Shown here in pieces: positions 1 to 64,000 of a stretch of DNA of 64,000 nt (the first letter of the stretch is position 1; each line of letters opens with the position of its first letter). The stretch is from Bacteroidales bacterium (GTDB taxonomy: Bacteria > Bacteroidota > Bacteroidia > Bacteroidales > UBA932), in contig JAFTMS010000006.1 of NCBI GenBank assembly GCA_017452265.1, forward strand, positions 1 to 64,000. Direction: 5' to 3'. Under the pieces are notes generated by a model. The model saw nothing but the letters and a program-made list of their open reading frames with translations. It had not been told where the DNA came from and did no database searches. Position numbers and translations under genes: made by a program.

Positions 1-1745
1 ATGGTCTCGCCGCCCTTTCCGATGATTGCGCCGATGAACTCGCCTGCAACACGGATCTGTACCATACGTGGAACGAACTCCTTGTAGTCTGCACGTGGCT
101 CGCTGATGGTCTTCATCATCTCGCCCATGATGTGGAGGCGGCCCTGACGTGCCTGCTCGAGAGCCCTCTCGAGAACGTCGTATGAAAGTCCGTCAACCTT
201 GATGTCCATCTGAGTGGCTGTGATACCGTCCTTTGTACCGGTTACCTTGAAGTCCATATCTCCGAGGTGGTCCTCATCTCCGAGGATGTCGGTAAGGATG
301 GCGTAGCGCTCGTTAGGATTCTCCTTGTCTGTGATGAGACCCATTGCAACACCTGCAACAGGCTTCTTTATCTTCACACCTGCATCCATCAATGCGAGGC
401 AGCCTGCGCAGACTGTAGCCATTGATGATGAACCGTTTGACTCAAGGATGTCTGAAACCACGCGCACTGCGTATGGATTCTCCGGAGCCATAGGGATCAT
501 AGGCTTGAGAGCCCTGTATGCAAGGTTTCCGTGTCCGATCTCACGACGGCCTACGCCTCTCTGAGGACGTGCCTCTCCTGTTGAGAAAGGAGGGAAGTTG
601 TAGTGAAGCACGAACTGGTCTGTGTCCTGGATGAGGACTTCGTCGCGCTCCTTCATGTCGAGCTTTGTTCCGAGGGTCACAGTCGAAAGCGACTGAGTCT
701 CACCGCGGGTGAAGATTGCCGATCCGTGAGCGCAAGGGAGATAGTCTGTCTCGCACCAGATCGGACGTACGGTAGTTGTGTCACGTCCGTCGAGGCGCAC
801 ACCCTCGTCAAGGATCATATTTCTCATAGCCGCCTTCTCCACAGCATGATAGTATCTCTCCACCATCATGTGCTTCTCCTCGCGCTCCTCTTCAGGAAGG
901 GTCTCATAGAACTCCTCCTTGAGTGCCTCGAAAGCGTCTGATCTTTCATGTTTTGCAGAGCCTGACTTAGCGATTGCATAGCATCTGTCATAGCAGAATG
1001 CCTCGATTGCCTTGCGGAGTTCCTCGTCGTTCTCCTCGTGGCAGTAAGTCCTCTTCTCTGTCTTGCCGACGGCCTCCATGAGCTCCATCTGCACCTTGCA
1101 GTGCTTCTTGATTTCCTCGTGAGCGAACTTGATGGCCTCAAGCATGTCATGCTCGCTGACCTCGTTCATCTCACCCTCGACCATCATGATGTTGTCGTAT
1201 GTAGCGGCAACGATGAGGTCGATGTCGGCGTCAGCCATCTCGCTGAAGTTAGGGTTAATCTTGAACTCGCCGCCGATCCTTGCAACGCGGACCTCAGAGA
1301 TAGGGCCCTCGAAAGGAATGTCGCTGACAGCGAGTGCCGATGATGCTGCAAGTCCTGCAAGTGCATCCGGCTGGATGTCCTTCTCAGCAGAGATAAGGTT
1401 TACGTTTACATATACTTCTGCGTGGAAATCCTCCGGGAACAGCGGCCTGAGTGCCCTGTCCACAAGTCTTGCGATGAGGATCTCATAGTCAGAAGCCTTT
1501 CCCTCACGCTTCATGAAGCCTCCCGGGAAACGTCCCGCAGAAGCGTATTTCTCCTTGTAGTCCACCTGAAGAGGCATGAAGTCCACATCCTCCTTCGCGT
1601 CCTTCGCGCAGGTCACTGTCGCAAGGAGCATTGTGCCGCCCATCTTGACGACAACAGAACCGTCAGCCTGTTTTGCGAGCTTGCCGGTCTCGATTTCAAT
1701 TACCCTACCGTCGGATAATTCGATTGTCTTTTTTACGATATTCAT
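1..1745 (-). CDS. pnp: Polyribonucleotide nucleotidyltransferase (PNPase), 3' end outside window
   Basis: PNPase degrades mRNA 3' to 5' by phosphorolysis. Reading leftwards from the ATG at 1745 there are 581 codons with no stop. The protein begins [15 protein letters not shown], and both RNase PH-like domains are complete, joined by the helical linker. The last residues are the GxxG loop of the KH domain (IIGKGGET, residues 574-581), so the window edge cuts the gene inside the KH fold; the rest of KH and the S1 domain, about 130 residues in the family, lie outside. rpsO lies just upstream on the same strand, the classical rpsO-pnp order, but a strong terminator separates them. Identity is certain from length, order of domains and motif. 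Confidence 0.96.
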
Positions 1746-1907
1746 TACTTCTGTCTCAACCTGCCTCCCCCAATGGGAGTTGATTATTAATGATTTCCGC
1801 CCATACGAAGCCCTGCAAGGCTTCTAAATACAGTTACGTATATATATTGTTCTGCCTCCGTAGCGCCGCAGGTTGGTCTTTGTTAGCGCATTGGAAGCGT
1901 CTTTGCG
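1746..1907 (-). promoter_or_regulatory. pnp 5' leader with hairpins
   Basis: This 160-base stretch between the rpsO terminator and the pnp start holds a GAAGCC/GGCTTC hairpin (1807-1824) and a weaker CTCCC/GGGAG hairpin (1765-1779) close to the start codon. In enterobacteria a pnp leader stem-loop is the target of RNase III and PNPase autoregulation. A similar role here is only inference; I see no clear promoter consensus in it. Confidence 0.3.
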
Positions 1908-1946
1908 TGAAAAAAGGGGGAGTCCCATTCTTGGGCGTTCCCCCTT
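1908..1946 (-). terminator. rpsO rho-independent terminator
   Basis: The arms AAGGGGGA (1914-1921) and TCCCCCTT (1939-1946) pair perfectly, with an inner CCCA/TGGG stem. Read on the minus strand the stem is followed by six T (1910-1915). It lies just after the rpsO stop codon and should separate rpsO from pnp. Confidence 0.85.
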
Positions 1947-1970
1947 CGTCGGTTCCTACTATTATGTAGC

Positions 1971-2246
1971 TTATCGACGGAGGCCAAGCTCCTTGACGAT
2001 AGCTCTGTATCTCTCAATGTCCTTCGCCTTGAGGTAGTCAAGTACACGACGACGCTTACCGACAAGCTTCAAGAGTGAGCGACGAGTCACATAGTCGTGC
2101 TTGTTGCTCTTGAGGTGCTCGGTAAGGTGAGCGATACGGTAGGAAAACAGTGCCACCTGGCTCTCTGGAGAACCTGTGTCAGCGTTAGACTTTCCGTACT
2201 TCTCGAAAAGCTCCTGTTTTTTCTCTGGTGCCAAATATTCAGCCAT
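1971..2246 (-). CDS. rpsO: 30S ribosomal protein S15
   Basis: A 91-residue protein, close to the usual 88-89 for S15. It carries the family core: [21 protein letters not shown] and the [24 protein letters not shown] segment that binds the 16S rRNA three-way junction. S15 is a primary binder of the small-subunit platform. The gene has its own promoter (2318-2347), a structured leader and a terminator, so it is a single-gene unit ahead of pnp. Confidence 0.98.
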
Positions 2247-2285
2247 CTTTTGAAAAAATTAGAGGTTAATTATTGATTCTATCGT

Positions 2286-2316
2286 GCCCGTTCCCGACTT
2301 TCGGGATTAAGCGGGC
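2286..2316 (-). promoter_or_regulatory. Nested hairpin in rpsO leader, possible S15 autoregulatory element
   Basis: On the plus strand GCCCG (2286-2290) pairs with CGGGC (2312-2316), and inside it TCCCGA (2292-2297) pairs with TCGGGA (2301-2306) around a 3-base loop. In many bacteria S15 represses its own mRNA through a structured leader, with different structures in different phyla. Autoregulation here is inference. The predicted start site (about 2311-2313) may remove part of the outer stem, leaving only the inner one. Confidence 0.4.
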
Positions 2317-2317
2317 G

Positions 2318-2347
2318 CAAAGATACGCATAAATTGCAAGAAAACAA
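2318..2347 (-). promoter_or_regulatory. rpsO promoter (Bacteroidetes type)
   Basis: On the minus strand a TTG (2345-2347) is followed after 19 bases by TATCTTTG (2318-2325), a full match to the Bacteroidetes -33/-7 consensus with TAnnTTTG. It is about 70 bases upstream of the rpsO ATG. Confidence 0.75.
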
Positions 2348-2368
2348 GAAATTGCCACAAAAAATCTA

Positions 2369-2376
2369 TAACTTTG
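2369..2376 (+). promoter_or_regulatory. Probable -7 element of the flavoprotein gene
   Basis: TAACTTTG matches TAnnTTTG and lies 29 bases before the start codon at 2405. The only TTG upstream is too close (14 bases), so the -33 part is not convincing. Confidence 0.45.
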
Positions 2377-2404
2377 CAGGCTCAAACTTGAAGAGTTAAA
2401 TGTT

Positions 2405-4153
2405 ATGAACATGAAAAGACTGATTCATATCCTTGCTTTGGTCGGGGGAATCGCTTTCCTTGCAGGATGCGATGAAAAAGAGGCAGACCTGCCGCAGCCG
2501 GAACAGGCTGTGATGCAGGACGGAGTATACGAAGGACTGGGCGAAGGCCGGAGTGGAATGATCAAGGTCGCCGTTGAGGTGAAGGAGCATATCATCACAG
2601 CTATCCGCATTCTCAGCCAATCTGAATCGAAATTTGCACAGCCGGCGGAACAGCAGATCATAGAAGCCGTCTTGGAAAAGCAGACGACCGAGGGTGTGGA
2701 TGCCGTAAGTGGGGCCACCCTTACCTCCAACGGAATGCTGGCGGCCATCGGCATGGCCATCGATGCTTCGAAAGGTGTGGAACGGGAGGAAGCGGCCTAT
2801 ACCGACACCTCTTGCGACATCGTCGTGGTGGGAGCAGGTGGTGCCGGACTGGCTGCAGCTGTGCAGGCATCATCGATGGGAGCCCACGTCATCGTTCTGG
2901 AGAAGCAGGGAATCATCGGCGGAAATACCAACTATTCCACGGGCGGTCTGAATGCGGCCGAAACCTCGGTCCAGAAGAAACTGGGTATTACGGATTCCAG
3001 ACAGAGCCATTTCGATGACACCATGTCGGGCGGCCATTACCTGAATGACCCATCGTTGGTGACAACCTTGGTAAATAAGGCTGCTGCGGTAGTGGACTGG
3101 CTCATTTCCCTGGGAGCCGATATGGGCGATGTGGGCAAGATGGCAGGTTCGAGTCAAAGCCGTACCCATCGTCCGTCGGGTGGTGCAGCCATCGGCCCAC
3201 ACCTGATGTCGGTATTGAGCAGGGCGGTTCAAGCCGAAAACATTTCCATCCGTACCCGCAATACTGTGACGGCATTGACTGAAAAGGACGGAAAGGTGAC
3301 AGGCGTAAAGGTGAATACGTCCAAGGGTACTTACAGCATACAGGCAAAGGCGGTGATTATCGCTACCGGAGGCTTCGGCGCCAACTTGTCCATGGTAGAG
3401 CAGTATCGTCCGGAACTGAAGGGTTTCGGCACTTCCAATCATCACGGTGCTACAGGCGATGCCTTCGAGTGGGTAGAGGCCTTGCAGGTGCCGTTGGTAC
3501 ACATGGACCAGATACAGGTGCATCCTACCGGAGAAACGGGCAGCCATCTGCTGATAACGGAGGCCGTCCGTGGCAATGGCGCTATTCTGGTGAACAGCGA
3601 AGGAGTACGTTTCGCTGATGAGATGTGGACACGCGACAGACTTTCGGATGCTATTCTGGAGCAGACGGGAAAGTCGGCTTATATCATATTTGACCAAAGC
3701 GTACGTGAGTCGCTGAGTGCCATTGAAAACTATGCCCAGCAAGGTCTGCTCACCTCAGCCGGTACCGTTTCCGAACTGGCGCAGGCGCTGAATCTGCCCG
3801 TGCCGGCCTTTGTCGCAACCATGGAGGCTTACCGGATGTATCAAGTTGCCGGAGAAGATCCGGATTTCGGCCGTAAGGCGGAAGAAATGCCTCGTCCGCT
3901 CAATCAGGCGCCTTATTATGCCATTCATGTAGAGCCGGTGATACACCACACTATGGGTGGCATCAAGATCAACTCGAATGCAGAAGTGCTGAATGAGGCG
4001 GGTGAGGCTGTTCCAGGATTGTATGCGGCAGGTGAAGTGACGGGAGGGGTGCATGGCGGAAACCGTCTGGGAGGCAATGCCGTAGCAGACATCATGGTGT
4101 TCGGCCAGATAGCCGGCACCTCTGCCGCCCGGTTTGCCTCGGCAAACTTCTGA
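2405..4153 (+). CDS. Flavocytochrome c / fumarate reductase-like FMN-FAD lipoprotein
   Basis: A 582-residue protein with a lipoprotein signal ending at LAGC (Cys22), so it is probably anchored in a membrane outside the cytoplasm. Residues about 38-115 form an FMN-binding domain with DAVSGATLTS (99-108), the site where ApbE-type flavin transferases attach FMN to threonine. A Rossmann GAGGAGLAAA (about 143-152) starts the FAD domain. Active-site features of soluble fumarate reductases are present: EAVRGNGAILVN, HHTMGG and GNRLGGNAVAD. No haem-binding CxxCH is seen, so electrons must come from a partner. It could reduce fumarate or another enoate such as urocanate or acrylate. MNMKR at 2405 and MKR at 2411 are both possible starts. 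No other gene of the pathway is next to it. Confidence 0.88.
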   Translation: MNMKRLIHILALVGGIAFLAGCDEKEADLPQPEQAVMQDGVYEGLGEGRSGMIKVAVEVKEHIITAIRILSQSESKFAQPAEQQIIEAVLEKQTTEGVDAVSGATLTSNGMLAAIGMAIDASKGVEREEAAYTDTSCDIVVVGAGGAGLAAAVQASSMGAHVIVLEKQGIIGGNTNYSTGGLNAAETSVQKKLGITDSRQSHFDDTMSGGHYLNDPSLVTTLVNKAAAVVDWLISLGADMGDVGKMAGSSQSRTHRPSGGAAIGPHLMSVLSRAVQAENISIRTRNTVTALTEKDGKVTGVKVNTSKGTYSIQAKAVIIATGGFGANLSMVEQYRPELKGFGTSNHHGATGDAFEWVEALQVPLVHMDQIQVHPTGETGSHLLITEAVRGNGAILVNSEGVRFADEMWTRDRLSDAILEQTGKSAYIIFDQSVRESLSAIENYAQQGLLTSAGTVSELAQALNLPVPAFVATMEAYRMYQVAGEDPDFGRKAEEMPRPLNQAPYYAIHVEPVIHHTMGGIKINSNAEVLNEAGEAVPGLYAAGEVTGGVHGGNRLGGNAVADIMVFGQIAGTSAARFASANF

Positions 4154-4197
4154 ACCTGAATCCCCCTCCTGTATTGCCACATATACAGAAGTATGAC

Positions 4198-4241
4198 AAG
4201 CGTGTGGTACAAGAATCAGCCGATTCCTGTACCACACGCTT
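4198..4241. repeat. Palindromic element A, copy 1 (also possible terminator)
   Basis: GCGTGTGGTACA (4200-4211) pairs exactly with TGTACCACACGC (4228-4239), and inside it GAATC pairs with GATTC across an A/C mismatch. The same sequence recurs at 4660-4697. It lies 45 bases after the flavoprotein stop and is followed by CTTCTTCT, so this copy may also end transcription. Confidence 0.75.
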
Positions 4242-4287
4242 CTTCTACCCTGCTCGAAACGCAGTCTGTTGCAGGTCCCTTGTTCAC

Positions 4288-4319
4288 GTGATACAAAAAT
4301 TCTCAAGTTTTTATATCAC
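4288..4319. repeat. AT-rich palindrome
   Basis: GTGATA-C-AAAAA (4288-4299) pairs with TTTTT-A-TATCAC (4308-4319), again with one A/C mismatch in the middle of the stem. Function unknown. Confidence 0.5.
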
Positions 4320-4408
4320 CCTGTCTGAGTCAACTTCGTATAGGCTCGGCACGCATGTTTCCACTTGATGCGATGCCATGTCATACCTGATTCTTCTTGC
4401 AAGTGAGG

Positions 4409-4450
4409 CACCGTCCGACACTTTTTTGGCCATTTTCATGACGGACGGTG
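4409..4450. repeat. Palindromic element B, copy 1
   Basis: CACCGTCCG (4409-4417) pairs perfectly with CGGACGGTG (4442-4450). Across its length, including the loop with its T run and CCATTTT, it aligns with the element at 4484-4521, so the two are copies of one repeat. Confidence 0.6.
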
Positions 4451-4483
4451 CTGAAAATACATCTAATAGCTCCGCTTTCGGAG

Positions 4484-4521
4484 CCGTCACACATCTTTTT
4501 GCCAGTTTTGATGTGCGACGG
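4484..4521. repeat. Palindromic element B, copy 2
   Basis: CCGTCACACATC (4484-4495) pairs with GATGTGCGACGG (4510-4521) with one A/C mismatch. The loop TTTTTGCCAGTTTT matches the loop of copy 1 at 4409-4450. Confidence 0.6.
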
Positions 4522-4659
4522 TTTATATGAAACTGAAAATCCCGGCCTCATGGTTAAAACCTGAAGTTTAAGGACAGATAGTGTGTTGTCAATCTGAATT
4601 GCATGCAATATGCGTTGCTTGTTCGCGCCAAGACTCGCGCCATTTTCAGAAATATGACG

Positions 4660-4697
4660 AGTGTGGTACAAAAATCAGCCGATTCCTGTACCACACT
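4660..4697. repeat. Palindromic element A, copy 2
   Basis: AGTGTGGTACA (4660-4670) pairs with TGTACCACACT (4687-4697). Over 40 bases it differs from copy 1 (4198-4241) at only a few positions, and the preceding TATGACRAG is shared too. It lies just upstream of the leu promoter. Confidence 0.75.
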
Positions 4698-4749
4698 CCG
4701 GTATAGCCGTCCCCTGAAGCAGTCCTTGTCGGATTTTCCGACGGTAGTG

Positions 4750-4780
4750 TTGCTTTTTCAAAATGAATTTGATAATTTTG
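4750..4780 (+). promoter_or_regulatory. leu operon promoter
   Basis: TTG (4750-4752), a 20-base spacer and TAATTTTG (4773-4780) fit the Bacteroidetes promoter consensus. Transcription would start near 4787, about 40 bases before the leader peptide gene. Confidence 0.65.
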
Positions 4781-4824
4781 TTGTCCCGAAAACAAGCTCA
4801 AAGACGAACGCAAAACGAACTTAC

Positions 4825-4881
4825 ATGAACAGGAGAACCCTATCGCTGCTATCACTATTGCTATGGAATCTTCCTCGGTGA
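4825..4881 (+). CDS. leuL: leu operon leader peptide
   Basis: This 18-codon frame encodes MNRRTLSLLSLLLWNLPR. Seven of 18 residues are leucine, clustered in codons 6-13, and four of the seven use CTA, a codon that is uncommon in the neighbouring genes. The frame lies between a good promoter (4750-4780) and a terminator hairpin (4954-4983) that ends ten bases before leuA. This is the design of leuL in enterobacteria: leucine shortage stalls the ribosome on the Leu codons and prevents formation of the terminator. I could not identify the antiterminator pairing with confidence. There is no resemblance in sequence to enterobacterial leuL, only in composition and position. Confidence 0.8.
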   Translation: MNRRTLSLLSLLLWNLPR

Positions 4882-4953
4882 AGGCTCCGGTCAGGTGATG
4901 TATATGCAGTGAAGGTTTCGGAATGAAATCATCATAAAAATATATGTTAATGT

Positions 4954-4983
4954 GCCTCCGGATGCTTTCCGGGGGCTTTTTTA
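4954..4983 (+). terminator. leu attenuator terminator
   Basis: GCCTCCGGA (4954-4962) pairs with TCCGGGGGC (4968-4976) over nine pairs, one a G-T wobble, around a five-base loop, followed by TTTTTT. It lies between leuL and leuA, so it should abort transcription when leucyl-tRNA is plentiful. Confidence 0.85.
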
Positions 4984-4992
4984 TTTAGACAA

Positions 4993-6489
4993 ATGGACCA
5001 GAAACTCTATGTATTTGACACGACTCTCAGGGACGGCGAACAGGTTCCCGGATGTCAACTTAACACGATTGAGAAGATCGAACTGGCAAAGCTGCTCGAA
5101 ACCATGAAGGTGGATGTCATCGAGTGCGGATTCCCGATATCCAGCCCCGGTGACTTCAAGTCCATCGTTGAAATCTCTAAAGTGGTGACCGAATCGAGGC
5201 TGTGCGCCCTCTCGCGTGCTGTCGAAAAGGATATAGACATGGCTGCCGACGCCCTTCATTTCGCACGTCTGAAGCGTATCCACACCGGAATAGGTACGTC
5301 GGACTACCATATCAGATATAAATTCAACTCCAACCGCGACGAAATCCTCGAACGTGCGGTGGCGGCCGTGAAGTATGCAAGGAAGTATGTCGATGACGTG
5401 GAGTTTTATGCAGAGGACGCAGGCAGGACCGATAACGAATACCTCGCGAGGGTGGTGGAGGCCGTAATCAAGGCCGGTGCGACCGTGGTGAACATCCCGG
5501 ACACGACGGGATACTGCCTTCCGCACGAGTACGGAGCGAAGATAAAATACCTCATCGACAACGTCCCGAACATCGACAAGGCCATAATCTCGACGCATTG
5601 CCACAACGACCTCGGAATGGCCACGGCAAACACCCTCGCCGGAGTGATCAACGGTGCAAGGCAGGTGGAGGTGACCATGAACGGTGTGGGAGAAAGGGCC
5701 GGAAACACGGCGATGGAGGAAGTCGTGATGGCGGTGAAGAGCCGCAAGGACATCCCTGTATATACCGACATCGTCACCCGGCATTTCCACAAGGCCTCAC
5801 ATGCCGTTTCGACGCTTATGAGGATGCCTGTGCAGCCGAACAAGGCCATCGTGGGCAGAAACGCCTTCGCGCATTCGTCGGGAATACATCAGGACGGAGT
5901 GCTCAAGAACCGTGAGAGCTATGAAATCATCGATCCTGTGGATGTGGGAGTGAACGATTCCACTATCGAACTCACTGCAAGAAGCGGCAGGGCTGCCCTG
6001 AACCACCATCTGCAGCGTCTCGGAATCAATCTGACCAAGGAACTCCTGGACAGCGCGTATGACAAGTTCCTCAAGCTTGCAGACTGCAAGAAGGACATCA
6101 ACGATTCAGACCTGTACATGCTGGCCGGAGTGACGCAGGACAAGCACGCCCAGAAGCTCAGGCTCAAATATCTGCAGGTGGTATGCGGAAAGAACGCCAT
6201 ACCGATGGCGACGGTGAAGCTCATCATCGACGGCGAGGAATGCACCGCCACATCGAGCGGAAACGGCCCTGTGGATGCTGCGTTCAAGGCAGTCAGAAGC
6301 CTGATACACAGGAAGGTGAACCTCGAGGAATATCTCGTCCAGGCGATAACCAAGGGCACGGACGACGTGGGCAAGGTGCACATACAGATCGAGAATCAGG
6401 GAAATATATACTACGGATTTTCGGCAAACACCGACATCGTGACGGCATCGGTCGAGGCCTACGTGAACGCAATTTCCAAAATTATATGA
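4993..6489 (+). CDS. leuA: 2-Isopropylmalate synthase
   Basis: First committed step of leucine synthesis: condensation of 2-oxoisovalerate with acetyl-CoA. The 498-residue protein has the DRE-TIM barrel with [13 protein letters not shown] near residue 8, the metal-binding [18 protein letters not shown] and the [14 protein letters not shown] segment, followed by a C-terminal regulatory (leucine-sensing) domain from about residue 370, with [21 protein letters not shown]. Length and domains match LeuA rather than homocitrate or citramalate synthase, and leuCDB follow directly. The ATG is ten bases after the attenuator's T tract. Confidence 0.96.
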
Positions 6490-6490
6490 T

Positions 6491-7876
6491 ATGGACAAGA
6501 CACTTTTTGACAAGATATGGGAGGCGCACGTGGTGAAGAGCCTGCAGGACGGGCCGGACGTGCTCTATGTTGACCGCCATCTGATCCATGAGGTGACGTC
6601 CCCTCAGGCATTTTCGGCTCTCCGTGAAAAGGGTATGAAGGTGTTCCGGCCGCAGAGGACGTTCGCCACATGTGACCACAACACCCCGACGCAGGATCAG
6701 GACAAGCCGATATCTGATCCGGCTTCCGCACAGGCCGTGGACACACTCGCAAGGAATACGATGGAAAACGGTATCACGTTCTTTCCGCTCGGAGATCCGG
6801 GCAACGGCATCGTGCATGTGATAGGACCGGAGCAGGGGATTGTCCTCTGCGGCCAGACGGTCGTCTGCGGAGACAGCCACACGGCGACGCACGGCGCATT
6901 CGGAAACATCGCCTTCGGAATAGGTACCAGCGAGGTGGAGATGGTCTTCGCCACCCAGTGCCTCATGCAGAACAAGCCGCGTCAGGCCCGCATCACTGTG
7001 GACGGAAGGCTCGCTCCGGACGTGACGCCGAAGGATGTAATCCTTTATATAATATCGAAGTTAGGCACCGGCGGATGCACAGGATGCTTTGTGGAATATG
7101 CCGGAGAAGTGTTCCGGAACATGAGCATGGAAGGCCGTATGACGGTCTGCAACATGAGCATCGAGATGGGAGCGAAAGGCGGACTTGTGGCTCCGGACGA
7201 CACGACGTTCGAATATATGAAGGGCCGCCGTTTCGCTCCGTCGGAGGAAGAGTTCGCGCGCATGGTGCCGCAGTGGAGGAAATTGAAGACGGATGACGAC
7301 GCGGTCTTTGATGTCGAGCATACATTCGATGCCGCCGATATAAGGCCTATGGCGACATACGGCACAAATCCGGGCATGGGCATGGCTGTGGACGGCGTGA
7401 TTCCGTCGGAGGCGGTCGGCTGCGATTCTGCAAGCTTCGATAAGGCGCTGGCATATATGGACTTCCGTTCGGGTGAACGTCTCGTCGGGAAGAAGATTGA
7501 CTATGTGTTCCTCGGCTCATGCACGAACGGCCGGATTGAGGACTTCCGTGCCTTTGCATCTGCGGTGAAGGGTCGCCGCAAGGCTCCGGAGGTGACGGCA
7601 TGGCTGGTGCCGGGTTCGAAACAGGTTGAGGCCATGATCGAGGCGGAAGGAATCGGGGATGTGCTGAGGGAGGCTGGTTTCGAACTGAGGCAGCCGGGGT
7701 GTTCGGCATGTCTGGCGATGAATGCGGACAAGATTCCGCAGGGAAAATACTGTGTGTCCACGTCGAACCGCAATTTCGAGGGACGTCAGGGGTACGGTGC
7801 AAGGACAATACTTGCAGGCCCTCTGGTAGCGGCAGAGGCGGCTGTAAACGGATATATTGACATATGGAAAAAATAA
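6491..7876 (+). CDS. leuC: 3-Isopropylmalate dehydratase large subunit
   Basis: Aconitase-family subunit that isomerises 2- to 3-isopropylmalate with LeuD. The 461 residues include the usual N-terminal [21 protein letters not shown], and the [4Fe-4S] cysteines in GSCTNGR and GCSACLAMN. The start overlaps nothing but follows the leuA stop by a single base, and its end overlaps leuD by 13 bases, so translation is probably coupled along the operon. Confidence 0.97.
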
Positions 7877-8439
7877 CGACAATAAAGTCAGCGGCCGTAC
7901 TTGTGCCGATTGCAAATATAGATACGGACCAGATCATTCCGGCCCGTTTCCTGAAGACCACATCACGCGAAGGCTTTGGAGAAAAGCTTTTCTACGACTG
8001 GCGGTATGAAGCCGACGGCACCCCTAAGCAGGGATGCATCCTCGACGGACAGAGCGGAAGCATACTCGTGGCCGGTCATAACTTCGGCTGCGGCTCAAGT
8101 CGCGAACATGCGGCATGGGCGGTCCACGATGCAGGCTTCCGTGCGGTCATTTCGTCGGAATTTGCCGACATTTTCCGAGGCAATGCATTGAACAACAGTG
8201 TGCTGCCGGTGCAGGTGTCTGAGGCTTTTCTGGAATCTCTGACGGCTGCCCTCAAGGCGGATCCTGAAATGGAAGTGTGTGTGGACCTCGTTTCCCGGAC
8301 GGTGTCGGCTGAAGGCGTGGGCAGCGAGACCTTCCCGATAGTAGGATACAAGCGCGAATGCCTCATGAAAGGCTACAGCGACATCGACTACCTCCTTTCA
8401 GACGTCGCTGCCATCCTTGACTATGAATCTAAACACTAA
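7864..8439 (+). CDS. leuD: 3-Isopropylmalate dehydratase small subunit
   Basis: The 191-residue swivel-domain partner of LeuC, with the family motifs [15 protein letters not shown] near the start and [16 protein letters not shown] around residues 70-85. The length is typical. The start codon lies inside the last codons of leuC (13-base overlap), implying coupled translation and equal amounts of both subunits. Confidence 0.97.
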
Positions 8440-8447
8440 GAAGATTT

Positions 8448-9518
8448 ATGAAGAAACATATAGCAGTTCTTCCGGGCGACGGAATCGGCCCGGAAATCAT
8501 AGCCCAGGCAGTCCGTGTGCTGGACGCAGTCGCCGAAAGGTTCGGCCATGAATTCGAATATGAATACGCATCCATAGGAGCCTGTGCCATCGACGAGTGC
8601 GGTGAGCCGTATCCGGAAGCCACCCATGACGTCTGCATGAATGCGGATGCAATACTTTTCGGCGCAATCGGCGATCCGAAATACGACCGTGATCCGTCTG
8701 CAAAGGTACGTCCCGAACAGGGCCTTCTGAAGATGCGCAAGACCCTCGGTCTGTACGCGAACATACGCCCTGTGAAGCCGTACGACAGCCTTCTGTCTGC
8801 CTCTCCGCTCAAGAACGAACTTGTTGCCGGCTCGGATTTCGTTGTCGTGAGGGAACTTACCGGAGGAATATATTTCGGTGAGCCGCGCGGCAGGAACGAA
8901 GCCGGAGACAAGGCTTTCGACAGCTGCGTATATTCAAAGGCTGAAATAGAGAGCGTGGCACATGTCGCTTTCGGTTACGCAAGGCGTCGTCGCGGCAAGG
9001 TGACGCTCGTGGACAAGGCCAATGTGCTGGCGACATCCAGGCTTTGGCGTGAGACCGTGACGGCAATCCATAAGGCGGAGTATCCGGATATAGCTCTGGA
9101 CTTCATGTATGTGGACAACGCTGCCATGAAGATGGTCTCGAATCCGAGGGATTTCGACGTGATATTGACTGAAAACATGTTCGGCGACATCCTGAGCGAT
9201 GTTTCCGGCGTGATCAACGGCTCCATCGGCCTCCTTCCGTCCGCTTCCTTCGGAGACTCCCGGGCCCTCTTCGAACCGATTCATGGCTCGTATCCGCAGG
9301 CTGCCGGCAAGGATATAGCCAATCCGATAGCCACAATCCTTTCTGCGGCAATGATGCTTGAAGATTCATTCGGTCTGTCGCAGGAGGCTGCCGTCATCAG
9401 TGAGGCATGTGCAGACGCCATAGCCAAAGGCATCATTACGGAGGACATCCGTCCGTCAAGCCCATACGGTACCAAAACCGTCGGCTCTTATATAGCGGAA
9501 TACATCCTGCAAGGCTGA
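8448..9518 (+). CDS. leuB: 3-Isopropylmalate dehydrogenase
   Basis: NAD-dependent oxidative decarboxylation of 3-isopropylmalate, the third leucine-specific step. The 356-residue protein has LPGDGIGPEI at the N-terminus, the substrate-binding arginines in LYANIRPVK and VVRELTGGIYFGEPRG, and the NAD-loop region HGSYPQAAGKDIANPIA. It starts eight bases after leuD and ends the operon; a hairpin repeat follows. Confidence 0.97.
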   Translation: MKKHIAVLPGDGIGPEIIAQAVRVLDAVAERFGHEFEYEYASIGACAIDECGEPYPEATHDVCMNADAILFGAIGDPKYDRDPSAKVRPEQGLLKMRKTLGLYANIRPVKPYDSLLSASPLKNELVAGSDFVVVRELTGGIYFGEPRGRNEAGDKAFDSCVYSKAEIESVAHVAFGYARRRRGKVTLVDKANVLATSRLWRETVTAIHKAEYPDIALDFMYVDNAAMKMVSNPRDFDVILTENMFGDILSDVSGVINGSIGLLPSASFGDSRALFEPIHGSYPQAAGKDIANPIATILSAAMMLEDSFGLSQEAAVISEACADAIAKGIITEDIRPSSPYGTKTVGSYIAEYILQG

Positions 9519-9527
9519 TCCGGTGCC

Positions 9528-9616
9528 ACTCATCCGGAAAAACCGCCATTTTCCCGGAGCACCCAGGCTTTTTGCACCACTCGTCCGGAAAATCCCGCAT
9601 TTCCCCGGACGACCCA
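9528..9616. repeat. CCGGAAA double-hairpin repeat, copy 1
   Basis: Two hairpin units joined by a spacer with TTTTTG: CATCCGGAAA...TTTCCCGGA and CGTCCGG...CCGGACG. Roughly three quarters of the bases match the sequence at 43961-44050, which is in another intergenic gap. Because it lies between leuB and the next gene, it reads as an artificial N-terminal extension of that gene. Confidence 0.75.
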
Positions 9617-9630
9617 AATATGAAGACGAC

Positions 9631-10281
9631 ATGAAGACTGAAAGAATATTGAAAGACCCGGATCTGGGGGAGGTGACGTTCAGAAAGAGCGCCAGGAGCT
9701 GCCGCATGAGCATACGGGTGCATCCGGTGAAGGGAGTGAGCGTCATTATGCCCGTCATTGTGCCCTATGCGGTGGCAGAGGCGTTCTACAATGCGCGGAG
9801 GCAGTGGGTGATCGAGACGGTGGCGAAGCAGAAGGAGCGTTACCGCGATGTGCCGAAGGCTTCTGCGGAGCAGATCGAGGCGATGCGCCGTCAGGCGAAA
9901 GCCGAGCTGCCGGGACGTCTGGCAGAACTCGCTGCAAGGTATGCCTTCCTATATAATAAGGTGACGATAAAGCATAATGCCACCAACTGGGGAAGCTGTT
10001 CTGCGAAAGGAAACATCAATCTGAATCTGAACATAGTGCGTCTTCCACGTCCGCTGCAGGACTATATCCTTCTGCATGAGCTCTGCCATCTTCGTCACCA
10101 CGATCACGGCCAGGGTTTCCATCTGCTTCTGGAACATGTCTGCACGGACAATCTCATAAGACTGATGGACGAGGGAGACCAGACAGCTGCAATGCTGGCA
10201 CGAAAGGTTGCGGCGAGCCGGGCGAAGTATCCGATGGACCATATAATGACGGCCGAGATCAAAAAATACGGGATTGTGTGA
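9631..10281 (+). CDS. YgjP-like zinc metallopeptidase-fold protein (DUF45)
   Basis: A 216-residue protein with LLHELCHLRHHDHGQGFHLLLE, the HExxH-type zinc motif plus third ligand of the YgjP/WLM metallopeptidase group, and the preceding WGSCSAKGNINLN signature of this family. I chose the ATG at 9631 because the upstream in-frame sequence is made of the intergenic repeat, not protein-like. E. coli YgjP has no well-established function. It lies downstream of leuB by 112 bases and is not part of leucine synthesis. Confidence 0.85.
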   Translation: MKTERILKDPDLGEVTFRKSARSCRMSIRVHPVKGVSVIMPVIVPYAVAEAFYNARRQWVIETVAKQKERYRDVPKASAEQIEAMRRQAKAELPGRLAELAARYAFLYNKVTIKHNATNWGSCSAKGNINLNLNIVRLPRPLQDYILLHELCHLRHHDHGQGFHLLLEHVCTDNLIRLMDEGDQTAAMLARKVAASRAKYPMDHIMTAEIKKYGIV

Positions 10282-10302
10282 ACAACTTAAGGAAAAATTC
10301 AT

Positions 10303-10310
10303 TAAGTTTG
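10303..10310 (+). promoter_or_regulatory. ilv operon -7 element
   Basis: TAAGTTTG fits TAnnTTTG, with a C following. It would start RNA near 10317, about 50 bases before the leader peptide. No TTG is found at the right distance upstream, so only the -7 part is supported. Confidence 0.5.
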
Positions 10311-10368
10311 CACTCACGCTTCCCCGAAATGCGCGTCGGATAAAGTCGAACGAACTCAGAATAGCACG

Positions 10369-10443
10369 ATGTTCTTAGCTTTACATACGAATGTCATAAC
10401 CATGATTCTTACGGTGATTGTTTCCCTAATTATCGGGAAATAG
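10369..10443 (+). CDS. ilvL: ilv operon leader peptide
   Basis: A 24-residue frame starting MFLALHTNV and continuing ITMILTVIVSLIIGK. Five Ile, three Val and four Leu make up half of the peptide, as in the multivalent leader of the enterobacterial ilv operon. It ends 30 bases before the terminator at 10474-10517, which is itself directly upstream of ilvD. The layout is the same as leuL-attenuator-leuA in this window. It is too short for ordinary gene calling; composition and position are the evidence. Confidence 0.8.
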   Translation: MFLALHTNVITMILTVIVSLIIGK

Positions 10444-10473
10444 TCCGTAAGGCCATTGGTGCATTAATATATT

Positions 10474-10517
10474 GTCGCTTGCAACACCTCTGGTCAATGA
10501 TAGCAGGCGACTTTTTT
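10474..10517 (+). terminator. ilv attenuator terminator
   Basis: GTCGCTTGC (10474-10482) pairs with GCAGGCGAC (10503-10511), nine pairs with one T-G wobble, followed by TTTTTT. It ends four bases before the ilvD start codon. Confidence 0.85.
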
Positions 10518-10521
10518 ATTT

Positions 10522-12348
10522 ATGAAACAACTCAGAAGCAGTATCTGTACAACGGGCCCCAAGATGGCCGGCGCAAGAGGACTCTGGAGAGCCAACGGAA
10601 TGAAGGACAGCCATTTCGGCCGTCCCGTGATTGCGATAGTGAATTCCTTCACGCAGTTTGTCCCCGGCCATGTGCATCTTCATGAGATAGGTCAGGAGAT
10701 AAAGGCAAGGATAGAGGAATTGGGATGCTTTGCGGCAGAATTCAATACGGTGGCTGTGGATGACGGCATCGCCATGGGCCATGACGGCATGCTTTATTCG
10801 CTTCCGTCAAGGGATATGATAGCTGACAGCGTGGAGTATATGTGCAACGCCCACTGTGCAGATGCCATGATATGCATCTCGAACTGTGACAAGGTCACTC
10901 CGGGAATGCTTATGGCGGCCATGAGACTGAATATCCCTGCCGTTTTTGTGTCGGGTGGCCCTATGGAGGCAGGCCGTGTAGGTGAAAGGGATTACGACCT
11001 TGTGGATCTGATGGTCCGTGGAGCGGATCCGTCTGCAACTCCAGAGGAACTGGATGCCCTCGAAAGAGGAGGCTGTCCGGGATGCGGCTGCTGCTCCGGC
11101 ATGTTCACTGCAAATTCCATGAACTGTCTCAGCGAGGCCCTCGGTATGGCCCCTGCCGGCAACGGCACGATGCTCGCGACACACAAGGAACGCCGCAACC
11201 TCTTTCTCAAGGGAGCCGAACTGATTGTAAGGAACGCTCTTGCATATTATATGGACGATGACGAAAGCGTGCTTCCTCTCTCGATCGCCACAAAGCAGGC
11301 CTTCCTGAATGCGATGTCGCTCGATATCGCCATGGGCGGTTCCACCAACACGGTGCTCCATCTTCTGGCTGTCGCCCATGAGGCCGGCGTGGACTTCACG
11401 ATGAAGGATATAGACGAACTTTCAAGAAGGATTCCTGTGCTTTGCAAGGTGTCGCCGAACAGCCGTTACCATATACAGGACGTGGCCCGTGCAGGCGGCG
11501 TGATGGGAATACTTGCGGAACTTGACCGTGGAGGATTCCTCGACACGTCGGTACGCAGGGTGGACTATCCGTCTCTCGCTGCGGCCATTTCCGCAGAAGA
11601 CATAATCACGGCAGGCCGTAACAAGACCACACAGAAATATCTCGCGGCTCCGGGCGGACGATACAACCGTCTGTTGGGCTCCAATTACGTATATCACAAT
11701 TCATTCGATACCGACCGTGCGGAAGGCTGCATCCGTGATCTGGAGCATGCATATTTCCGTGACGGAGGACTTGCAGTGCTGCAGGGCAATCTCGCTGCGG
11801 ACGGCTGCATAGTGAAGACTGCGGGTGTGGATGAAGGCATATGGAAGTTCCGCGGCCCGGCTGTGGTGTTTGAATCGCAGGAGGAGGCTGTGGAAGGTAT
11901 CCTCGGCGGACGTGTGAAGGCCGGTGATGTGGTGGTGATCCGCTACGAAGGCCCGAAGGGAGGCCCGGGAATGCAGGAGATGCTTTATCCGACGTCATAT
12001 CTCAAGAGCATGAAGCTCGACAAGGCCTGCGCTCTTCTGACGGACGGACGCTTCTCCGGAGGCACGTCAGGCCTTTCAATAGGCCATGTTTCGCCTGAGG
12101 CTGCGTCGCACGGCGTCATAGCCCTTGTCGAAGAAGGTGATATGATAAGCATTGATATCCCGTCCAGAAGCATATCTCTGGATGTGCCGGAGGATGTGAT
12201 TGAAGAGCGCCGCAAGTCTATGGAGGCAAAGGGTAAGGCTGCATGGAAACCGGCATCCCGGGACCGCAAGGTGAGCCTGGCGCTCAGGGCATATGCGAAA
12301 ATGGTGTCGTCCGCCGACAAGGGAGCTGTAAGGATAATGGAGGACTGA
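10522..12348 (+). CDS. ilvD: Dihydroxy-acid dehydratase
   Basis: Third common step in isoleucine and valine synthesis: dehydration of 2,3-dihydroxy acids to 2-keto acids. The 608-residue protein has iron-sulfur cysteines in [10 protein letters not shown] and [17 protein letters not shown], plus the C-terminal [21 protein letters not shown] signature. Length is normal for the IlvD/Edd family. Its stop codon overlaps the first ATG of ilvB, and the gene follows the leader-attenuator unit, so it heads the regulated operon. Confidence 0.97.
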
Positions 12349-14060
12349 TGATGGCGGAAAACAGAAGAATAAAGGGCTCGGAGGTCATTCTGAAGGCTTT
12401 GGAAGCAGAGGGCGTGGATACGGTTTTCGGATATCCGGGAGGCGGTATCATGCCGTTCTACGACGATCTGTACAGATACGGAGACAAGATACGCCATATC
12501 CTCGTGAGGCACGAACAGGCTGCGGTACACGCTGCCGAGGGATATGCAAGGAGCAGCGGAAGAACCGGCGTTTGCGTGGCGACGGCAGGCCCGGGAGCGA
12601 CTAATTTCGTGACGGGAATTGCGGATGCCATGATGGATTCCACACCGATCGTGTGCATAACCGCCCAGGTGCAGAAGGAAGGGCTCGGTGCGGCTTCGTT
12701 TCAGGAGGCCGATATCATAAGCATAACGTTGCCGATAACGAAGTGGAACTACGAGGTAACAAGTGCGGATGAAATAGCTCCTGCACTTGCCAAGGCCTTC
12801 CGAATCGCAGCGTCAGGACGTCCTGGTCCTGTTCTGGTGAGCATAACGAAAAATGCCCAGACTGAAGAGACGGATTTCGCATATAGCAAGGAGGACTCGT
12901 CTCCTGCACCGCTTGAGGCCGGCCTTTCGGACTGTATAGACAAGGCTGTGCAGATGATCAATGCTTCTGCGCGGCCGCTTGTGATCGCCGGACAGGGAGT
13001 CATGATTTCAGAAGCGGAAAAGGCGCTGGATGCACTTGTGCGCACGGCCGGTCTGCCTGTCGCAACGACGATGATGGGCCTTTCCTGTGTATCGTCGGAC
13101 CATCCTAACTATGTCGGATGTGTCGGTATGCACGGCTCGCATGCTCCGAACAGGATGACGCAGGAGGCGGATCTGATTGTGGCTGTGGGCATGAGGTTCA
13201 GCGACCGTGTGACCGGAAATCCTGCAGGGTATGCACCTAAGGCGAAGATAATCCATATCGAGATAGATCCGGCTGAGATAGGGAAGTCGGTGCGTGTGGA
13301 TCTGCCTATAGTGGGAGATGCACGTGAGGTGCTGGAGGAAATCCTCAGGAGGGGAGTGACAGGCAGCGAACGTGGCCCGTGGTGGGAGATGGCACGTGAA
13401 ATCGCCGCGAAGGAATCCCGTATGCTTACATCCGTACAGCTTTCTCCGGCAAACGGACTCACCATGGCTTCTGTGGTCGAACGCATCTCGATGCATGTCG
13501 GGAACGACAAGATCGTGGTCACGGATGTGGGACAGAACCAGATGTTTGCTGCCAGATTCTCACATTTCAGGTCTTCACGCAGCTGGGTGTCTTCAGGTGG
13601 CCTCGGTACGATGGGGTACGGGCTTCCGGCTGCAATCGGAGCGAAGGCGGCGAATCCTGAAAGAGATGTGGTCGTGTTCATGGGTGACGGCGGTTTCCAG
13701 ATGAACATGCAGGAGCTTGGAACCCTGCTGCAGACGGGACTGGCTGTGAAGATGGTCCTGATGAACAATTCATGGCTGGGCATGGTGCGTCAGTGGCAGG
13801 AGCTCTTCTACGACAGGAGGTATTCGTTCACGCATCTTGATAACCCCGATTTCCAGAAGATTGCGTCGGCATATGACATACCTTCGGCGCGGGTTACTTC
13901 CCCGGATATGCTGGATGAGGCGGTGGATAGGATGATGACCACCGACGGTCCGTTCCTGCTGGAGGCATGTACGATACCGGAAGAGAACATATTCCCGATG
14001 ATACCGGCCGGGGCCACAATCGACCATATATTCATAGACAAGGACTTTACACAGATATGA
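12348..14060 (+). CDS. ilvB: Acetolactate synthase large (catalytic) subunit
   Basis: Thiamine diphosphate enzyme forming acetolactate or acetohydroxybutyrate. From the ATG overlapping the ilvD stop (ATGA), the product is 570 residues, the usual size. It shows the catalytic glutamate in VRHEQAAVHAAEGYAR, and the TPP/Mg site GDGGFQMNMQELGTLLQ...MNN. An ATG three bases on (12351) is an equal alternative start. Open frame extends upstream into ilvD but that part is not IlvB-like. ilvN overlaps its end by four bases. Confidence 0.96.
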   Translation: MMAENRRIKGSEVILKALEAEGVDTVFGYPGGGIMPFYDDLYRYGDKIRHILVRHEQAAVHAAEGYARSSGRTGVCVATAGPGATNFVTGIADAMMDSTPIVCITAQVQKEGLGAASFQEADIISITLPITKWNYEVTSADEIAPALAKAFRIAASGRPGPVLVSITKNAQTEETDFAYSKEDSSPAPLEAGLSDCIDKAVQMINASARPLVIAGQGVMISEAEKALDALVRTAGLPVATTMMGLSCVSSDHPNYVGCVGMHGSHAPNRMTQEADLIVAVGMRFSDRVTGNPAGYAPKAKIIHIEIDPAEIGKSVRVDLPIVGDAREVLEEILRRGVTGSERGPWWEMAREIAAKESRMLTSVQLSPANGLTMASVVERISMHVGNDKIVVTDVGQNQMFAARFSHFRSSRSWVSSGGLGTMGYGLPAAIGAKAANPERDVVVFMGDGGFQMNMQELGTLLQTGLAVKMVLMNNSWLGMVRQWQELFYDRRYSFTHLDNPDFQKIASAYDIPSARVTSPDMLDEAVDRMMTTDGPFLLEACTIPEENIFPMIPAGATIDHIFIDKDFTQI

Positions 14061-14299
14061 TACATAAGTATATAGTTACGGCGGAAGGAGAAAGCCGTCT
14101 CGACATAGTGAGCAGAATATCGATGCTCTTCATGCGCAGGCATATTGACGTGGAGAGCCTGACCTACCTTCCTATGGCGGGATGCACGAGCTGCTACAGG
14201 GTATGTGCGCTCGCACGCGAGGAGACGATACGTCAGGTCATCTGTCAGATGGAGCACATTGAAGGCCTCGCCACAGTACGCTATGAGGAATCTTATTGA
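14057..14299 (+). CDS. ilvN: Acetolactate synthase small regulatory subunit, short form
   Basis: An 80-residue single ACT domain protein (KYIVTAEGESRLDIVSRISMLFMRRHIDVESLTYLP). It is much shorter than the roughly 160-190 residue IlvN/IlvH type with a C-terminal domain and instead resembles the IlvM/IlvN short type. It should bind the large subunit and give valine feedback. The start overlaps the ilvB stop as ATGA, so translation is coupled. Confidence 0.88.
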   Translation: MIHKYIVTAEGESRLDIVSRISMLFMRRHIDVESLTYLPMAGCTSCYRVCALAREETIRQVICQMEHIEGLATVRYEESY

Positions 14300-14327
14300 A
14301 TTTAATCAACTTTAAAACGAAACAGAT

Positions 14328-15374
14328 ATGGCAACGATGAATTTTGGCGGAGTCGAGGAAACAGTTGTTACCCGCTCTGAATTTACTCTTGAAATGGCAA
14401 GAGAAACGCTTAAGAATGAAGTGATTGCAGTGATCGGTTACGGTGTGCAGGGGCCGGGGCAGTCTCTGAACCTCCGCGACAATGGTTTCAACGTCATTGT
14501 GGGACAGAGAAAGGGAACGAAGAGCTGGGACAAGGCAGTAGAGGACGGCTGGGTTCCTGGCGAGACACTCTTTGAAATAGCAGAGGCCTGCGAGAAGGGT
14601 ACCGTAATAGAATATCTTCTTTCCGATGCGGCCCAGATTTCTGTCTGGCCTGTCGTGAAGCAACATCTTGCTCCGGGCAAGGCTCTGTACTTCTCGCATG
14701 GTTTTGCAATCACATACAGCGACCGTACAGGCATTGTGCCTCCTGCAGACGTAGACGTGATCATGGTGGCTCCAAAGGGTTCGGGCACTTCGCTCCGCAG
14801 GCTTTTCGTGGCCGGCAAGGGCGTGAACTCCTCATTTGCGGTATATCAGGATGCGACTGGACGTGCTCGTGAAAGGTGTCTTGCCCTCGGGATAGGTGTG
14901 GGTTCGGGTTATCTCTTCGAGACGGATTTCAAACGTGAGGTGTATTCAGACCTGACCGGCGAGCGCGGAACCCTCATGGGCGCTATCCAGGGCATATTTG
15001 CAGCTCAGTATCAGGTGCTCCGTGAGAATGGCCATACTCCTTCTGAAGCGTTCAACGAGACGGTCGAGGAACTGAGCCAGAGCCTTATGCCGCTTATTTC
15101 GGAGAACGGTATGGACTGGATGTACGCGAACTGCTCGACAACTGCACAGCGCGGTGCCCTCGATTGGTGGAAGAAGTTCCGTGATGCGACACTTCCTGTA
15201 TTCAACGACCTGTACGACAGCGTCAAGACAGGAAACGAGGCTCAGATTTCCATCGATTCGAACAGTCGTCCGGACTACCGTGAGAAACTCAATGCCGAGC
15301 TTAAGGAGATGCGTGAAAGCGAACTCTGGCAGACAGGCGAGACAGTCCGCAAGCTCCGTCCGGAGGCGAATTAG
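14328..15374 (+). CDS. ilvC: Ketol-acid reductoisomerase, class I
   Basis: Isomerises and reduces acetolactate to dihydroxyisovalerate with a nicotinamide cofactor. The 348-residue protein has the Rossmann motif IGYGVQGPGQ near residue 40 and the SHGFAI and APKGSGTSLRR segments, and the C-terminal knotted helices carry the acidic metal ligands. It is the last gene of ilvDBNC; a very strong hairpin terminator follows its stop by 25 bases. Confidence 0.96.
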   Translation: MATMNFGGVEETVVTRSEFTLEMARETLKNEVIAVIGYGVQGPGQSLNLRDNGFNVIVGQRKGTKSWDKAVEDGWVPGETLFEIAEACEKGTVIEYLLSDAAQISVWPVVKQHLAPGKALYFSHGFAITYSDRTGIVPPADVDVIMVAPKGSGTSLRRLFVAGKGVNSSFAVYQDATGRARERCLALGIGVGSGYLFETDFKREVYSDLTGERGTLMGAIQGIFAAQYQVLRENGHTPSEAFNETVEELSQSLMPLISENGMDWMYANCSTTAQRGALDWWKKFRDATLPVFNDLYDSVKTGNEAQISIDSNSRPDYREKLNAELKEMRESELWQTGETVRKLRPEAN

Positions 15375-15399
15375 TCATTTCAGAACCGGATACTTCCCG

Positions 15400-15439
15400 G
15401 AAGCTGTCTGAATTTTTCTTTGTAAATTCAGACAGCTTC
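15400..15439. terminator. Hairpin between convergent ilvC and truB
   Basis: GAAGCTGTCTGAATTT (15400-15415) pairs perfectly with AAATTCAGACAGCTTC (15424-15439), 16 pairs around an eight-base loop. It sits between two convergent operons, where a bidirectional terminator is expected. T-rich sequence follows on the plus side. Confidence 0.8.
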
Positions 15440-15443
15440 TGGT

Positions 15444-16409
15444 TTATAGTTTAGACAATGTTTCCTCTATGCTCAGGGCATCTTCCACACGGAATTCTCC
15501 GCTGCGGCTTCTCTGCAGCGAATCGAGATGCGCTCCGCTTTCCAGCGCTTCGCCGAGATCGCGTGCGAACGCTCTGACATAGGTGCCTTTGCTGCATACC
15601 ATACGCACCACAGCCCGAGGCAGTCCCAATGCGGAGTTGTCTGTGACATTTATGCGGTTTGAGGCATTTGTAGTATGAAAAGCAACCCCTCCCACGACTT
15701 CGTCGTGGCTGCTCGCTGCAAAAGCCCACTGGGCTGTTTGCTGATCGCTCGCGACCCCTGCGGTCAGGGGGGTAGCACGGTTTTTCATACTACAAATGCC
15801 TTCTATAGAATCATAAATGTCACAGGATTCCTTGTCAAAGCCAATCAGTTCAAGGTCAGTTATGTTGATTCTGGCAACCCTTATCAGATCTTCTGCCGCC
15901 TCGTCCAGTGCCTTTCCTTCACGGTGCAGCTTTCTTGCAAGCTCATATGCACGCACTCCGTCCACAGATTTAGCCGAGAACAGCGGTGCAATCTGGTCCT
16001 GCTCGCCGACGAACTGCGGCAGGGCCTCCCTGACAGCCTCTTCAGTGATGTGCTCATGCGGAAAGAATCTGTCAATCTCCTTTTCCAGATCGTACGAAGG
16101 AGTCGTCGCACCGAAACTGATTCCGGCAACATATTCCTTGTCGTGTGCCTGAAGGCTTTCCGCAAGCTTGGTGGCATTACCGATGCAGACCAGCAGCACG
16201 CCTGTTGCAAGAGGGTCAAGCGTTCCTGCATGTCCGACCTTCAGCTTCTTCCTGCCGAAATGTCTGCATGCTGCATACTTGACCTTCCTTATGACATCGG
16301 CAGAAGTCCATCTGTACGGCTTGTCAATGGGGATGATGATACCCTCCGGATAGTCCTCGATACTGCATGTGAGCGGTGCGGACTCCCGGTTCAATACGAG
16401 TGCTCCCAT
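15444..16409 (-). CDS. truB: tRNA pseudouridine-55 synthase with an in-frame palindromic insertion
   Basis: TruB makes pseudouridine 55 in the T-loop of tRNAs. The 321-residue protein has IDKPYRWTSADVIRKVK, the catalytic Asp65 in GHAGTLDPLATGVL, and CSKGTYVRAFARDLG. Between FDKES (about 195) and DNSALGLPRAVVRMVCSKGTY (about 257) there are some 62 extra residues. This is precisely the part encoded by a palindromic DNA element (15641-15825). Without it the length would be about 259, normal for the family. The start is one base from the end of rpiB, so the two genes are likely cotranscribed and coupled. Confidence 0.93.
   Translation of the reverse strand: MGALVLNRESAPLTCSIEDYPEGIIIPIDKPYRWTSADVIRKVKYAACRHFGRKKLKVGHAGTLDPLATGVLLVCIGNATKLAESLQAHDKEYVAGISFGATTPSYDLEKEIDRFFPHEHITEEAVREALPQFVGEQDQIAPLFSAKSVDGVRAYELARKLHREGKALDEAAEDLIRVARINITDLELIGFDKESCDIYDSIEGICSMKNRATPLTAGVASDQQTAQWAFAASSHDEVVGGVAFHTTNASNRINVTDNSALGLPRAVVRMVCSKGTYVRAFARDLGEALESGAHLDSLQRSRSGEFRVEDALSIEETLSKL
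15641..15825. mobile_element. Palindromic (MITE-like) element inserted in frame in truB
   Basis: The outer arms CTGTGACATTTATG (15641-15654) and CATAAATGTCACAG (15812-15825) are perfect inverted repeats, as are the inner arms AGGCATTTGTAGTATGAAAA (15662-15681) and its complement (15782-15801). Only a short variable piece separates the paired blocks. The 100-base centre has further small hairpins such as CCACGAC/GTCGTGG. No transposase is encoded. All stop codons are avoided in the truB frame, so it is translated. This recalls Rickettsia palindromic elements, although no relation of sequence is implied. Confidence 0.8.
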
Positions 16410-16410
16410 A

Positions 16411-16842
16411 TCACCTGCAGGAAATCTTGTCTATGCGGTTCTGATGGCGTCCTCCTTCAAAAGGAGTCGAAAGATATGCATCCGTGATTTCGAGCACCTT
16501 TTCAAAAGGGATGAATCTTGCCGGCATCACCAGCACATTCGCATTGTTGTGCTGCCTGATGAGTCTGGCAATCTCCACGTCCCAGCAGAGTCCTGCGCGG
16601 ATGCCCTGATGCTTGTTCAGAGCCATCTGCATTCCGTTTCCGGTGCCGCACATCGCAATCCCGAGATCCACGTCGCCGTTCTCAACCGCATCGGCAAGCG
16701 GATGCGCCACATCAGGATAGTCCATGCTTGCCGTCGAATGCGTTCCGAAGTCCACGACTTCATGCCCATTTTCCTGCAGAGCCTTGATGAGGTCTGTCTT
16801 GTAGTCAAATCCAGCGTGATCGCTGCATATTCCGAGTTTCAT
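16411..16842 (-). CDS. rpiB: Ribose-5-phosphate isomerase B
   Basis: Interconverts ribose 5-phosphate and ribulose 5-phosphate. The 143-residue protein has the N-terminal CSDHAGFDYK, the DFGT..S.DYPD segment and the active-site cysteine loop CGTGNGM (about 65-71), all typical of the RpiB/LacAB family, and the normal length. A promoter -7 element lies at 16868-16875, and truB follows after one base. Confidence 0.95.
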   Translation of the reverse strand: MKLGICSDHAGFDYKTDLIKALQENGHEVVDFGTHSTASMDYPDVAHPLADAVENGDVDLGIAMCGTGNGMQMALNKHQGIRAGLCWDVEIARLIRQHNNANVLVMPARFIPFEKVLEITDAYLSTPFEGGRHQNRIDKISCR

Positions 16843-16867
16843 AAACTGTCGATTTTGATACAGGTTG

Positions 16868-16875
16868 CAAAGATA
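16868..16875 (-). promoter_or_regulatory. rpiB-truB -7 element
   Basis: On the minus strand TATCTTTG, followed by C, fits TAnnTTTG and lies about 26 bases before the rpiB start, in the gap after gltX. No good -33 element is visible. Confidence 0.5.
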
Positions 16876-16890
16876 ACCTTGCTCTTTCTG

Positions 16891-18525
16891 CTATTTGAGC
16901 GTTGACTGTATGAAGCCGATTCTTCGGGCAAATTCCTTTTTGCCGATTATCGTCACGATGTCGGCGATTCCGAGACCGCTAGACGCTCCCACAAGCGCGA
17001 GGCGCAGGCAGTTCATCACCTTGCCCATAGGCCATTCGTTGCCTCTGATATATTCCTCAAGCGGACCTTCCAGAGCCTCCTTTGTGAATTCTCCTTCAAA
17101 ATTGACGATGAAGTCCGCCACCTTCAGAGCCAGAGTGTAGTTCTCCTCCTTCCAGAACTTTGCAGCGTCCTTCTCCACAAAGGATGTCGGAGCTACGAAA
17201 AGGTATGACGCGATGTCCCAGAAGTCTGCCACGAACGTTGCCCTTTCCTGTATCAGTGCGACAATCCTTTCCACATACTGACGCGAGAATATCCTGTTTG
17301 CGAAATCTGCTCCCTGCACAGTCATTTCTGAACCGGCCGTGAGTGCGCAGGCAGGGCAGGCGACAATCTGCATGCCCTTTTCCTCAAGAACAGGAATATA
17401 CAGGTCTGTAAGTGCCTCTACGCTCTTTGTACGGAGGTATTCCTTGTTGTACCATTTCGCCTTGTCCGCATTGAATCTTGCTCCGGACTTTATCACCCTT
17501 TCCAGCGAAAACGCCTGGATCAGTTCGTCAAGCGTGAACAGCTCGCGGTCATCTCCCGGATTCCATCCGAGCATCGCAAGAAGGTTGACGAAAGCCTCCG
17601 GAAAATATCCGTCCTCACGGTATCCGCGCGAAACCTCGCCTTCTGCATTCACCCACCTGAGCGGGAATACGGGGAAACCGAGGCGGTCTCCGTCGCGTTT
17701 GCTCAGCTTTCCCTTGCCGTCCGGCTTGAGCAGAAGCGACAGGTGAGCGAAACGAGGCTGTGTGTCCTGCCATCCGAATGCCTCGTAAAGCAGATAGTGG
17801 AGTGGAAGTGAAGGAAGCCATTCCTCGCCACGGATGACCTCGGTGATCTCCATGAGATGGTCGTCCACGATGTTTGCAAGGTGATATGTCGGCAGTTCGT
17901 CTGCCCTTTTCCAGAGCACCTTGTCGTCGAGCGTGTCAGTGTTCACCTCCACATGTCCTCTGATGAGGTCATCCATCTTCACCACCCTGTTCTCAGGCAT
18001 CTTGAAGCGTATGGTCCAGTCTGTGCGGCTTTCGAGAAGTTCCTTCCACTCGCTTTCAGGAAGAGAAAGCGAATTACGCAGATCCATTCTCGTGGTCTGG
18101 TTGTAGATGAAGGTCTGTCCGGCAGCCTCCATTTCTGCCCTTTTTGCACCAAGTTCCTCTGCCGTGTCGAATGCGTAATATGCAAATCCGTCGGCAACGA
18201 GCTGCTCTGCATACTTGCGGTAGATGCCTCTTCGCTGGCTCTGCCTGTAAGGTGCATGAGGATGACGCTCCGAAGGAGTGTCCACGACGTTTCCTGAAGC
18301 GTCCACACCCTCGTCAGGAACGATGCCGCACCAGTTCAGAGCCTCGATGATGTATTTCTCCGCTCCGGGAACGAATCTCTGGGAATCGGTGTCTTCTATC
18401 CTTATGATGAAGTCGCCTCCATGCTGCTTAGCATAGAGGTAGTTGTAAAGCGCAGTCCTGACGCCACCCATGTGGAGCGGGCCGGTCGGAGACGGTGCAA
18501 AACGGACTCTTGTCTTTCTTTCCAT
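16891..18525 (-). CDS. gltX: Glutamyl-tRNA synthetase
   Basis: Class I synthetase charging tRNA-Glu. The 544-residue protein begins RVRFAPSPTGPLHMGGVRTALYNYL, the HIGH region, has RIEDTD after it, and the KMSKS-type loop GKLSKRDGD near residue 275. A C-terminal anticodon-binding region follows. It begins 17 bases after the ftsZ stop with no visible terminator, so it is probably the last gene of the division operon, an unusual neighbour for gltX. Confidence 0.96.
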   Translation of the reverse strand: MERKTRVRFAPSPTGPLHMGGVRTALYNYLYAKQHGGDFIIRIEDTDSQRFVPGAEKYIIEALNWCGIVPDEGVDASGNVVDTPSERHPHAPYRQSQRRGIYRKYAEQLVADGFAYYAFDTAEELGAKRAEMEAAGQTFIYNQTTRMDLRNSLSLPESEWKELLESRTDWTIRFKMPENRVVKMDDLIRGHVEVNTDTLDDKVLWKRADELPTYHLANIVDDHLMEITEVIRGEEWLPSLPLHYLLYEAFGWQDTQPRFAHLSLLLKPDGKGKLSKRDGDRLGFPVFPLRWVNAEGEVSRGYREDGYFPEAFVNLLAMLGWNPGDDRELFTLDELIQAFSLERVIKSGARFNADKAKWYNKEYLRTKSVEALTDLYIPVLEEKGMQIVACPACALTAGSEMTVQGADFANRIFSRQYVERIVALIQERATFVADFWDIASYLFVAPTSFVEKDAAKFWKEENYTLALKVADFIVNFEGEFTKEALEGPLEEYIRGNEWPMGKVMNCLRLALVGASSGLGIADIVTIIGKKEFARRIGFIQSTLK

Positions 18526-18542
18526 ATGTTCAGATATTAATG

Positions 18543-19814
18543 TTATTCTTCGCGCTTGGCTACCTGCGTGGTCTTGCGTCTGATTGCAGCCGTATGCTCA
18601 AGTTCACTGAGACTCTGACCCTCCCTGACAAGCAGTGCAGGCTTATTGCCTTCCTCAAACGTTATCTTCTTGCGTACGGCTGTACTGTTGTAGCCGATCT
18701 TCTGAACGCGGACTTCCGGAAGCTCGATGCCTTCTTCCGAAGCCGGCTCGTTCTTCCTGTAGGTGAAGTTCTGGTCTATCAGGATGAGGTTGCCGGTATT
18801 GCCTTCCGTGATCTCGCTTATCATGCTCATCTTGAACCCGGTTGCAATCACAGTGATGTTCACCCTGTCTCCGAATTCCGGATCGTCGTCGAAAACGATA
18901 CCACGCTTGAAATTGTTTGCGTTGCCGGTGTAATCCTTTATGAGGTTGTTGATTTCCTCCAGCTGCTTCATCTGAAGGCCCTTTTCATTGTTGCCCACCG
19001 TGATGTTCACAAGCACATTCTTGGCCGTCTTGAGGTCGAAGTCATTCAGAAGCGGAGACTCGAGGGCGTTCTTCACTGCTTCCTCGATGCGGTCCTTGCC
19101 GGTTCCTGTGCCACAGCCCATGAGTGCCATGCCGCTGTTCTTCATCATTGCCCTGACATCCTTGAAGTCAACGTTGATATAGCCCCTCTTCTTTATGATT
19201 TCGGTGATTCCGCGCACAGCAGTCGCGAGCACTTCATCAGCCTTAGGGAAGGCATCCTGAATCAGCATGTTGCCGTAATAGTCGTAAAGCTTCTCGTTGT
19301 TGATGATCAGGAGGCTGTCCACATTCTTCTCCAGTTCGTTGATGCCGTCGATCGCCTTCGACATGGATTCGTTGCCCTCGTTCTTGAACGGTACCGTGAC
19401 CACGCCGACCGTGAGTATGCCCTTCTTCTTCGCCATGGCTGCTATGACAGGTGCCGCACCTGTTCCGGTGCCGCCTCCCATGCCTGCCGTGATGAAGAGC
19501 ATGTCTGTATTGTTGTTTATCACTTTTTCAGCGATCTCATCCTGCGAGTTGAGTGCTGCGTTGCGTCCTTCTGTCGGGTTGCATCCGGCTCCGAGACCTT
19601 CGCCGAGCTGAATCTTTACAGGCACGTCACAGTTGTTGAGCGCCTGTGCATCAGTGTTGCAGACGATGAAAGTACAGCCTTCTATCCTCTTGTTGTACAT
19701 GTAGTTGACAGCATTGCATCCGCCACCTCCCACGCCGATGACCTTGATTATCGAATTCTCCGGAATCCAGTCTGCCGGAGTCACGTCCATAGTGTTGTCA
19801 ATGACTTCTCCCAT
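18543..19814 (-). CDS. ftsZ: Cell division protein FtsZ
   Basis: Tubulin-like GTPase that forms the division ring. The 423-residue protein has GVGGGGCNAVNYM near residue 31 and the tubulin signature GGGTGTGAAP around residue 110, with the T7 loop NVDFKDVRAMMK. The C-terminal tail is short, and ends in ELEHTAAIRRKTTQVAKREE, the position of the conserved FtsA-binding peptide. It follows ftsA by two bases. Confidence 0.98.
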   Translation of the reverse strand: MGEVIDNTMDVTPADWIPENSIIKVIGVGGGGCNAVNYMYNKRIEGCTFIVCNTDAQALNNCDVPVKIQLGEGLGAGCNPTEGRNAALNSQDEIAEKVINNNTDMLFITAGMGGGTGTGAAPVIAAMAKKKGILTVGVVTVPFKNEGNESMSKAIDGINELEKNVDSLLIINNEKLYDYYGNMLIQDAFPKADEVLATAVRGITEIIKKRGYINVDFKDVRAMMKNSGMALMGCGTGTGKDRIEEAVKNALESPLLNDFDLKTAKNVLVNITVGNNEKGLQMKQLEEINNLIKDYTGNANNFKRGIVFDDDPEFGDRVNITVIATGFKMSMISEITEGNTGNLILIDQNFTYRKNEPASEEGIELPEVRVQKIGYNSTAVRKKITFEEGNKPALLVREGQSLSELEHTAAIRRKTTQVAKREE

Positions 19815-19816
19815 GA

Positions 19817-21277
19817 TTATACCCCCTCCTGATTTACATTATCATAAAGACTTCCGCAGAAGTCAGTGAATTTTGTCCATGTGAGCCTGATCCCATTTCT
19901 TCCCTTCTTCTCCGGCTTCGCCTTCGGTTCGGATGCTGCCGGCGTCGTCATCGCATCCATATCCTGTTTGCTGAATATGAATTCCTTGTGCTCTTCCTCA
20001 TGTTCCTCCACCTGGTTGCCTTTCGTTTCCTGATGCATGTCAGACATGTTCTCCACGATTGTTTCGGCTTCGGTGTATTCGCGGCTCACTGCACAGTTGA
20101 GGCTCTGTTCCTCCATTGCGGCGAGGATGAGTCCTGTGGATGTCGCAGCCGTGGTCTCTGAAATGTTCTCGCATCCCTGGCATGAGAACAGGTTCTTGGG
20201 ATAGCCTGTCCTTACCCTGTATCCAGAGATGTCATAGATGAAGTTGCCGAGGTTGGCCAACTGTGCGCCTCCGCCCGTGACGACGATTCCGCTTCGGAGC
20301 ATGTCTGCAAATCCGCTCTGCTGTATCTCGTAAAGGACGGCCATGATGATTTCCTCCACCCTTGCCGATATGATCTCCGAAAGATACTTTACAGGCAGCT
20401 TCTTGTCTGGCTCCGCACTGTTGTAACGTATCTGAATTACTTTCTCGCTGAGGCTCTGAAGCTTTTCCGGCATGCATGCGCCGTATGCCAGCTTGATGTT
20501 CTCGGCAAGCCTTTCCGAAATCTGGCATTCGCTCTTGATGTCGTCCGTGATGCTCTTTCCTCCGAAAGGAATCGATGCATAGTGGCGCATGATGTTTCCC
20601 TGATATATGGATACGGATGTGCTTCCGGCACCGAAGTCTATCAGGGCGACACCATTCTCCATTTCCGCATCAGTGAGCACCGCCTTGGCTGTAGAGTCTG
20701 CCGTGAAATACTTCCTGATGGCTGTCAGATCTGTCTTCTTCAGCACTGTGTCAATCTTGTTGAGGTCGCTCTTCTTTCCGATGAAGATCTTGAAGTTGCC
20801 CTCAAGCACATCGCTGGTCATTCCGATGATGTCCTGTTCGATGATCTGGAAGTTCTCTCCGTCAGAGAAGGACTGTGCCACCGCTCCGTATATCGCCTCC
20901 TTCTGCTCGTCTTCGAGAGGGTAGAGGTCCTGGGCGAAGTTCTTGAGGTCTGAGATATCCTCTGCCGTGATGTCAGTGTCGAAGCCTCTGTCCTCAAGCT
21001 TGCCCGTGCTCACCTCCTGACGTACAGGGTATTTAGGCATGCCGACGACCGCCTGTGTGATCTTGATTTCGAGCTCTTCCTCTGCGTTGCGGACAGCGCG
21101 CGAAAGTGCCTCTGCCACCTGACTGGCATTGAATACGCTGCTGTACCTGATGCCTGCGGACGGCGTTTCCTTGTAGTAGACTATCTGGACATCGTTCCCG
21201 TTCACATGTGCTACCGTGAGGGCGATGTTCGATGTTCCGAGGTCTATCGCAACAATATGCTTGTCTGTCATATCCAT
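19817..21277 (-). CDS. ftsA: Cell division protein FtsA
   Basis: Actin-like protein that ties FtsZ to the membrane. The 486-residue protein begins HIVAIDLGTSNIALTVAHV, and has the second phosphate loop LIDFGAGSTSVSIY and the adenosine motif GIVVTGGGAQLANL. After an acidic, charged linker (EEHEEEHKEF), it ends in an amphipathic stretch RLTWTKFTDFCGSLYDNV, likely the membrane-targeting helix. MDMTDK at 21277 or MTDK two codons later may be the start. Confidence 0.95.
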   Translation of the reverse strand: MDMTDKHIVAIDLGTSNIALTVAHVNGNDVQIVYYKETPSAGIRYSSVFNASQVAEALSRAVRNAEEELEIKITQAVVGMPKYPVRQEVSTGKLEDRGFDTDITAEDISDLKNFAQDLYPLEDEQKEAIYGAVAQSFSDGENFQIIEQDIIGMTSDVLEGNFKIFIGKKSDLNKIDTVLKKTDLTAIRKYFTADSTAKAVLTDAEMENGVALIDFGAGSTSVSIYQGNIMRHYASIPFGGKSITDDIKSECQISERLAENIKLAYGACMPEKLQSLSEKVIQIRYNSAEPDKKLPVKYLSEIISARVEEIIMAVLYEIQQSGFADMLRSGIVVTGGGAQLANLGNFIYDISGYRVRTGYPKNLFSCQGCENISETTAATSTGLILAAMEEQSLNCAVSREYTEAETIVENMSDMHQETKGNQVEEHEEEHKEFIFSKQDMDAMTTPAASEPKAKPEKKGRNGIRLTWTKFTDFCGSLYDNVNQEGV

Positions 21278-21289
21278 ATTATTTTTCCC

Positions 21290-22072
21290 TTATTTTCTGC
21301 ATACAATCTGTCCGTCATAGCGGAGATCCACTGTCTTGTAATATGTAAGGCCCTTTCCCGGCGTGATGCTGGTGTAGTACTTCTCCATCTTTCCGAACTT
21401 CTCGCCGATCTTCACAGGCTGACCGAAAAGAAACCTCTCCTGCCCGACGCGCGGGATGAGGGTAAGGTCCCCGTCCTGCGCCACTGAAATCTGCACTATC
21501 TTGTCCTTCCACATCCTGCTGCCCTCCATGAAGTTGATCAGTGAAATCACCCGGTCGAACCATTCCTTTTCCTTCGGATCCTCGATGGCTCCCTTGTATC
21601 CGCTGTTGGCTGCAAGCGGAATGTTGCCGTCAATCACCTGCACATGCGATGCATATGTGTTCTGCAGAGGAAAAATGTACCCTTCTGCATCGGCATAGAA
21701 TCCTCCGTCGGGCCTCTGGAACCTCACGACCGGCTTGCGCTGAGTCACGCTTATGTGCAGTATGCCGTCTCGTGTCACATAGGCCTGGCTCTTGTGTACA
21801 GCGCTTCTTCCGTCAATGATCTTCTCTATCTTCGTGAGGTCGAGGCTGTCCAGAGGAGTGCCTATATATGTGCCGTACTCTTTGTCGAGATAATTCTTCA
21901 CGTCCGCTCTTGTCACGAAGCTGTTCTCGACGCTGTCGGCAATCACGACCGCAAGACCTTCGCAGCGCAGCGGCAGACGTGCAGCCTTTCCCGCGATGAA
22001 TGAACATGCGATGCATCCTGCAAGCAGCAGCCCGCAAATCAGGATTATCATATATTTGACCGTCTTCCTCAT
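21290..22072 (-). CDS. ftsQ: Cell division protein FtsQ (DivIB type)
   Basis: A 260-residue bitopic membrane protein: short cytoplasmic N-terminus, a membrane helix at about 8-26 and a periplasmic POTRA-like domain (VENSFVTRADVKNYLDKEYGTYIG, then KSQAYVTRDGILHISVTQRKPVVR). Position between murC and ftsA in the dcw order gives the assignment, since sequence conservation in this family is low. It overlaps the murC stop by four bases. Confidence 0.9.
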   Translation of the reverse strand: MRKTVKYMIILICGLLLAGCIACSFIAGKAARLPLRCEGLAVVIADSVENSFVTRADVKNYLDKEYGTYIGTPLDSLDLTKIEKIIDGRSAVHKSQAYVTRDGILHISVTQRKPVVRFQRPDGGFYADAEGYIFPLQNTYASHVQVIDGNIPLAANSGYKGAIEDPKEKEWFDRVISLINFMEGSRMWKDKIVQISVAQDGDLTLIPRVGQERFLFGQPVKIGEKFGKMEKYYTSITPGKGLTYYKTVDLRYDGQIVCRK

Positions 22073-23427
22073 GCCCTTTCCGAAAGCATTTGCGTAATCG
22101 GGCCGATGAACCTGTCGATGTTGCCGGCTCCGAATGTTATCAATGTGTCTATGTCTTCCTTCTCAAGGTATTCCATCAGCTCCTCCCTCTTCATGAGGAC
22201 CTTTTCAGGAGCGGTCACCTTGTCGAAGATTATTTCGGAGGTTACGCCTGGAATCGGCTCTTCGCGCGCCGGGTAGATGTCCAGCATTATCAGCTTGTCC
22301 ACACTGCTGAGAGCCTGTGCAAATTCGTCTGCAAAATCCCTCGTCCTCGTATATAGATGCGGCTGGAATATGGCTGTGAGCCTTCTGCCGGGGAAGATGT
22401 CCCTCATCGAGCTTACGGCTGTCGCAATCTCCTTGGGGTGATGGGCGTAATCGTCTATGTATGAGCACTTAGGAGTGTTTACGTGAATGTCGAAACGCCT
22501 CTTTACGCCATGGAATGTGCTCAGAGCATTTTTTACCTTTGTCGGCTCCAGTCCGTATGTCAGGGCTATGGCCGATGCTGCGACGGCATTCTCTACGTTC
22601 ACCCAGCCCGGGATACCGACCTTGCAGCCTTCGATGACTCCGCCCGGATAGTGCAGGCTGAATGTGAAATATCCGCATTCGTCCGCCTTGATGTCAGAGG
22701 CATGGAAGTCTGCGCGTGCATCGTCGTAGGCATATGTCATGATGCGAGCCTTTGTGTCGCCGGAGGTGATGTCGAGACCGTATTTCTTTATGACGGTGCC
22801 GCTGACCTGGGAAGCGAATGCCTTGAAGGCCTCTTCTATATGGGATTTGTCGCCGTAGATGTCGAGGTGGTCCGCATCCATTGACGTGATCACCGCAATC
22901 TCAGGAAAAAGCTGAAGGAAGGAGCGGTCGAATTCGTCCGCCTCGGCCACGATCACATTGTTCATCGATACGAGCAGGTTTGTGTCGTAGTTCTTTGATA
23001 TTCCGCCGAGGAAGGCTGAACATCCTTCGCCGCTGTCCTGGAATATGTGTGCGGTCATAGTGCTGGTCGTGGTCTTTCCGTGTGTTCCGGCCACAGCAAG
23101 GCAGCGCTGTCCGCTTGAGATTTCTCCAAGCATCTTCGATCGCTTGATCACCCTGTAGCCGTGTTCCCGTACATATAAGAGCTCTCCCATATCGTGAGGG
23201 ATGGCAGGAGTATATACCACGAGGGTGCTTTCGATATCTTTCGGAACGAAGGCCACGTCGTCTTCGTAATGAACTTCGATTCCTTCTGACTCAAGGGCAT
23301 GAGTCAGCTCTGAAGGCGTCTTGTCGTATCCGCTCACCTTCAGTCCCTTGAAGTTGTAGTATCGTGCAATGGCGCTCATTCCTATGCCGCCGATGCCGAT
23401 GAAATATATGTTTTTCAGCTCAGCCAT
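22069..23427 (-). CDS. murC: UDP-N-acetylmuramate-L-alanine ligase
   Basis: Adds L-alanine to UDP-MurNAc in the cytoplasm. The 452-residue Mur ligase has an N-terminal GIGGIGMSAIARYY, the ATP-binding GTHGKTTTSTM near residue 115, and the C-terminal domain with DDYAHHPKEIATAV. It lies between murG and ftsQ; overlap with ftsQ is four bases. Confidence 0.97.
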   Translation of the reverse strand: MAELKNIYFIGIGGIGMSAIARYYNFKGLKVSGYDKTPSELTHALESEGIEVHYEDDVAFVPKDIESTLVVYTPAIPHDMGELLYVREHGYRVIKRSKMLGEISSGQRCLAVAGTHGKTTTSTMTAHIFQDSGEGCSAFLGGISKNYDTNLLVSMNNVIVAEADEFDRSFLQLFPEIAVITSMDADHLDIYGDKSHIEEAFKAFASQVSGTVIKKYGLDITSGDTKARIMTYAYDDARADFHASDIKADECGYFTFSLHYPGGVIEGCKVGIPGWVNVENAVAASAIALTYGLEPTKVKNALSTFHGVKRRFDIHVNTPKCSYIDDYAHHPKEIATAVSSMRDIFPGRRLTAIFQPHLYTRTRDFADEFAQALSSVDKLIMLDIYPAREEPIPGVTSEIIFDKVTAPEKVLMKREELMEYLEKEDIDTLITFGAGNIDRFIGPITQMLSERA

Positions 23428-23429
23428 CT

Positions 23430-24560
23430 TTATCTCAATGCTTTATATATTTCCGAGGCGATGCTCATTGATGCCTCTGTCTTTGCCAGCTTCGCGATGT
23501 TCCTTTCCAATAGAGCGGTTCTTTCACCGTTTTCTATCAGTGCGCACGCTGTGCTCATAAGCTTTTCCGGTGCTTCCGCATCAGTGACCATTTCCGCGGC
23601 GTCCTTCCGTACCAGAGCCATCGCATTATGTGTCTGATGGTCTTCCGCCACATTCGGCGACGGAACGAAGATCACAGCCTTGTGTGCCGCACATAGCTCT
23701 GAAACCGAACTTGCGCCCGAACGTGATATCACTACATCTGCGGCAGCATATGCCAGATCCATCCTCTTTATGAAGTCGGAATGCTGTATTCCGGAAATGT
23801 CCTTGCCTTCCGCGGCGGCCTTTGCCATGAATTCATCCACCGACGGCTTGTAGTATTTTCCGCACTGCCAGATCACTTCGACACCCTCTCCGCCCGGACA
23901 ACCGTCCGATATCCACTTCTTCATCGAATTGTTGAGCGTACCGCTTCCGAGGCTGCCTCCGACGATGAATATATGCTTCTTCTGCGGATCAAGCCCGTAG
24001 AATCTGTACGCTTCCTCACGCATCTCTTCTGTCGCAGGCACAATCTCCTTTCTGATCGGGTTGCCTGTAAGTACAATCCTGTCGGCCGGGAAGAATCGCT
24101 CCATACCTTCGTATGCCACGCATATGCTTCTGGCCTTCTTCGCCACTATCTTGTTGGTCAGTCCTGCATATCCGTTCTGCTCCTGCACGAGTGTCGGAAT
24201 ACCGAGCTGTCCTGCCGCCCAGAGCAGAGGAGCGCTTGCAAATCCGCCCACTCCCACTGCGATGTCCGGCTTGAATTCCCTGAGGATTCTCTTTGCCATC
24301 CTCACGCTCCTGAGCACCTTGAACGGCAGGGCCAGATTCGACATGGTGAGCCTTCTCTGAAGACCTGCCACAGGAAGCCCGACGATTTCATATCCGGCCG
24401 CCGGCACCTTCTCCATCTCCATCTTGCCTTCCGCACCGACGAAAAGGATTTCAGTGGAAGGATTCAGCTCCTTCAATTTATCGGCAATCGACAGCGCAGG
24501 AAATATGTGACCTCCTGTGCCGCCGCCACTTATTATTACCCTCAATGCCTTGTGTTCCAT
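23430..24560 (-). CDS. murG: Undecaprenyldiphospho-muramoylpentapeptide N-acetylglucosaminyltransferase
   Basis: Converts lipid I to lipid II at the inner face of the membrane. The 376-residue GT28 protein has the glycine-rich loop GGGTGGHIFPALSIADKL at the start, GGFASAPLLWAA, VQEQNGYAGLTNK and the UDP-GlcNAc site SRSGASSVSELCAAHKAVIFVPSP. It is spaced two bases from both ftsW and murC. Confidence 0.97.
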   Translation of the reverse strand: MEHKALRVIISGGGTGGHIFPALSIADKLKELNPSTEILFVGAEGKMEMEKVPAAGYEIVGLPVAGLQRRLTMSNLALPFKVLRSVRMAKRILREFKPDIAVGVGGFASAPLLWAAGQLGIPTLVQEQNGYAGLTNKIVAKKARSICVAYEGMERFFPADRIVLTGNPIRKEIVPATEEMREEAYRFYGLDPQKKHIFIVGGSLGSGTLNNSMKKWISDGCPGGEGVEVIWQCGKYYKPSVDEFMAKAAAEGKDISGIQHSDFIKRMDLAYAAADVVISRSGASSVSELCAAHKAVIFVPSPNVAEDHQTHNAMALVRKDAAEMVTDAEAPEKLMSTACALIENGERTALLERNIAKLAKTEASMSIASEIYKALR

Positions 24561-24562
24561 GT

Positions 24563-25975
24563 CTATTCCAAGTTATCCAGCTGTTCGAGTACGTCCATGC
24601 TCACCTGTATGTCGTCCTTCTCGCTCTCGTACAGAGGTGCCGCCGCCTCTTCCTCCTCACGTATCTTCTGCCGGGCCATCCTGCTTATCGAAAGTATCAC
24701 TCCGAAGGCGATGCAGAATACGAGGAAGGCGCATGCTCCGTGGCTGATCAGCGGAAGTGTCTGTCCGGTCATCGGGCCTATGTCCACGTTCACCAGCATG
24801 TGCATGAAGGCCTGTCCCGTGATGAGCACCGTCAGTCCTCCGACCGTTATCTTCGCGAACTCGTTCGAGCAGAGCCGGGCTATCATGGATCCTCGTGCAA
24901 GCAGGCTCACATACAGAAGTATCACGAGTATGCCTCCGATAAGCAGTCCGTATTCCTCTATCAGGAAGCTGAACATGTAGTCTCCGTATATGTTCGAGAC
25001 GACGTATTTCTGGGTGCTGTTGCCGCTGCCCTTGCCTATGAGCCTTCCCTCGTGCACCGCAATCTTGGCGCTGTACGGCTGGCGTATGTCGTCGAGGGCG
25101 GCGTAGAACTCCTTGCTTTTCGGCTTGAGCTGGTGAAGCTCGTCTGTGTCATAGTCTGCGTTCATACGGCTTATCGCTGTCGCGAGACGTGGTATGAAAT
25201 GTCCGTCGCTCGCCTTGTGGATGCCGACGAGCATCGCGATACCTGCGATACCTGCAAGCACTGCAAGACCGATCTCCTTGAACGGCACTCCGCCTATGAG
25301 CATGGTCGCAAGCAGTATGAGGCCTATGAACAGGGCGCTGGAGTTACTTCCGAGCATTGTCATCACGCATACGATGAGAGTCGGCATATACATATACAGC
25401 ATCCTCTTCCAGAAAGGCCTGCCCATGAACGCGAAGGTCTTGCTTGTGGCCATGAAGTTGGCGAAGGACAGCGTCGTGCTCTTCTTCCGCCTGGCGATGT
25501 CCTCCTGGTCCTGCCTGTATGCGCTCATCGCCCAGGCAAGGTACATGACCATGGCCACCTTCACCACTTCGAACACGTGGAGCTGGAATCCGAACAGCCT
25601 GAGCGTTCTCCAGGCTCCGTTGATGTACTGTGCATCCACGAATCCCCACTTCACATGCGCATCCAGCAGGGCAAGCAGAATGAACGACACAAGGAATCCG
25701 AACTGTGAGAAGAGCCGGAACCATCCGATCTTCGGCACCTTGTACAGCCCGATGATCAGCAGCAGTCCTGCGATCACGACGATTATGTGCTGCCGTATCG
25801 TGTCGATCCTGTCCGCAGTCGCTTCCATAGGCAGCAGCGACGTCGATGAGAATATGGCAAGTACCGAGGCCAACATGAGCATGAACACGATTATCCATAC
25901 GACCTTGTCTCCCTCGATGTCGTCTATGAAGTTCCAGAATCCCTTCTTCTGTGTATTTGCCTTGCCTCTTGCCAT
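24563..25975 (-). CDS. ftsW: Peptidoglycan glycosyltransferase FtsW (SEDS)
   Basis: Polytopic SEDS glycosyltransferase that polymerises lipid II at the septum with FtsI. The 470-residue protein has about ten membrane helices and the family signature near the C-terminus in the form GPMTGQTLPLISHGACAFL. A hydrophilic loop of over 60 residues (DELHQLKPKSKEFYAAL to YVVSNIYGDY) carries the large periplasmic segment. It also has a charged cytoplasmic tail (REEEEAAAPLYESEKDD). The order murD-ftsW-murG is conserved in the phylum. Confidence 0.95.
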   Translation of the reverse strand: MARGKANTQKKGFWNFIDDIEGDKVVWIIVFMLMLASVLAIFSSTSLLPMEATADRIDTIRQHIIVVIAGLLLIIGLYKVPKIGWFRLFSQFGFLVSFILLALLDAHVKWGFVDAQYINGAWRTLRLFGFQLHVFEVVKVAMVMYLAWAMSAYRQDQEDIARRKKSTTLSFANFMATSKTFAFMGRPFWKRMLYMYMPTLIVCVMTMLGSNSSALFIGLILLATMLIGGVPFKEIGLAVLAGIAGIAMLVGIHKASDGHFIPRLATAISRMNADYDTDELHQLKPKSKEFYAALDDIRQPYSAKIAVHEGRLIGKGSGNSTQKYVVSNIYGDYMFSFLIEEYGLLIGGILVILLYVSLLARGSMIARLCSNEFAKITVGGLTVLITGQAFMHMLVNVDIGPMTGQTLPLISHGACAFLVFCIAFGVILSISRMARQKIREEEEAAAPLYESEKDDIQVSMDVLEQLDNLE

Positions 25976-25979
25976 GTCG

Positions 25980-27314
25980 TTAAAGATTTCTTACCGCTTC
26001 CTTGAACTGTCTTCCCCTGTCCTCATAGTTCCTGAAAAGGTCGAAGCTTGCGCAGCATGGCGAAAGGAGCACGACGTCTCCTGCCGATGCCAGACCGCTT
26101 GCCGTCTTCACGGCATCCTGAGCCGATGTCACGTCATGCATCTCGCTCACGATGTCTCCGAATGCCTCGTGTATCTTTCTGTTGTCCACTCCCATGCATA
26201 TGACCGCCTTCACCTTCTCCTTCACGAGAGGCACAAGGCTGCTGTAGTCGTTCCCTTTGTCCGTGCCGCCGACAATCCATACGACAGGCCTTGTCTGGCA
26301 TTCGAGGGCATACCATGCCGAATCCACGTTCGTGGCCTTCGAGTCGTTGATATAGAGCACGTCCCTGATGCTGAGCACCTTCTCAAGACGATGCTCCACA
26401 GCCTGGAACGTCGCCAGACCTTCGCGTATGTGCTCGTTGTCAATGTCCATGACCTTGGCCGCAATTGCCGCAGCCATCGAATTGTACACGTTGTGCTTTC
26501 CGCCGAGGGCAAGTTCCTGAAGGTACATGTCGCACTCCTGGTCCTTGTAGCGTACGATCATCCTGTCGTCCTTGACGAAGGCTCCCTGTTCCACTTCTGT
26601 CTTCTGCGAGAAAGGCAGTTTCCGGGCCTTCACGACGATCTGGTTGAGGTGGTTGATCGTGATCTCATCATCCGAACAGAAGATGAAGCAGTCGTCTGCA
26701 GACATGTTGCGTGTGATGCGGAACTTCGACTTCACGTAGTTCTCCATCTTGTAGTCGTACCTGTCGAGATGGTCTGGTGTTATGTTCGTGATTATGGCGA
26801 TGTCCGCCTTGAAGTCGTACACGTTGTCGAGCTGGAAGCTGCTGAGTTCCAGTACGTAGATGTCATGCTGCTCTGTCGCCACCTGATATGCGTAGCTTTT
26901 GCCGATGTTTCCTCCGAGGCCCACGTTCAGGCCTGCCTGCTGGAGCAGGTGGTATATGAGCGATGTCGTCGTGGTCTTGCCGTTGCTTCCTGTGATGCAG
27001 ACCTTCCTGGCAGAGTCGTAGCGGCCGGCGAACTCTATCTCAGAAATCACGCTTATGCCTTTCTCCGTGACCTTCTGCACCATAGGGGCACTTGTCGGGA
27101 TGCCGGGGCTCTTGATGACTTCATCCGCATTGAGGATCAGCTCTTCCGAATGACGGCCCATCTCGTAAGGAATGTCCCACTCCTTGAGCATATCCACGTA
27201 TTTGTCTGCTATGTTCCCCTTGTCCGAGAGGAACACGTCGAAGCCCTTGACCTTTGCGAGCACTGCGGAGCCTACACCGCTTTCTCCGCCGCCTAATACT
27301 ACTATTCTTGACAT
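25980..27314 (-). CDS. murD: UDP-N-acetylmuramoylalanine-D-glutamate ligase
   Basis: Adds D-glutamate to UDP-MurNAc-Ala. The 444-residue protein has VLGGGESGVGSAVLA at the N-terminus, the ATP loop TGSNGKTTTTSLIYHLL near residue 108, and INDSKATNVDSAWYAL in the C-terminal half, a MurD hallmark, followed by WIVGGTDKGNDY. Four bases separate it from ftsW. Confidence 0.97.
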   Translation of the reverse strand: MSRIVVLGGGESGVGSAVLAKVKGFDVFLSDKGNIADKYVDMLKEWDIPYEMGRHSEELILNADEVIKSPGIPTSAPMVQKVTEKGISVISEIEFAGRYDSARKVCITGSNGKTTTTSLIYHLLQQAGLNVGLGGNIGKSYAYQVATEQHDIYVLELSSFQLDNVYDFKADIAIITNITPDHLDRYDYKMENYVKSKFRITRNMSADDCFIFCSDDEITINHLNQIVVKARKLPFSQKTEVEQGAFVKDDRMIVRYKDQECDMYLQELALGGKHNVYNSMAAAIAAKVMDIDNEHIREGLATFQAVEHRLEKVLSIRDVLYINDSKATNVDSAWYALECQTRPVVWIVGGTDKGNDYSSLVPLVKEKVKAVICMGVDNRKIHEAFGDIVSEMHDVTSAQDAVKTASGLASAGDVVLLSPCCASFDLFRNYEDRGRQFKEAVRNL

Positions 27315-27335
27315 AAATATCTGACTTTCTTAACC

Positions 27336-28637
27336 TTATCTTAATTTTAACAGCGCCATCGTGATGACTGCGAGAATCATTCCCACTATCCAGAACCTTG
27401 TCACTATCTTGGCCTCAGGAAGCGCCTTGGCCGGACTCTTTATGAGGGCCGGAATGCCTTCCTTCTGGTAGTGATGATGCAGCGGAGCCATCTTGAACAC
27501 CCTTCTGCCCTCGCCGTATTTCTTCTTCGTGTACTTGAAGTAGAACCTCTGCACCAGTACCGAAACGCTTTCGGCGAAGAAGATACCGCAGAGTATCGGA
27601 ATGAGAAGTTCCTTTCTTATGAGGACTGCCGTCACACCGATGATTCCTCCGAGCATGAGGCTTCCCGTATCGCCCATGAACACCTGTGCCGGATACGTGT
27701 TGTACCAGAGGAAGCCGATCAGCGCACCCACGAGCGCCGACATGAACACGGCCACTTCACCACTTCCCGGGATGTACATGATGTTGAGGTATTCCGCATT
27801 CACGATGTTGCCTCCGAGCCATGCGAAGATTCCGAGCACGACTCCGACTATCGCCGTCGTGCCTGCAGCAAGGCCGTCCATTCCGTCGGTGAGGTTCACT
27901 CCGTTCGAACATGCCGTGATGACGATTATTATCATGAGCACGTATATGGCCCATTTGCAGTACCAGCCCATCGCTCCCTTGAAAGGGGAGAGCCACTTGT
28001 AGTCGAATTCATGATCCTTCACGAACGGAATTGTGGTCTTGGTGCTCTTTATCACGTCATGTTTCTCCGCCGTCCTCACTCCTGCATCTGCTGACGATAT
28101 GTCCACGCTTTCCGCCAGTGCCTCCATTGCGACGTTGTCCTCGGCTTCCACCTTCTCCCTGACCACGATTTCGTCGCTGAAGCAGACTGCAAGACCGATT
28201 GCAAGGGCCATGGCGCCCTGACCGACGAGCTTCGCCTTCTCGCTCATTCCCTCCTTGTTCTTCCTGAACACCTTGATATAGTCGTCGGTGAAGCCAAGGA
28301 AGAAGAACCATACCGTGCTGACTATCAGAAGAATGGTGTATATGTTCGTGAGGTCTGCAAAAAGCAGGACCGGAATCACGAGGGATATGAATATGATGAT
28401 GCCACCCATCGTCGGAGTGCCCTTCTTCTGCATCTGGCCCTCCAGCCCGAGGTCTCTTATCGTTTCGCCTATCTGCTTCTTCTGCAGCCAGTTGATTATC
28501 TTCTTGCCTGCAAATACCGATATAAGGAGCGCTGTGGTGAACGAAATGATGGCCCTGAACGACAGGTAGCTGAACAGTCCCTGTCCCGGAAGGTCGATGC
28601 CGGTCTCCTTGAAGTATTCTATGAGGTGGTATATCAT
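27336..28637 (-). CDS. mraY: Phospho-N-acetylmuramoyl-pentapeptide transferase
   Basis: Integral membrane enzyme forming lipid I. The 433-residue protein has GTPTMGGIIIF, the DD-aspartates in FLGFTDDYIKV, NGVNLTDGMDGLAAGT and HHHYQKEG. It is about 70 residues longer than E. coli MraY because of a charged insertion (about 160-215, EKVEAEDNVAMEALAES onwards) that is common in Bacteroidetes MraY. murF does not lie beside it as in E. coli. Confidence 0.96.
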   Translation of the reverse strand: MIYHLIEYFKETGIDLPGQGLFSYLSFRAIISFTTALLISVFAGKKIINWLQKKQIGETIRDLGLEGQMQKKGTPTMGGIIIFISLVIPVLLFADLTNIYTILLIVSTVWFFFLGFTDDYIKVFRKNKEGMSEKAKLVGQGAMALAIGLAVCFSDEIVVREKVEAEDNVAMEALAESVDISSADAGVRTAEKHDVIKSTKTTIPFVKDHEFDYKWLSPFKGAMGWYCKWAIYVLMIIIVITACSNGVNLTDGMDGLAAGTTAIVGVVLGIFAWLGGNIVNAEYLNIMYIPGSGEVAVFMSALVGALIGFLWYNTYPAQVFMGDTGSLMLGGIIGVTAVLIRKELLIPILCGIFFAESVSVLVQRFYFKYTKKKYGEGRRVFKMAPLHHHYQKEGIPALIKSPAKALPEAKIVTRFWIVGMILAVITMALLKLR

Positions 28638-28646
28638 TGTCTTTCC

Positions 28647-30119
28647 TTAAAATGTGCTGAATATTTCATTGACGATTTCCTTCTCGTCAAAATGTCTCTT
28701 TTCCGTTCCTATGATCTGATAGGTCTCGTGGCCCTTTCCTGCAAGGAGGATTGTGGCTCCCTGTGACGCTATCATGACAGCCGTCCTGATGGCTTCCTCG
28801 CGGTCTTCTATGAAGAGCGACCGCGCTCTGCCTGCCGTATCCATTCCTGACTTGATGTCCGCCATGATGTCCGCTGTCTTTTCCGTGCGGCTGTTGTCCG
28901 AAGTCACTATGATTCTGTCCGCGAGCTTCTGTGCTATCTGCGCCATCTCCGGCCTCTTGCTCCTGTCACGGTCTCCGCCGCATCCGAAGAGGCAGACCAG
29001 CTCGCGGTCCGGAGCGATTTCACGGAGCGTCTTGAGGACATTCTCGAGGGCATCCGGCGTATGCGCGTAATCTATGATGACGGATATGTCCTTCGGGCCC
29101 TTAATGTTCTCAAGCCTGCCTGGGGCCGGCCTGAGCGTGCTGAGAGCCACAAGGACTTCCTGCGGGTCTGCGCCGAGAGTCACTGCTGTCGTATAGATGG
29201 CCAGCAGATTGTAGGCATTGTGCTGTCCGATGAGGCAGCTCCAGCTTTCCGTTCCGTCCATCTTCAGAAGCATTCCGTCGAAGCTCTGCTCGATGACGCG
29301 GCATGTGTGGTCTGCAAGGCTTCTGCATGAATATGTCACCACCTGCGCCTTTGTGTTCTGCACCATGACCATGCCGTTCCTGTCGTCGATGTTCGTGATG
29401 GCATACGCATCCTTCGGCAGATTGTCGAAGAAGAGCTTCTTGCAGCGGAGATACTCCGCGAAGGTCTTGTGATAGTCGAGGTGGTCGTGGGTGAGGTTCG
29501 AGAAAATACCTGCCTTGAACTTCAGTCCTGCGATTCTCTCCTGCTCGACGCCGATGGAGCTGACTTCCATGAAGCAGTATCCGCATCCGGCCTTCACCAT
29601 CTCGTCGAGAAGCGAGTTGATGGTGAGCGGATCCGATGTCGTGTTCACGGCTTCCGTCCCTTTTGTGCCCACGTAGTTCGCAATGGTAGAAAGCAGTCCG
29701 CAGCTGTATCCCATCCTTGTGTACATCCTGTGCAGGAGTGTCACGGTCGTTGTCTTTCCGTTTGTTCCGGTGATTCCGACAAGGGTGAGCTTCTCCGACG
29801 GATTGTCATGGAAGTTGGCTGCGATGATTGCAAGGGCATGCCTTGAGGATTCCGCCTTTACGAGCGTCAGGCCGTCCTTTTCCATTGCAGCGAGCTGGAA
29901 GTCCAGAGCCTGCTGATCTTCGTACACGATGGCTCTCGCGCCCTTGCCGACCGCTCTCGAAATGTACTCATGGCCGTCCGTTGCAAAACCTTTCACAGCG
30001 ACGAAAAGCGACCCGTAGGTCACTTTCCTCGAGTCGTTGCAGACCGAGTCTATCTCGACGTTCGCGCTTCCGTATGTGACGGTGCATCCGCTGTCTTTTA
30101 TGATTCTCTCAAGTTTCAT
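28647..30119 (-). CDS. murE: UDP-MurNAc-tripeptide synthetase (meso-diaminopimelate type)
   Basis: Adds the third residue of the stem peptide. The 490-residue Mur ligase has GITGTNGKTTTVTLLHRMY near residue 110, STIANYVGTKG and VSSIGVEQERI. The amino-acid selecting motif reads DNSRTE where E. coli has DNPR; the arginine that contacts meso-diaminopimelate is kept and proline is replaced by serine. The start codon overlaps the ftsI stop by four bases. Confidence 0.95.
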   Translation of the reverse strand: MKLERIIKDSGCTVTYGSANVEIDSVCNDSRKVTYGSLFVAVKGFATDGHEYISRAVGKGARAIVYEDQQALDFQLAAMEKDGLTLVKAESSRHALAIIAANFHDNPSEKLTLVGITGTNGKTTTVTLLHRMYTRMGYSCGLLSTIANYVGTKGTEAVNTTSDPLTINSLLDEMVKAGCGYCFMEVSSIGVEQERIAGLKFKAGIFSNLTHDHLDYHKTFAEYLRCKKLFFDNLPKDAYAITNIDDRNGMVMVQNTKAQVVTYSCRSLADHTCRVIEQSFDGMLLKMDGTESWSCLIGQHNAYNLLAIYTTAVTLGADPQEVLVALSTLRPAPGRLENIKGPKDISVIIDYAHTPDALENVLKTLREIAPDRELVCLFGCGGDRDRSKRPEMAQIAQKLADRIIVTSDNSRTEKTADIMADIKSGMDTAGRARSLFIEDREEAIRTAVMIASQGATILLAGKGHETYQIIGTEKRHFDEKEIVNEIFSTF

Positions 30120-32263
30120 CTGAGTACAAGTCTGACTGTCTGTCCCTTTTTATGTTCCGTACCTGCTGCCGGACTCTGGCTGACCACATGGCCCACGCCT
30201 TCGTAGCTGCACCTGTATCCGTTGTTCTCTATCGCATATAGAGCATCCTTCAGTCCCATTCCGTTCACATCCGGCACAGGTGTCACGCTGCCCTGCCTTG
30301 TCCCTATGTACTGTGCCCTCATCTCCGGCACACCTGCCCTTGCCGTGTATTCCTTTCCCCAGTCGGTGTCAAGGGCCCAGAGGTCGTCGACGATTTCCTT
30401 GAACGTCATCGCCGGTGTGCTGCTTCCGTACACAGGCACGCTGGTCGGATAGGTATATACCGTGACGATGGCCGTATATTTCGGTTCGTCCGCCGGGAAG
30501 AATCCCACGAATGTGGCCTGATACTGCATCCTGCCCAGTTCGTCCTTGTAAGGGTCGCTGCTGTTCCCCCTTATCTCCTTCGGGATCACGATTCTGGCCG
30601 TACCTGTCTTGCCCGCCACTTCGCACTTCGCGTTCTTCAGCTTGGCTGCCGTTCCTTCGAGCGTCACCATCTTGAGCGCCCTCGTGAGCGTGTCGGCAGT
30701 AGCCTTCGAACAGATTGCTCCGTTGAGGATTTCCGGCTTGAACTCCTTGCATGTCTTTCCGTCCTGCTCGTGCGATGATATGATGTACGGCTTCATCATC
30801 TTGCCGTCGTTCGCAATCGCGTTGTAGAACGTCACGATGTTGAGCGGAGTCTCCATTACGGAATAGCCGATTGCCGTCGAGGCGAGGTCTGTGGCGCTCC
30901 AGTGCTTGCTGTCAGGGTCAGGAAGCTTCGACTTTGTGCCGCCCTTCTCTTCGAGGTCGAATGCGTAGGCGTCGTTGAGCTTGTAAGAGTAGAGCCTGTC
31001 GATGAACTGCTTCGGATCGTTCCTGTAGTTGTCGGTCACGAGGCGTCTGAAGACGTAGTTCGACGATATCTTGAAGCCGTCCAGCACGCTGATCTTGTTC
31101 GTATTATGGGTTCTTTCCCATTTTGTGATGTAGCTGTCGACAGGAATCTTGCTCATGTCCGGCATCTTTCCGTGGTTGGTCGGCACTTCTGTGCCGAGGG
31201 TCACCTTGCCGTCCTCCAGAAGCGTCATCAGGCTTGCCGCCTTGAAGACCGATCCCGGCTCGCCGGGCTGTCCTACCGCCATGTTGAACGTCTCCCTGAA
31301 ATTGTTGTTCCTGTCTCTCTTGAGGTTGACCATTGCCTTTACGGCGCCCGTCTCCACCTCCATCACGACGATGCATCCGCTCTCTATCTTCTCGTCCTCC
31401 ATTATCCTTCTGCGCAGAGCCCTGTCCGCGATGTCCTGTATGTCGATGTCCAGCGTAAGCCTTATGTCCTTTCCGTTCTGGACTGCCACTCCGGTGCTGT
31501 CCGGGTCGAGGATGCGTCCCTTGTCGGTCTGCTTCATCCACTGTATGCCCTCTGTGCCGTGCAGGATGTGGTTGTACTGTCCCTCGATGCCCACGAATCT
31601 GCTGTCCTTCGGGTTGTCCTTGTCGATCTTCACGTCACCGATGATCCTGGCGGCAAGGCCTTCGTAAGGATACTGCCTTGTGTCCACCTTCGTGACGATC
31701 ATTCCGCTGTGATATTTGTTCTCCTTGAAGAGAGGAAGCGTCTGGAGCTTCTTGAGCGTCTGGTGGTCGATGCCTTTCGCTATCGGGACGTTGCGGCTTC
31801 CGTCGTTCTTCTTCTTCGAGTCCCTCTTGGAGATGATGAGGTTGTAGTAGTACGATGCATCCTTGCCTTCCTCCTGAAGCACCTTCGGCAGCTCGCGGCT
31901 CAGCGCTTCGGCCTTCTTCCTCCAGTTTCTTTCCAGCGTGTCCCTTCTTACGGAATCCTCCTCCTTCTCGTACTCCTCCTTCAGGATCTTGCAGTCCATG
32001 TTGATGTTGTACATCGGAGTGGACAGGGCCAGAAGCTTGCCGTTGCAGTCCATGATCGCCCCTCGCTCCGGTTCGATGATGGACTTGACCTTCTCCGGCC
32101 GCAGATGGCTCTCGACCAGTTCGTCAGGCTCCCAGATGAACTGGATATAGACAATCTTGCCGATTATGACCATGGCAAGCACGAGAAACAGGCAATACAG
32201 ATACCACAGGATCTTGCTGATTCTGTGTCTGTCCTCTGTCTGTATGTTGTTTTCCGGTCTCAT
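30116..32263 (-). CDS. ftsI: Septal penicillin-binding protein (FtsI type) with PASTA domain
   Basis: Transpeptidase that cross-links septal peptidoglycan. The 715-residue protein has one N-terminal membrane helix (about 18-40), the dimerisation domain, and the transpeptidase motifs SVFK (in GEPGSVFKAASLM), SSN (KISSNYVFRR) and KTGT (AGKTGTARIV). The last 65 residues form one PASTA domain (TPVPDVNGMGLKDALYAIE), as in Bacteroidetes and some Gram-positive PBPs. It lies between the FtsL-like gene and murE. Confidence 0.95.
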   Translation of the reverse strand: MRPENNIQTEDRHRISKILWYLYCLFLVLAMVIIGKIVYIQFIWEPDELVESHLRPEKVKSIIEPERGAIMDCNGKLLALSTPMYNINMDCKILKEEYEKEEDSVRRDTLERNWRKKAEALSRELPKVLQEEGKDASYYYNLIISKRDSKKKNDGSRNVPIAKGIDHQTLKKLQTLPLFKENKYHSGMIVTKVDTRQYPYEGLAARIIGDVKIDKDNPKDSRFVGIEGQYNHILHGTEGIQWMKQTDKGRILDPDSTGVAVQNGKDIRLTLDIDIQDIADRALRRRIMEDEKIESGCIVVMEVETGAVKAMVNLKRDRNNNFRETFNMAVGQPGEPGSVFKAASLMTLLEDGKVTLGTEVPTNHGKMPDMSKIPVDSYITKWERTHNTNKISVLDGFKISSNYVFRRLVTDNYRNDPKQFIDRLYSYKLNDAYAFDLEEKGGTKSKLPDPDSKHWSATDLASTAIGYSVMETPLNIVTFYNAIANDGKMMKPYIISSHEQDGKTCKEFKPEILNGAICSKATADTLTRALKMVTLEGTAAKLKNAKCEVAGKTGTARIVIPKEIRGNSSDPYKDELGRMQYQATFVGFFPADEPKYTAIVTVYTYPTSVPVYGSSTPAMTFKEIVDDLWALDTDWGKEYTARAGVPEMRAQYIGTRQGSVTPVPDVNGMGLKDALYAIENNGYRCSYEGVGHVVSQSPAAGTEHKKGQTVRLVLR

Positions 32264-32284
32264 TTCTTGTCTCTGTCGGATTTT

Positions 32285-32638
32285 CTACTTCTTCAATATG
32301 TCCGCTGGCTTTTCCGGTGCCTTCACGTCCGAGCCCATTTCAACCAGCAGGGCCTCCACCTTGCTGATACGGTTCAGACCCACAAGCTCGTAGGTCTTCT
32401 TCGCATGGTCTATCTTCAGGTCTTCGATCTTCTTCTTGTTGTCCTCAACCTTGAGCATCGTCTTCTCCACCTTGTAGCTGAGCCAGATGCTGGCCCATGC
32501 GAGGGCGAACGTATATAATATATAAGGAAAGAGCTTGTCCACCCTCATCCTCAGAAGCAGGTCGCCTCTCGCGAGTGACCTTATGAATTCGATGACGGAC
32601 TTTCCCGCCGCCTTCCAGTCTATCTTTCCGAGTCCCAT
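32285..32638 (-). CDS. FtsL-like bitopic division protein
   Basis: A 117-residue protein with one membrane helix (about 38-55, YILYTFALAWASIWLSY) followed by a heptad-rich, charged segment (VEKTMLKVEDNKKKIEDLKIDHA) that should form a coiled coil. That is the plan of FtsL, which pairs with FtsB-like proteins and FtsQ. The identification rests on this topology and on its place between rsmH and ftsI; direct similarity to E. coli FtsL is weak. Confidence 0.8.
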   Translation of the reverse strand: MGLGKIDWKAAGKSVIEFIRSLARGDLLLRMRVDKLFPYILYTFALAWASIWLSYKVEKTMLKVEDNKKKIEDLKIDHAKKTYELVGLNRISKVEALLVEMGSDVKAPEKPADILKK

Positions 32639-32656
32639 TCTCTGTATTCTTTTCCC

Positions 32657-33565
32657 TTATATCCTTTTTTCTGCAATCCTCAGTTTGGCGCTTCGTGCCC
32701 TTGTATTTGCCGATATCTCGCTTTCCTGCGGCAGAATCGGCTTGCGGTTCACCGCCTCAAGCGGCGCCGTGATGTTCCCGTAAAAGTCCTTCTCCGCCTT
32801 TCCTTCCATGTTGCCGGTCTTGATGAAGTTCTTCACCATCCTGTCCTCAAGCGAGTGGTATGTGATCACGACCAGCCGTCCTCCCGGCTTCAGTGATTTC
32901 GCCGCTCCGCCGAGGAACTTCTCCAGCGACCTCATCTCCTGGTTCACCTCGATCCTCAGGGCCTGATAGACTTTCGCGAGGAACTTGTGCTCGGCGAACC
33001 TCGGCAGCGCGCTTTCCATCGCCTTGCAGAGGTCTGTCGTGGTCTGGATCTGTGCCGCCGTCCGCGCCTTGCAGATGAGCTGCGCTATCTTCCGGCTGTT
33101 CTCCACCTCTCCGTACAGCTTCATTATCCTTTCCAGTTCCTCCTGCTCATATCCGTTCACGATGTCCGCCGCGGTCGTCGCCGCTTCGCGGTTCATCCTC
33201 ATGTCGAGAGGTGCCTCGTATCTGAAGGAAAAGCCCCTTTCCGCCGTGTCGAACTGATGGGACGACACTCCGAGGTCTGCAAGCACTCCGTCTATCCCTT
33301 CTGCGTATCCCTGGTCGAGCACATGGTTGTGAATCCAGCGGAAATCGCTCCTTATCAGCGTCAGGCGGCTGTCATCGGGCCTGTTGGCTATCGCGTCGCT
33401 GTCGCGGTCGAAGGCTATCACTCTTCCGTCCGCTCCAAGCCTTCTGAGAATTTCGCCTGTGTGGCCTCCTCCTCCGAAGGTTGCGTCTGCATATATTCCT
33501 GATGCTGAGCTGATTAAAGCAGAAACGCTTTCATCAAGCAATACTGGGGTGTGGTATTCGGACAT
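32657..33565 (-). CDS. rsmH: 16S rRNA (cytosine-1402 N4) methyltransferase
   Basis: RsmH (MraW) methylates N4 of C1402 in the decoding centre. The 302-residue protein starts YHTPVLLDESV and has the SAM loop DATFGGGGHTGEILRRL, LADLGVSSHQFDTAERGFSFR and the C-terminal ITYHSLEDRMVKNF. It follows mraZ by 14 bases, the universal order at the head of dcw clusters. Confidence 0.97.
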   Translation of the reverse strand: MSEYHTPVLLDESVSALISSASGIYADATFGGGGHTGEILRRLGADGRVIAFDRDSDAIANRPDDSRLTLIRSDFRWIHNHVLDQGYAEGIDGVLADLGVSSHQFDTAERGFSFRYEAPLDMRMNREAATTAADIVNGYEQEELERIMKLYGEVENSRKIAQLICKARTAAQIQTTTDLCKAMESALPRFAEHKFLAKVYQALRIEVNQEMRSLEKFLGGAAKSLKPGGRLVVITYHSLEDRMVKNFIKTGNMEGKAEKDFYGNITAPLEAVNRKPILPQESEISANTRARSAKLRIAEKRI

Positions 33566-33579
33566 ATTGCGGCCTCCTT

Positions 33580-34032
33580 TTAAATACGTCCCGATATCTT
33601 CTTTCCCATCTGGCGGAATTCCTCAGGTGAGAGGCGTCCGCCGTCAATTTCTTCTTTTGCCCAGATCTCCACCTTATAGTCCACGCCGAGGAATACGACT
33701 TCCTTGCTTATGCCGGCCTTTTCGAGCAGGTCTCTTGGGATTGTGATTCTTCCGAGCTTCGCGTCCGGGGTGACCGATATCGTGTCGCTCATGTATGTCC
33801 TCCAGTATCTCATGTGGTCTTCGTCAAAAGCGAGGTCCAGTCTCGACCTTACGGCCTGTGACATCTCTGCCCATTCCTGCTTCGTGTACATCTCGAGGCA
33901 GTTCGAGTACATGTCCTTCCTGATGACGAACTCCATCTGCTCAGCAGGCACGACACCCTTGATGCCAGAAGGAATCACGATTCTTCCCTTGTCATCTATC
34001 TTCGCCGTATGTCTGCCGAAAAAGCCAGTCAT
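33580..34032 (-). CDS. mraZ: Transcriptional regulator MraZ
   Basis: First gene of the division and wall operon. The 150-residue protein has two AbrB-like swapped-hairpin units: GRHTAKIDDKGRIVIPSG at about 6-23 and the second with DAKLGRITIPRDLLEKAGI at about 90-108. MraZ forms a ring that binds direct repeats before its own promoter; four such boxes lie at 34108-34142. That supports autoregulation of the whole operon. Confidence 0.96.
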   Translation of the reverse strand: MTGFFGRHTAKIDDKGRIVIPSGIKGVVPAEQMEFVIRKDMYSNCLEMYTKQEWAEMSQAVRSRLDLAFDEDHMRYWRTYMSDTISVTPDAKLGRITIPRDLLEKAGISKEVVFLGVDYKVEIWAKEEIDGGRLSPEEFRQMGKKISGRI

Positions 34033-34090
34033 CCTCTGATATCTTTTTGACGTTTAATTACCTTTTGAACATTCGATTCTTTTGGACGGA

Positions 34091-34098
34091 CAAAATTA
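34091..34098 (-). promoter_or_regulatory. mraZ/dcw operon -7 element
   Basis: TAATTTTG on the minus strand, about 60 bases before the mraZ start, fits the TAnnTTTG consensus. The region where a -33 element would lie is occupied by the MraZ boxes. Confidence 0.65.
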
Positions 34099-34107
34099 TA
34101 AACTTTT

Positions 34108-34142
34108 TCCCAAATTTTCCCACTATCTCCCACTTTTTTCCA
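34108..34142 (-). promoter_or_regulatory. MraZ operator: four boxes at 10-base spacing
   Basis: Read on the minus strand, TGGAA (34138-34142), TGGGA (34128-34132), TGGGA (34118-34122) and TGGGA (34108-34112) recur exactly every 10 bases, just upstream of the -7 element. E. coli MraZ binds TGGGN repeats with five-base gaps upstream of its own gene. The match in motif, spacing and position makes autoregulation very likely; binding itself is not shown. Confidence 0.8.
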
Positions 34143-34163
34143 CAATTTTTTCAACATTATTTC

Positions 34164-34171
34164 TATTTTTG
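34164..34171 (+). promoter_or_regulatory. -7 element of the M23 lipoprotein gene
   Basis: TATTTTTG followed by C lies 23 bases before the first ATG of the plus-strand gene. The MraZ boxes lie directly upstream, between the two divergent promoters. Confidence 0.5.
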
Positions 34172-34193
34172 CATCTGATTAAATGACACGCTG

Positions 34194-35477
34194 ATGCCAA
34201 TGAAAAGAAATATCGCCATTCTATCGGTCTGTATGGCCGTTTTTGCCTTATCTGTAATGTCTTGTGGGAAAAAGAGGGAGAAAGAGCCGGAAGTGGAAAC
34301 CGTTGCTGAAGTTTCTGCTGACACAGTTTCCGCTGCCTCCTGCCTTCCCGCTTTCCTGTCGGGATCCGATTCCCTCCGCACGGTCGACGGAAAGATCCGC
34401 AACGGCCAGTTCTTCTCAACTCTGATGACGGGGCTTGGCCTTACAAATCAGCAGGCATATGACCTTGCCCAGGCCTGTGATTCTGTCTTTGATGTGCGCA
34501 GCCTTCGTGTAGGCAATTCATACACAGCATATTACTCTTCAGATGCTTTGGAATATGTCATGTATGCACGTGACAGGGCCAGCAATGTGATATTCCGCTG
34601 TACGCCTCCGTATGAGGTGAGCATATACGACAAGCCGGTGACCGTGGAGCAGAGGTATGCCGACGTGACCATCAATTCGTCACTGTGGAACGACATGCGT
34701 GCTGCCGACGTGTCGCCGCTTCTGATTGTGAGCCTGTCGGACATATATGCATGGACGATCGACTTTTTCGCCCTGCAGAAGGGGGATCGTTTCCGCGTGC
34801 TGTATGAGGAGAAGGTCTGTGACGGCGATGTCATTGCCATAGACACAGTGCGCTATGCTGTGTTCTCGCATGGCGGCGTGGAACTTCCGATGGTCATGTT
34901 CAACCAGCAGGACGGCGGCAACATCTGGTGGAACGAGAAGGGGGAGAGCATGAGGAAGGCCTTCCTGAAGGCTCCGCTGAACTATTCGCGCATAAGTTCG
35001 GGATTTTCATATGCGAGAAGGCATCCGGTCACGAGGAAGGTTCAGCCGCACACGGGAGTGGATTACGCGGCTCCGAAAGGTACTCCTGTCATGACGATCG
35101 GAGATGGCACGGTGATAAGTGTGAAATACGAGGGTGCGGGAGGCAATACGGTGAGGATCAGGCACAATTCCGTATATACGACTGCCTATCTGCATCTTTC
35201 CAAATACGCCAAAGGGCTCAAGGCCGGACAGAGGGTACGTCAGGGCGATGTCATAGGCTATGTCGGATCGACCGGCCGTTCGACGGGGCCGCATCTGGAC
35301 TTCCGCGTGTGGAAGAACGGCACTCCGATCAATCCGCTCAAGATGGATTCTCCGCCGGCGGAACCGCTCAAAAGCGAAAACATGGAAGCCTTCGAGGCCG
35401 TCCATGCATCATGCCGTGCCCGGATTGACACGCTCCAGGCGCTTCCGCTCGTCCGCCGGCTCTTCGATAGCCTCTAA
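34194..35477 (+). CDS. M23 family peptidase lipoprotein
   Basis: A 427-residue protein with a lipoprotein signal (ALSVMSC, Cys at about 24). It has a LysM/OapA-like middle part and a C-terminal LytM/M23 domain with HTGVDYAAPKGTPV and the HLDFRVW zinc motif, so the lysostaphin-type zinc ligands H, D and H are present. M23 enzymes of this layout cleave peptide cross-links or act as amidase activators in the periplasm. It is divergent from the dcw operon and could be co-regulated through the MraZ boxes, which is inference. MKR at 34200 is an alternative start. Confidence 0.92.
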   Translation: MPMKRNIAILSVCMAVFALSVMSCGKKREKEPEVETVAEVSADTVSAASCLPAFLSGSDSLRTVDGKIRNGQFFSTLMTGLGLTNQQAYDLAQACDSVFDVRSLRVGNSYTAYYSSDALEYVMYARDRASNVIFRCTPPYEVSIYDKPVTVEQRYADVTINSSLWNDMRAADVSPLLIVSLSDIYAWTIDFFALQKGDRFRVLYEEKVCDGDVIAIDTVRYAVFSHGGVELPMVMFNQQDGGNIWWNEKGESMRKAFLKAPLNYSRISSGFSYARRHPVTRKVQPHTGVDYAAPKGTPVMTIGDGTVISVKYEGAGGNTVRIRHNSVYTTAYLHLSKYAKGLKAGQRVRQGDVIGYVGSTGRSTGPHLDFRVWKNGTPINPLKMDSPPAEPLKSENMEAFEAVHASCRARIDTLQALPLVRRLFDSL

Positions 35478-35599
35478 ACCGTAAATGTTTGTTCTTCAAT
35501 ATCTTGAGTTGGTTGCGTGCTCCCCATTGACGGCACGCACTTTGCGCAAGTTGTTGATGCTCATTAATTTGCAGTTTGCGCTAAAGCGGCTATGTTGCG

Positions 35600-37030
35600 C
35601 TAAAGCAGCGGAGCGAAGAGACGCATTATGGACTGGAGGGACTTCATGTACCACGGCCTGCGTGTCCAGGACTCCAGCGTGATTTCGCGGCACTCCTTCA
35701 GGTCTTCAAGGAATATGGATTTGTTTTCCAGAGCCTTTTCTTCGTTATAGATGTATGAATTGATTTCGTAGCTCAGTTCCATGCTTCTGTAGTCCATGTT
35801 TGCCGAACCGATGATGGACAGATAGTCGTCCGAGACCATTGTCTTTGAATGTATGAATTTTCCGCCTTTCTCGAATATCCGTATTCCAGCTTCCAGACAT
35901 TCCTCGTAGAAGGACTTGTTGGCCGGATCCATGAAGAACAGGTCGGCCTTGCCCGGAACCATGAGCCTTACGTCACAGCCTTTCAGAGCGGCGGCCTTCA
36001 GGGCCAGCAGCAGCGGTTCGGGCGGCACAAAGTACGGCGTCTGGATGTACAGGTAACGGGATGCGTGCTGGGCCGTCCAGACGGCTCCCATATGCAGGAT
36101 AGGCCACTGCCGGTCCGGCTCGTCAGGGATTATCTGCACCAGCTTGTCGTCGTGCACCACCCTGTGCTGCGGAAAGAATTCGTCGAAATCTCCGTCTATC
36201 TTTCCGCCTGCGGTTATCCACGAATTCAGAAAGCTGTACTGGAGCGATGCCACGGCGTTTCCTGTGATGCGCGTATGGGTGTCCCTCCAGCGGAAGAAAT
36301 AGTCGTCTCCGATGTTCATGCCTCCGGTGTATCCCACCTTCCCGTCGATGACGACGATCTTCCTGTGGTCACGGTAGTTGAACTTCGAGAGTATGAACGC
36401 ATTAGGATTGGTGAACTTGACCACTTCTACGCCTGCCTCCTTCATCTCGTTGTAGTAGCTCGGCCAGATGGTGATGTTCGCGATGTTCTCGTGTATGAAA
36501 CGCACCTTCACACCTTCACGTGCCTTCTTCATCAGAAGGTTCTTGATCTTGCGGCTGCCGTCGTCCTTCAGAAAATAGAAATACTCGAAATGGATATGGT
36601 GCTTTGCCGCAAGTATGTCATTCACAAGGGCTTCCAGCTTACGTCCGCCTGATGTGATGATCTCGATCTCATTGTTGTCGCTTACGGTCAGGCCGCTGTC
36701 CCTGCTCAGAAGCCGGCTCAGTTCGCGGTATTCCGGGCGTATGTTCATTTCCCGGTCGACTCCGAAAAGCAGGTTCTTCGTGTCCTCGTCCGCCCTTTCC
36801 TCGAAGGTGTCGAGAAAGTCCTGGTTCTGGTACTGGAACAGCTTGGGCTTGCGGAAGTTGAGTCCGAATACGAAGTAGCATACAAGTCCGATGACAGGCA
36901 GTACCGTTATGATCAGAATCCAGGCGATCTTTCTGCCCGAATCCTGATTGTCGTTGAGAATCACGAGTATGGCTCCCGCTATGAGAAGCAGGAAGAACAC
37001 GCTGGCGATTATGGACAACACTCCTGTCAT
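35600..37030 (-). CDS. cls: Cardiolipin synthase
   Basis: Phospholipase D superfamily enzyme joining phosphatidylglycerol units. The 476-residue protein has two membrane helices in the first 60 residues and two HKD motifs: YRDHRKIVVIDGKVGYTGGMN near 230 and FIHSKTMVSDDYLSIIGSANMD near 405. Length fits ClsA. The two genes around it are unrelated in function. Just downstream the 11-mer TGCGCTAAAGC occurs twice, once inside the end of the gene. Confidence 0.94.
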   Translation of the reverse strand: MTGVLSIIASVFFLLLIAGAILVILNDNQDSGRKIAWILIITVLPVIGLVCYFVFGLNFRKPKLFQYQNQDFLDTFEERADEDTKNLLFGVDREMNIRPEYRELSRLLSRDSGLTVSDNNEIEIITSGGRKLEALVNDILAAKHHIHFEYFYFLKDDGSRKIKNLLMKKAREGVKVRFIHENIANITIWPSYYNEMKEAGVEVVKFTNPNAFILSKFNYRDHRKIVVIDGKVGYTGGMNIGDDYFFRWRDTHTRITGNAVASLQYSFLNSWITAGGKIDGDFDEFFPQHRVVHDDKLVQIIPDEPDRQWPILHMGAVWTAQHASRYLYIQTPYFVPPEPLLLALKAAALKGCDVRLMVPGKADLFFMDPANKSFYEECLEAGIRIFEKGGKFIHSKTMVSDDYLSIIGSANMDYRSMELSYEINSYIYNEEKALENKSIFLEDLKECREITLESWTRRPWYMKSLQSIMRLFAPLL

Positions 37031-37067
37031 GACGGTTTATCCTGAATTTCAGGCCTCCTTTGGGGCA

Positions 37068-38429
37068 TCAGCCGATTCTCTCGCAGAGCAGCGTCGCTGA
37101 TGTGACGGCCGTGACCTTCACCTCGCAGTAATCTCCGGCCTTTTCTCCCCTCGAAGGGAATACACACATCTTGTTGCTGCTCGCACGTCCGCAAAGCTCG
37201 TCCGGATTCTTCTTCGAAGGGCCTTCCACAAGCACCTTCAGCACCTTTCCTATCTCCTTTTCATTGCTCTTGAGGCTCATCCTGCCCTGCAGGGCGATGA
37301 TTTCGTTGAGCCTTGCAGTCTTCACCTCGTACGGTATGTCGTCCGGATATCTCCTTGAGGCGAGTGTGCCAGGGCGTTCCGAATATGCAAACATGAAGGC
37401 GGAATCGAAGACCACCTGCTCCATGAGTGAAAGCGTGTCCTTGTGGTCCTGCTCCGTCTCTCCGCAGAATCCTGCGATCACATCCGTCGTCAGTCCGCAG
37501 TCCGGAATCACGCTTCTGATCTTCGCCACCCTCTCGAGATACCACTCGCGGTCATACTTGCGCCTCATCTTCTCCAGCATGACGCTGCTGCCGGACTGAA
37601 CCGGAAGGTGGATGTGGCGGCAGATGTTCTCGTACATTGCCATGGTGTATATGACCTCGTCGCTGATGTCCTTAGGGTGTGATGTCGAGAACCTTACGCG
37701 CAGTTCGGGACTTATCTTCGCGACCATTTCGAGAAGCTGCGCGAAGTTTACGTTTCTGTCCGCATTGTCCTCATCCTTCCAGTAGTACGAATCCACGTTC
37801 TGTCCCAGAAGCGTGACTTCCTTGTATCCGTTTGCGAAAAGCTGTTCTGCTTCACGTACGATTGTATAAGGATCCCTGCTCCTTTCCTTTCCTCTCGTAT
37901 ATGGTACGACGCAGTAAGAGCATACGTTGTTGCATCCGCGCATTATCGATATGAATGCCGAGACTCCGTTCCTGTCCATGCGTACCGGCGAGATGTCCGC
38001 ATATGTCTCCTCATGCGAGAGAAGCACGTTTATCTGCGGCTCCGATGGGGTGATTGCGGCAAGAAGCTGAGGCAGAGACCTGTACGCGTCCGGGCCTGCG
38101 ACAAGGTCCACAGCCTCAAGAAGCTTGTCCTTGAGCCTTTCGGCCATGCATCCCACTATTCCTATGACCACTCCGTTCCTCTTTCTCTTCTGAAGCTTGA
38201 ATTGGTCTATGCGGCCCCAGATGCGCTGTTCGGCGTTGTCGCGTATCGAGCATGTGTTGGCAAGTATCACGCTTGCCTGCTCGATGTCCTCGGTAAGGGC
38301 ATATCCGGCATCCTGGAGGATTGACAATATCACCTCGCTGTCGTTCACGTTCATCTGGCAGCCGTATGTCTCGATGTACACCTTCGGTCTTGAAGGGTCT
38401 GTAATCGGTCTTATGTCGTGTGTGTTCAT
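37068..38429 (-). CDS. miaB: tRNA-2-methylthio-N6-isopentenyladenosine synthase
   Basis: Radical SAM methylthiotransferase acting on A37 of tRNAs. From the ATG at 38429 the protein is 453 residues. N-terminal UPF0004 cysteines are in ETYGCQMN, ANTCSIRDNAEQ and GCMAERLKD, the radical SAM cysteines in RGCNNVCSYCVVPYTRG, and the C-terminal TRAM domain (EVKVTAVTSATLLCERIG). Upstream in-frame sequence overlaps the promoter and is not family-like, so I reject the longer start. Confidence 0.96.
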   Translation of the reverse strand: MNTHDIRPITDPSRPKVYIETYGCQMNVNDSEVILSILQDAGYALTEDIEQASVILANTCSIRDNAEQRIWGRIDQFKLQKRKRNGVVIGIVGCMAERLKDKLLEAVDLVAGPDAYRSLPQLLAAITPSEPQINVLLSHEETYADISPVRMDRNGVSAFISIMRGCNNVCSYCVVPYTRGKERSRDPYTIVREAEQLFANGYKEVTLLGQNVDSYYWKDEDNADRNVNFAQLLEMVAKISPELRVRFSTSHPKDISDEVIYTMAMYENICRHIHLPVQSGSSVMLEKMRRKYDREWYLERVAKIRSVIPDCGLTTDVIAGFCGETEQDHKDTLSLMEQVVFDSAFMFAYSERPGTLASRRYPDDIPYEVKTARLNEIIALQGRMSLKSNEKEIGKVLKVLVEGPSKKNPDELCGRASSNKMCVFPSRGEKAGDYCEVKVTAVTSATLLCERIG

Positions 38430-38453
38430 GTTCCTGGTTTTTTCAAACGGATA

Positions 38454-38490
38454 CAAAGATAGGATTTTTCGCTGAATATCGTTATCTTTG
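38454..38490. promoter_or_regulatory. Divergent promoter of miaB and the LEA-like lipoprotein
   Basis: CAAAGATA (38454-38461) is TATCTTTG on the minus strand, a -7 element for miaB. TATCTTTG at 38483-38490 on the plus strand serves the other side. The two -7 elements form an inverted repeat with 21 bases between them, so the two polymerases would compete for the same DNA. Confidence 0.6.
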
Positions 38491-38512
38491 CGAAGATGTA
38501 AAGACAAGTAAA

Positions 38513-39001
38513 GTGGCAAAAGGAAGAATAAAAACCCTGATAATGATAGTGGCGGCCCTTGTCCTCTCGCTCAGCAGCTGCAGGAAGATCAAGGACATAA
38601 GTATCACGTCGGTGAAGCTGGAGGCAGTCAGTCCCGAAGGGCTGCGCGGGCTGAACGTGTTCCTCGCCGTGGGCATCGACAATCCTGCCATGCAGATAGA
38701 GCTCACAGAAATTCATGGGGCGCTGAAGCATTCTGGCAAGGTTCTTGGTAGGCTGGCGATGGATCCGGTGAAGGTGCAGGCCCGTTCGGCAGAAATATAC
38801 CATGTAAGGGCTGTCGTGACGCTGGCCGAAGGAGCCGGTCTGAAGGATCTTATGGTGCTCATGGACGAGAAGGCGCTGGACGAATGCATGATAGACGTGT
38901 CGGTGCGGCCGAAGCTCAAGAGCGGACTTTCCGCACCTATTAATATAAAGGACATACCTCTGAAGAAACTTTTGGAAAATGCAGGCAATGAAAGCAGATA
39001 G
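38513..39001 (+). CDS. LEA14-like lipoprotein
   Basis: A 162-residue product if translation starts at the GTG at 38513, which I choose since it gives a clean lipoprotein signal (GRIKTLIMIVAALVLSLSSC) and lies just after the promoter. The mature part (SITSVKLEAVSPEGLRGLNVFLAVGIDNPA) resembles the LEA type 2/WHy beta-sandwich: a polar strand, NPA at the expected turn, and PVKV later. Function unknown. It overlaps the following gene. Confidence 0.65.
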   Translation: MAKGRIKTLIMIVAALVLSLSSCRKIKDISITSVKLEAVSPEGLRGLNVFLAVGIDNPAMQIELTEIHGALKHSGKVLGRLAMDPVKVQARSAEIYHVRAVVTLAEGAGLKDLMVLMDEKALDECMIDVSVRPKLKSGLSAPINIKDIPLKKLLENAGNESR

Positions 39002-39590
39002 AATCCTCATCACATTTATTATGTCGGTTTGTGCATTTGTGGCCGCTGAGACGGCTTTTGCGCAGGAGAAGATTCCCGAGGGATATGTCCTCGTGGACTC
39101 TGTCGTGTACAGGCCGGCCGCCGCAGTGGATACGACCCTTGTCGGAAAGGACATATATTCGGTCATGCCGTCGAAGGAGCGCGGAGACAAGGCCGGGGTG
39201 CATGTGAGCCAGAGTTCGGAGATAGCCATGTCGATGACGGCATATGTAGCTGCAAACGTCGAAAGGACGCTCCCGGGCTACAGGGTGAGGATATTCTTCG
39301 ACAACAGACAGACAGCACGTGCGGAATCGGAGGCGATGCTCAAGAAGTTCGAGACTCTGTACCACGACGTTACGGCATATCGTACATACGCGAATCCGTA
39401 TTTCAAGGTCACGGTGGGGGACTTCAGAACCAAATCCGAGGCCATGGCCCTTCTGAACCGCATCAAAACGGATTTTCCAAGTGCCTTCGTCGTGAAGGAA
39501 AACATCGGGTATCCTGTGGTGGACAGGGAGAACGCCTATGTCGTGGATACCGTGAAGGTGCTCCGTCCTGTCGCCCCGGCATTGCAGTAA
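38988..39590 (+). CDS. SPOR-like domain exported protein
   Basis: About 200 residues with a cleavable signal peptide (ITFIMSVCAFVAAETAFAQ). The C-terminal half has the beta-alpha-beta pattern of SPOR domains: YRVRIFFDNRQTARAESEAMLKKFETLY and PYFKVTVGDFRTKSEAMALLNRIKTDFPSAFVVKE. SPOR domains bind denuded glycan at the division site. The start at 38988 overlaps the end of the LEA-like gene; ATG at 38979 is an alternative. Confidence 0.8.
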   Translation: MKADRILITFIMSVCAFVAAETAFAQEKIPEGYVLVDSVVYRPAAAVDTTLVGKDIYSVMPSKERGDKAGVHVSQSSEIAMSMTAYVAANVERTLPGYRVRIFFDNRQTARAESEAMLKKFETLYHDVTAYRTYANPYFKVTVGDFRTKSEAMALLNRIKTDFPSAFVVKENIGYPVVDRENAYVVDTVKVLRPVAPALQ

Positions 39591-39612
39591 GTGTAGTAAA
39601 CATTATAGTGGT

Positions 39613-41025
39613 ATGTTAAAGCAAGGACTTGAACTCAAGCAGCAGCAGAAGCTGTCTCCTCTTCAGATCCAGACCATCAAGCTCATAGAGCTGCCGGTGC
39701 AGGAGCTGGAGCAGAGGATTCGCAAGGAGCTGGAGGAGAATCCGGTTCTGGACGAGGATGTTCCGAACGAGAAGGAGGATGACGAGGCTCCTCGTGAAGT
39801 GTCCCTTTCGGAATACAAGGAGGATGATGCCATCCCGAGCTATCGCCTTAGGTCGGACAATTACAATTCCAAGGACGAGCGCCCGCAGTACAACACGTTC
39901 TCTGTGAAGGAAAGCTTTACGCAGAGCCTTCAGGAGCAGCTCGGATACAGGAATCTGACCGAGCACCAGTATGCCGTGGCCTCATTCCTCATAGGAAGTC
40001 TGGACGATGACGGATATCTCCGCAGAAGCATAGACAGCGTGGTGGACGATCTTTCCTTCCGTGCGAATGTGGAGACGGACGAACAGGAGGTGCTGGACAT
40101 GCTGAAGGTGATACAGGAATTCGATCCGGCCGGAGTCGGGGCACGTGACCTCAGGGAATGCCTTCTTCTGCAGATAAGGCATTGCAGGCGGACGCCGGAG
40201 GTGGAGAATGCGACGAAGATACTCTCGAATTATTTCAACGAGTTCACCAACAAGCATTTCCAGAAGATAATGGCTCGTATGAACATAAGCGAGGACGAGC
40301 TCAAGGCGGCCATGGCCAAGATACTTAAACTGAATCCTTCGCCGGGCGGACAGATTGACGATTCTTACACAGATCAGGCTCAGCAGATTGTCCCGGACTT
40401 CCTTCTTGAATACAAGGATGGAGAACTGAAGCTTTCTATGCCCCGCTTTTCGGTGCCGGAACTTCGCGTGAACAGGAAATATGCGGATCTGCTCATCGAG
40501 GCGGCGAATTCTTCGGAGCGCGAGAAGAAGGAGGCGGCGGCATTCGTGAAGAAGAAGCTGGATTCGGCAAAGTGGTTCGTCGAGGCCATAAAACAGCGTC
40601 ACAATACGCTTTCGAGCACGATGCAGGCCATTGTGGACTATCAGCACGATTATTTCATCGACGGTGATGAGACGCATCTCAAGCCTATGGTGCTCAAGGA
40701 TATCGCTGAGAAGACCGGGTTCGATATATCGACGATTTCACGAGTTGTCAACAGCAAATACATCGAGACGCATTTCGGAATATACTCGCTCAAATACTTC
40801 TTCTCGGAAGGTCTTGAGAATCAGGAGGGAGAGGAGGTCTCGACCCGCGAACTGAAGAAGGCGCTGCAGGAATGTGTGGACACGGAGAACAAGCGCAAGC
40901 CGCTCACCGACGACGAGCTCGTGGAGAAGATGACCGCCAAAGGCTACAAGGTCGCCCGCAGGACTATAGCAAAGTATCGCGACCAGCTCGGCATCCCGAA
41001 GGCCCGCCTCCGCAAAGAGCTGTAA
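39613..41025 (+). CDS. rpoN: RNA polymerase sigma-54 factor
   Basis: A 470-residue protein with the region I glutamine-rich start QQQKLSPLQIQTIKLIELP, an acidic region II, the core-binding domain (EFDPAGVGARDLRECLLLQ), the helix-turn-helix (AEKTGFDISTISRVVNSKYIET) and the RpoN box as ARRTIAKYRDQLGIP near the C-terminus. It requires enhancer-binding activators; none is encoded here. GTCATTGCGAG repeats and a terminator follow it. Confidence 0.96.
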   Translation: MLKQGLELKQQQKLSPLQIQTIKLIELPVQELEQRIRKELEENPVLDEDVPNEKEDDEAPREVSLSEYKEDDAIPSYRLRSDNYNSKDERPQYNTFSVKESFTQSLQEQLGYRNLTEHQYAVASFLIGSLDDDGYLRRSIDSVVDDLSFRANVETDEQEVLDMLKVIQEFDPAGVGARDLRECLLLQIRHCRRTPEVENATKILSNYFNEFTNKHFQKIMARMNISEDELKAAMAKILKLNPSPGGQIDDSYTDQAQQIVPDFLLEYKDGELKLSMPRFSVPELRVNRKYADLLIEAANSSEREKKEAAAFVKKKLDSAKWFVEAIKQRHNTLSSTMQAIVDYQHDYFIDGDETHLKPMVLKDIAEKTGFDISTISRVVNSKYIETHFGIYSLKYFFSEGLENQEGEEVSTRELKKALQECVDTENKRKPLTDDELVEKMTAKGYKVARRTIAKYRDQLGIPKARLRKEL

Positions 41026-41026
41026 T

Positions 41027-41104
41027 CGTCATTGCGAGGAGCAGAGCGACGTGGCAAACTCCCGGCCTACGTCATTGCGAGCTGCAAAGCAGCGCGGCAA
41101 ACTT
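41027..41104. repeat. Two GTCATTGCGAG-type intergenic repeats
   Basis: Two units, 41027-41062 and 41070-41104, each begin GTCATTGCGAG and end CGGCAAACT or CGTGGCAAACT. They form imperfect stems (TTGC...GCAA). Repeats of this form are widespread between genes in many Bacteroidetes and other bacteria; their origin is unclear. Confidence 0.7.
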
Positions 41105-41133
41105 AAAAAAAAAGAAAAAATATAAAGAAAAAG

Positions 41134-41164
41134 AAAAATGTGACGGATTCCGCCACATTTTTTT
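41134..41164 (+). terminator. rpoN terminator
   Basis: AAATGTG (41136-41142) pairs with CACATTT (41154-41160), with CGG/CCG inside, followed by TTTT. The preceding A-rich stretch makes the hairpin work in either direction. Confidence 0.7.
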
Positions 41165-41194
41165 GTCTTCCGCCGTTTTCTCCGGTTAGCTTTG
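41162..41194 (+). promoter_or_regulatory. radC promoter
   Basis: TTTG (41162-41165), a 21-base spacer and TAGCTTTG (41187-41194) match the Bacteroidetes consensus. The start codon of radC is 28 bases beyond it. The -33 element lies within the T tract of the rpoN terminator. Confidence 0.75.
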
Positions 41195-41221
41195 CATTCG
41201 GCACTTACGCCGTATTGACAT

Positions 41222-41920
41222 ATGAAACTGAAGGATTACTGCAATGACGAAAGACCGAGGGAGCGCCTTCTTGAGAAGGGTGCTGAATCCCTCAGCAACA
41301 CCGAGCTGCTGGCAATCATGCTGAACTCCGGCACCGGCAACAAGAATGTAATGGAACTGGCCCGTGAGATTCTGGTCAGTTCCGGGGGGAACATCCGTGG
41401 AGTGGCATCTCTGACGCTCGACGGGCTGTGTGCGTTTGAAGGCGTCGGCCCTGCCAAAGCGGCTACCCTCGCCGCGGCATTCGAGCTCGGAAAACGATAT
41501 TCCGAAGAACGCTTCATGGCTGAAAACGTACCTATGTCCAATCCGAGATCGGTATATCGTGTCATGCTTCCTGTGATGAAGAAACTGGATCACGAGGAAT
41601 GTTGGATAATGTTTCTGAACAGACGCAACCTGTTGATATCCAAAGAGAAGATAACAAGCGGCGATGATGGGGCAACGGTGATTGACAGCAAGGCGATCGC
41701 CCGCCGCGCGATGGAGAAGAAGGCTGCGGCGCTGATACTTGTACATAATCATCCGTCCGGAAATGCCCTTCCCAGCGTGGCTGACATCAATCAGACTTCA
41801 TCGTTGAAAAGGGTGCTGAACACGTGCGACATACCGCTTCTGGACCATGTGATTGTGGCAGGAGACACATACTACAGCTTTGCCGATGAGGAACTTGTAC
41901 ATTGCAATGCGGGAAAATAA
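41222..41920 (+). CDS. radC: RadC (JAB/MPN domain) protein
   Basis: A 232-residue protein with an N-terminal helix-hairpin-helix region (PRERLLEKGAESLSNTELLAIML) and a C-terminal JAB metalloprotease-like domain with HNHPSGNALPSVADI..T, the zinc ligands of the family. The old link with DNA repair has been withdrawn in E. coli, and its true function is unknown. It is a single gene with its own promoter. Confidence 0.94.
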   Translation: MKLKDYCNDERPRERLLEKGAESLSNTELLAIMLNSGTGNKNVMELAREILVSSGGNIRGVASLTLDGLCAFEGVGPAKAATLAAAFELGKRYSEERFMAENVPMSNPRSVYRVMLPVMKKLDHEECWIMFLNRRNLLISKEKITSGDDGATVIDSKAIARRAMEKKAAALILVHNHPSGNALPSVADINQTSSLKRVLNTCDIPLLDHVIVAGDTYYSFADEELVHCNAGK

Positions 41921-41922
41921 AT

Positions 41923-41953
41923 TTTGCGATGGGAAATTTTCTGGATATATTTG
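41923..41953 (+). promoter_or_regulatory. upp promoter
   Basis: TTTG (41923-41926), 19 bases and TATATTTG (41946-41953) match the consensus. The upp ATG at 41980 is 26 bases downstream; the promoter follows the radC stop immediately. Confidence 0.75.
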
Positions 41954-41979
41954 TGAACTCAACCAAAACAATCCTACCG

Positions 41980-42633
41980 ATGAAAGTCATAAACCTTGGC
42001 GAGAAAAACTCGATTCTCAACAGATTCGTCGCGCAGATGCGTGACAAGGACGTCCAGAAGGACAGCATGCGTTTCCGTAGAAACCTTGAAAGGCTCGGCG
42101 AGATCTTTGCCTATGAGATCAGTCAGACGATGGAGTATTCCGAGAAGCCGTTCGTGACTCCGCTCGGCATAGCCAATATAAGGACATATGACGACAGTGT
42201 GGTGGTTGCGACTATCCTTCGTGCCGGCCTGCCTCTGCATCAGGGAATCCTTAATTATTTTGACGATGCCCAGAATGCCTTTGTAGCCGCATACAGGAAA
42301 TACGATAAAGGGGAAGATTTTCATATAAACATCGAATACGCGAGCACGCCGGACCTCACTGGCAAGACCCTCATTCTTGCGGACACCATGCTTGCGACGG
42401 GAGCGTCTCTCGAGATCGCGTACAAGAAGCTCTGCGAGGAAGGCGAACCGGCCCACACCCATCTCGTGTGCCCGATTTCAAGCGCCTATGCCGTCGAGTA
42501 TCTCCAGAAGAACATGCCTGCCGACAAGGTGACGCTCTGGGTGGCGGCCATCGACGAAGAACTGACCAGCCATTCCTACATCGTACCGGGCCTTGGTGAC
42601 GCCGGTGACCTTGCCTACGGCGAAAAGAAGTGA
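41980..42633 (+). CDS. upp: Uracil phosphoribosyltransferase
   Basis: Salvages uracil to UMP with PRPP. The 217-residue protein has ATILRAGLPLHQGIL, the PRPP loop LILADTMLATGASLEIAYKKL and the C-terminal uracil-binding YIVPGLGDAGDLAYG. I use the ATG at 41980 since the frame further upstream runs through the promoter; the product then starts MKVINLGEKNSILN. Confidence 0.94.
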   Translation: MKVINLGEKNSILNRFVAQMRDKDVQKDSMRFRRNLERLGEIFAYEISQTMEYSEKPFVTPLGIANIRTYDDSVVVATILRAGLPLHQGILNYFDDAQNAFVAAYRKYDKGEDFHINIEYASTPDLTGKTLILADTMLATGASLEIAYKKLCEEGEPAHTHLVCPISSAYAVEYLQKNMPADKVTLWVAAIDEELTSHSYIVPGLGDAGDLAYGEKK

Positions 42634-43945
42634 CGGCCATAGTCCGATGTGAGACAGCCGTCGTCATGCCCGCAGATCGAGACGGCTCGATGCCTCCTGC
42701 CTCGTATGATTATGCCCCGATGAGTACCCAGACCGCAGACTATTACGACGGATACGGCTTGCGTCAGCAGAGTGCCGGCGTAATGAACATAACCCAGACC
42801 TCTCATAAGCGACGGCGTGGAGAATCCCATGTATCTGATTCTTCCGGCGGACATGTCTTCATATTACCAGTACGACTGGCTCTACAGCCGTGTGGACAAT
42901 CTGTGGGGAGAGGTCGGCGAACTGCGCAAGAAGACCATCTACGATCCTTGTCCGGACGGCTATCGGGTGTCGGGAGACCATTTGAATACCGTCCTTGCTT
43001 CATACGGAGGGCTGAATGACGGCAATTTCGGAGGCACTCTGGCGTATCTTTCTTCGGACGAGGAAAGGATGTTCCTTCCTTATGCCGGATACAAGGGGGG
43101 GGACAGAGGCATGTCTTCGCTGACCTGTGTCTGGAAATATGTCGGACAGAAGGGTGACTACATGTCTGCCAAGGTGCTTTCTTCAGGGCATCGTTCGAGA
43201 GTATATGTCTCTAAGCAGGCCAACTGGGTGGAAGTCGGAGCGGACGGCTCGTCACATTCTTATGCCGGTTCATATTATTATGTGGACGGTGCAAACCGAA
43301 GGGCAGCAGGTTCGGTGAGGTGTGTTGCAGATACGCCTTTCGGGACAATCCAGGCAAGGCTGGTTCTCTACAGGACTTCTTATTTTGAAGGCGATGCTGT
43401 GGAAATCTCTTATGAGGGTGTCGTGCACGGAAACTATTCCCTTGTGTATAAGCTGGAATATGGCTATACGGGTGCAGGAGATGTGGTGACGTCATGGACC
43501 GAACACTGCATATTATCTCGGACTGAATCAGACCGGCGGTGTCATGATGCATAGTGTCGCTACGATAGATGAAGGCGTCTATGACCATGCCTTCGAAATC
43601 GAAGAGGCTTCGGTTGCAAGACCTTCTGTCGTAAATAATTACAGGACTGTCGGCTCCGGATATCTGAAGCATTCGGGCACCGGGAAATATCTTGCATATG
43701 ACTCTTCTGCAAACGGCTGGAATGGAGGTGTCGCCCTGGTGGATTCCAAGGAGGCTGCGACTGCGTTCTTCTTCTGCTCGGACTGGGGCAGCGAGGTCAC
43801 GGACCAGATGGACATCATCGACCAGAGCGGCCGGTATCTCTACACCGACGGATCCAAGCTCAACCTCTGGCTGAACAACAGCTTCGGAGGCCGGAACTAC
43901 AAGTGGATCATCAACCGTGTCAAACCCCAGACGCAATCCCTATAG
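42634..43945 (+). pseudogene. Broken FISUMP-like surface protein gene
   Basis: Coding-like sequence in three frames with no intact start or export signal. From 42793 one frame reads SDGVENPMYLILPAD, DNLWGEVGELRKKTIYDPCPDGYRV, typical of the Fibrobacter succinogenes major paralogous (FISUMP) domain of Bacteroidales surface proteins. It continues to about 43500. There the good frame shifts to NTAYYLGLNQTGGVMMHSV and runs to 43945 as a beta-rich C-terminus (SGYLKHSGTGKYLAYD). Upstream (42634-42800) a third frame looks coding-like. A run of eight G at 43095-43102 lies in the FISUMP part. At least two frameshifts and a lost N-terminus argue for a dead gene. Confidence 0.65.
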
Positions 43946-43960
43946 TCCCGCATTTTGCGC

Positions 43961-44050
43961 CCCTCATCCGGAAATCTGGCCCATTTCCCGGAGCACCTGC
44001 ACTTTTTGATGGGGTCGTCCGGAAAATCGCGCCTTTTTCCGGAGCAGCCT
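43961..44050. repeat. CCGGAAA double-hairpin repeat, copy 2
   Basis: CCTCATCCGGAAA...TTTCCCGGAGCACC, a spacer with ACTTTTTGA, and TCGTCCGGAAAATC...TTTTTCCGGAGC. It aligns without large gaps with 9528-9616, including the spacer. It lies between the pseudogene and tsaB (convergent). Confidence 0.75.
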
Positions 44051-44059
44051 GCAGTCTGG

Positions 44060-44776
44060 TCAGAAGAGCTTCTTCTTGCTGACTGTGGCGACGAATTCCT
44101 TGAGGTAGAACGGCTCGAAGTAGGCTACGTCGCGGAATTCCTTTGTGCGGTAGGCGGCGAGGGCCGGAGCAAGCATTGCGGAGGCCTTCGGGTGGCATTG
44201 CAGGAAGCTTGCGTTGGGATGCGTGATGACGTCGGCGCACTTTCCTGCTCCGTCGCCGATGAAGAGGACCGGACCGTCGTTCAGGATGTCTGCAAAGCTG
44301 TTTTCGTCGATGATCATAGGGGCTGTTTCCGTGATCTGCTGCCATGCGCCCGGCTCTAAGTCACTGCCTTGGGCGGAACTGCGTGAGAATGTCGCGGTGT
44401 ATACTTCCATGCGGCGGGCGTCTATCATCGGAACGATGTGCAGGGGCGGGGTTGCCATATCGGAGGCCTGCGCCACTAACGTGTCCAATGTACCTACTGC
44501 AAGCAGCGGCTTCTTTGCTCCGAAACAGAGGCCTTTGGCCGTGGATACTCCCACCCGCAGACCGGTGTAGGATCCCGGGCCCATGCTTACGCACACCGCG
44601 TCGCAGTCCGCCAGCGTGATGCCCCGTCCGTCCAGCATCTCCTGTATGAACACGGCAGTCAGCGATGCATGTGCCTTGGGGGCTGAACTTTCTCTGTATG
44701 AAACGATTGCACCGTCTTCGGCCAGAGCGGTCGAGCACAGTGCCGTGGATGTCTCTATGAGTATGATTCTTTCCAT
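44060..44776 (-). CDS. tsaB: tRNA threonylcarbamoyladenosine biosynthesis protein TsaB
   Basis: Partner of TsaD in forming t6A37 on ANN-decoding tRNAs. The 238-residue protein begins ILIETSTALCSTALAEDG, has SMGPGSYTGLRVGVSTAKGLCFG and the DARRMEVYTATF segment, typical of the ASKHA-fold TsaB. It follows cvpA by seven bases on the same strand. Confidence 0.93.
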   Translation of the reverse strand: MERIILIETSTALCSTALAEDGAIVSYRESSAPKAHASLTAVFIQEMLDGRGITLADCDAVCVSMGPGSYTGLRVGVSTAKGLCFGAKKPLLAVGTLDTLVAQASDMATPPLHIVPMIDARRMEVYTATFSRSSAQGSDLEPGAWQQITETAPMIIDENSFADILNDGPVLFIGDGAGKCADVITHPNASFLQCHPKASAMLAPALAAYRTKEFRDVAYFEPFYLKEFVATVSKKKLF

Positions 44777-44783
44777 TTGACGG

Positions 44784-45278
44784 CTATTTCAGTGTGATCA
44801 TTTCCTTTACATACGGGAACACGGAATTTGCAAGGTCGCGTATCGGTCCGTAGAGGACGGAGTCTGCGAGATATTCCGGATTGACGAGCTGTATTGTACT
44901 GTTCAATGAATTGAATGCCAATATTATAAGCCCGAGTATAAGCAGGCATTTCAGCAGCGAGAACACCACTCCCAGCAGCTTGTTGAGCCACCCGAGCATC
45001 ACCAGTCTTATTATGCCTTCAAGCGCCTTCCCCAGCGCGGCCAGCACGAGAAACACCACTACGAGGATGAGCGTGAACGCCACCACCTTGAGCACCTGTT
45101 CCGAGCCCGATATCCATTGCGCGAGCCATGCGCAGACGACATTGGTGAAGCGCGCCGAGGCCCAGACGCCGAATACGATGGAGATGATTGCGATGACCTG
45201 CGTGATGAACCCCTTCCTGAGTCCCTGCACCACGGCCCAGACGAGACATAACAAAAGAATGATATCCAGTATGTTCAT
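44784..45278 (-). CDS. CvpA family membrane protein
   Basis: A 164-residue protein with four membrane helices and the N-terminal DIILLLCLVWAVVQGLRKGFITQV pattern of CvpA/colicin V production proteins. Despite the name, family members act in envelope homeostasis or other roles. I chose the ATG at 45278 (MNILDIILL); the longer frame would overlap the ileS promoter and adds non-hydrophobic sequence. Confidence 0.85.
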   Translation of the reverse strand: MNILDIILLLCLVWAVVQGLRKGFITQVIAIISIVFGVWASARFTNVVCAWLAQWISGSEQVLKVVAFTLILVVVFLVLAALGKALEGIIRLVMLGWLNKLLGVVFSLLKCLLILGLIILAFNSLNSTIQLVNPEYLADSVLYGPIRDLANSVFPYVKEMITLK

Positions 45279-45295
45279 AAATTCCCTTAAATTGC

Positions 45296-45303
45296 TATCT
45301 TTG
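45296..45303 (+). promoter_or_regulatory. ileS operon -7 element
   Basis: TATCTTTG followed by CAG lies about 65 bases before the ileS start. A clear -33 element is not seen. Confidence 0.5.
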
Positions 45304-45367
45304 CAGTTTGAAAAAATCGAGGCGGTTTTTCCGCCTGCAAAAATAGACAAATATTTTCAATCATACT

Positions 45368-48300
45368 ATGAAATTTAACGAGTATAAAGGTCTGGATCTG
45401 GTCGCGGTAGGCAACGAGGTGCTTGACAGATGGAAGAAGAACCATGCGTTCGAGAAGTCGCTTGAATTGAGGGAAGGTGCTCCCGAATTCATTTTCTTTG
45501 AAGGACCGCCTTCTGCCAACGGTATGCCGGGCATCCATCATGTGATGGCCCGTTCGATCAAGGATGCCATCTGCCGCTACAAGACGCAGAGCGGATACAA
45601 GGTGAACCGCCGTGCAGGATGGGACACTCACGGACTCCCTGTGGAGCTCGGAGTGGAGAAGATGCTGGGCATCACGAAGGAGGATATCGGAACGAAGATT
45701 TCCGTTGAGGAATACAACGACGCATGCCGCAAGGAGGTGATGAAGTACACGGCCGAGTGGGTGAACATGACCGAGCGTGTGGGCTATTGGGTGGATATGG
45801 ACGATCCGTACATCACCTACGACAACCGTTACATCGAGACACTGTGGTACCTTCTCAAGAAGATATACGACAAGGGCCTTCTGTATAAGGGAAAGTCCAT
45901 CCAGCCTTATTCTCCGGCTGCGGGAACGGGACTCAGCACACATGAGCTGAACCAGCCGGGCTGCTATCGTGACGTTAAGGACACGACGGCGACAGCCCAG
46001 TTCAAGGTCGTGCGCAACGAAAAGTCCGAGTTCCTCTTCGCCGAGGGCGTGCAGCCGTATTTCCTTGCATGGACGACGACTCCGTGGACCCTTCCGTCAA
46101 ATACTGCGCTCTGCGTAGGCCCGAACATAGATTACGTCCTCGTGAAGTCTTTCAACCCGTATACAGGTGAACCGGGACTTTATGTCGTTGCCGAGGCGCT
46201 CGTAGGCTCGCTCTTCAGTCAGAAGGCTGCCGGAATCGCCCTTGAGGACTACAAGCCGGGCGACAAGCTCGTGCCTTACAAGGTGCTGGAAGGCAGTCTC
46301 AAGGGATCTGAACTCGTAGGCATCAGCTATGAGCAGCTCATTCCATGGTTCAATCCGGGTGAAGGCGCTTTCCGAGTGATTCCAGGTGATTATGTGACGG
46401 TTGAGGACGGTACCGGTATCGTGCATATCGCTCCGACCTTCGGTGCGGACGACGCCAAGGTGGCAAGGCTTGCCGGCGTTCCGGGACTTCAGGTCATCGA
46501 CCGCAACGGAGACCTTCAGGCTCAGGTGGATCTCAAGGGACGCTTCTTCCGTGTCGAGGAACTCGACCCTGAATATGCGGCGGCGAACATGTCGCAGGAA
46601 TATGCCGAGTGGGCCGGACGCTATGTGAAGAACGCATACGATTCATCGCTTGCCGAGGATGCTCCGACTCTTGACGTGGACATCTGCGTGATGCTCAAGC
46701 AGCAGAACAAGGCATTCAAGATAGAGAAGCATACGCATAACTATCCTCACTGCTGGCGTACGGACAAGCCGGTGCTCTATTATCCGCTCAACTCGTGGTT
46801 CATCAGGACCACAGCCGTGCGCGAAAGGATGATGGAACTGAACGACACCATCACATGGAAGCCGGAGTCCACGGGTACAGGACGTTTCGGAAAGTGGCTC
46901 GAGAACATTCAGGACTGGAATCTCAGCCGCAGCCGCTACTGGGGAACGCCGCTCCCGATCTGGCAGACCGAGGACGGAAAGGAACAGAAGTGCATAGGCT
47001 CGATTGCGGAGCTTTATGCCGAGATAGACAAGGCTGTCGAGGCCGGTTTCATGAACTCGAACCCGTTCAGGGACAAGGGATTCGATCCGGCAGACATGTC
47101 GAAGGAGAATTACGATAAGATAGATATACATCGTCCTTATGTGGACAATATCTTCCTTGTTTCCGACAGCGGCCGCAAGATGGTCAGGGAGCTTGACCTC
47201 ATTGATGTCTGGTTCGATTCAGGTGCGATGCCGTATGCTCAGGAAGGTCTCCGTAATCTCGCTTCCGATAAGTTCGGAATCACGGCGGACTTCATCGCAG
47301 AGGGAGTGGACCAGACACGCGGATGGTTCTACACCCTGCATGCGATCAATACTATGGTAAGCGACAAGTGCGCATTCAAGAGGGTGATTTCCAACGGATT
47401 GGTGCTCGATAAGGACGGAAACAAGATGAGCAAGCGTCTCGGAAATGCTGTGGATCCGTTCTGGGCTCTCGATACCTACGGCGCCGATGCCCTCAGATGG
47501 TATATGCTTACGAACTCACAGCCGTGGGACAACCTCCGTTTCGACGCTTCCGGCGTGGACGAGGTGCGCCGCAAGTTCTTCGGAACGCTGTATAATACAT
47601 ATTCGTTCTTCGCCCTGTATGCGAACATCGACGGATTCGATCCTTCTGCTGAGGCTGTTCCGATGCCGGAGCGTCCGGAGATCGACCGCTGGATCATATC
47701 CCTGCTCAATACTCTCGTGAAGGACGTCGTGGCCGCATATGAGGACTACGACATCACTACGGCAGGCCGTCTGATCCAGGACTTCGTCTGCGACCATGTG
47801 AGCAACTGGTATGTCCGTCTGGGCAGAAAGAGATTCTGGGGCGGTACTATGGATGCAGATAAGCTTTCTGCATATCAAACTCTGTATCAGGTACTTGTGG
47901 CTGTGGCTAAGCTTGCTGCACCGATTGCTCCGTTCTTCATGGATCGTCTGTATCTGGATCTCGTGGAGGGTGCTGATTCTGTACACTATGTCGCTATGCC
48001 GGCTTATGACGCTTCTGTTGTGGACAAGGACCTTGAGGAGCGTATGGCTCTTGCACAGAGGGCGACATCGATGGTGCTGGCACTTCGCCGCAAGGCCGAA
48101 ATCAATGTCCGCAAGCCTCTCTCGAAGATCATCATCCCTGTCATCGATGAGCGCGTGAAGGAACAGCTGGAGAAGGTGAAGGGCTTGATACTCAATGAGG
48201 TGAATGTGAAGGAGGCAGAGTTTATTTCGGATACTGCAGGCCTCATCACCAAGAAGATAAAGCCGAACTTCAAGACTCTCGGAAAGATATACGGAAAGCA

Positions 48301-48799
48301 GATGAAGGAGATTGCAGCTGCGTTCGGAACGCTTTCGCAGGATGTCATAAATGCCATTCAGGCGTCGGAGGCTTCTGGCACGGGATATGTTCTGAGCCTT
48401 CCTTCCGGTGACGTGACCCTCAGCAAGGGAGATTACGAGATCTCGTCCGAGGACATGCCGGGCTGGCTTGTTGCGACGGAGGGCTCTATGACCATCGCCC
48501 TTGATGTGACCGTGACAGAGGAACTGAAGCAGGAGGGTGTTGCCCGTGAGCTTATCAACAGAATCCAGAACCTGCGCAAGAGCAGCGGATTCGATGTCAC
48601 AGACAAGATTGATGTGAAGATATATGCGGATGGCGAGGCGTATGACGAGATTTCGGCTTCGCTTGCAAATTTCGCCGAGTACGTCGGTTCGCAGACTCTC
48701 GCGCTTTCGGTTGAGGCCGGACAGCTTGCCGAGGCCGGAGATGCTCCGGAAGTGGAGTGGAACGAGGGCGTGATACGCATAAGCGTCGTGCGTAGGTAG
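45368..48799 (+). CDS. ileS: Isoleucyl-tRNA synthetase (long, eukaryote-like type)
   Basis: A 1143-residue class I synthetase. The HIGH region reads PPSANGMPGIHHVMARSIKD, the KMSKS loop GNKMSKRLGNAVDP near residue 685. A CP1 editing domain (WTTTPWTLPSNTALCVGP) is present. The length exceeds E. coli IleRS (938), matching the longer type with an extended C-terminus that in many species is less sensitive to mupirocin. It heads an operon with dksA/traR and lspA. Confidence 0.96.
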   Translation: MKFNEYKGLDLVAVGNEVLDRWKKNHAFEKSLELREGAPEFIFFEGPPSANGMPGIHHVMARSIKDAICRYKTQSGYKVNRRAGWDTHGLPVELGVEKMLGITKEDIGTKISVEEYNDACRKEVMKYTAEWVNMTERVGYWVDMDDPYITYDNRYIETLWYLLKKIYDKGLLYKGKSIQPYSPAAGTGLSTHELNQPGCYRDVKDTTATAQFKVVRNEKSEFLFAEGVQPYFLAWTTTPWTLPSNTALCVGPNIDYVLVKSFNPYTGEPGLYVVAEALVGSLFSQKAAGIALEDYKPGDKLVPYKVLEGSLKGSELVGISYEQLIPWFNPGEGAFRVIPGDYVTVEDGTGIVHIAPTFGADDAKVARLAGVPGLQVIDRNGDLQAQVDLKGRFFRVEELDPEYAAANMSQEYAEWAGRYVKNAYDSSLAEDAPTLDVDICVMLKQQNKAFKIEKHTHNYPHCWRTDKPVLYYPLNSWFIRTTAVRERMMELNDTITWKPESTGTGRFGKWLENIQDWNLSRSRYWGTPLPIWQTEDGKEQKCIGSIAELYAEIDKAVEAGFMNSNPFRDKGFDPADMSKENYDKIDIHRPYVDNIFLVSDSGRKMVRELDLIDVWFDSGAMPYAQEGLRNLASDKFGITADFIAEGVDQTRGWFYTLHAINTMVSDKCAFKRVISNGLVLDKDGNKMSKRLGNAVDPFWALDTYGADALRWYMLTNSQPWDNLRFDASGVDEVRRKFFGTLYNTYSFFALYANIDGFDPSAEAVPMPERPEIDRWIISLLNTLVKDVVAAYEDYDITTAGRLIQDFVCDHVSNWYVRLGRKRFWGGTMDADKLSAYQTLYQVLVAVAKLAAPIAPFFMDRLYLDLVEGADSVHYVAMPAYDASVVDKDLEERMALAQRATSMVLALRRKAEINVRKPLSKIIIPVIDERVKEQLEKVKGLILNEVNVKEAEFISDTAGLITKKIKPNFKTLGKIYGKQMKEIAAAFGTLSQDVINAIQASEASGTGYVLSLPSGDVTLSKGDYEISSEDMPGWLVATEGSMTIALDVTVTEELKQEGVARELINRIQNLRKSSGFDVTDKIDVKIYADGEAYDEISASLANFAEYVGSQTLALSVEAGQLAEAGDAPEVEWNEGVIRISVVRR

Positions 48800-48867
48800 A
48801 GTATTTCCATCGTGGCTTCTGGCGCTCCTTGCGTAACTTTAAGATTAAACTATAAAAACAAAATATT

Positions 48868-49278
48868 ATGGCAGAAGAAATTAAGAACAACCCTGAGCTG
48901 AAGGTTCGTTACAGTGACGAGGAACTTCAGGAGTTCAAGGCCATTATTCTTGAAATGCTCGAAAAGGCAAAGAAGGAATATAAGACCCTCCGCGACATCG
49001 TGACTCACGATTCAAGCAACGACATCGAGGACACGTCGCCTACATTCAAGGTGATGGAGGAAGGCGCTACGGCACTTTCAAAGGAAGAGGCGGGAGCGCT
49101 TGCACAGCGTCAGTACAAGTTCATCCAGAACCTCGAGGCTGCACTCATTCGCATAGAGAACAAGACATATGGCGTATGCCGTGTCACAGGAAAGCTCATC
49201 CCTAAGGAGCGTCTCCGTCTTGTACCTCATGCCACACTTACGGTGGAGGCAAAGGAGATGATGAACAAGAACAAGTAA
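48868..49278 (+). CDS. DksA/TraR family protein with degenerate zinc finger
   Basis: A 136-residue protein with a coiled-coil hairpin (EFKAIILEMLEKAKKEYKTLRDIV) and a C-terminal motif YGVCRVTGKLIPKERLRLVPHAT that corresponds to the DksA zinc finger. Only one of the usual four cysteines is left. DksA-like proteins bind RNA polymerase through the secondary channel. The gene lies between ileS and lspA, a stable arrangement in Bacteroidetes. Confidence 0.88.
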   Translation: MAEEIKNNPELKVRYSDEELQEFKAIILEMLEKAKKEYKTLRDIVTHDSSNDIEDTSPTFKVMEEGATALSKEEAGALAQRQYKFIQNLEAALIRIENKTYGVCRVTGKLIPKERLRLVPHATLTVEAKEMMNKNK

Positions 49279-49286
49279 GCCCTTAT

Positions 49287-49874
49287 ATGAAGATTACAAA
49301 GGGAACACGACTGTTCATTCTCGGCGTCGTTCTGGTGGTCATAGATCAGATTATCAAGGTTCTCGTCAAGACAAATATGGATCTTGGCGAGACCATTGAT
49401 GTGATAGGGGACTGGTTCAAGCTGCATTTCGTTCTCAACAAGGGCATGGCATTCGGAATGGCCTTCGGAGGGCTCTGGGGCAAGGTTCTGCTTTCTGTGT
49501 TCAGGATTGTCCTTTTCGGTGCGCTCTTCTGGTGGATACGCCGTCTGGCAAAGCGTCCCGATGTGCCAGACGGAGTGCTCGTCGGTCTGACGATGATCAC
49601 AGCAGGCGCCCTCGGCAACATCATCGACTGCTTCTTCTACGGAATGATATGGCCGGAGACCATCACCCCGGGAGCGCCGTTTGCCTTCATGTTCGGACAG
49701 GTCGTGGACATGTTCTATTTCCCTCTGTTCGACTATAAGCTTCCGTGGATGGACCGTCCGCAGACCTTCTTCGGCGCAGTCTTCAACTTCGCCGACGCCT
49801 GCGTCACCTGCGGTGCAATCTACCTCCTCATCTTCCAGTACCGCTTTTTTGCACAGGAAGAGAAAAACAATTGA
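49287..49874 (+). CDS. lspA: Lipoprotein signal peptidase (signal peptidase II)
   Basis: Aspartyl membrane protease cleaving prolipoproteins. The 195-residue protein has four membrane helices, VVIDQIIKVLVKTN near the start, and the catalytic-aspartate regions GALGNIIDCFFYGMI and VFNFADACVTCGAIYL. It is eight bases after dksA/traR and closes the operon; a terminator follows at 49898. Confidence 0.95.
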   Translation: MKITKGTRLFILGVVLVVIDQIIKVLVKTNMDLGETIDVIGDWFKLHFVLNKGMAFGMAFGGLWGKVLLSVFRIVLFGALFWWIRRLAKRPDVPDGVLVGLTMITAGALGNIIDCFFYGMIWPETITPGAPFAFMFGQVVDMFYFPLFDYKLPWMDRPQTFFGAVFNFADACVTCGAIYLLIFQYRFFAQEEKNN

Positions 49875-49897
49875 TGCAAATTGTCTCTTTGTTCCTT

Positions 49898-49925
49898 AAG
49901 ATGTGGCCCGTCCACATCTTTTTTT
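49898..49925 (+). terminator. ileS-lspA operon terminator
   Basis: AAGATGTGG (49898-49906) pairs perfectly with CCACATCTT (49912-49920) around CCCGT, followed by TTTTT. Confidence 0.85.
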
Positions 49926-49976
49926 ATGCCTTATTGTATTTTTTTTCATGCTGACTTAAAATTAGTGGCTCGAAAA

Positions 49977-50009
49977 TTTGGAAGGGGGGGGTAAAATGTT
50001 ATATATTTG
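49977..50009 (+). promoter_or_regulatory. Promoter of the TolB-like gene with G8 tract in its spacer
   Basis: TTTG (49977-49980), a 21-base spacer and TATATTTG (50002-50009). The spacer contains eight consecutive G (49984-49991). Slipped-strand changes in that run would change the spacing of the two promoter elements and so the strength of expression. Confidence 0.75.
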
Positions 50010-50038
50010 CAGTCAATGTATTTCTTGATACTTGACTT

Positions 50039-51016
50039 ATGAAAAAAATTGCAGTATTGCTGTTTGTTCTGGGATTATCTGTTCCAGCGATATCACAGAC
50101 AGTCGATTATTCAGTTGTGTCCGTACCGGAAGAATCCGGAATTGACTTCACGAGGGTGACAACAGAAAATGATTACGTATGCATGCCGATTGTGACCAGA
50201 AGTCGTACCGGTATCAATTGGCTGACAAATAAGATTATAGATGTTTCCAGCGACGGTAGCAGGCTTGCTTTCCTTTCTATGAGGAATAATGCGACTAACA
50301 TATTCGTCAAGGATATTACAAGGCAGGGACCTGCCGTGCAGCGTACCAACCGCAAGGCCGTTCTTGATTTTTCATATTCTCCGAACGGTCGTTATATTGC
50401 GTTTTCAGAGGCAGTCGCAAAAAATAATGTCATATTTCAGACGGATGCTTCCAGCGGTTTTGTCTGCAGGCAGATTACCAGTGGCAATAATGATTATTCT
50501 CCGGTCTACAGTAATGACGGAAGCAGAATCTTTTTCGCACGTCAAGAGTCGAAATCGGCAAGCATTTGGAGCTATGACATCAGCGACAACTTCCTTTCCA
50601 GCTATAGCACCGGTATGAATCCTTGTACCATTGATGATCCTAATGCAGTCCTTTGTGTCCGTGTCAACGGTTACGGGAAAGGCGAAATCTGGAAAATCAA
50701 TTTCATGACAGGTGTTGAAGAGTGCATAATATCTGATACGGAAAAATCCTTTACGACGCCATCTCTGTCGCCTGATGGAAACTGGATTGTGTTCATTGGC
50801 AGCACACCAATCTATACCGGTTCTTCTACGTACTGGAATACAGATATTTATGCGTGCCGTACAGATGGTACGCATTTCATGCAGCTGACGTATCATGCGG
50901 CTGACGATCTCAGCCCCGAGTGGAGCAAGGATGGTAAATATATTTATTTCATCAGCCAGCGTGGCAGTGGAGAAGGATCTGCCAATGTATGGAGAATGAG
51001 CTTCGTCTACCTATAA
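50039..51016 (+). CDS. Exported TolB-like beta-propeller protein
   Basis: A 325-residue protein with a signal peptide (IAVLLFVLGLSVPAISQ) and five or six PD40/WD40-like blades, each with an SxDGSRLAFxS-type motif: SSDGSRLAFLSMRNN, SPNGRYIAFSEA, SNDGSRIFFARQE, SPDGNWIVFIG and SKDGKYIYFISQRG. It has no N-terminal TolB domain, nor are tol-pal genes present. Role unknown; surface or periplasmic binding is likely. The beta-barrel gene follows 20 bases on, so the two are one operon. Confidence 0.85.
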   Translation: MKKIAVLLFVLGLSVPAISQTVDYSVVSVPEESGIDFTRVTTENDYVCMPIVTRSRTGINWLTNKIIDVSSDGSRLAFLSMRNNATNIFVKDITRQGPAVQRTNRKAVLDFSYSPNGRYIAFSEAVAKNNVIFQTDASSGFVCRQITSGNNDYSPVYSNDGSRIFFARQESKSASIWSYDISDNFLSSYSTGMNPCTIDDPNAVLCVRVNGYGKGEIWKINFMTGVEECIISDTEKSFTTPSLSPDGNWIVFIGSTPIYTGSSTYWNTDIYACRTDGTHFMQLTYHAADDLSPEWSKDGKYIYFISQRGSGEGSANVWRMSFVYL

Positions 51017-51036
51017 TTCATCTAAATATTGTTATT

Positions 51037-51759
51037 ATGAAAAAATCTGTTTTTCTTGTTGCTGCAGCACTTTTCGTGTTCAGTGCAACTGCTTCGGCGC
51101 AGTTCGTGACGTCTTCGTCAAATTCAGCTTCCAAGGCTGCTTCATCTCCTGATATCGAAGCTGCATTCAGTACTTTCGACATCACTTACAGCCCTGTGAC
51201 CTTTAAGGCTGACTATGATGACGATAATGGCGATACAGAATCTGAAGATCTTAATGCGGTGTCTCTGAATTGGATGCGTGCAGATGTCCTTCCTGTGAAT
51301 CTTCCTCTTTATATTCAATATGGAGTTGGCTTGCAGTATGCGTTTATGACTGACAGCGTTTCTGAAGGTGATTATTATTCATATAAGACATCAGTGTCTT
51401 TCCTGACAGCCAAGGTGCCGGTGAACGTGTTGTATGCTTACACCATTCCGAACACACAGGTAAGCCTTATGCCTTATCTTGGTCTCAATCTGCAGGGACA
51501 TCTTCTCGGTCAGGAGAAATACACTATTGAATATGATGGCGAGAAGGAAACTGAAAAAATTAACTATTTCAGTGAGGACGATATGGGTGACGAAAAGTTT
51601 AACCGTTTTGTTTTAGGCTGGCAGGTTGGTGCCAAGGTTTCTTTCATGCAGTTCATTGCAGGTGTTGCTTATGAAGGCCCGGTAACTAATCTTTATAAGG
51701 ATAAACACTATAAGATCAACACAAGCCAGATCAATATCACTCTGGGTATAAAGTTCTAA
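51037..51759 (+). CDS. Outer-membrane beta-barrel protein (porin family)
   Basis: A 240-residue protein with a signal peptide (SVFLVAAALFVFSATASAQ) and amphipathic beta-strands ending in the outer-membrane sorting pattern (INTSQINITLGIKF, terminal Phe). It looks like an 8-10 stranded barrel of the OMP beta-barrel group. I use the ATG at 51037, which gives the signal peptide, not the earlier in-frame start inside the preceding gene. Substrate unknown. Confidence 0.82.
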   Translation: MKKSVFLVAAALFVFSATASAQFVTSSSNSASKAASSPDIEAAFSTFDITYSPVTFKADYDDDNGDTESEDLNAVSLNWMRADVLPVNLPLYIQYGVGLQYAFMTDSVSEGDYYSYKTSVSFLTAKVPVNVLYAYTIPNTQVSLMPYLGLNLQGHLLGQEKYTIEYDGEKETEKINYFSEDDMGDEKFNRFVLGWQVGAKVSFMQFIAGVAYEGPVTNLYKDKHYKINTSQINITLGIKF

Positions 51760-51857
51760 ATGAGTACGAAATCTCTATATGATTTTCTATCACACGCCGA
51801 TTTCATGGTAAATTGAACCCGGCGTGTGAAAAATAATTGAAAAAGATTTCAAAATAA

Positions 51858-51888
51858 TTTGCAGGTTTCGAAATTATTCGTACCTTTG
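51858..51888 (+). promoter_or_regulatory. tRNA-Ser promoter
   Basis: TTTG (51858-51861), 19 bases and TACCTTTG (51881-51888): a full match to the consensus, about 60 bases before the tRNA. Confidence 0.75.
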
Positions 51889-51948
51889 CAATCCCTTACG
51901 AAAGGGAAATGCGGATAACGGATGCAAATCCCATTTTGCAAATATATT

Positions 51949-52033
51949 GGAGAGATGGCAGAGTGGTCGAATGCGGCGGTCTTGAAAACCGTTGATCTTA
52001 ACGGGTCCGGGGGTTCGAATCCCTCTCTCTCCG
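51949..52033 (+). tRNA. tRNA-Ser (anticodon TGA)
   Basis: An 85-base class II tRNA. Acceptor arms GGAGAGA and TCTCTCC pair over seven bases, the D-loop is GGCAGAGTGGTCGAATGC, the anticodon loop CTTGAAA gives TGA, a long variable arm follows, and the T-loop is GGTTCGAATCC. The discriminator is G; CCA is not encoded. A terminator follows. It is the boundary between the GC-rich core and the AT-rich island. Confidence 0.97.
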
Positions 52034-52037
52034 CAGA

Positions 52038-52074
52038 AAAGTGGCTTACAGGTATCTGTGAGCCACTTTTTAAT
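52038..52074 (+). terminator. tRNA-Ser terminator
   Basis: AAAGTGGCTTACAG (52038-52051) pairs with CTGTGAGCCACTTT (52056-52069), 14 pairs with one T-G wobble, followed by TTAATTTT. Confidence 0.85.
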
Positions 52075-52330
52075 TTTAGTATCCCAAAAAATATCCCAAA
52101 ATCACTTCGGAAACAGTAAGCTATTTGCAAGAAACTGCAAGTGGCTTTAATTGTTTTTGAAAGGGAAGAGGATTGGCGTTCTGTTGGAGAGAAGCGGAAA
52201 CAGAATGACAATCTTCTGATTCCGCTGTCCTAATAGGGCAAGTCTTCAGGCGGCTTGTCCGGCTGAAGTCTTGAACGAAATATTAAGTCTTTCATTATTA
52301 TGCCTTGTATTGGATGTTATGTGATTGTTT
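52075..52330. other. Island edge with two mismatch-bearing hairpins, no gene
   Basis: I see no coding sequence. Two hairpins lie in a row: AGCGGAA-a-CAGAA / TTCTG-a-TTCCGCT (52193-52226), and CAAG-t-CTTCAG / CTGAAG-t-CTTG (52239-52273). Each has one symmetric mismatch in the stem. Their place directly after a tRNA gene at the start of AT-rich DNA would suit an integration scar, but I find no integrase and no repeat of the tRNA end. Confidence 0.4.
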
Positions 52331-52702
52331 TTAGTCCTCAGCTATTTCTATTATATTCCCTGTCTCATCTACTTGCCATAGACTATACTGTCCATCTCCG
52401 TCGAAATCTACAACGGAAACAGCTGTAGCCTTGAATGTGGAGTCTGTTGCCTCATCTAACGAAATGAGGTAATTGGCCTTACCGCCATCAGTTACTAGAG
52501 TATCCTGAGTGAAAGCAAGAGCATAAGTGTTTTTTGTGAAGGATCCGAACAGTCGTTTGTATGAATGCTCTAATTTATAGACATCTAATAATACTGATTT
52601 GACTTCATTATCCAATACTGTCTTTTTGTTGAGGAGAAGGCAGATTGAAACAGAAGCAAATAGGGCAAATAGAGATATTGATATGATTGTAACAACTTTC
52701 AT
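52331..52702 (-). CDS. Membrane-anchored small protein with a pilin-like C-terminus
   Basis: A 123-residue protein with one N-terminal hydrophobic helix (IISISLFALFASVSICLLL), then a soluble domain. The end, AVSVVDFDGDGQYSLWQVDETGNIIEI, resembles the C-terminal strand pattern of type IV pilin-like proteins (AxxDxDGDGxxSxWxIDExG). There is no prepilin peptidase site that I can point to, nor a lipobox. Last gene of the island's visible part, downstream of lgt. It may be an accessory or immunity protein; function not known. Confidence 0.6.
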   Translation of the reverse strand: MKVVTIISISLFALFASVSICLLLNKKTVLDNEVKSVLLDVYKLEHSYKRLFGSFTKNTYALAFTQDTLVTDGGKANYLISLDEATDSTFKATAVSVVDFDGDGQYSLWQVDETGNIIEIAED

Positions 52703-52726
52703 GCATCCCTGAAATAATTATCTTAT

Positions 52727-52779
52727 CTATTGTGCAAAGGGTTATATCTTATCTGAACGTATCAGAATGCGCACAATAG
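52727..52779 (-). repeat. Inverted repeat between lgt and the pilin-like gene
   Basis: CTATTGTGC (52727-52735) and GCACAATAG (52771-52779) are perfect inverted repeats with a 35-base loop. They fill the gap between the two genes; a weak terminator or an operator are possible. Confidence 0.4.
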
Positions 52780-53625
52780 CTATTCTGTTGATTTTATTAC
52801 ATCTTTAAGAGGACATTTCCATTTATAACTGAGATAAATCAGTACTATCCCTAAACCAATGAATGGCAGACTTAGGTATTGTCCCATGTTAAAATGCATA
52901 TTAGATTCAAAAGAGACCTGAGGTAACTTAATAAACTCAATCAAAAATCTGGCTCCAAATAGTAGGCATAGAAATACACCAAATAATCCACCTTTATAAA
53001 GTATTGTATTCTTTCGACGATATATAATCAGTAATAATAATCCTAGCGCAAGGTAACATACGGATTCATATACTTGTGTAGGATGACGAGGGAGAATGTC
53101 TCCGTTACGAACGAATATAAAGCCCCACGGCAAATCTGTTACAGAACCATAAATTTCAGAGTTCATCAAGTTCCCCAAGCGAATAAAGCATCCTGCGAAA
53201 CAAGCAGGTATACAAATTCTATCAAGTAACCAAAGTAAGTCAAACCCTCCAAGTTTGCCGTATCTATGATTATATAACCATATTGCTATTAATACTCCTA
53301 TAGCACCCCCGTGACTAGCAAGTCCCCCTTTCCATACACATAGTATTTCTATCAAGCTTCTCCAATTTGCAAAGTAGTATTCTGGAGAATAAAATAAACA
53401 GTGACCCAATCTAGCTCCAATAAGAGTTCCTAAAAATATATATGAAAGCAAAGGTTCCAATAAATTCACATCTTTTCTTTCTACAGAAAAAAAGGATTTC
53501 ATCATCAGGTATCCAAGAGGAAATATTCCTATAGTAAATAAAATAGAATACCATCTAATGGAAAACCTACCAATTTGAAACAGTATAGGAGAAATATCCC
53601 ATTCAATGTATAATAGTTGCCACAT
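52780..53625 (-). CDS. lgt: Prolipoprotein diacylglyceryl transferase (island-borne Lgt)
   Basis: Transfers diacylglycerol from phosphatidylglycerol to the lipobox cysteine. From the ATG at 53625 the protein is 281 residues with about seven membrane helices. Catalytic residues are present: SHGGAIGVL (His), RLGNLMNSEIYG (Arg, Asn, Glu) and the late RFLIEF (Arg, Glu). The longer frame would start inside the hairpin at 53643-53670 and is rejected. It follows a double-glycine peptide gene in the AT-rich island, which suggests a second, specialised copy, although this window cannot show whether the genome has another. Confidence 0.92.
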   Translation of the reverse strand: MWQLLYIEWDISPILFQIGRFSIRWYSILFTIGIFPLGYLMMKSFFSVERKDVNLLEPLLSYIFLGTLIGARLGHCLFYSPEYYFANWRSLIEILCVWKGGLASHGGAIGVLIAIWLYNHRYGKLGGFDLLWLLDRICIPACFAGCFIRLGNLMNSEIYGSVTDLPWGFIFVRNGDILPRHPTQVYESVCYLALGLLLLIIYRRKNTILYKGGLFGVFLCLLFGARFLIEFIKLPQVSFESNMHFNMGQYLSLPFIGLGIVLIYLSYKWKCPLKDVIKSTE

Positions 53626-53642
53626 AATAGTTACAAGATTCA

Positions 53643-53670
53643 GGTGGGGTGCAAACATTTGCACCCCACC
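53643..53670 (-). promoter_or_regulatory. Hairpin between GG-peptide gene and lgt
   Basis: GGTGGGGTGCAA (53643-53654) pairs perfectly with TTGCACCCCACC (53659-53670) around four bases. No T run follows on the minus strand, so it may protect or attenuate the upstream peptide mRNA and not end it fully. Confidence 0.65.
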
Positions 53671-53681
53671 AATGTAATAAA

Positions 53682-53843
53682 TTACTCGTTAGATTCTGGT
53701 GGGACGGTTTCTTCCTGCTTGGAATCACTGCTTACCAAGAGACCTACAATGACTAAAGCAACGACTACACCCCAACCCATGCCACCATTAGTTTCAACCT
53801 GTTCATCCACAGATAGAGCGACAAGATTTGCATTTGTTTTCAT
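53682..53843 (-). CDS. Double-glycine leader peptide 1 (hydrophobic core)
   Basis: A 53-residue product too short for routine calling. Leader MKTNANLVALSVDEQVETNGG (21 residues) ends in GG as in C39-processed peptides; it shares MKTN, LS, E and NGG with the precursor at 59985. The 32-residue core is a hydrophobic helix (GMGWGVVVALVIVGLL is its start region) with GxG spacing, followed by a charged tail SSDSKQEETVPPESNE. No cysteine. It has its own promoter with the shared dyad at 53916-53931. Likely exported by the C39 transporter of this island; a bacteriocin or signal role is inference. Confidence 0.7.
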   Translation of the reverse strand: MKTNANLVALSVDEQVETNGGMGWGVVVALVIVGLLVSSDSKQEETVPPESNE

Positions 53844-53897
53844 TGTGCAAAATTTTAAGGTTAAACATTATTTAATTAAACACGTGTTTCGATAATG

Positions 53898-53931
53898 CAA
53901 ATCTATTCATAGCCAGTCTAAATCCATAGAC
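53898..53931 (-). promoter_or_regulatory. Promoter and dyad operator of GG-peptide 1
   Basis: The dyad GTCTAAATCCATAGAC (53916-53931; half-sites GTCTA and TAGAC on either strand) lies 14 bases from CAAA (53898-53901), TTTG on the minus strand, where the -7 element reads TAGATTTG. The same dyad with the same 14-base spacing occurs at 60251-60284 before another GG-peptide gene. The dyad overlaps the -33 region. Confidence 0.65.
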
Positions 53932-54002
53932 AAATAAAATATCCGTCAGAAAATTCACATCTTCCAACGGAAACAAATCAATATTTATGTTTAACTAAAA
54001 GG

Positions 54003-55487
54003 TCATTTCCCATAGAAATTAGTAATCCATTTCCAAGTTCCATCTTTATCATTAAGATTCAAAAGTATGTCCGGGATAAGTACCTCTTCCTCTTTTAGTT
54101 TTTCATTAGGTCTGATGAAATATCTGCAACTTATGAGGCATTGAGTGTTGGTGTTGGGCAAAATACATTGCAATATATCTCCATATGTAGAAGGTTTATT
54201 TCCTGAAATTTCTCCAATAATCGTTCCTATGCCATTATCTCTTGCCGTCGTTAGAAGAAGCCCAGAGCTACTGTATGACCCTCGTCCCTCAATGAAAACA
54301 ACATTACCTTTGAAAATGTTATTCAAATTATTATTGAACCGATGTTTGGTCGTATCTATTAATTGTGATGTGTTTTCTTTAGAATTTGGGAAGTATAGTT
54401 TTTCCCAGTCAAAATCCCACAGATTATACATTTTTCCCAGATGGTAGGAGGTGCCATTTTTAAGTTTAACATTCTTAAAGTCTGGCTGTGTCTTAAGTAA
54501 GAGATCAGACATTCGCACAGCAACGCTATATCCTTTTAAGCTATCTATTGGTGATAGCCATGACAATAATACATCCCCAAGCGTACAGTTTCCGCCACCA
54601 TTATATTGCAAATCAACAATTAACGTTTTAACAGCTTTCTCACTAATTTCTTTCATTAATTGTTCAATATAGTTATCAAATCTAGGCAACTGCTTCATAT
54701 GCGGATGGGTAATGCGATCTGCAAACCTATTGAATTGTAAATAACAGATGCTTTCATCTTTGAATATTTTATGACAAAAGAATTCATCTTGTTGATCCAT
54801 AAAGCCAGAATCGTTTTGTATTCTATGTGGATGATTTATCTTATCCCTTGACGCAGGCTCAAGGCTTATCGTTGTTCCATCTGAAAAAGTCAAATCGAGT
54901 GTCTCACAGCCTGGCGTGCAAATATCCCAAAATTTCTTTATCTGAAAATATTGCTGCAAAATGTTATATAAAAAGATGTCATTATCATGACTTATAATCT
55001 GACTTGCTTTTTGAAGAACTGCATTAACTTTAAGTCCATTAATTTTGTTCACTCTTTTGCCAATAATATGGCTGATATTTTCATCTGCAGAGAGAATGAC
55101 AGCTGTTTTATCTGTATCGATCTCCAAAATTACAGGATATAATAATATTGGGGTAATACCTAAATAAATAGAGGTATGTGCATCATTCAATGATGATATT
55201 TCCTTCTGCAATCGTATTCTAAAATCATCAATACTTTCGATGTTGTTAAAATCGTTATACAAAGTCCTTACTCTTTTTTCTAACTGTCTGCAATGTTGTT
55301 CTGAATCATAATACGGATGTGTTTTTGCCAACATGTTAGCATATAACAAAAGATCTTTCTGATAAGTATTTCCATTTGCATATTTTCGGCTTGAGACAAC
55401 TATAGAATCATATGCAACCGGCAAGTTCTGAGAGAAAACGCTGACAGAACAAATAATAAGTAATACCAATGATAATACTCGCTTCAT
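54003..55487 (-). CDS. S41 family (C-terminal processing) peptidase
   Basis: A 494-residue protein with a signal peptide (VLSLVLLIICSVSVFSQ), so it acts outside the cytoplasm. The S41 core is seen in TLIVDLQYNGGGNCTLGDVLL and in the catalytic-serine region GRGSYSSSGLLLTTARDNGIGTIIGE. An N-terminal helical region, LLLYANMLAKTHPYYDS, is typical of Bacteroidetes S41 proteins. It follows the radical SAM gene by eight bases and so belongs to the precursor-maturase operon. It may process exported peptides or confer self-protection; neither is proved. Confidence 0.88.
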   Translation of the reverse strand: MKRVLSLVLLIICSVSVFSQNLPVAYDSIVVSSRKYANGNTYQKDLLLYANMLAKTHPYYDSEQHCRQLEKRVRTLYNDFNNIESIDDFRIRLQKEISSLNDAHTSIYLGITPILLYPVILEIDTDKTAVILSADENISHIIGKRVNKINGLKVNAVLQKASQIISHDNDIFLYNILQQYFQIKKFWDICTPGCETLDLTFSDGTTISLEPASRDKINHPHRIQNDSGFMDQQDEFFCHKIFKDESICYLQFNRFADRITHPHMKQLPRFDNYIEQLMKEISEKAVKTLIVDLQYNGGGNCTLGDVLLSWLSPIDSLKGYSVAVRMSDLLLKTQPDFKNVKLKNGTSYHLGKMYNLWDFDWEKLYFPNSKENTSQLIDTTKHRFNNNLNNIFKGNVVFIEGRGSYSSSGLLLTTARDNGIGTIIGEISGNKPSTYGDILQCILPNTNTQCLISCRYFIRPNEKLKEEEVLIPDILLNLNDKDGTWKWITNFYGK

Positions 55488-55495
55488 AAAATGTA

Positions 55496-56776
55496 TTATT
55501 TAGAGGTGGTCATATAAATATATCTGAGTTCTACGTATTTTTCTAAGTTTCCTATTGCTGTCATACAGTAGTCCATATTAAGGTTCTTTAGATCAGAGCA
55601 GCCTCCGTTGCAAGCAGGGAATAATACACACCGTCTGCATTTGTCATCAAAAAGTGAGTCACTGCCAATCATATAGTCTGCATATAGGTCTGCATTAGTT
55701 ATATTTAGATCGGAATCTATATAACCAACTGATTTGTTTGGCATGCCGAGATGATGCCAGCATTTGTATAATTCTCCTTCTGGCCCTACTATCAAAGAAT
55801 TGTTGCTATGACAACTACAACCTTTATTTCTTCTAACAATCAATAGATCTGGACTATATATGCCGTGTGTGTGATATAGATCACATATAAATTCTGATTT
55901 TTCTTTAAGCCCTTCAAAGCATGTATTACTTTTACAATTTCCATCATAGTTATGGACAAATGCTGGATATAAGAATAAGCGCTCACCAAATCTATTTAAG
56001 AGTTCTTCTCTCAATTCTATAAATTCGTTGGCATTCTGTTTGGTGAGATTCATTCTAATTGAGATTTTGACATCATATGATTTTTGGAGTATCATATCAA
56101 TATTGTCAATGATTTTGTCATATGAGTCTCCTCCTGATTTTAAAATACGAGTTTTATTATGAGTCCTCTTCGTGCCATCTAAAGTTATTTGAATCTTTCG
56201 AATACTATACTCGTCTAACTTATCGATTAGTCGATCAAGGTTATATCCATTAGTTACAATGGAAGCCTCATAAGACTTAACCACTTCTTTTAATCGTGGA
56301 GTTAGAAGTGAAATCGAATTTACCGCTTCTGTTGGCTCTCCACCATACCAAGCAACTTGTAACTTTCTGCCGTTATGGTGTTTTTTAACATATGAAACAA
56401 TTCGATTCATAACATCTAAACTCATCCCTTTATTGGTCAATCGACTTTTCTCATAACAATATGGACAGGCAAAATTACATGATTGAGTCGGTGCAATTGT
56501 TAAGCCTAATGTAGGAGAGTTATAACGTAAATTTAAGTTATGTAGAACAATCTTATTGAACTCCGATTCATTTGATGATACTAAAAAACGTCCATCAAAC
56601 AAGAACTTGTATTTATCATCATCTCTAGCAATCTTATCTGGATCCTCCCTTATATGAATCAACTCATCGTACATTTCCTTATCCACCTTCACAAGCATAT
56701 TGGAAAGTGTGCTATATAATAGATAAGCGTTAGCAATTTTAGAGTAAAATATTATAGAATAATTGCTCCAAACCAT
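55496..56776 (-). CDS. Radical SAM/SPASM peptide maturase
   Basis: A 426-residue protein. The N-terminal 90 residues may form a peptide-binding region. CNFACPYC (Cys100, 104, 107) is the radical SAM cluster site, with WYGGEPTEA and QITLDGTKRTHN as later SAM motifs. The C-terminal SPASM part has cysteines in KGCSCHSNNS, GELYKCWHH, DDKCRRCVLFPACNGGCSD and MDYC, enough for auxiliary [4Fe-4S] clusters. Such enzymes install thioether or carbon-carbon links in ribosomal peptides. It is 48 bases downstream of a four-cysteine GG precursor, its probable substrate. It resembles maturases that I recall as GG-Bacteroidales system proteins. Confidence 0.88.
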   Translation of the reverse strand: MVWSNYSIIFYSKIANAYLLYSTLSNMLVKVDKEMYDELIHIREDPDKIARDDDKYKFLFDGRFLVSSNESEFNKIVLHNLNLRYNSPTLGLTIAPTQSCNFACPYCYEKSRLTNKGMSLDVMNRIVSYVKKHHNGRKLQVAWYGGEPTEAVNSISLLTPRLKEVVKSYEASIVTNGYNLDRLIDKLDEYSIRKIQITLDGTKRTHNKTRILKSGGDSYDKIIDNIDMILQKSYDVKISIRMNLTKQNANEFIELREELLNRFGERLFLYPAFVHNYDGNCKSNTCFEGLKEKSEFICDLYHTHGIYSPDLLIVRRNKGCSCHSNNSLIVGPEGELYKCWHHLGMPNKSVGYIDSDLNITNADLYADYMIGSDSLFDDKCRRCVLFPACNGGCSDLKNLNMDYCMTAIGNLEKYVELRYIYMTTSK

Positions 56777-56792
56777 ATCATATTGTTTTAAC

Positions 56793-56815
56793 GAGAGTGG
56801 CCATCAGCCACTCTC
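56793..56815 (-). promoter_or_regulatory. Hairpin between precursor and radical SAM gene
   Basis: GAGAGTGGC (56793-56801) pairs perfectly with GCCACTCTC (56807-56815). Without a T run it is likely a partial terminator or a stabilising 3' end, making more precursor than maturase mRNA. Confidence 0.65.
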
Positions 56816-56824
56816 TGACCATAG

Positions 56825-57031
56825 TTAATTGTTAATAATGTTAACAGAACATTCTGGGCGTTCCCAAACACAGATTGTAACATTGTTCATTGGGCATACT
56901 GGGGTAAGTATAACGGTACAGTAGTTGCTTTCTGTCTGTTCTGTCAAGCCTCCGTTGATGCCGACAAGGTCAAGCTGCTCAAGCGTTTTTGGAGACAGCC
57001 CAGCATCGATAATGTTGATTTTCTTTTCCAT
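56825..57031 (-). CDS. Four-cysteine double-glycine RiPP precursor
   Basis: A 68-residue peptide. The leader (1-28, ends LVGINGG; also LSPKTLEQLDL) is a classic GG leader. The 40-residue core has Cys at core positions 10, 18, 26 and 33, regularly 7-8 apart, with small, acceptor-type residues between (TESNYCTVILTPVCPMNN, then VTICVWERPECSVN). Regular cysteines beside a radical SAM/SPASM enzyme suggest thioether-linked (sactipeptide- or ranthipeptide-type) products, although disulfides are possible. It lies between tolC-like and radical SAM genes. Confidence 0.8.
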   Translation of the reverse strand: MEKKINIIDAGLSPKTLEQLDLVGINGGLTEQTESNYCTVILTPVCPMNNVTICVWERPECSVNIINN

Positions 57032-57107
57032 TTGATTGTTTTTACGTTATATCTGCTTACTCTATTAAGGATTTTCTGCTACCTCCTTTATAGTCGCGCA
57101 ACTATTT

Positions 57108-58454
57108 TCAATTTATGTTATAATAAGTTTGCAATAATTTTCTGCTAGATATTAATGCATACTTCGTATTATTTACCTCATATTGAGCCTTAGCATATTC
57201 AACTATTGCAATGTTCCAAGTGATGAAATCGCACTTTCCATACTCATATTGCTCCTTAATTTGTCGCAAAACCTCAGATGTATACTTTAGCTGTTCCGTA
57301 GCACTTACAAATCTTTGATATGCTGTTTCATAGTCGCCTCTAATCTGCTCATATTCTTTGGCAACTTTATTCCTTGTAAGGTACATAGTGTGGTATGCGT
57401 CTTTTACTGCATACTCAGCTCGCTTTACATTGTTTTTTACCCTCATCCCATTAAATATTGGAATCTGAAGAGTTAATGTAATATATGCATTTGTATTATC
57501 TGCCCATTGCTCAAATGGAGGGTATTTGATATTCTGATAAGTGTCATTTTCAGAAATCAATACTTTTTGTCTGGCACTAGAGTAATTTGAACCATAACTG
57601 CCCGAAAGTAAGAGAGTAGGGTAATAAGATGATTTTGCAACCTTTACAGCATATTTTGCTGATTCTACACGAAGCTCTTCAGTACGGTATTCCGGCAAGT
57701 TGTGAAATGAGATATCATATCTATTCGCATCAGTATTATATACCTGTTGCAAGTCATTTTCATCATCATTCTGTAATCGTATTAATGAGTAATCCGAAAT
57801 ATTCATTAGTTGTCCTAATTCGAGTAATGCCATCTTTTTCGCGTTATTCGCTAAAATAATATCATTCTGGGCAGAACATAACTGTGATCTTATTTGCAAT
57901 AAATCAGCCTCCGTTTTTATTCCAGCATCAACTTGAGCTTCAATAATCAATAGTTGCTCAGTTATCAAATTCGCAATCAAATGTGCTGATTCAATGTTTT
58001 TATCTGCACATAATACATTATAAAATGCTAAAACAACATTTTTACAGACTTCTTTACGCATTGAGAGGCTATTCATTACGAATGCATCATATTCTTTCTG
58101 TGCCTGCTTTACTCGATAATACCTTTCTAAGCCAGAAAACAAGATTGCCGTACCAGTAATTGATATACTACTACTACCGACTGTACTATGTTCAAGGAAA
58201 CTATATGTTGTCTGATCTAGTACTCTTCCTGATGATAAACTATAATTAGCACCTGCGCTAATCGATGGAATGAATTCTGATTTGGCTTCAGCGATACTTA
58301 CTTTAGCCGATTTCTCTTCATTATTTAGTTTCTCAATCGAAACATTACAACTGTAAGCTTGATTGATGCATTCCTGAAGGCTCCATATACGGTTGCTATT
58401 CAGTTCTTCGCTAAAACCAATCAGACATATAATAAAGTTGATAGCTAGTAGCAT
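57108..58454 (-). CDS. TolC family outer-membrane channel
   Basis: A 448-residue outer-membrane efflux protein with an N-terminal signal region (LLAINFIICLIGFSEE), two repeats of long alpha-helical and beta-barrel segments, WSLQECINQAYSCN at the usual first helix, and GRVLDQTTYSF. It is the outer-membrane part of a type I exporter together with HlyD and the C39 ABC protein 4 kb away. The gene is 12 bases after the TraB/GumN gene and 76 before the four-cysteine precursor. Confidence 0.93.
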   Translation of the reverse strand: MLLAINFIICLIGFSEELNSNRIWSLQECINQAYSCNVSIEKLNNEEKSAKVSIAEAKSEFIPSISAGANYSLSSGRVLDQTTYSFLEHSTVGSSSISITGTAILFSGLERYYRVKQAQKEYDAFVMNSLSMRKEVCKNVVLAFYNVLCADKNIESAHLIANLITEQLLIIEAQVDAGIKTEADLLQIRSQLCSAQNDIILANNAKKMALLELGQLMNISDYSLIRLQNDDENDLQQVYNTDANRYDISFHNLPEYRTEELRVESAKYAVKVAKSSYYPTLLLSGSYGSNYSSARQKVLISENDTYQNIKYPPFEQWADNTNAYITLTLQIPIFNGMRVKNNVKRAEYAVKDAYHTMYLTRNKVAKEYEQIRGDYETAYQRFVSATEQLKYTSEVLRQIKEQYEYGKCDFITWNIAIVEYAKAQYEVNNTKYALISSRKLLQTYYNIN

Positions 58455-58466
58455 ATAAATTATTTT

Positions 58467-59330
58467 TTATTTAAGTACGGGTTCCACTACATACCCTGAA
58501 AGTCTTAACATATTTATCAATCCATACCGACCAGGCAAATGCCCAGCTCCGACAACAAACATTGTTGATTGGGTATTAATGGCCGATTTAATTGTTGGCA
58601 TCCAATTGAAATTACGCTGTTTTACGACTCGTTCATACTCCTTTTTAGTAAGATCTCTCTTAAATAATTTCCAGATTTTCCGAAGATCTTGGGCTTTGTA
58701 TGCATCAGATAATGATTGTGTCTTTTTTACTAGTTGCTTGTCATTCAATAATTTTATTAAATCATTTGCCTGCTCCTTCAGGGACGCTCCATACAAAGTC
58801 TCTAATTGGAATTCTAAAGTCTCTAAGCCAAAATTCCCTTTACTGTGCTTATGAGCAGATGTTAAAATAAACAAATCAATAGGAACCTGCGGAGTACTTA
58901 TGCTTTGTGATAAAATGGTATTTTGAATATTAGTTGCAACTGTCATTGGCTTTAGAGCATCTAATCGTTCAATAGTTGTCCCTAAAATATTTGATAGTTT
59001 TTTGTTGAGTGTCTTAATTTGACGCGATGAATATAAATCACTTTGCTTTTGGCCTGCTGGCATAGCCATGTATGATCTCATCAAACTAATGTCATCAGCA
59101 CTTGGAGATATTAAATCTTTGAATACTATTTCCCCGTACACTTGTTTCACATTTTCAAAAGCGAATTTATATCCAGGAATACTGTCAGTTAGCATACCAT
59201 CATAGTAGTGATGTGTTCCCAATATATATGACGGCTCTTTAAGATCATTGCCCGTTATTTGCCATAAGATTTGTGCATTACTATGGAATGATATGGCAAA
59301 TGTTAATATTAGTATACATAGGTGTTTCAT
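58467..59330 (-). CDS. TraB/GumN (TIKI-like) family protein
   Basis: A 287-residue protein with a signal peptide (HLCILILTFAISFHSNAQ). It has both GxxH motifs of the family: GTHH (38-41) and GAGH (261-264), plus Glu67 in QVYGEIVF, the set proposed to bind metal in TIKI proteases. TraB/PrgY of enterococci limit peptide pheromones. In this context it may degrade or trim the exported peptides. I start at MKHL (59330), because the longer frame puts the signal peptide inside. Thirteen bases follow the 3-TM gene. Confidence 0.85.
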   Translation of the reverse strand: MKHLCILILTFAISFHSNAQILWQITGNDLKEPSYILGTHHYYDGMLTDSIPGYKFAFENVKQVYGEIVFKDLISPSADDISLMRSYMAMPAGQKQSDLYSSRQIKTLNKKLSNILGTTIERLDALKPMTVATNIQNTILSQSISTPQVPIDLFILTSAHKHSKGNFGLETLEFQLETLYGASLKEQANDLIKLLNDKQLVKKTQSLSDAYKAQDLRKIWKLFKRDLTKKEYERVVKQRNFNWMPTIKSAINTQSTMFVVGAGHLPGRYGLINMLRLSGYVVEPVLK

Positions 59331-59343
59331 TGTTCGAATAAGA

Positions 59344-59661
59344 TTAATTAAACAATTTACTGATAACTTGTTGTAAAGCATATGCTACAGAGCCTCCTAT
59401 TATTACTCCAAGCGATTTAATCAGTACTTCATTACATTGAGGCTCTCTCGTTAAAAGTATGGGTATTATCATTCCTATAATCATGCAGAGGGTAACTTTC
59501 TTATCAATTGAGAAGCATAGACTAGCAAGTACTAGACTCATTGAGAATAAACCATATGTTAACCCTTCTACATATACAGAATCTGATTTTCTAGTTATAA
59601 TGGCGAGACAAAGAGTTGCGACTACTATCAATATCTCAATGTTTTTTTTATTGAATAGCAT
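59344..59661 (-). CDS. Small 3-helix membrane protein, candidate immunity protein
   Basis: A 105-residue protein with three or four hydrophobic stretches (IEILIVVATLCLAII, GLFSMSLVLASLCFSI, VTLCMIIGMIIPILL and SLGVIIGGSVAYALQ). I recognise no family. Its place right after two GG-peptide genes and before the TraB-like gene is where immunity genes of bacteriocins lie, but this is inference only. Confidence 0.6.
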   Translation of the reverse strand: MLFNKKNIEILIVVATLCLAIITRKSDSVYVEGLTYGLFSMSLVLASLCFSIDKKVTLCMIIGMIIPILLTREPQCNEVLIKSLGVIIGGSVAYALQQVISKLFN

Positions 59662-59686
59662 ATAAACATATTTTAGTTGTTTTAAA

Positions 59687-59750
59687 ATTGCCCACTTGGT
59701 GCAATCTGTATCGCGTAGACATGTGATTCTTAATTACACCAGTGGGCAAT
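59687..59750 (-). terminator. Hairpin after the tandem GG-peptide genes
   Basis: ATTGCCCACTTGGTG (59687-59701) pairs with CACCAGTGGGCAAT (59737-59750) with a single bulged base; on the minus strand it is followed by TTTTAAAAC. It should end or reduce transcription from the peptide promoter before the membrane-protein gene. Confidence 0.65.
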
Positions 59751-59806
59751 CATCTGTTTAACAATAAATCATTAACTGGTAATGAAATCTATTGGTGAGC
59801 AAATGT

Positions 59807-59980
59807 TTAGGCTGGAGGTGCATCTTCTGGGTGCTCCATGTACTCTTTGCCAAGCTCTAGAGCATATTGAGTCAGATGATAATCCAGCCATCCTATTGTA
59901 TATGACAAGATCGAACCCCCGTTACTTACTGTAGCCTCCTGTTCCTTAAGTATAGGAAGATTTGTTTTGAGTGTAGTCAT
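59807..59980 (-). CDS. Double-glycine leader peptide 3
   Basis: A 57-residue peptide from the ATG at 59980. Leader of 22 residues ends ATVSNGG, and contains LKTN and LKEQE like the other leaders. The core (35 residues) is amphipathic and not hydrophobic: SILSYTIGWLDYHLTQYALE, then an acidic, proline-rich end MEHPEDAPPA. No cysteine. It starts four bases after the preceding peptide gene, so the pair is cotranscribed and could be a two-peptide product. The longer open frame upstream lies inside the other peptide gene and is rejected. Confidence 0.68.
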   Translation of the reverse strand: MTTLKTNLPILKEQEATVSNGGSILSYTIGWLDYHLTQYALELGKEYMEHPEDAPPA

Positions 59981-59984
59981 GGCA

Positions 59985-60188
59985 TTAATTTTTAGGGTTC
60001 CATTCTCCGTTGGCTGCATCATTCCAGCCGTCCTGATAATCTTGGTTGCTATTACGATCCAAGAGTTCAGATAGAAGAGCGCCTGCAATGAGCCCCACAA
60101 TAAAGCCTGTTACTGTCGCAGAGCCACCGTTAACCTGCATCTCACTTGCTGACAAGTCAACAGTTCCATTTGTTTTCATTTTGTTCAT
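59985..60188 (-). CDS. Double-glycine leader peptide 2 (GxxxG core)
   Basis: A 67-residue peptide. The leader (MNKMKTNGTV..SASEMQVNGG) ends in GG at 21-22. The core has a hydrophobic helix TGFIVGLIAGALLSELL with two GxxxG motifs (GFIVG, GLIAG), as in two-peptide bacteriocins where such motifs pack helices, followed by a polar tail with DRNSNQDYQDGWNDAANGEW. A start at MKTN (three codons in) would match the leader of peptide 1 better. The dyad operator lies 80 bases upstream. Confidence 0.7.
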   Translation of the reverse strand: MNKMKTNGTVDLSASEMQVNGGSATVTGFIVGLIAGALLSELLDRNSNQDYQDGWNDAANGEWNPKN

Positions 60189-60250
60189 AAATTAAATCTG
60201 TTTTTAATTGGTTAATAGATATAATCCAGTGCACTGATTGTTTCTGAATA

Positions 60251-60284
60251 CAAAGGTCATATCTATCTGTCTAAATTTATGGAC
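60251..60284 (-). promoter_or_regulatory. Promoter and dyad operator of the tandem GG-peptide genes
   Basis: Dyad GTCTAAATTTATGGAC (60269-60284; one mismatch between half-sites) lies 14 bases from CAAA (60251-60254), TTTG on the minus strand. Sequence and spacing match the element at 53898-53931. The -7 element is GACCTTTG, one base off consensus. A winged-helix gene ends five bases further upstream. Confidence 0.62.
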
Positions 60285-60288
60285 AGCA

Positions 60289-60531
60289 TCAACGTTCTTG
60301 AAAAATTCTCAATGTGATATTAACGTTTTCTGGATATTTGTAATAATATGTTTCTCGAAATCTGGAATACTCAATTTCTATCCCGTAAGACTCCAACTCA
60401 GATAGTATATTGTAGAGCGTGGCTCTACTTACCCCAAGTTTACGAGCAAAGTCTTCCGCTTTACCAGTATTCTCTTTGATGACGTACTGATGAAGTAGCG
60501 ATACGGTATCTATAAAACTAAATACTTTCAT
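60289..60531 (-). CDS. Small winged-helix regulator
   Basis: From the ATG at 60531 the protein is 80 residues. Its middle, AEDFARKLGVSRATLYNILSELESYGIEIEYSR, is a clear helix-turn-helix with a following wing (ETYYYKYPENVNITLRIF), similar to HTH_11/DeoR-type domains but with no ligand domain. It lies between the ABC transporter gene and the dyad of the peptide promoter, so it may bind that dyad. The longer frame overlaps the ABC gene and is not needed. Confidence 0.78.
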   Translation of the reverse strand: MKVFSFIDTVSLLHQYVIKENTGKAEDFARKLGVSRATLYNILSELESYGIEIEYSRFRETYYYKYPENVNITLRIFQER

Positions 60532-60541
60532 AATACAATTG

Positions 60542-62716
60542 TTAGAATTGTGTCTGACTCTTCCAGTAATTATAATAATCCCCTTTAAGATCAATTAATT
60601 CATTGTGAGTACCTTGTTCAGTCATTTTGCCATTTTTTAAAACTATTATGTTATCAGAGTTCATAACAGTTCCTAAACGATGAGCGATTATAATTACTGT
60701 TTTGCCTTGTTTGCGTAGGTTCTCTACAATCATTTTTATGCTTTGTTCCGATTCAGAGTCGAGAGCAGATGTGGCTTCATCTAAAATTAGAATCTGCGGT
60801 TCCTTGTATAAGGCACGTGCTATTGCAATTCTTTGACGTTGTCCTCCTGATAGTTGTACTCCATTTTCGCCTACATTGGTATTGAACCCCATTGGTAAAC
60901 TTTCAATAAATGTTAAGAAATCCATATCTCTGCAGATATCAATTACCTTTTTCATATCTGGCTTGAATGAGTCTAATGCAATATTCTCCAATATAGTCCC
61001 TTCAAATAAATCTATTTTCTGAGGTACTATGCTTATAATGGAACGAAGATCAGAGTTCTTTATATGATTCACATCTACATTGCCAATGCTTATGCTGCCT
61101 GATTCTATAGGATATAGATTAAGAATCAATGATGCAATTGTTGTTTTACCTGACCCACTTTCACCAACTATAGCGCAGACTTTACCTTTGGGGAATCGTA
61201 GTGTCAAGTCGTTAAATACTTCAGTTCTGGTTCCATATCTGAATTTTACATTATTAAACAAAATGTCCCCGCATTGATCTACTGACATTTCGATTTTGTT
61301 CTCATATTCTTCCACATCAAGATCCATAATTTCGAACAAACGCGAAGCTGCAATCTTAGCATCTTGATACGATCTATTGATGTTTACAAGAGATGCTACA
61401 GGACCGATAAAATATCCCATTAATGCATAAAATGACATCAATTCTCCTGAGGTGATTACATTTTCAAGTACGAAACCTGTTCCAGTCCATAACAATATTA
61501 TAGTGAAGACTCTTGAAATACTCTCTGTTCCAATACTTGTCCAAATGCTATTAGTAGATGATTTAAAAGCTGAACGAATAAATTTCACAAACTGTGTTTC
61601 TGTCTTTATGTGAGCATATTCTTCCAAATTAAAGCGTTTGATAGTACCAGCTGTATTGATGGATTCAATGAGTTGAGCTTGAAGATCCGCTGCATTTTCC
61701 ATTACTTTTCTTTGAACGATCTTATTGGCCCTATTATATAATGCATAAACAATTGCGAATAAGGGGAGTACAACAATCATTATGATTGCTAGTTTCCAAT
61801 AATAAGTAAACATTAATCCAAATGCGAGAATGACGGTAAATATATTTACTGTCAAACTGACGAGAGTTTCATTGATGAATGTACGTATTTTTACAGCATC
61901 ATTAATCCTGGATATTATTTCTCCAGACCTCATATTGTCAAAGAATGACTGCGGCAATTTGAGCAAATGCTTGTAATATCCAAGTATCAGCCTCGTGTCT
62001 ATTTTCAGACCGGTCTTTACCATAAAGATAGTTTTAATATACTTTATGAATAACGATATTATCAATATTGCAATCATTACTATACTCAAAAGATTTAGCA
62101 GATTCTTATTCCCGTCCGGAATGACAAAATCCACGATTTTTTGAACATAGATAGATGTTCCCAATCCCAAGAGTGTGTATATTAATGCTCCTATTATAGC
62201 CTGTGTAATTATTCCCTTATGAGGTTTTAGCAGGAACATAAACCTACTTAACATAGAAACAGTGCTATCGCCTTTTCTAAAATCTTCAGTAGGCAACATA
62301 AGAACCAGTATCCCTGTCCACTCTTTTGCAAAATCATCCAATTTCTTTTTATGGAGTTCCCCGGTTGCCGGATCCATGATAGTGATGAATGATTTACTTA
62401 CCCTATATATGACGACATAGTGTAAAAGTTTATTGTTTACGATAACATGAGCAATCGCTGGAGTTGGAATTTGCTGCAAAGGAATGAGGTTAACAGTGCC
62501 ATCATCGTGTACAGATTTAACCGCTTTTGTATCAAATCCCAACTTATGTGCTGCTTCTGTTAGGCCTAATATGTTTGTTCCTCTCCTATCGGTATGAGCT
62601 ATCTGGCGAATTTTTGATAACGGGAGGTCTAATCCATAATATGAAGAAATTGATGACAGGCATGCTGCTCCACAGTCGGTAATATCGTGCTGCTTAACCT
62701 TAATTCTCTTATTCAT
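60542..62716 (-). CDS. ABC transporter with N-terminal C39 peptidase (bacteriocin exporter)
   Basis: A 724-residue protein from the ATG at 62716. The C39 domain (1-140) has all catalytic residues: Gln9, Cys15 in QHDITDCGAACL, His99 and Asp115. It cuts after GG leaders during export. The six-helix membrane domain covers about 160-430. The nucleotide-binding domain has GESGSGKTT, LSGGQRQRIAIARAL and ILILDEATSALD. It overlaps the hlyD-like gene by eight bases and forms a type I system with it and the TolC-like protein. The four GG peptides of the island are its likely cargo. Confidence 0.95.
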   Translation of the reverse strand: MNKRIKVKQHDITDCGAACLSSISSYYGLDLPLSKIRQIAHTDRRGTNILGLTEAAHKLGFDTKAVKSVHDDGTVNLIPLQQIPTPAIAHVIVNNKLLHYVVIYRVSKSFITIMDPATGELHKKKLDDFAKEWTGILVLMLPTEDFRKGDSTVSMLSRFMFLLKPHKGIITQAIIGALIYTLLGLGTSIYVQKIVDFVIPDGNKNLLNLLSIVMIAILIISLFIKYIKTIFMVKTGLKIDTRLILGYYKHLLKLPQSFFDNMRSGEIISRINDAVKIRTFINETLVSLTVNIFTVILAFGLMFTYYWKLAIIMIVVLPLFAIVYALYNRANKIVQRKVMENAADLQAQLIESINTAGTIKRFNLEEYAHIKTETQFVKFIRSAFKSSTNSIWTSIGTESISRVFTIILLWTGTGFVLENVITSGELMSFYALMGYFIGPVASLVNINRSYQDAKIAASRLFEIMDLDVEEYENKIEMSVDQCGDILFNNVKFRYGTRTEVFNDLTLRFPKGKVCAIVGESGSGKTTIASLILNLYPIESGSISIGNVDVNHIKNSDLRSIISIVPQKIDLFEGTILENIALDSFKPDMKKVIDICRDMDFLTFIESLPMGFNTNVGENGVQLSGGQRQRIAIARALYKEPQILILDEATSALDSESEQSIKMIVENLRKQGKTVIIIAHRLGTVMNSDNIIVLKNGKMTEQGTHNELIDLKGDYYNYWKSQTQF

Positions 62717-63881
62717 AATCAAATACCTTTGGATTTAACCAATTGTCGATTTTATCATATAGTAATTGAAACACCGTGCGTTGGGTAATTATAAAATTTG
62801 CGTTTACAGTCATTCCCTTTCTAATATGTCCTATATATCCATTTTTTAATGAAAGAGTCTCGGAATCTAATGCACAAATCACTTTGTAATATGATTGCGT
62901 CTGATCCGCAGATAAGGTAACATCATCAAAGATTTCCAGAACAGTGCAATTTAATGTACCCCAATCGTTATAGTTGAACGCAGAAACTTGGACTCTGCCC
63001 TTCATTCTCTCATGAATAAAGCCAATGTCTTTGGGCGTTATATAGCATTCTGCAATCAATTTCCCATCAGGAGAAAATTCCAGGATTTGTTGTCCTGATT
63101 GGACATACATTCCATCAAAAAAACTAAAATAAGGATGGACTGTACCATCAGATGGCGCAATAATAACCGTTTCTTTGTTGCGCTTCTCAATCTGGGTCAG
63201 TTGCCGTTCAATTTCACGAAGATCATTCTTGTAACTCTCATAATCAGATTGCCATTTATATCTCTGATAGGTATCTAAAGTCTCCAATGCATTTACAGAT
63301 TGCAGGTACTCCAATTTCACCGTTTCATAGTCAGCATCAGAAATTGCCTTTTTTATTAATAGCGTACTATCTCTGAGATAATTACTATATGATTGCTTAT
63401 GTTGTGATAGGGCCTCATTTCTTTGCGATATATAATGATTATATTCTGTCTGGTACAAGAGCGTTTGAAGACATGGGGGAATATCTCGTAATGTATTTAA
63501 ACTTTCAAGATCTTCTAAAAAATCATACAATTCCTCTTGTCTTCGTATGAGTGTAGGACGATCGGCAGTCACTATGTCTGATACAATCGTAAAGAGAGTA
63601 TCGCCAGTTTCAACGTACTCGTTAGACTGAATCCTATATGGCTTTATATAACCATTTGTTGTACTGGTTATGATAGAGCGATCGTATCTTGGCTTAATGA
63701 CTCCCGATGCCCTTACGCTTATATCAATATGGATGAAATTGGCTGCAATCAGACATAATGAAACAACTATTAACGTAATTATATAGATGATGTTTTTGTC
63801 TTGCCCGTCTTCTTTGAACAAAAGATCAGCTGATTGCTCAACAACTGATACTGGAAAGACTCTCGGATAATTTCGTTCCAT
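62709..63881 (-). CDS. HlyD family periplasmic adaptor
   Basis: A 390-residue membrane-fusion protein: one N-terminal membrane helix (IIYIITLIVVSLCLIAANFIHI, about 30-51), a lipoyl half (GVIKPRYDRSIITSTTNGYIKPYRI), a long coiled coil (about 115-235), second lipoyl half (VIIAPSDGTVHPYFSFFDGMYVQSGQ) and a beta-barrel end. It links the C39 ABC transporter, encoded with an eight-base overlap, to the TolC-like channel. Upstream of it 119 bases reach the window edge, without a clear promoter. Confidence 0.94.
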   Translation of the reverse strand: MERNYPRVFPVSVVEQSADLLFKEDGQDKNIIYIITLIVVSLCLIAANFIHIDISVRASGVIKPRYDRSIITSTTNGYIKPYRIQSNEYVETGDTLFTIVSDIVTADRPTLIRRQEELYDFLEDLESLNTLRDIPPCLQTLLYQTEYNHYISQRNEALSQHKQSYSNYLRDSTLLIKKAISDADYETVKLEYLQSVNALETLDTYQRYKWQSDYESYKNDLREIERQLTQIEKRNKETVIIAPSDGTVHPYFSFFDGMYVQSGQQILEFSPDGKLIAECYITPKDIGFIHERMKGRVQVSAFNYNDWGTLNCTVLEIFDDVTLSADQTQSYYKVICALDSETLSLKNGYIGHIRKGMTVNANFIITQRTVFQLLYDKIDNWLNPKVFDYE

Positions 63882-64000
63882 ATTGAATATATTTCTTAGT
63901 CTTCTTTTCTACTATATCTGAATATATGCTTCTGCATAAGTGTGTTCTGTGTATATTACCAAATAGAAAGCTCCCATATTTATAGGTATATTCAGGCGAC

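Follow-up and report, generated by a model that had tools for sequence, protein, structure and literature searches.

A mobile island in a Bacteroidales genome as the probable source of several distinct secreted peptides

Reports already exist on peptide clusters of Bacteroidales that pair a radical SAM (rSAM) enzyme with a dedicated exporter. The RiPP clusters BGC2 and BGC4, as presented in the accessible part of PMC10352776, combine an rSAM enzyme and GG precursors with a complete exporter of PCAT, membrane fusion protein (MFP) and outer-membrane protein (OMP), and BGC2 also carries a TPR gene. The island treated here lies at the end of the window, by which we mean the whole stretch of DNA that was analysed (64,000 nucleotides). 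The original prediction had called it an AT-rich, multi-precursor peptide export island of a combination not known to it as a described system. The island is AT-rich, with GC falling from 0.51–0.56 over most of the window to 0.34–0.36, and its several GG precursors are accompanied by a single PCAT-type T1SS, a single maturase, two peptidases and an Lgt. As for novelty, the exact gene mix does differ from what the accessible part of PMC10352776 presents, while the general arrangement of rSAM, PCAT, MFP and OMP in Bacteroidales was already described there. Overall, the probable function of the island is to produce several distinct small peptides and export them.

The island forms one side of an element of 21.6 kb that is inserted at the 3' end of a tRNA-Ser gene and bounded by a 28-bp repeat of that end. 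The borders are as follows.

51949-52034: tRNA-Ser(TGA), which hosts attL at its 3' end
52014..52041, plus strand: attL, the 28-bp repeat at the 3' end of tRNA-Ser(TGA)
contig 73646-73673 (L003:9646-9673): attR, the second copy of the 28-bp repeat, 9.6 kb beyond the window

The repeat is exact and occurs in two copies on the contig. An end at 63881 had been proposed for the island, and the element in fact continues to contig position 73673. A genome of the same genus (G561) has the empty site, where 1445 bp align without a gap at 93% and the junction is precise. An integrase and a relaxase (1.1e-28) are encoded on the far side of the element from the peptide cargo; the element also encodes a NikA-like protein that scores below the cut-off of its model. 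No T4SS family was detected among the scanned proteins, which comprised the non-overlapping element frames of >150 aa and part of the smaller frames (outside the cargo, eight proteins, one of them of 111 aa). The element thus has att repeats in a tRNA gene, an empty site, and an integrase and relaxase without a conjugation machine of its own. Because of these features, the NikA-like protein and the GC step, we take the island to be cargo of an integrative mobilizable element (IME), whose excision and transfer are predicted. A search for a plasmid near-match of the cargo returned none, and an Rfam scan of positions 51900-64000 returned only the tRNA.

The features of the island within the window are listed below.

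52331..52702, minus strand: pilin-like protein, 123 aa, N-terminal TM (weak ComP match, E 0.022)
52780..53616, minus strand: second Lgt, prolipoprotein diacylglyceryl transferase (LGT 2.1e-61)
53643..53670, minus strand: hairpin with 12-bp stem in the gg4-Lgt gap (65-nt gap, -26.4 kcal/mol, z -4.5)
53682..53843, minus strand: gg4, GG-leader peptide with hydrophobic 32-aa core
54003..55487, minus strand: S41 peptidase with N-terminal hydrophobic (signal-like) segment (Peptidase_S41 2.7e-12)
55496..56776, minus strand: radical SAM/SPASM peptide maturase (radical SAM 3.5e-18)
56793..56815, minus strand: hairpin with 10-bp stem in the ggC-rSAM gap (-17.6 kcal/mol, z -4.3)
56825..57031, minus strand: ggC, GG precursor with four-cysteine core
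57108..58454, minus strand: TolC-family outer-membrane channel (OEP 1.9e-51)
58467..59381, minus strand: TraB/PrgY/GumN-family protein with N-terminal hydrophobic segment and two GxxH (5.3e-47)
59344..59661, minus strand: TM3, 105 aa, three hydrophobic segments (same position in locus L177)
59687..59750, minus strand: long hairpin in the gg2-TM3 gap (143-nt gap, z -6.0)
59807..59980, minus strand: gg2, GG-leader peptide with 35-aa core
59985..60188, minus strand: gg1, GG-leader peptide with 45-aa core, TM-like helix and GxxxG
60251..60286, minus strand: putative operator-promoter directly 3' of the winged-helix gene
60289..60531, minus strand: winged-helix regulator, 80 aa (HTH_11 1e-6)
60542..62722, minus strand: C39 peptidase-containing ABC exporter, PCAT (C39 4.6e-33; ABC membrane and ATPase domains)
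62709..63881, minus strand: HlyD-type membrane fusion protein (HlyD_3 1.3e-12)
63912..64000, minus strand: 3' end of a 141-aa frame (contig 63912-64337) with signal-like start

All frames of the original prediction were recovered on the minus strand at their positions, and the large ones match the families assigned to them. The pilin-like frame is present, while its family match stays sub-threshold. The start of gg2 had been placed in a longer frame and is the ATG at 59980. The short frames rise above chance, with a GG leader in gg1, gg2, ggC and gg4 and a strong hairpin after gg2, ggC and gg4. Catalytic and functional motifs look intact, namely the C39 Cys/His/Asp, Walker A and LSGGQ, the CxxxCxxC and further cysteines of the rSAM enzyme, both GxxH of the TraB-family protein and an S41-type serine. 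The 141-aa frame, with a TAACTTTG box at 64330, is presumed to be the first gene of the exporter operon.

The PCAT matches PDB 4ry2 over residues 4-722 and exceeds the peptide cleavage/export ABC model (550.6 bits, cut-off 523.85). C39-ABC, MFP and TolC occur together as in a colicin V-like PCAT-type T1SS, by which the precursors would be cleaved after GG and exported. The genes had been proposed as one co-travelling system, and their co-occurrence was examined in genomes of the same family, using 18 stretches around PCAT matches (16 at 54–67% identity, two at 40–45%) and phmmer at E<=1e-5. HlyD was found in 14 stretches, the winged-helix gene in 11 and TolC in three, and rSAM, S41, TraB, TM3 and Lgt in none; as the stretches are only 4.5 to 20 kb long and many end with the contig, these zeros are not whole-genome absences. 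The cut-off also missed a TM3-like gene in locus L177 (E 0.053). A single co-travelling system was rejected on these counts, since none of the 18 stretches held rSAM, S41, TraB or Lgt at this cut-off. The island is built instead of modules around one exporter. The first, common to several genomes of the family, consists of HlyD, PCAT and winged-helix regulator; the second of two GG peptides and the 3-TM protein; the third of the four-cysteine GG precursor, the radical SAM/SPASM enzyme and S41, an enzyme pair also found beside the CefA precursor in Tannerella; and the fourth of gg4 and the second Lgt.

The order gg1-gg2-small TM gene of the second module recurs in loci L177 and L167. In L167, the peptide scores above the cut-off for class IIb (TIGR03949; 22.7 vs 21.5 bits), and a Rce1/CPBP-type protein comes next (5.7e-9). 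The link to these loci is one of order and type; sequence comparison in pairs gave weak scores (gg1 E 0.041 and 0.33, TM3 0.053, gg2 none), and the first peptide of L177 has VG instead of GG. In the island, two adjacent GG peptides are followed by an immunity-like TM protein, and neither gg1 nor gg2 passes the cut-off of any family model. The pair looks like a two-part bacteriocin of class IIb with putative synergistic killing, and TM3 is the candidate immunity protein.

In the third module, ggC is the presumed substrate of the rSAM enzyme, whose nearest NCBIfam models are TIGR04463, TIGR04334 and CefB, all below cut-off. Its three closest relatives (48, 46 and 43% identity) are each directly followed by S41, and two of them have a cysteine-rich GG precursor ahead of the enzyme pair. 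The ggC leader resembles the L036 precursors and that of Tannerella forsythia, which is CefA (89.5 bits, cut-off 30).

The regulator belongs to a family with an unusual tail. A double-glycine exporter-recognition motif ends 33 of 78 relatives; among distinct tails the count is 33 of 50, where shuffles give about 6. Two of 35 GG-positive proteins, whose cores have 5 residues and 1 residue, and two of 80 regulators cut by the locus end had been left out before counting. The motif is canonical for PCAT (Leu-12, Glu-8, Ile-4, Gly-Gly), and named carriers include Aureibacter tunicatorum pAT7 (WP_309943463.1) and Persicobacter sp. JZB09. The regulator of the window has the domain and ends before the tail, and a PDB profile search with it gave nothing convincing (best E 0.023). 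Beside its gene lie a ctgtc-N10-gacag inverted repeat (60267-60286), by itself not significant (p 0.10), and a GACCTTTG box (60251-60258). Among the relatives, the DNA after the GG codons often holds an inverted repeat and then TAnnTTTG. In 180 nt for each of the 78 genes (33 GG-tailed, 45 tail-less), a significant inverted repeat occurred in 23/33 vs 13/45 (p 0.0005, single-base shuffles), the repeat followed by the box in 13/33 vs 6/45 (p 0.015) and the box alone in 16/33 vs 14/45 (p 0.16). The cores after GG are under weaker protein-level constraint than the leaders and domains. Synonymous/nonsynonymous changes were 9/43 in cores, 19/33 in leaders and 96/133 in domains for six pairs, and 14/67, 25/45 and 125/195 for all nine, including three that are near-duplicates or repeat loci already present; in the nine pairs, p was 0.015 for leader vs core and 0.0002 for domain vs core, with some genes shared between pairs and codons not independent. 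The tails were therefore set back as plain exported peptides, the codons after GG being unconserved as protein and often taken up by repeat and box. For the same reason, GG cleavage may serve to link export with transcription and not to release a peptide. A GG tail ends 12 of the 17 regulators that lie no more than 300 bp from a C39 gene vs 21 of the 61 others (Fisher p 0.012), an association that does not survive control for kinship, which leaves only two independent pairs. It is tentatively proposed that this family, one of Bacteroidota, is a substrate of the peptide exporter that its genes often adjoin. C39 would dock or cut the regulator, so that exporter load would set peptide-gene transcription, with the tail codons doubling as operator and peptide promoter; the lineage of the window would have lost the tail and kept regulator, operator and exporter. 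Secretion of FlgM, which reports on the flagellar exporter, is an analogy. If true, a transcription factor bearing the recognition motif of the exporter would be a new coupling of secretion to expression.

The hairpins after gg2, ggC and gg4 were each matched by none of 200 shuffles. Four other folded stretches gave z of -3.1 (the inverted-repeat gap), -1.8, -1.7 and +2.0, and a pattern scan listed nine terminator-like sites, none of the three hairpins among them. A TAnnTTTG box lies at 53905, upstream of gg4.

Taken as a whole, the cargo is likely a composite peptide-antagonism island in which one exporter serves several peptides. We infer that the PCAT-type T1SS (HlyD, C39-ABC, TolC) would cleave the GG leaders and export several peptides. 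Among these, gg1 and gg2 would form a two-peptide bacteriocin similar to class IIb, against which TM3 would give immunity, and ggC would be crosslinked by the radical SAM/SPASM enzyme before it leaves the cell. Beyond the inner membrane, the proteases of the S41 and TraB families would trim or destroy peptides. The winged-helix regulator would bind the inverted repeat just 3' of its own gene and set transcription of the peptide genes, and the hairpins may keep precursor transcripts above enzyme transcripts.

Peptide signalling in place of killing fits as well, and we consider it possible, if doubtful, that the peptides are pheromones sensing element carriers, with the TraB-type protein blunting self-signalling and the winged-helix and TPR proteins reading the signal. 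PrgY of enterococcal plasmids blunts self-signalling in this manner. The mobile setting, both GxxH motifs of the TraB/PrgY-family protein, the linked regulator with its operator-like repeat and a TPR-plus-TM gene (L003:595-2289), with relatives close to other rSAM/PCAT loci, all agree with signalling. Killing is favoured by the small TM gene that follows gg1-gg2 and by the L167 relative, which was assigned to class IIb, and no receptor gene was identified.

Another, improbable reading takes the second Lgt as the mark of a target: an exported product would inhibit this enzyme in competitors, and the copy on the island would serve as a spare that resists it, much as the myxovirescin cluster has an extra lspA. 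The duplicate adjoins gg4 and is 55% identical to the other copy of its own genome (G000:C29:177735-178526), with which it has an R-x-G-N-x-x-N-S-E-I-Y-G stretch in common. Against this, second copies are common (about 48 of 393 genomes of the order, counted from the matches listed), and the PCAT stretches have no Lgt. Around both copies in three such genomes, the C39 domain occurred in none of six stretches, where the winged-helix model matched once, in a frame of about 620 codons. These stretches do not support the use of Lgt to mark peptide islands, and the island copy may be a passenger. In the accessible part of PMC8316002, the synthetic G2824 is termed the first-described Lgt inhibitor, and a second Lgt in a peptide island is a possible lead to a natural inhibitor of lipoprotein maturation. 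It is very unlikely that all the cargo consists of decaying AT-rich passengers gathered by the element with no joint function, as the differing nearest relatives of the modules and the pilin-like and Lgt genes without partner in the exporter stretches might suggest, since the frames are open and on one strand, the motifs are intact, and promoter-like boxes and post-precursor hairpins are in order.

The island supplies precise borders and an empty site for a mobilizable element with a whole set of putatively exported peptides, and it presents a peptide island as exchangeable modules put together around a single exporter. It shares with class IIb systems (TIGR03949, lactobin A/cerein 7B) adjacent GG peptides, the first with a helix and GxxxG, and a small TM protein, and it differs in that its peptides fall short of the cut-off passed by the L167 relative and that a Gram-negative T1SS replaces the Gram-positive exporter. 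The CefA/CefB system (NF038108, NF038107) has a related radical SAM/SPASM enzyme, S41 neighbour and precursor leader; however, the cysteines of ggC are spaced 8, 8, 7 and not every fifth as in CefA, and the enzyme reaches 173.5 bits where the CefB cut-off is 600. Nif11/nitrile-hydratase leader peptides, as presented in the accessible part of PMC6363468, likewise place a protein-like domain before a double-glycine exporter motif; there the domain is the peptide leader, whereas the regulator relatives have an HTH_11 winged helix, often with repeat and box after GG. Bacteroidetocins, in the available portion of PMC6671954, resemble the island in that Bacteroidales there, too, pair bacteriocin-like GG peptides with an exporter of the C39-ABC type. 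The peptides are others, and the thiol oxidoreductase of the four-gene region defined there was absent from the scanned cargo proteins. Compared with BGC2 and BGC4 as far as PMC10352776 was available, the island adds to the rSAM precursor three GG peptides without an evident modifying enzyme of their own, and it has S41, TraB, Lgt and winged-helix genes, all on a bounded mobilizable element.

The genes predicted at 52036-63881 were all present on the minus strand; the large cargo genes had family matches well above chance and the catalytic motifs of the cargo proteins looked intact. The source of the window is a 79,114-base contig (C44) in a 2.56-Mb draft genome that is 84% complete. As predicted, the island is AT-rich, with a GC content of 0.34–0.36 vs 0.51–0.56 across most of the window and a step around a tRNA gene. 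The features that bound the island are:

51949-52034, tRNA-Ser(TGA), found by tRNA and Rfam searches
52014-52041, first copy of a 28-bp repeat (attL), formed by the last 21 bases of the tRNA-Ser and the next 7
73646-73673 of the contig, second repeat copy (attR; 2 copies on the contig)
L003:8106-9476 (L003, the stretch past the window), tyrosine integrase adjoining the second repeat copy

Encoded between the integrase and the cargo are a relaxase (PF03432, 1.1e-28), a DUF3853 protein and an HTH_3 regulator, along with NikA-like mobilization and DnaD/HTH proteins whose matches fall short of the cut-offs. In a genome of the same genus (G561) the site is empty, and the tRNA-Ser is directly joined to the DNA found here beyond the second repeat (1445 bp ungapped, 93% across the join). 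The repeats at both ends, the integrase and relaxase, and the empty site mark 21,632 bp as an integrative mobilizable element, of which the island is the cargo half. Just inside attL, 43 bp (52235-52277) match G000:C41:8748-8790, on another contig of the same genome, at 91%, possibly a common element end. Past attR, L003:9674-15114 (contig 73674-79114) starts with a second tyrosine integrase and also contains an AAA_14/DUF4143 ATPase and, by eye, a Fic-like protein. This second integrase is also present at that place in G561 without the 21,632-bp element, and the DNA beyond attR probably belongs to a further element arranged in tandem at this tRNA-Ser.

The original prediction of one multi-precursor radical SAM (rSAM) peptide export system was half right: the peptide island is real, and joint travel of its gene set was not seen. 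Some C39-ABC exporter (PCAT, E ≤ 1e-100) occurs in 100 of 149 family genomes. Eighteen stretches around the better hits (16 at 54–67% identity, two at 40–45%; 4.5 to 20 kb, many ending with the contig) contained HlyD in 14, a small winged-helix protein in 11 and TolC in 3 at E ≤ 1e-5, and none of them contained rSAM, S41, TraB, TM3 or Lgt at that threshold. Relatives of the integrase (E ≤ 1e-100) were found in 8/149 family genomes, the window's genome counted. No cargo gene was found at E ≤ 1e-5 beside eight copies in the other seven genomes (stretches of 2 to 20 kb), so that within the reach of these stretches the backbone does not appear tied to this cargo. A TPR-plus-TM gene (L003:595-2289) lies upstream of the exporter operon; genes related to it occur close to other rSAM/PCAT loci (L005, L057, L069, L071, L074, L081-L083 and L085).

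Among the best 79 loci of 202 rSAM relatives, the closest were from a termite Bacteroidales MAG (48%), Tannerella forsythia ATCC 43037 (46%) and a Dysgonamonadaceae MAG (43%). An S41 peptidase follows the rSAM gene in all three, and GG precursors precede it in T. forsythia and the Dysgonamonadaceae MAG. The T. forsythia precursor is CefA (89.5 bits, cut-off 30), and the two from the Dysgonamonadaceae MAG fall below that cut-off. The leader of ggC resembles those of these precursors, with [IV]-I-[DE]-x-G followed by GG (by eye, from four precursors plus a fragment). The ggC core, with four cysteines spaced 8, 8 and 7, is unlike CefA. In the termite MAG a CefA-like leader (L034:430-624) runs into the rSAM frame start with the core missing, through loss or collapsed assembly repeats.

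At two further loci, L177 in the same family and L167 in a different one, a pair of small peptides with GG-type leaders and then a small membrane protein precede HlyD and PCAT; pairwise similarity to gg1, gg2 and TM3 is weak, and the first L177 peptide has VG in place of GG. The L167 peptide scores above the class IIb bacteriocin cut-off (22.7 vs 21.5 bits) and is followed by a CPBP/Rce1-type protein (5.7e-9), a class associated with bacteriocin immunity; the similar-looking L177 protein had no Pfam match. On these grounds, gg1-gg2-TM3 is likely, though unproven, to be a class IIb-like pair with an immunity protein. GG peptides with a core hydrophobic stretch ending in a lipobox-like cysteine lie behind PCAT genes at L181:8249-8488 and L185:10431-10673; gg4 resembles the former (E 0.0064) without the cysteine.

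Hairpins directly behind gg2, ggC and gg4 had z scores of -6.0, -4.3 and -4.5, with 0 of 200 shuffles equally stable, and were absent from the nine terminator-like sites of a pattern scan. Four other folded stretches gave -3.1 (the wHTH-gg1 gap with an inverted repeat), -1.8, -1.7 and +2.0. The consensus of the Bacteroidetes -7 box is TAnnTTTG. Such boxes lie ahead of the exporter operon's first gene (64330), the TPR gene (66324) and gg4 (53905), with a near match (GACCTTTG, 60258) before gg1 and further matches inside genes.

The 80-aa winged-helix regulator (wHTH) behind the exporter matches HTH_11. A profile of 16 members (E ≤ 1e-5) gave 86 matches in 52 of 393 genomes of the order. Of the 85 matches that lie outside the window's genome, 68 are covered by sixty fetched regions (17 of the weaker ones were left out). 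Together with the 18 stretches from the family and 3 named loci, these regions yielded 80 proteins, 78 of them uncut by a locus end. Gly-Gly was present in the C-terminal tail of 33/78, where 11 to 39 residues follow it; two further GG-bearing proteins, whose cores have 5 and 1 residues, were excluded. GG occurred in 33 of 50 different tails of at least 12 residues vs a mean of 5.9 and maximum of 14 in shuffled tails (2000 rounds, ignoring kinship). Before GG, the 32 different tails had L/I/V/M at -12 (27/32), E/D at -8 (26/32) and I/L/V/F at -4 (26/32). These are the residues of a PCAT leader, for which PMC6363468 gives the recognition consensus Leu(-12)-x3-Glu(-8)-Leu(-7) within the last 13 residues. 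On plasmid pAT7 of Aureibacter tunicatorum a GG-tailed 'HTH domain-containing protein' (WP_309943463.1) is followed by TolC, HlyD and PCAT, and in Persicobacter sp. JZB09 a GG-tailed wHTH lies 4 bp behind PCAT, before a GG peptide. Relatives on plasmids of Bacteroides fragilis and B. uniformis (L319:5001-5252 and L332:4001-4243, beside TraM/TraN/M23 genes) and of Persicobacter psychrovividus are tail-less. The tail was present in 12/17 genes with a C39 gene within 300 bp vs 21/61 otherwise (p 0.012), a difference inseparable from kinship with 2 independent pairs; 12 of the 33 GG-tailed genes had no C39 gene anywhere in the stretch. In a poorly resolved tree the window's wHTH falls in a tail-less group of four nested among GG-bearing family members, which suggests that its lineage lost the tail. 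At L259:1-11525 GG-tailed wHTH genes lie amid LanC-like proteins and cysteine-bearing GG precursors, and the genome of L259 and L258 has at least three such genes with different cores.

Protein-level conservation is low in the codons after GG. Synonymous/nonsynonymous counts in six pairs were 96/133 for the domain, 19/33 for the leader and 9/43 for the core (125/195, 25/45 and 14/67 with three dropped pairs added). This DNA often contains an inverted repeat (e.g., CCGTCC..GGACGG, CACTGAC..GTCAGTG) and then TAnnTTTG. In 180 nt each, both were found in 13/33 GG genes vs 6/45 without GG (p 0.015). A repeat that outdid about 95% of shuffles was present in 23/33 vs 13/45 (p 0.0005), with no difference for TAnnTTTG alone (16/33 vs 14/45, p 0.16). 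A like layout, ctgtc-N10-gacag then GACCTTTG, lies directly behind the wHTH stop codon in the window, where the repeat by itself does not reach significance (p 0.10, 40 shuffles). Both the core codons and the repeat and box argue against the tail simply being an exported peptide. From the same two lines of evidence, the operator and promoter of the downstream genes seem to overlap the tail DNA, with the motif before GG kept; a proposed reading that fits both motif and tail DNA has the exporter protease docking on the regulator or cutting it. At L254:8263-8412 the tail sequence of two adjacent GG-tailed genes occurs a third time, without wHTH and once more directly ahead of a GG peptide gene, which fits a promoter role.

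Among the members scanned, no above-cut-off NCBIfam or Pfam model spanned the wHTH domain and tail, and the open-access papers searched, passages of PMC8939145 among them, yielded none on regulators whose C terminus carries a GG motif (most subscription journals lie outside that scope). The wHTH regulator family merits its own study. Bacteroidales clusters with rSAM, PCAT, MFP and OMP have already been described (PMC10352776), as have bacteroidetocins (PMC6671954). Overall, the mobilizable composite peptide island is real and intact-looking and of a general kind already known, and its combination of modules is new.
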